Below are positions 1 to 11,417 of a DNA stretch of 11,417 bases, in pieces; positions within the stretch are counted from its first letter, which is position 1; each line of letters starts with the position of its first letter. A program made the translations under genes and the position numbers. This DNA is from Lentisphaeria bacterium (lineage in GTDB: Bacteria; Verrucomicrobiota; Lentisphaeria; JABSQK01; UBA12247): positions 1-11,417 of the forward strand of contig DMTJ01000176.1 in NCBI GenBank assembly GCA_003477185.1, in the 5' to 3' direction. The notes below the pieces were generated by a model. The model did no database searches, was not told the origin of the DNA, and saw nothing but the letters and a program-made list of their open reading frames with translations.

Positions 1-73
1 CCCATCACTCGCGAGGGAACTGGATTCACGAAACCGCGCGCCAGCCTCGACAAACTTCGCCCGGACACATCAG

Positions 74-102
74 TTGGCAGACCAGAAACGGCTTCGTATA
101 AT
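74..102 (+). promoter_or_regulatory. sigma70-type promoter for the AraC-family gene
   Basis: A -35 box TTGGCA (74-79, five of six matches to TTGACA) and a perfect -10 box TATAAT (97-102) are separated by exactly 17 bases. Transcription would start near position 109, leaving a leader of roughly 107 nt before the ATG at 216. This is the best promoter match in the window. No operator repeat or riboswitch was recognised in the leader. Confidence 0.7.
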
Positions 103-215
103 ATAGACAATCTATGCTCATGGCGCCATACCGTCAACACTACGATATCATCCAATAAATGCACGATCACAACATCCCCTGCCCTCTGAATCTCCCCCGT
201 TAAAGGCCGGATACG

Positions 216-1037
216 ATGATTCTCGAAGATTTTAATCTGCGACTGCTTACTGGGGGCTATGCTGAGTGCACACCGGACTGGTCGCTGACGGTTCTGCGCA
301 AGGATGACTGCTTTAAACTCTACATACCCGATTCTGGCACTGGGATAATGCGGGCGGACGGCAGCGAATACGAGTTGCAGCCTGGCTATGCCTACCTGAT
401 CAACGCCCATCGGGTCCAAAGCCGGGAATGCTCCCTTCGCCTGACGATCCATTGGTTACATTTCACAGCCGAGTCACCCTACCTCGACTATCTGCTGGAT
501 GGCTTACCTGGCGTTTCGCCTCTGATATGCGCGGACATCGGGCTGGCACCCGCGCACTTGACTGCCTTTGGTACTGTGTTCGGCTCTCCGGATTTAGGCC
601 GCGGAATCCGCAAAGATGCCGCGCCGGGGGCACGGTGCCTGGTCCATGGCGCGCTCAGCTCAGTCATCGGGGCGGCCCTCACCGCCAGGGGTGTCCCAAA
701 TGTTGACACCCAGACCACGCTGCGGCTTCAGCCAGCCCTGGAATTCATGCACCAGCACAACCTGTCCAATCCGTCTCTAGAGCAAGTCGCCAAAGCCGTT
801 GGCATGGCCCCAAATTCTTTTCATCGTCTGTTTCGCGAGGCCATCGGGATCACACCGTTCGAGTACATTCAACGGCGACGAATGAGCCTAGCCCGGCAGT
901 TGCTCAATGGCAGTTCGATGAGCATAAAGGAAGTTGCCACGGCAACGGGTTACTCCAGTCCCTTCTACTTCTCACGCGCCTTTCGAGCCCGCTATCACAT
1001 CACGCCCCAACACTACCGGCGGCGGAGCTCCCCATAA
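216..1037 (+). CDS. AraC/XylS-family transcriptional regulator
   Basis: A 273-residue DNA-binding regulator, normal in length for the family. The N-terminal part (about 1-165) has the look of a cupin-type ligand-binding domain, for example the LQPGYAYLINAH stretch near 55-65. The C-terminal part (about 172-270) is a typical AraC double helix-turn-helix: the first helix pair lies at about 187-211 and the second at about 236-261, ending in the family signature GYSSPFYFSRAFRARYHITPQ. The ATG at 216 is preceded by an AAAGG-like ribosome site at 203-207. The gene converges on the dioxygenase gene at 1052 with only 14 bases between them. Regulators of this type often sense sugars and control nearby catabolic genes. 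The neighbouring cupin, dioxygenase or catabolic genes are possible targets, but no operator is visible, so this is inference. Confidence 0.93.
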   Translation: MILEDFNLRLLTGGYAECTPDWSLTVLRKDDCFKLYIPDSGTGIMRADGSEYELQPGYAYLINAHRVQSRECSLRLTIHWLHFTAESPYLDYLLDGLPGVSPLICADIGLAPAHLTAFGTVFGSPDLGRGIRKDAAPGARCLVHGALSSVIGAALTARGVPNVDTQTTLRLQPALEFMHQHNLSNPSLEQVAKAVGMAPNSFHRLFREAIGITPFEYIQRRRMSLARQLLNGSSMSIKEVATATGYSSPFYFSRAFRARYHITPQHYRRRSSP

Positions 1038-1051
1038 GTGAGGCCGCCGAG

Positions 1052-1867
1052 TTAGCCGCGCTGATCGTCTGCCAGCTGTGGCTGGTACTCGCGCCGGCGC
1101 ATGAACCGCTCACCGATGTCGTAGTCCGGCTGGGCGGACACGTAGCGCCATAACTCCACGCGCTTCATCAGTTCGTAGCGCATCTCATTTCCTTCCCAGC
1201 CGTGACGCGTGTTCAGAATCCGAGGGATCTCCGGATCATCGAGCGCGGACATATCGAAGTGCCCAACCTGCGGCTGCGTCGGATTGAGACGCAACTTAAA
1301 CATATAGCGGTCTTGGTCTGTATGATTGCTCCGCGCCCCGTGCCATAAGCGAGTATTCCAGACATAAAACGTGCCCGCCGGACAGGTAGCCCAAGTCTTG
1401 CCGAGAACATGTTGGTAGGCATTAATCTCGCCGGTTCTGACGTTGCGAAAGTGCGAGCCTGGCACGATAAACGTCCCCCCCATTTCATCGGGCGTGTCCA
1501 CAGGAAAAAATGACAGCTGAATATCAAAGTAATTCTTTCGAAAATCAATCACCGAATCCTGATGCGTGTTGGGGCCGCGCATCGTACGCGCCTTGACCAG
1601 ATGCGCCGCATGGTGGTCATAGAGCGGATCTGGGCCGACCAGAGAGTGGATGAGACCGGCCACTTTCGGCAGGCGAAAGAGCTCTCCCAAGGCGCCATCC
1701 TTGGGCCAGGTTTCCTCGAATGGTGTCCCCACAGGACGATAGCCGCCGAAGCTGGTCATCTCCTCTCTACAGGCGTGACACAGGTCCTCGGGTACCATGT
1801 GATCGTAGCGCAAGAATCCCGAGGCGACAAAGCGAGCCATGTCTTGAGACGAGATGAGATGTTCCAT
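1052..1867 (-). CDS. phytanoyl-CoA dioxygenase (PhyH) family protein
   Basis: A 271-residue non-heme Fe(II)/2-oxoglutarate-dependent oxygenase of the PhyH family. The iron-binding facial triad is visible: His102 and Asp104 in THQDS, and a distal His176 in RLWHGARSNH. Arg187 (DQDRYMF) is placed to bind 2-oxoglutarate. The fold-typical GGTFIVPGSHF lies at 130-140. The start at 1867 is preferred to an in-frame ATG 27 codons upstream because AGAAAGGTG sits just before it, and because the longer version would overlap the small upstream gene. That gene ends 16 bases before this start, so the two are probably co-transcribed. The substrate cannot be read from the sequence; PhyH proteins of this kind hydroxylate diverse small molecules. 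There is no signal peptide, so it is probably cytoplasmic. Confidence 0.9.
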   Translation of the reverse strand: MEHLISSQDMARFVASGFLRYDHMVPEDLCHACREEMTSFGGYRPVGTPFEETWPKDGALGELFRLPKVAGLIHSLVGPDPLYDHHAAHLVKARTMRGPNTHQDSVIDFRKNYFDIQLSFFPVDTPDEMGGTFIVPGSHFRNVRTGEINAYQHVLGKTWATCPAGTFYVWNTRLWHGARSNHTDQDRYMFKLRLNPTQPQVGHFDMSALDDPEIPRILNTRHGWEGNEMRYELMKRVELWRYVSAQPDYDIGERFMRRREYQPQLADDQRG

Positions 1868-1883
1868 CGGGTGCACCTTTCTA

Positions 1884-2168
1884 TTATTCTGGTTGCATCT
1901 CACTGAAGCGTGATAGGACGGTTTGATAAGGAAAGGCTCCCAACTCATAGCCCTCGGCTTCGGTTCTCTGCTTGAACTCGCTCATCTGGATAACCTGCCA
2001 GCCGTCCCGCATCGCAGCCATTGCATTCCGATAAGGCGGCTGGCCTTCTTCGACCAAGTCCCCGACTTCTGATCCCTTTGAGGCCTCATATCTCGCCCAG
2101 GCAGAGGGCCTGACGTCGAGTGCCGGAGCCGTTTGAAAAAACACAAGAATGTCTTGAACTTTGGCCAT
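1884..2168 (-). CDS. small protein of unknown function, paired with the PhyH gene
   Basis: A 94-residue soluble protein with no signal peptide or membrane segment. The start at 2168 is chosen over an in-frame upstream ATG because GAAGAAGG lies directly before it. The C-terminal half holds an aromatic-rich patch (RDGWQVIQMSEF, about 54-65) that has the feel of a conserved motif. I cannot name a family or function. It is the first gene of a two-gene unit: its stop is 16 bases ahead of the dioxygenase start, on the same strand. That spacing suggests a joint role such as an accessory subunit, but this is inference from arrangement alone. Confidence 0.75.
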   Translation of the reverse strand: MAKVQDILVFFQTAPALDVRPSAWARYEASKGSEVGDLVEEGQPPYRNAMAAMRDGWQVIQMSEFKQRTEAEGYELGAFPYQTVLSRFSEMQPE

Positions 2169-2593
2169 AGTTACCTTCTTCCGTGATTGCCGAGTGCAAA
2201 TTCCCAACCTACTCTTGAACTAACCACTTCTCCAGCTACCTAACCGAGAATACAGAATCTTGGGCCCTACCCGCGATACTGACCCCGCAGCAAGTTTGAT
2301 CTCGGAGGTTATTCGGCACAGTTATTTGCCCCCACATGTTCGCATTCGAAGGAATTCCATGAGTAAACCAGGTAGCTTGGCTCTCTAAGCCGAGTTGCGA
2401 TGGCATTGCAGCGACGAGAACACGGACGCAGATCGGAGACCCAACGCTTCTTCTTGGCGGTGTCACGCAGCGGGAAGTGCCGAAGGGGATACTTCTCCGA
2501 ACCACACAGGATCTGCTCCACTACGGTGTACACCGCTGCCTGATCGAGTCTTTTTCAAATGCTCAAGGTCGGCTTAAGTCAGTGCCATTGGGG
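2169..2593 (-). other. 425-base stretch with no recognised gene
   Basis: It lies upstream of the small gene starting at 2168, so its promoter probably falls at the left end, but I see no convincing -35/-10 pair. A - strand open frame at about 2309-2533 is arginine- and cysteine-rich and matches nothing I know. I see no RNA gene, terminator or repeat. It is probably degenerate DNA continuous with the relics at 2594-3434. Confidence 0.4.
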
Positions 2594-2740
2594 TCATGGA
2601 TCATCATTGAAAAGCTGGTTGATCGCTCGCAGCTGCGCTGCCTCTACCTTCACAACCTTGCGGTCTAGCGTGACCATGCCGTTGATCTGGTAGTGATAGT
2701 CCGCCAACGCGCCTGCCATCTGACCATTCGGCGCTCCCGA
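2594..2740 (-). pseudogene. open 3' end of an unrecognised protein (fragment)
   Basis: The - strand frame from about 2740 to a stop at 2594-2596 reads as a plausible soluble C-terminus of about 49 residues. It includes QMAGALADYHYQINGMVTLD and ends AAQLRAINQLFNDDP, a composition more like real coding sequence than the alternative frames. It lacks a good start and is closed upstream by a stop, just past a run of six A/T bases at 2740-2745 where a frameshift could easily have occurred. I do not recognise the family. It may be a decayed gene whose 5' part was lost. Confidence 0.3.
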
Positions 2741-2769
2741 AAAAATGTAACCTTAATCCCGCGCGGGCC

Positions 2770-3145
2770 CTAAGCTCGATCTCGCTGTCGTGATGCGACG
2801 CATGATCGTACGACCTCCTCTTCAACAAGGTATCGGCGACCACCGGGTCGGCTAAGCATTGCCACGATTCTATCCAGCTCGGCTTTGTGCTTTCGACTCT
2901 CGTCTAGGCCCAATGCCTTGCCGACCACCGAGACACCCTGGCTGGCGGCACATTCCAGTGTCCCCCCGCGAGCAATCTCAAAGTAGCGCCGGTGGTCTGC
3001 GGGGGCCGTCTTACCGTCGCCTACGGCAATGTTCAGCGGGATAGACTGGCGCCCGCTTCAAGTCCCCGGCTTGATTATAAACACAAGCTATATAGTCGAT
3101 CGCAACTCGATGCACATCCAGTTTTTCAGGTCCTAATCCCGTAAT
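2770..3145 (-). pseudogene. four-helix-bundle protein (23S rRNA intervening-sequence / S23-like), broken
   Basis: Two frames together spell most of an S23-like four-helix-bundle protein. The N-terminal part (about 3145-3053) contains EKLDVHRVAIDYIACVYNQA. In another frame the C-terminal part (about 3049-2770) contains SIPLNIAVGDGK, then DHRRYFEIARG, TLECAA and ELDRIVAMLSRPGGR, ending at a TAG at 2770-2772. These are the hallmark segments of the family: SIPxNIAEGxGK followed by a helix containing FxxIARGSxxE. The stretch normally joining the halves (roughly a dozen codons before SIPLN) is missing, and the frame shifts at about 3050, so the gene carries a small out-of-frame deletion. No in-frame ATG is seen close to the expected N-terminus. 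Intact members form oligomeric bundles of unclear role. Confidence 0.75.
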
Positions 3146-3148
3146 GTT

Positions 3149-3178
3149 CGATACCGATCCCGATTTTGATTTGGATGC
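3149..3178. repeat. imperfect GAT-rich hexamer tract (about 5 units)
   Basis: On the + strand five successive six-base units, cgatac, cgatcc, cgattt, tgattt and ggatgc, share a central GAT. The reverse strand reads as an alternating I-K-I-G-I-G-I pattern. The tract lies between the four-helix-bundle relic and the HicB relic. It may be slippage-generated sequence and may have fused the two frames. Confidence 0.5.
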
Positions 3179-3221
3179 CGGCTTCTGCGATTGCACGGAT
3201 CGCATTGGCAGCATGTCGTGG

Positions 3222-3434
3222 GTGACAGTCACGACTCAACATACTCCCAGACTGTTCGAGGTTGGAGATCAGAGCCTTATCCTCACGCATCCCATCCAAG
3301 TGAAACACAATCGCATTTTGACTGTTGCGCTTGGCTTTCGCCAGAGTTCACCCCGTGGAAACGCCACCGATAAAATCCGGCACATAGGCGGAACAGTTCG
3401 AGCCAGCTAGCTCAATTACCACAGCATATCGCAT
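3222..3434 (-). pseudogene. HicB-family antitoxin relic with an internal stop
   Basis: Starting at an ATG at 3432-3434, the - strand reads MRYAVVIELAGSN, then SAYVPDFIGGVSTG, a TGA stop (3348-3350), and in the same frame TLAKAKRNSQNAIVFHLDGM followed by REDKAL. This matches the partial RNase-H-like HicB/UPF0150 antitoxin pattern, MRYxVVIE-x-YSAYVPDLPGC-x-TxGxTLEE-x-N-x-AI-x-HL-x-G-REDG. The length to the end of the similarity (about 70 codons) is right for a stand-alone HicB-type protein. The internal stop falls at the variable residue before TLEE, and the conserved Gly-Cys turn is altered to Gly-Gly. Past the similarity the frame stays open to 3126 through the GAT repeat. No HicA toxin is visible next to it, so this is probably an orphan, decayed antitoxin gene. 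Confidence 0.8.
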
Positions 3435-3491
3435 CGTCACGCTGTCCGCATATCTTGGGCGTGCCGGAAACGATTTCCTATCAGTTAGCGG

Positions 3492-4817
3492 CTAGTTCGC
3501 CGCAAGACCAGGCGTTTGGGAATGGGCACCCTGCGGAAAGTCGAAGGTCAACACGAATGGTTCAGTTCCCGTGTTCGCTATCTCGACCCCGCCGCGGTCA
3601 AGCGCGGCCTGAGTGATAAATCCGACCTCCGGATAGATCTCGCCGAGAATCATACCCTGATTGTAGCGTACTTCGAGCTTGCCGACGCGACCGTTTCCAC
3701 CATTTGTATGGAACAGCGCGGGACTCTCAGGACGAAAGTTGGTCTTGCTGCCAGGATCTATGGTGAGTCGGAGAATTGAACACCGCTGCTCGCCAAGGAC
3801 CTCACCGTAGACAATCCACTTTGCATCAACGCCTTCGCCTGCAAATTCTTCGGCAACGATCGTCGGTCGGGAATTCTTCAGGACAAAGTCAGGGTCCTGG
3901 TTAGCTGCGAAGTCAAACTGATCAACCAGGTACTCCCAGTCTTCATGTTTGTCCTTCGGATAATCCTCTTCCCGACATGCGTAGAACGCATCCGCAGCGC
4001 CGATACGGCCATCAAGCGTCAGGTCCTCGGCGAGGAAATGCTCATCCATCGTGACATGCAACTCGTGCGTACAAAGATCCGTCGGTGAGTGAAGTACACC
4101 GTTCGGCATTACGAAACCATTATCGAGCTGCATCATCACGTGCGGGGCCAAGTGCCGGATCCCGTTATACTCGCCCTGGCCCCAGCTCTTCATACAAGCG
4201 AGAAACTGATCCTTCGTCACGAACGGATATAATCCCATGGCGGTCGTGTGATAATGCGACGGACTAACTCCGGGATTGTCAAACGAATTAATGTCGTAGA
4301 CTTCCCACTTTGCCCAGTGAAGATGATTCGGAATCGGATTCAGATTGTCGAACTTCTTTGAAACGATCGGCCAAGTTGCCTCACCGAACACTGACTCCGC
4401 AAAGGCCGTAACCTTCTCCCCCATGACGGCTTTAGGATTGGCGGCAATCAAATCCTGAAGTGAGATAACTTGCCCGCTGGGCGTGAGGACGTGTGCTTCG
4501 CCTTCACGAAACGGAGCCTTCTGCGTACGCGTGTCGATGACGCCAGTCACAATTGGAACGGTACAGCACATCCAGAGCTCATCGAGACCCGTCCCGCCCA
4601 TATAATCCGGATAGTAAGATTGAGCATCCAGGCGAAGGCGTTTACCTGGCGTACAAAACGTTCGCCCCGCATAGCGGTGCAGAAGCTGCAATACGCCATC
4701 GTTCTGATTCAGGCAGTCATCCAGAATCGAATCCGATGCTCCGTTGGCCCCATCGATCACGTCTTGTTGTGGGTACTCGTGCAGTTTATCCGCAAGAATT
4801 GATGTCGAAACAGCCAT
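3492..4817 (-). CDS. double-cupin protein, possible sugar(-phosphate) isomerase-like enzyme
   Basis: A 441-residue soluble protein with no signal peptide. Its middle looks like a metal-binding cupin: HLHWAKWE (His165, His167, Glu172), SHYHTT (His188, His190) and NGVLHS (His243), followed by CTHELHVTMDEH at 249-260. A second beta-rich domain (about 330-435) carries LFHTNGGNGRVGK (His370), like a second cupin. The His-x-His...Glu...His layout resembles the zinc site of type I phosphomannose isomerases, but the overall sequence is not a standard ManA, so the name is inference. The start at 4817 has a GAGGTG ribosome site at good spacing. It stands alone between two degraded regions. Its place beside uronate and sulfated-glycan genes suggests carbohydrate work, though it could also be a non-enzymatic cupin. 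Confidence 0.6.
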   Translation of the reverse strand: MAVSTSILADKLHEYPQQDVIDGANGASDSILDDCLNQNDGVLQLLHRYAGRTFCTPGKRLRLDAQSYYPDYMGGTGLDELWMCCTVPIVTGVIDTRTQKAPFREGEAHVLTPSGQVISLQDLIAANPKAVMGEKVTAFAESVFGEATWPIVSKKFDNLNPIPNHLHWAKWEVYDINSFDNPGVSPSHYHTTAMGLYPFVTKDQFLACMKSWGQGEYNGIRHLAPHVMMQLDNGFVMPNGVLHSPTDLCTHELHVTMDEHFLAEDLTLDGRIGAADAFYACREEDYPKDKHEDWEYLVDQFDFAANQDPDFVLKNSRPTIVAEEFAGEGVDAKWIVYGEVLGEQRCSILRLTIDPGSKTNFRPESPALFHTNGGNGRVGKLEVRYNQGMILGEIYPEVGFITQAALDRGGVEIANTGTEPFVLTFDFPQGAHSQTPGLAAN

Positions 4818-5062
4818 TGGTGATACACCTCAATGAGTCTAAATGGGGTTATTGCTAACACAAATCCAGGCGGGTCTTGTCTGAAACCATGTCCCAGAGA
4901 TGCGTTGTCAGAATCAGTCAGGAAACTTATACCCGATCGTCTCCTCGTACATATTATGCGATCGCATTAGCCGCCAGTCAAGGTGATGCTGCCCCGAAGT
5001 GTACCATTTCGCACCGTCGTGCCGAACAAGGAGACCGGAACGCTTGTGCCGACAGGGAATGG
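4818..5062 (-). other. intergenic region with a possible 3' coding remnant
   Basis: The part next to 4817 should carry the promoter of the double-cupin gene, but no strong -35/-10 pair stands out. Beyond the sulfatase stop (5063-5065) the same frame stays open to a TAA at 4967-4969. This segment is rich in Val, Thr, Ser and Gly (VPVSLFGTTVRNGTLRGSIT), like the beta-rich end of an extracellular protein. It is not a known sulfatase C-terminus. A perfect 12-base palindrome lies at 4956-4967. Confidence 0.3.
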
Positions 5063-5506
5063 TCAAGCCCCCAAGCCCCACTTGCCGATCAAGGCCGTCG
5101 AGTAACCCGCCTCACTCATCTTTTCGGCTACCGTAATGGTTTCGTCCGGGATCGGAAGCTGACCCGACTCGTTTTCCACGCTCCTCATAATTTCGTAATT
5201 CCCGCAAATATGGGCGTGCCCCACATGCTGGCCCGTCATCAGGGAACAGCGCGAAGAGGCACAGACGGAGGTCCCGTAATAATAATCCGTCAAACGCAGC
5301 CCCTCTTTCGCCATTTGGTCGATCCGGGGCGTCTTAATGACCTTCTGACCGTAGCAGCCCAATTGCCCATAGCCCATGTCATCACACATGACGAAAATCA
5401 CGTTGGGGTTTTCCGGGATGGACTCCGTTTGGGCGCCCTGCCCCAAAAGAGGTTGCAATGTCAGGGCCGCGGCCAAAGCCACGCAGTTTCGGTAGTTTTT
5501 CATCAT
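5063..5506 (-). pseudogene. type I sulfatase, N-terminal fragment
   Basis: A 147-residue remnant of an exported formylglycine-dependent sulfatase (normally about 450-550 residues). It has a signal peptide (about 1-25), the opening strand NPNVIFVMCDDMGYGQLGCY with the metal-binding Asp pair (42-43), and the sulfatase signature CASSR at 82-86, where Cys82 would become formylglycine. It ends GKWGLGA then a stop: the usual GKWHLG-type motif is present, but the remaining two thirds of the enzyme, with the other metal ligands and C-terminal subdomain, is absent. It therefore cannot be active. The start at 5506 (or the second ATG at 5503) has AGGAA at suitable spacing. It lies 11 bases downstream of the carbohydrate-binding-like fragment, so a former operon is possible. 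The family acts on sulfated glycans. Confidence 0.85.
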
Positions 5507-5517
5507 GGGTAAAATTC

Positions 5518-5747
5518 CTATTTCTGATGGTCTTTGATAATCAGGATGGCGTGATCGCCGGAGAAAAGAGCCCCGCCGCAGTCGATCCAGGCGACGAGAG
5601 CGCGCCATTCACGCTGAGTTGCATCGAGTGGCCGTTGGCGGCAGGGCGTTCGCCGCTGTAGCGGATGGCAAGGGTCGCTGCTCCGGCACCGCCGTCGTTT
5701 CCCTGATAACACCCCACGTAGGATCGGGTGTGGCCCAAGAAGTCGAG
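5518..5747 (-). pseudogene. carbohydrate-binding-module-like fragment, frameshifted
   Basis: The - strand frame running from about 5747 reads YVGCYQGNDGG, AATLAIRYSGE, then NGHSMQLSVNG. This resembles the middle of a CBM6/35-type beta-sandwich, in which a YxGNDG-like start is followed by TLxxRYAN and a MxLxVNG strand. About 50 bases before 5541 the sensible reading seems to pass to another frame, giving HAILIIKDHQK and a TAG at 5518-5520, which could be the end of the same domain. The sulfatase start follows 11 bases later. If right, this is the end of a secreted carbohydrate-active protein with at least one frameshift. The assignment rests on a loose motif match; chance reading is a real alternative. 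Confidence 0.3.
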
Positions 5748-5947
5748 CTAGCCTCGCCTTGGTCGTCACCTGAATGTACCAAGCGTAGAGTCAACAGCAC
5801 CAGCAAGACCGGCCCGATGCCTTATTTGAACGGAACTTCAGTGAGAATAATCGCCGCGCGTGCAACACTTACCAGCACTGCAATTTCTCCAAAAATCCGG
5901 AGATGGACTGGCAACTTCTTGTCGCTCCTGATGCGCCTGTCATCCAA
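5748..5947 (-). pseudogene. small membrane protein relic just after an attC site
   Basis: Directly after the R' box of the attC site the - strand frame opens at a TTG (5945-5947) and encodes a basic stretch (RRIRSDKKLPVHLRIFGE) followed by a hydrophobic segment, AVLVSVARAAIIL. A TAA at 5822-5824 interrupts it, after which the same frame gives a second hydrophobic segment (GIGPVLLVLLTLRLVHSGDD). The layout of two membrane segments beginning right at the cassette boundary fits a cassette gene broken by one nonsense change. There is no good ATG in this frame. The protein is not recognised. Confidence 0.35.
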
Positions 5948-6037
5948 CTTTAGAGCTGTGGCAGGGCGGGGTCAAACTCTCCAGAGCGAAGCGAACAAGA
6001 GGCGCTAGCTGCCCGTGCCACCAGCGGCTTGTTAGAC
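5942..6037 (-). repeat. attC: integron attC recombination site (59-base element)
   Basis: On the - strand the site begins with the R'' box GTCTAAC (6037-6031) and ends with the R' box GTTGGAT (5948-5942); both fit the RYYYAAC and GTTRRRY consensus. Inside, + strand 6011-6025 and 5955-5967 are complementary over 13 base pairs, leaving two unpaired bases on one arm only. This is the extrahelical-base pattern that gives attC hairpins their strand choice. The length is 96 bases, normal for attC. The TAA of the 114-residue gene lies inside R'', a usual arrangement for cassette genes. No integrase gene is in the window. Confidence 0.8.
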
Positions 6038-6376
6038 ATCCTCTCGTACGCCAACCTTCTTTAGCTCTTGAAGAAGATCGCTCAACTGTCGTTTGTGCGC
6101 CTCCTCAAACCGCAGTCGCACCTCGCGCTCGTCCCGCGTGCGAACCGTGATGTAAAAATCTTCGAGCATAATATCTCGGTGCAGAGTAGTCCGAATGACT
6201 TCAAGCTCGGGATCCGTCTCGACGCGAGCAAGGACTCGGTTGAACTTTCCATAATATCCGAACGGGAGGCCCAGGTTCGGCGCGAAGCCAATAGCGCTCA
6301 AGGCGATGAGGATCAGAATTACCAGCGAAGCAGCCAGTGTCGATAGAGCTAGCCACAGCTTCGTCTTTGTTTTCAT
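6032..6376 (-). CDS. gene-cassette protein, membrane-anchored, unknown function
   Basis: A 114-residue protein with a basic N-terminus (MKTKTK), one hydrophobic segment at about 8-31, and a hydrophilic tail rich in Arg and Glu (DEREVRLRFEEAHKRQLSDL), probably helical, predicted to hang on one side of the membrane. No family was recognised. The ATG at 6376 is preferred to an in-frame ATG 22 codons upstream because the longer version would run back through the degenerate attC. No strong ribosome site is seen, which is common in cassettes. Its stop lies inside the attC R'' box and its start lies 12 bases after the candidate R' box of the preceding attC. The gene therefore fills a cassette of roughly 450 bases, and its expression would depend on read-through from upstream. 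Confidence 0.7.
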   Translation of the reverse strand: MKTKTKLWLALSTLAASLVILILIALSAIGFAPNLGLPFGYYGKFNRVLARVETDPELEVIRTTLHRDIMLEDFYITVRTRDEREVRLRFEEAHKRQLSDLLQELKKVGVREDV

Positions 6377-6388
6377 GTCATTATTTGT

Positions 6389-6454
6389 GCTTACCGTCAA
6401 GTGGTGGGACGGTGCGACCTTAGGAGCGGCGTTCCAACGCACGATTAGTTATAT
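6389..6454 (-). repeat. attC: degenerate attC candidate between two cassette genes
   Basis: On the - strand this 66-base stretch starts with ATATAAC (6454-6448), one mismatch from RYYYAAC, and ends with an ACTTGACG-like L' segment followed by GGTAAGC (6395-6389), one change from GTTRRRY. Short inverted matches lie between: GTGCG with CGCAC, and TTGGAACG against CGTCCCA. ACCGTC/GACGGT also forms a hairpin. It sits where a cassette boundary is expected, 3 bases after the stop of the 149-residue gene and 12 bases before the start of the 114-residue gene. The altered GTT core would make it a poor recombination site. Confidence 0.45.
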
Positions 6455-6457
6455 CAG

Positions 6458-6907
6458 TTACTTGTTGCCAAGGATCGCTTTCGTGAATTCGGCCTCATCG
6501 GGGCCGAGACCGAATCCACCAAGCGGGCTACAAACGCTCCTCCCGAAAATTGTGACTTCCAGGTATTTGCTGCCGGGATGCAACACATACACCGAGGTAG
6601 TGGGTGTATCAGAGCCGATCCTTTTTAATTTATCCTCCACCGAATACAGCTTGCCGAGAAGTTCACCCACATCGATGAGTGTTTGCTTGTCTGTAACGAC
6701 CGTTGTCTTGCTCGGCTTCTTCTTGCTGGTATTTGGGTATTGAATGATAATGATCTTCTCAACCTTCTTAACCATGAAGGCGTCAGCAAGCGTTTTAATT
6801 TCCAGATCATTATCAGTTTCCGGGAAGTCATCTGCATCGGCGGCCAGAAGGCACATTGTAGGTATTAGTAGCCCGATGAGCACGAAACGCCTGAGTCCTA
6901 TTATCAT
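6458..6907 (-). CDS. probable cassette-borne exported protein, unknown function
   Basis: A 149-residue protein with a clear export signal (MIIGLRRFVLIGLLIPTMCL, cleavage expected near 21-25), so probably periplasmic or surface-located. The mature part begins acidic, has a strongly hydrophobic beta-strand (KVEKIIIIQYPN, 48-59), a Lys/Ser/Thr stretch (60-75), and a tail with a single Cys126 and a Gly-rich loop (GGFGLGPDEAE). No family was recognised. The start at 6907 has a strong AAGGGAG ribosome site five bases ahead. By eye it is more AT-rich than its catabolic neighbours, which fits horizontal acquisition. It lies between the degenerate attC (6389-6454) and the bulged hairpin at 6922-6996. 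Confidence 0.7.
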   Translation of the reverse strand: MIIGLRRFVLIGLLIPTMCLLAADADDFPETDNDLEIKTLADAFMVKKVEKIIIIQYPNTSKKKPSKTTVVTDKQTLIDVGELLGKLYSVEDKLKRIGSDTPTTSVYVLHPGSKYLEVTIFGRSVCSPLGGFGLGPDEAEFTKAILGNK

Positions 6908-6921
6908 TGCTGCTCCCTTTG

Positions 6922-6996
6922 TAGGGACATGACGTCTGCCACAGCTGACTGCCGAAGTCTCCCCGGAGGCAGGTCAGCTGATGGCTCATGTTCAAT
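6922..6996 (-). repeat. long bulged hairpin, attC-like
   Basis: On the + strand 6938-6953 and 6968-6985 pair over 16 base pairs around a 14-base loop, with two single bases bulged on one arm only (near 6973 and at 6981). An outer ACATGA/TCATGT match (6927-6932 with 6986-6991) extends the fold. This is the shape of an attC hairpin. The presumed R'' box on the - strand is ATTGAAC (one mismatch), but the opposing core reads GTC rather than GTT. It lies 15 bases upstream of the 149-residue gene start, so it could instead be a leader hairpin of that gene. Confidence 0.4.
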
Positions 6997-7093
6997 TCTG
7001 TTTTCTGTCGGCGCACGATAGACGCTCGATCTGGACTTCGCAAGGGATCTTCGATAGGAGATTAGGCATCCCTACCTTTTTTGAACGACATGC

Positions 7094-7121
7094 TCACCCG
7101 CCGAGGTACGAGGCTGGGTGA
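7094..7121. repeat. hairpin beside a GAAC tetranucleotide at the edge of the IS91 relic
   Basis: TCACCCGCC (7094-7102) pairs with GGC-T-GGGTGA (7112-7121) around a 9-base loop, with one bulged T. GAAC lies at 7083-7086. IS91-family elements have subterminal hairpins and insert next to GAAC or CAAG, so this may be an element end. An eroded attC is the other possibility. It is not a terminator: no T-run follows the stem in the - strand sense. Confidence 0.3.
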
Positions 7122-7219
7122 ATGCGATGGTTAGCATCTTGATTGTTGCCGCGTGGTCACGTTCTACTGCCTAGTATGCTTCGATATCGGCTGCAGATCA
7201 AGACGTTTCGGAATTCACC

Positions 7220-7445
7220 ATGCCGAAACGGTTCCGTGCCCACTTTCGCTACGACCGAGATCTGCTCAAGCATCTCCCTGGTCTCGCGTGGGAGACAGTG
7301 CGCGACGTCTACCGGGCCGCGCTTGACGTGTAACGCCTTCCCGATCCGTAACGATACTCAGTTCCGACGTGGCGTGCCGCGCAACTTTAAGATCTGCGAG
7401 CCACTCGAATTTATTGCTGAGGTGACGCAGTATATTCCGGAGCCA
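7220..7445 (+). pseudogene. IS91-family (IS801/ISCR-like) transposase fragments
   Basis: Two + strand pieces in different frames match segments of an IS91-type transposase. The first (7220-7333) reads MPKRFRAHFRYDRDLLKHLP then GLAWETVRDVYRAAL before a stop, like the PKxLRxxFxxDRxLLxxL region upstream of the catalytic HUH/tyrosine part. The second (about 7377-7445) reads PRNFKICEPLEFIAEVTQYI ending in PEP, like the C-terminal FDPLDFLAxLxxHIPE motif that precedes the final RYYGxYSN. The long catalytic middle and the extreme C-terminus are missing. Similarity stops at 7445, exactly where the aldolase stop codon (7446-7448) begins. The element is inactive. Recognition is by motif memory, so the subfamily is uncertain. 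Confidence 0.65.
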
Positions 7446-8513
7446 CTACCCCTGGACTTGCGCCTGCCGGTACGCTTCCACTTCCCAGTTCTCGATAAAC
7501 TCCCGCTGCCCGGCAGTCATGTAGTTGATGCCACCGTAGGCGACGCTGAGCTGCATCACAAAAGCACCATCCTGCGCCAGTTCGAGCGCCAGATCTGCGT
7601 TCTTCTGCGAAGAACCGATTCCGTAAACGCGATCTCCAGCAATGACGATTTTGGGCGCAAAGCCGTGCTCAGCCCGGTACGCGTCTGCGCCTTCTGCGCC
7701 CAAGCTTCCAGAATACGGGTATGCCCTGGCATAGACAAGGTGATCCGGCGTGATTGGGCCAGGGGCAACTGGGAAAAGTCCCGAGGAAGCTAAAAACGCT
7801 GCGTCAGCTCCGAATGTGCTTTGGATTGCTGCCTCGGTCTCCGGAGCAACCGGCGTGTCAGCGATGGCCAGGTCTAGCTCAATGCCAGCTACGAGGTACT
7901 CTTCCCGCACTGCATCCATGACTCGGCTGTAGAGCGCACGAATTTCCTCGGCTGTATCAGCTGCAACAAATATGCCATGGTTCTGTAGCACCACCAGTGC
8001 TGGCTGATGCTCGTGCTCCGCTTTGTAGCGCTGAATGCGCTCGCGGACCACCATGCAGAGCGTATAACCAGGATCGATATACTCCACCCACAAGGCATCC
8101 GGAAAAAGCCGTTCACAGGCGGCCTCGCCGTCCACGGCACAGGTCAGCCCGTTCACCAACATAGGGTGCGTGTGCACGACGTAGGTAGCCTCAAAGACAT
8201 TGTGCAGCGGTGCTTCTACCGAGGGGCGTCCAGCGTCATTCTCTACAGCCGCCGCCATCAGGTTTTTCACGGTCTCCTCGCGGGCACCAGCGTCCTTAGG
8301 CGTAGGCACCGCGTACAGATCGTCGATTTTGGCTCGGTTCATCGCCACGAACCTTTCCGGGGTCAATCCGGAAAGTGTGGTCCCAGAGGGCTTAACCCAC
8401 AAGGTGCTTTCGTTCTTGACCGAGGTGTTGCCACCTCCGCCTTTGACATACGCAGGACCGCCGAACTCGTGCGATAACTCAACAATTACGTCCATTTCAT
8501 TCATCTTAGACAT
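7446..8513 (-). CDS. class II aldolase (rhamnulose/fuculose-phosphate aldolase type)
   Basis: A 355-residue zinc-dependent class II aldolase/adducin-family protein. The N-terminal domain (about 5-215) has the phosphate-binding GGGGNTS (25-31), KPSGTTL (41-47), the catalytic Glu100 in VEAPLH, the zinc His pair 114/116 in VVHTHP, and His179 in LQNHGIFV. The C-terminal part (about 220-355), ending FIENWEVEAYRQ, resembles the tail of the aldolase half of bifunctional rhamnulose-1-phosphate aldolase/dehydrogenase proteins, but no dehydrogenase domain follows. It would split a deoxy-sugar or related 1-phosphate into dihydroxyacetone phosphate and an aldehyde; the exact sugar is unknown. It starts 8 bases after the esterase stop, so the two are co-transcribed. 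The ribosome site is weak, suggesting translational coupling; an ATG at 8504 is an alternative start. Confidence 0.85.
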   Translation of the reverse strand: MSKMNEMDVIVELSHEFGGPAYVKGGGGNTSVKNESTLWVKPSGTTLSGLTPERFVAMNRAKIDDLYAVPTPKDAGAREETVKNLMAAAVENDAGRPSVEAPLHNVFEATYVVHTHPMLVNGLTCAVDGEAACERLFPDALWVEYIDPGYTLCMVVRERIQRYKAEHEHQPALVVLQNHGIFVAADTAEEIRALYSRVMDAVREEYLVAGIELDLAIADTPVAPETEAAIQSTFGADAAFLASSGLFPVAPGPITPDHLVYARAYPYSGSLGAEGADAYRAEHGFAPKIVIAGDRVYGIGSSQKNADLALELAQDGAFVMQLSVAYGGINYMTAGQREFIENWEVEAYRQAQVQG

Positions 8514-8521
8514 ACCCGTGG

Positions 8522-9682
8522 CTAGTTAGCTTTATTTGCAAATTCAAGGACACGCGGAACGCTGCGCGGGAGCTCTCCTGCACTCGCCTTCTGCATGTGT
8601 CGGGACACCACCTGTCGCATAATCTCGCCAGGCACCTCAGCTATCGGCGCCGGCAACAGCCCGCAGCTTTGCAGGAAGTCATCCATATCCCGGGTGCTGG
8701 GGTTCAGGTGAGGTCCGCCCGAGCAGAACCCATGCCTGCACTCTTCCTTAATGTAGGTCCTTAGCGTAGCACCGGCCTGCTGCAATTTGCGAATAAAACT
8801 TTCGCCGTTCTGTGTCGTACGCGCCGTGGTCGGGTCGTCGGTATAGGCTGCTACGTCCTTGCCCCCATATGCGATCCAGACCGGAGGAAGCGTCTTGAAA
8901 TCCAGCTGAAATACCCAGCACTTATCGTTGATCCTAACCACGTAGGGATTGTGCAGCAGCAAGGCGGACACGCTGCCTGAGATCGACAGATCATCTGCGG
9001 GGTCATTCAAGGTCGCTATTTGCGTCGCAACAGCGAGGTGCCCGCCAGCGGAGTCGCCACCGGCCATGACTTGGTCGGGGTCTATGCCCAGGCTCGCCGC
9101 GTTCTTCCGTACCCAGCGAATGGCAGTCTTGCCATCCTGCGCGGAGATATAGCCGTCACCGCGAATATCATCCATGGTCCGGGTTCGATAATCCACACAG
9201 ATCCCAACCACCCCACGTTTGGCGAAGTAGTCTGCCTGCGGCTTAAAGGCCGCTGGATCTCCAGTATTCCAGGCACCGCCAAAAAACCACAGCATTACCG
9301 GGCGCTTATCCGTAGCCTTCCACTCCGTAGGAAAATCGATATACAGTGTTAGATCGCGAGTGGGAGTCTTCTTGTAGATGTATGCGTTCGGCATGTACAT
9401 CAACAGACGGCGGCGCTTGACCGTATGGTCGAACTCACCCTTGGTGAGCGGTTCCCACTGCCCAGCCCGCTCACTCTCAACCTCGCCCAGATCCATCAGA
9501 GCGTTGCCATTCGCATCCGCCGTCCACTTCAGGCTATGGACACCATACCGAAAGAGCGAGCCCGGAGACACGCCGTCCACAAATGATTCGCTTTGGTTCG
9601 CCGGCAAATTCCCACCTCCAATCATCGCGACTGCCCAGGCGATGGCGATCGCTCGCACCGTTACCGATTCACGCTGAATCAT
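8522..9682 (-). CDS. exported alpha/beta-hydrolase esterase (HSL / BD-FAE type)
   Basis: A 386-residue carbohydrate-esterase-like hydrolase. A signal peptide is likely (hydrophobic 10-24), so it acts in the periplasm or outside. The catalytic core begins near 110: WFFGGAW (132-138) replaces the usual HGGG/HGGGW oxyanion motif, the nucleophile Ser211 lies in GGDSAGGHLA, Asp276 (YGGKD) is the likely acid, and His317 (CRHGF) completes the triad. About 85 residues precede the core, including DANGNALMD (56-64), which resembles a calcium-binding loop. The start at 9682 has GAAGAG six bases ahead. The stop precedes the aldolase start by 8 bases, and the GH88-like gene ends 88 bases upstream. The probable role is removing acetyl or other ester groups from a polysaccharide. 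Confidence 0.85.
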   Translation of the reverse strand: MIQRESVTVRAIAIAWAVAMIGGGNLPANQSESFVDGVSPGSLFRYGVHSLKWTADANGNALMDLGEVESERAGQWEPLTKGEFDHTVKRRRLLMYMPNAYIYKKTPTRDLTLYIDFPTEWKATDKRPVMLWFFGGAWNTGDPAAFKPQADYFAKRGVVGICVDYRTRTMDDIRGDGYISAQDGKTAIRWVRKNAASLGIDPDQVMAGGDSAGGHLAVATQIATLNDPADDLSISGSVSALLLHNPYVVRINDKCWVFQLDFKTLPPVWIAYGGKDVAAYTDDPTTARTTQNGESFIRKLQQAGATLRTYIKEECRHGFCSGGPHLNPSTRDMDDFLQSCGLLPAPIAEVPGEIMRQVVSRHMQKASAGELPRSVPRVLEFANKAN

Positions 9683-9770
9683 AAAGCTCTTCGTCCATCA
9701 CACGGTTACAGTTGCCCGATCCTACGGACAGCATTAAACCGCTTGCCGCGCTTTGTCACTGCGCGTTCCG

Positions 9771-11141
9771 CTAGAAAAAGGTCAGATACGGCCCATCTCC
9801 CGCAAGACGCTGGAGATACACTGCCAGCTCCATCGCATGATAGTCGCCCCACATCGAAGACTCGCCGTAGGCAGCCTTGCTTGGATCAGGACGGTGGTCC
9901 CAGCCATTTGGCTCATGGTAGATCGAATGCAGAATTAGCCCCTGATGGCTTGGATCCGTGGACAAGTACGGGTCCGAAAAGAGTGACTGGGCCACCTTCA
10001 GACCCGCCTTCAGATAGCGCGCCCCTGCGACCTCCTGCCCATTACCACTCAGGTAGCGACCAAGCCGAAGCAGCCCCTGCGCGTTAATCGCAGCTGCAGA
10101 ACTGTCCACCGGCTCGTACTCGTTATAGGGATCAGATGGGCGATCTCGCCAGCCATCGATCAAGTGCAGACGTGGTGCGCCGGTGTCCCAGTACGGGATG
10201 CCATCCACCGGCGTGTTGGCAATGAAGTTGTCCGCGGTGGCAGTGGCCGCGCGCAGCATCAGCCTCTCCCACTTGCTCTTCCCGCCGAACTCCTTGTAGG
10301 CCTCCGCGGGCGTCTCAGCCAGCAATTCCAACTCCTCAGCAAATCCCAGAACCGCCCAGGCCTGGCCACGTGTCCAGGTACTGAAGCCGGTATATCCCTG
10401 CTGCGAGTTCGGACAGCGATAGGCCCCGTCCTTGGTATTGAACACAATCTCATGCGCCGTACGCCCGGACTCGTCATAGCGATCCCGGCCCTCGCCGTAG
10501 TAGACCGAATACTCAGCCGTGGACTCGATGTGCCGCAGCCCGCGCTCCAACAGGCTAATGGCTTGATCGCCCTCCCCCATTAACACATGCCCCAACCGAT
10601 CCGCAGCCATCAGAATCCGCACCGAGCGAATCGTATCCACGAATAGCGAATGCGGACCATTAAAGCTGTGAATAAAACCGCCGCCCTGACGCTCCGTCCA
10701 GCGTGCGGCCTGCACCGCGCCTGAGACCTTGATCGCCAGCTCATAGAAATGGCGCTCCCATTCGTTCTCGGGGATGCGCCCCTCGTTCATCAGCCGGCGC
10801 AGGTTCCCGTAGGTCGAGAGGTTATTAAAGCCGTGATCGTGGACACCGATATGGCTGACATGGCTGGCCATGCGGTCGACAATCCGTCTGCGTCCCGACG
10901 CCAGGCTTTCTTCATCGCCAGTCGCATCGAAATGCAACACCGCGATACCATAGCGAAATCCCTCGGTCCACTCCGTCCAGCCACGAGTAGTGTACTTGCC
11001 ATCCACGGTAAAAACAGGGGAGCCCTGCGAGTCATCATACTCTCTGTCGAGATTCACAGTCTTGTGCTTTGCCAGCTCAAAAAAGCGATCCAATGCGGGG
11101 CTCAGCTCGCCTAATTTCGGTGCTGCCTGCAGGTCAATCAT
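9771..11141 (-). CDS. unsaturated uronyl hydrolase, GH88/GH105-like
   Basis: A 456-residue (alpha/alpha)6-barrel glycosidase. The GH88 features are HDHGFNN (Asp102), matching the first catalytic Asp region; LFVDTIRS (Asp169), matching the second Asp-containing motif; the substrate-binding stretch NSQQGYTGFSTWTRGQAW (245-262); and IPYWD (315-319) with DSSAAAI (346-352). These enzymes hydrate the 4,5-double bond of uronic acids at the ends of lyase-generated oligosaccharides, releasing the unsaturated sugar. No signal peptide is visible, so it is cytoplasmic and its substrate must be imported. The start at 11141 has TAAGGAAAC ahead. It begins 29 bases after the oxidoreductase stop and lies upstream of the esterase in one operon. 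GH88 and GH105 are hard to separate by eye, so the exact linkage is unknown. Confidence 0.85.
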   Translation of the reverse strand: MIDLQAAPKLGELSPALDRFFELAKHKTVNLDREYDDSQGSPVFTVDGKYTTRGWTEWTEGFRYGIAVLHFDATGDEESLASGRRRIVDRMASHVSHIGVHDHGFNNLSTYGNLRRLMNEGRIPENEWERHFYELAIKVSGAVQAARWTERQGGGFIHSFNGPHSLFVDTIRSVRILMAADRLGHVLMGEGDQAISLLERGLRHIESTAEYSVYYGEGRDRYDESGRTAHEIVFNTKDGAYRCPNSQQGYTGFSTWTRGQAWAVLGFAEELELLAETPAEAYKEFGGKSKWERLMLRAATATADNFIANTPVDGIPYWDTGAPRLHLIDGWRDRPSDPYNEYEPVDSSAAAINAQGLLRLGRYLSGNGQEVAGARYLKAGLKVAQSLFSDPYLSTDPSHQGLILHSIYHEPNGWDHRPDPSKAAYGESSMWGDYHAMELAVYLQRLAGDGPYLTFF

Positions 11142-11170
11142 AGAAATAGTTTCCTTACCGAATAAAAACT

Positions 11171-11417
11171 CTACAGCTGCGGGACATCAACCCAGCTGCG
11201 TGCGTCATGGCTGATCAGCGCCAACTCGGCCAACTGTACAGAGTCCGCCCCCTTATCCAGCCCATGCGACCATGGCCCGTCTTCGAAGATGTGCCGGACA
11301 AACTGCTCCCATTGGATCCGGAAGCCATTTGTTGCCTCGAGGTCCGCGTCCACTTCCTGCCAATCATCCTGGAACGAATGCGACTGCTTCTCGTCCGGAT
11401 TCCATACGGGGCGCGGC
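11171..11417 (-). CDS. Gfo/Idh/MocA-family oxidoreductase, C-terminal part
   Basis: Only the last 81 codons are in the window; the 5' end lies beyond 11417. The tail has the pattern typical of NAD(P)-dependent sugar oxidoreductases of this family: GFRIQWEQFVRHIFEDGPW, then KGADSVQLAELALISHDARS and the ending WVDVPQL. This corresponds to the common (F/Y)xxxWExFlxxv...P....l.eGakgvqLaElalxSw...rWVdvP. The nucleotide-binding Rossmann domain cannot be checked. It ends 29 bases before the GH88-like start, so it belongs to the same operon and probably oxidises or rearranges a sugar from the degraded glycan. Confidence 0.85.
   Translation of the reverse strand, partial: PRPVWNPDEKQSHSFQDDWQEVDADLEATNGFRIQWEQFVRHIFEDGPWSHGLDKGADSVQLAELALISHDARSWVDVPQL

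Follow-up and report, generated by a model that had tools for sequence, protein, structure and literature searches.

The DNA analysed here, referred to below as the window, makes up the entire contig C112 (11,417 bp); the draft genome to which it belongs totals 3.95 Mb and has 612 contigs. Besides genes for a sulfatase, an aldolase and a GH88 protein, the window carries the following features around a small gene of its minus strand:

5942..6037, minus strand: very probable attC site (R''-L''-terminal loop-L'-R'), 96 nt, from covariance models and a register table
5942..5948, minus strand: R' box GTTGGAT, pairing with the R'' box
5955..5967, minus strand: L' arm GCCC-TGCCAC-AGC, without extra bases
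6011..6025, minus strand: L'' arm GCT-[G]-GTGGCA-[C]-GGGC, extrahelical bases at 6022 and 6015
6031..6037, minus strand: R'' box GTCTAAC, carrying the stop TAA of the 114-aa gene
6032..6376, minus strand: putative cassette gene, 114 aa from ATG, with an alternative GTG start at 6442
6432..6454, minus strand: tentative remnant of an upstream attC (ATATAAC, 9 nt, GTTGGA(A)), from a relaxed post hoc pattern
6458..6907, minus strand: orphan ORF of 149 aa, possibly an older cassette gene

Elsewhere in the window, the N-terminal part of a sulfatase (5063-5608, minus) covers Pfam profile positions 1-102 of 301, is ended by a stop and is likely a pseudogene. A 441-aa protein encoded at 3492-4817 (minus) had no Pfam or NCBIfam match. 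Two long stretches, 2200-3490 and 6910-7440, contain no convincing gene; a short open piece near 7220-7330 (plus), which had no Pfam match, is on our impression only reminiscent of a transposase.

Structure of the attC site

Read on the minus strand from 6037 to 5942, the site is GTCTAAC-AAGCC-GCT-[G]-GTGGCA-[C]-GGGC ... GCCC-TGCCAC-AGC-TCTAAA-GTTGGAT. The consensus of the attC boxes is RYYYAAC and GTTRRRY, and both boxes of the window site fit it. R'' and R' form seven standard pairs out of seven, two of them G-T, and all 13 inner pairs of L'' and L' are standard (3+6+4 bp), with both extra bases on the R''-L'' (5') arm. In the top-strand fold with both stems formed, the spacers AAGCC and TCTAAA are unpaired. 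The boxes and their coordinates, the span of 96 nt, the 13 inner base pairs and the two extrahelical bases on one arm had all been proposed in a sequence-only reading of this DNA and were confirmed here, as was its claim that the small gene stops inside R'': the ORF at 6032-6376 (minus) ends at the TAA in GTCTAAC. The integrase cut in R' is presumably to be expected at G|TT. When the window was searched for RYYYAAC and GTTRRRY boxes that together span 45-200 bases, two places were returned, each on both strands, namely 5942-6037 and 6080-6245; the latter, which at 166 bases is over the length limits of the pairing scans, had no covariance-model match.

As described in a passage of PMC2727003, the definition of the extrahelical bases of attC rests on the R''-L'' arm, where there are two or three single ones, and classical sites have a G conserved in L'' and, 6-8 nt further along, a T. 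This classical identity is absent in the window site, whose bottom strand reads C and G. Its first extra base is common to 16 of 29 comparison attCs, whereas the second (C on top) occurs in none of the 29, all of which have A; these comparison sites were placed by position, and most had been selected as fitting the register of the window site. All structural features tested on the sequence of 5942..6037 are those of an attC, with the single exception of which bases are the extra ones. Since the second extra base is absent from all comparison sites, the window attC is possibly weakened as a recombination site.

Chance expectation, folding and pair covariation

The chance level was estimated with a register template (spacer, 3-4 bp, extra base, 5-6 bp, extra base, 3 bp) on both strands of 871.5 Mb of order-2 Markov sequence modelled on the window. 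In this simulated DNA 376 places matched with at most one mismatch; 19 perfect matches occurred irrespective of strength (0.00025 per window), and no match with 7 box pairs equalled the window site in strength. The estimate is partly post hoc because the template was fixed after sight of the window site and of an integron array in another genome (locus L010). For this reason covariance models were also built from other sites.

A chance inverted repeat, or another hairpin such as a terminator, could merely resemble an attC, and the energy of the window hairpin is indeed ordinary: compared with shuffles, it is unremarkable on the bottom strand (z -0.71) and on the top strand (z -0.56). In the minimum-energy fold of the bottom strand the L stem alone forms and the R boxes are unpaired. 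The unusual base at the second extra position also speaks for such a chance hairpin, and the lack of any equally good site in the simulated 871.5 Mb speaks against it.

Changes of paired bases were followed in a nearly gapless alignment of 19 sites including that of the window (304 cells). In this alignment 95.4% of the cells pair, as against at most 40% in slid registers, an advantage that is partly built in because the structure was derived from the same 19 sites. Changes on both sides affected 58 cells, a number reached by none of 500 shuffles, and 10 pairs had a change on both sides (reached by 9 of 500), while the 22 further pair types gave no signal (158 of 500).

Plain box-pattern searches carry no weight, since their 20 matches in eight genomes were not enriched over the 26 of a reversed control. 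In the window's own genome such a search found four places (reversed control, one): the window site, where the match ended at an internal GTTTGAC, a site on contig C105 that is described below, and two others that we judged by eye to be chance. An Rfam search of the window returned nothing at E up to 1, which says little because we know of no attC family in that Rfam release.

Covariance models

Two home-made covariance models with N-filled loops, R2 (14 seeds) and R3 (19 seeds), replaced a model with the loops cut out (R1), which was discarded because it missed the window site and most L010 attCs, several of them its own seeds. The R3 seeds comprise five sites from L010, six from L053 (genome G317) and eight from other loci; sites of L010 and L053 are thus seeds, and the window site is a seed of neither R2 nor R3. 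Sites with the second extra base elsewhere, misaligned ends or redundancy were left out of R3 (L104:9106, L120, L128:1501, three of L132, L133, L131, L093, L129, L130, L134, L073, L016, L065, L124:1501, L127:1501 and the remaining L010 sites), and R3 therefore favours the register class of the window. All E-values are rough because the calibration was short.

On the window, R3 matched the site with 22.2 bits (E=1.7e-4) as its sole match at E up to 1, and R2 matched it with 20.4 bits (E 4.4e-4), the next best place having only 8.6 bits, which argues further against a chance hairpin. The covariance search that had been suggested earlier, run here with our own models on the window, thus returned the predicted match at 5942-6037 but no further scoring site on the contig. 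Specificity was assessed on 26 loci: to the window were added 25 contigs or regions of its own or same-order genomes, chosen for holding matches, and R3 gave 66 matches at E up to 0.5. Fourteen loci had at least two matches (54 in all) and within each of them these lay on one strand only, as in cassette arrays; the other 12, the window among them, had a single match each. With 22.0 bits, the window site ranks 39th of the 66. R2 also matched true L010 attCs on the opposite strand, with up to 22.2 bits, so that a score of such size alone does not fix polarity.

Whole-genome searches with R3, in which at most 150 candidates were scored per genome, gave a match at E up to 5 in seven of eight genomes. 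The 90 matches in G317 are partly by construction, as this genome is the source of six R3 seeds. When 150 of 684 candidates in the window's own genome were scored with R3, another site was listed and the window site was not, probably because of this limited number. R2 gave no match in the same genome with only 150 of 1378 candidates scored, and the window site was not listed in the genome search with R1 either, a model that misses most known L010 attCs as well.

The sulfatase, aldolase and GH88 genes have no attC behind them, and nothing in the window besides the site at 5942..6037 scored above 8.6 bits with R2; these genes were therefore rejected as cassettes. Integron-mediated capture had been proposed to have shaped the glycan-catabolic locus. 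This is unsupported because these three genes show no attC, and no other window gene is followed by a scoring one. The window attC says nothing on the neighbouring sugar-degradation genes.

The 114-aa gene and its relatives

The 114-aa protein has a hydrophobic stretch at its N terminus. No family in Pfam or NCBIfam was found for it, and of the solved structures searched by profile two matched at chance level (E 0.5 and 0.77). The offset of its stop codon inside R'' recurs in five of 16 other sites compared (six of 17 with the window), two of the six ORFs being only 20 and 52 aa long, and in the remaining 11 of 17 sites the longest ORF nearby ends earlier, with a stop codon that starts 1 to 45 bases upstream of R''. 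At E up to 0.001 the protein matches 135 protein clusters including its own. Among the 120 clusters listed, 10 are extended by four residues, the last an alanine, consistent with a GCC-TAA-C box, and 96 end in M or L, as does the relative at locus L008, whose stop precedes the box by a few codons. One homologue (P0059) reads through into PNKRMQPT, which we take to be the translation of a canonical attC start.

Relatives of the gene are encoded at seven loci of genome records. The most informative context is that of L010, where a relative with 34% identity at 5693-5980 lies between attCs at 5547-5662 and 5993-6106, and the gene family of the window cassette is thus found between attCs of an integron elsewhere. 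The relatives at L008 and L009 are closer (75 and 77% identity) and are surrounded by ORFs unlike those of the window. DNA similarity of the gene to both loci stops at 6027, just past R'', and R''-like boxes stand behind the gene in both; in L008 the box is kept despite a stop codon upstream of it. R3 gave no match on L008 and L009, nor on the more distant L011-L014.

The distribution of the gene is patchy. At E up to 1e-8 it was found in one of 387 genomes of a phylum sample, the window's own, whereas a search at E up to 1e-60 retrieved relatives of the neighbouring aldolase from 122 of 197 class genomes. The listed aldolase relatives are at most 56% identical and many lie in longer proteins, so that not all are orthologues and the comparison is a contrast of spread rather than a proof of orthology. 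These counts speak against the earlier alternative of a gene and flanks conserved as one chromosomal unit. The gene had no match in phages or plasmids, and relatives were likewise absent from 41 viral stretches that carry the pattern.

A hairpin that only by chance stands behind this gene is hard to reconcile with the cassette status of its relative in L010 and with the R''-like boxes in L008 and L009, and we regard it as very improbable. We conclude with high confidence that 5942..6037 is a genuine attC closing a cassette that encodes a small protein with a hydrophobic N terminus; this confidence does not extend to the route by which the cassette arrived.

Search for an integron integrase, and a second attC match in the genome

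The integron integrase model TIGR02249 matched nothing on the contig, and in the genome bin, listed as 84.6% complete, no match reached its cut-off. The bin has four sub-threshold matches, which occupy two open frames, one on C372 and one on C355; the C372 frame is XerD (NCBIfam, 338.3 bits against a cut-off of 329.6) and reached 127.6 of the 265 bits needed for an integron integrase. TIGR02249 matched over its cut-off in 107 of the 387 phylum-sample genomes, two of the same order among them. Ten of 20 regions around TIGR02249 matches contained an attC match (R3 at E up to 3, R2 at E up to 5) and ten did not, so that not every TIGR02249 match need belong to an integron. The regions over the integrase cut-off without an attC match (L045, L046, L049, L050, L054-L057, L059 and L061) may be empty integrons, contig ends or members of a related recombinase group.

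As no integrase was detected in the genome, the cassette appears stranded. The locus had been described earlier as a probable CALIN. An attC without an integrase over the cut-off in an 84.6%-complete bin fits this description, but the notion of a cluster is unsupported with one attC on the contig.

A second attC match of the genome was found with R3 on C105 (locus L166), at 7069-7127 on the minus strand, with 26.9 bits. Its R'' box, GTCGAAC, does not fit the consensus strictly. A 179-aa ORF ends just ahead of this R'', its stop codon starting four bases before the box, and CdaA and YbbR genes lie on the other side. From the start of the 179-aa ORF it is 53 bases to the end of the contig, with a GTTCGAC box nearby, and C105 may therefore hold a cassette array broken off by the assembly.

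The missing integrase would be meaningless if the window contig came from another genome. A draft of 612 contigs with 84.6% completeness and 3% contamination leaves room for such a binning artefact, against which stand the second attC match on another contig of the same bin and the presence of attC arrays in same-order genomes. We consider a misplaced contig improbable.

The upstream reading frame and the route of arrival

The 149-aa ORF upstream of the cassette gene has a hydrophobic N-terminal stretch as well. It had no Pfam or NCBIfam match, and no homologue beyond its own cluster was found among 71 word-sharing candidates drawn from 5.8 billion proteins. Three bases past its stop begins ATATAAC-9 nt-GTTGGA, a reduced R''-R' pair. 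Counts on the fetched loci give an expectation of 0.0008 for this relaxed pattern, which was picked after seeing 6432..6454, to lie no more than 10 bases from any one stop; it also occurs once elsewhere in the window, at 3234 (plus). The pair had no covariance-model match (R2, R3). An attC match in a same-order genome (L168) likewise has ATATAAC as its R'' box. The sequence is only suggestive of an internally deleted second attC behind the 149-aa ORF that has lost its hairpin. The fuller proposal of a dying array of two cassettes at this locus, with one attC reduced to R''-9 nt-R' between the 149-aa and 114-aa genes, strikes us as rather doubtful. If true, it would be a fossil of cassettes turning into fixed chromosomal genes through loss of the attC hairpin.

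By analogy with what a passage of PMC2727003 describes, the single-stranded bottom strand of the attC (the plus strand of the window) would fold in the cell with R''/R' and L''/L' paired, and the two extra bases of the L'' arm would set the polarity and orient the integron integrase. The integrase would then cut R' at G|TT, and the cassette would move as a circle. How this cassette came to its present place can be read in two ways. We slightly favour, as the most likely route, that a short cassette array has left it as its remnant, the 149-aa ORF being perhaps a second cassette whose attC hairpin has been lost.

Alternatively, there may never have been an array: a circular cassette could have been inserted singly and off target into an attG-type site by an integrase acting in trans, which was later lost or is unassembled. 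PMC8618304 names off-target insertion among the origins of integrase-less cassettes, and PMC12444791 cites attG integration in E. coli. The single attC in 11.4 kb and the second attC match of the genome at an unrelated locus would also agree with it. Off-target insertion is thought to need only the first few bases of GTTRRRY, whereas the downstream R' of the window fits the whole motif; moreover, a reduced R''-R' pair, recognised post hoc, stands at the place expected upstream. Such an insertion is a serious possibility, though we lean away from it.

Comparison with known systems

The closest system compared is L010, in a MAG labelled Pseudomonadales (genome G412). A region fetched around an over-cut-off integrase (L090) contains the first attC of L010 and is therefore the same contig. 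L010 is thus an integron array with an integrase, whereas the window has a single site and no integrase was detected. The attCs of L010 share the register of the window site (box, 5-nt spacer, 3 bp, extra base, 6 bp, extra base, stem). They differ in the second extra base, which is A in the 14 L010 sites compared and C in the window, and in their boxes, mostly GCCTAAC/GTTAGGC as against GTCTAAC/GTTGGAT. Genomes of the same order (G320, G126, G389) and of the same class (G317) have attCs with scores like that of the window, several with an ORF ending at or near R''; most of their matches were found in multi-site loci, unlike the one site of the window. In G320, the contigs L208, L213, L211, L207 and L214 carry 10, 7, 5, 5 and 4 attC matches, respectively, and the matches of each contig are all on a single strand.

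With no intI on its contig, the window locus is not a complete integron, and with one match in 11,417 bp it falls short of the default CALIN rule of at least two clustered attC sites. It resembles the CALIN and single-attC elements treated in a passage of PMC9024848, which likewise have attC without an integrase nearby; according to the same passage, IntegronFinder 2.0 requires at least two attC sites by default and single-attC cases can be true.

The window adds to these elements an attC supported by structure and covariance model, together with a cassette family encoding a small protein, and suggests that ordinary chromosomal surroundings come to hold stranded cassettes. It leaves the picture of integrons unchanged, as a real but ordinary leftover of gene capture. 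In the part of PMC8618304 cited here, integrons are already reported from many phyla, including Verrucomicrobiota and Planctomycetota, and the origins proposed for integrase-less cassettes include off-target insertion, loss of intI and rearrangement. The window locus lies within this list of origins and does not depart from it.
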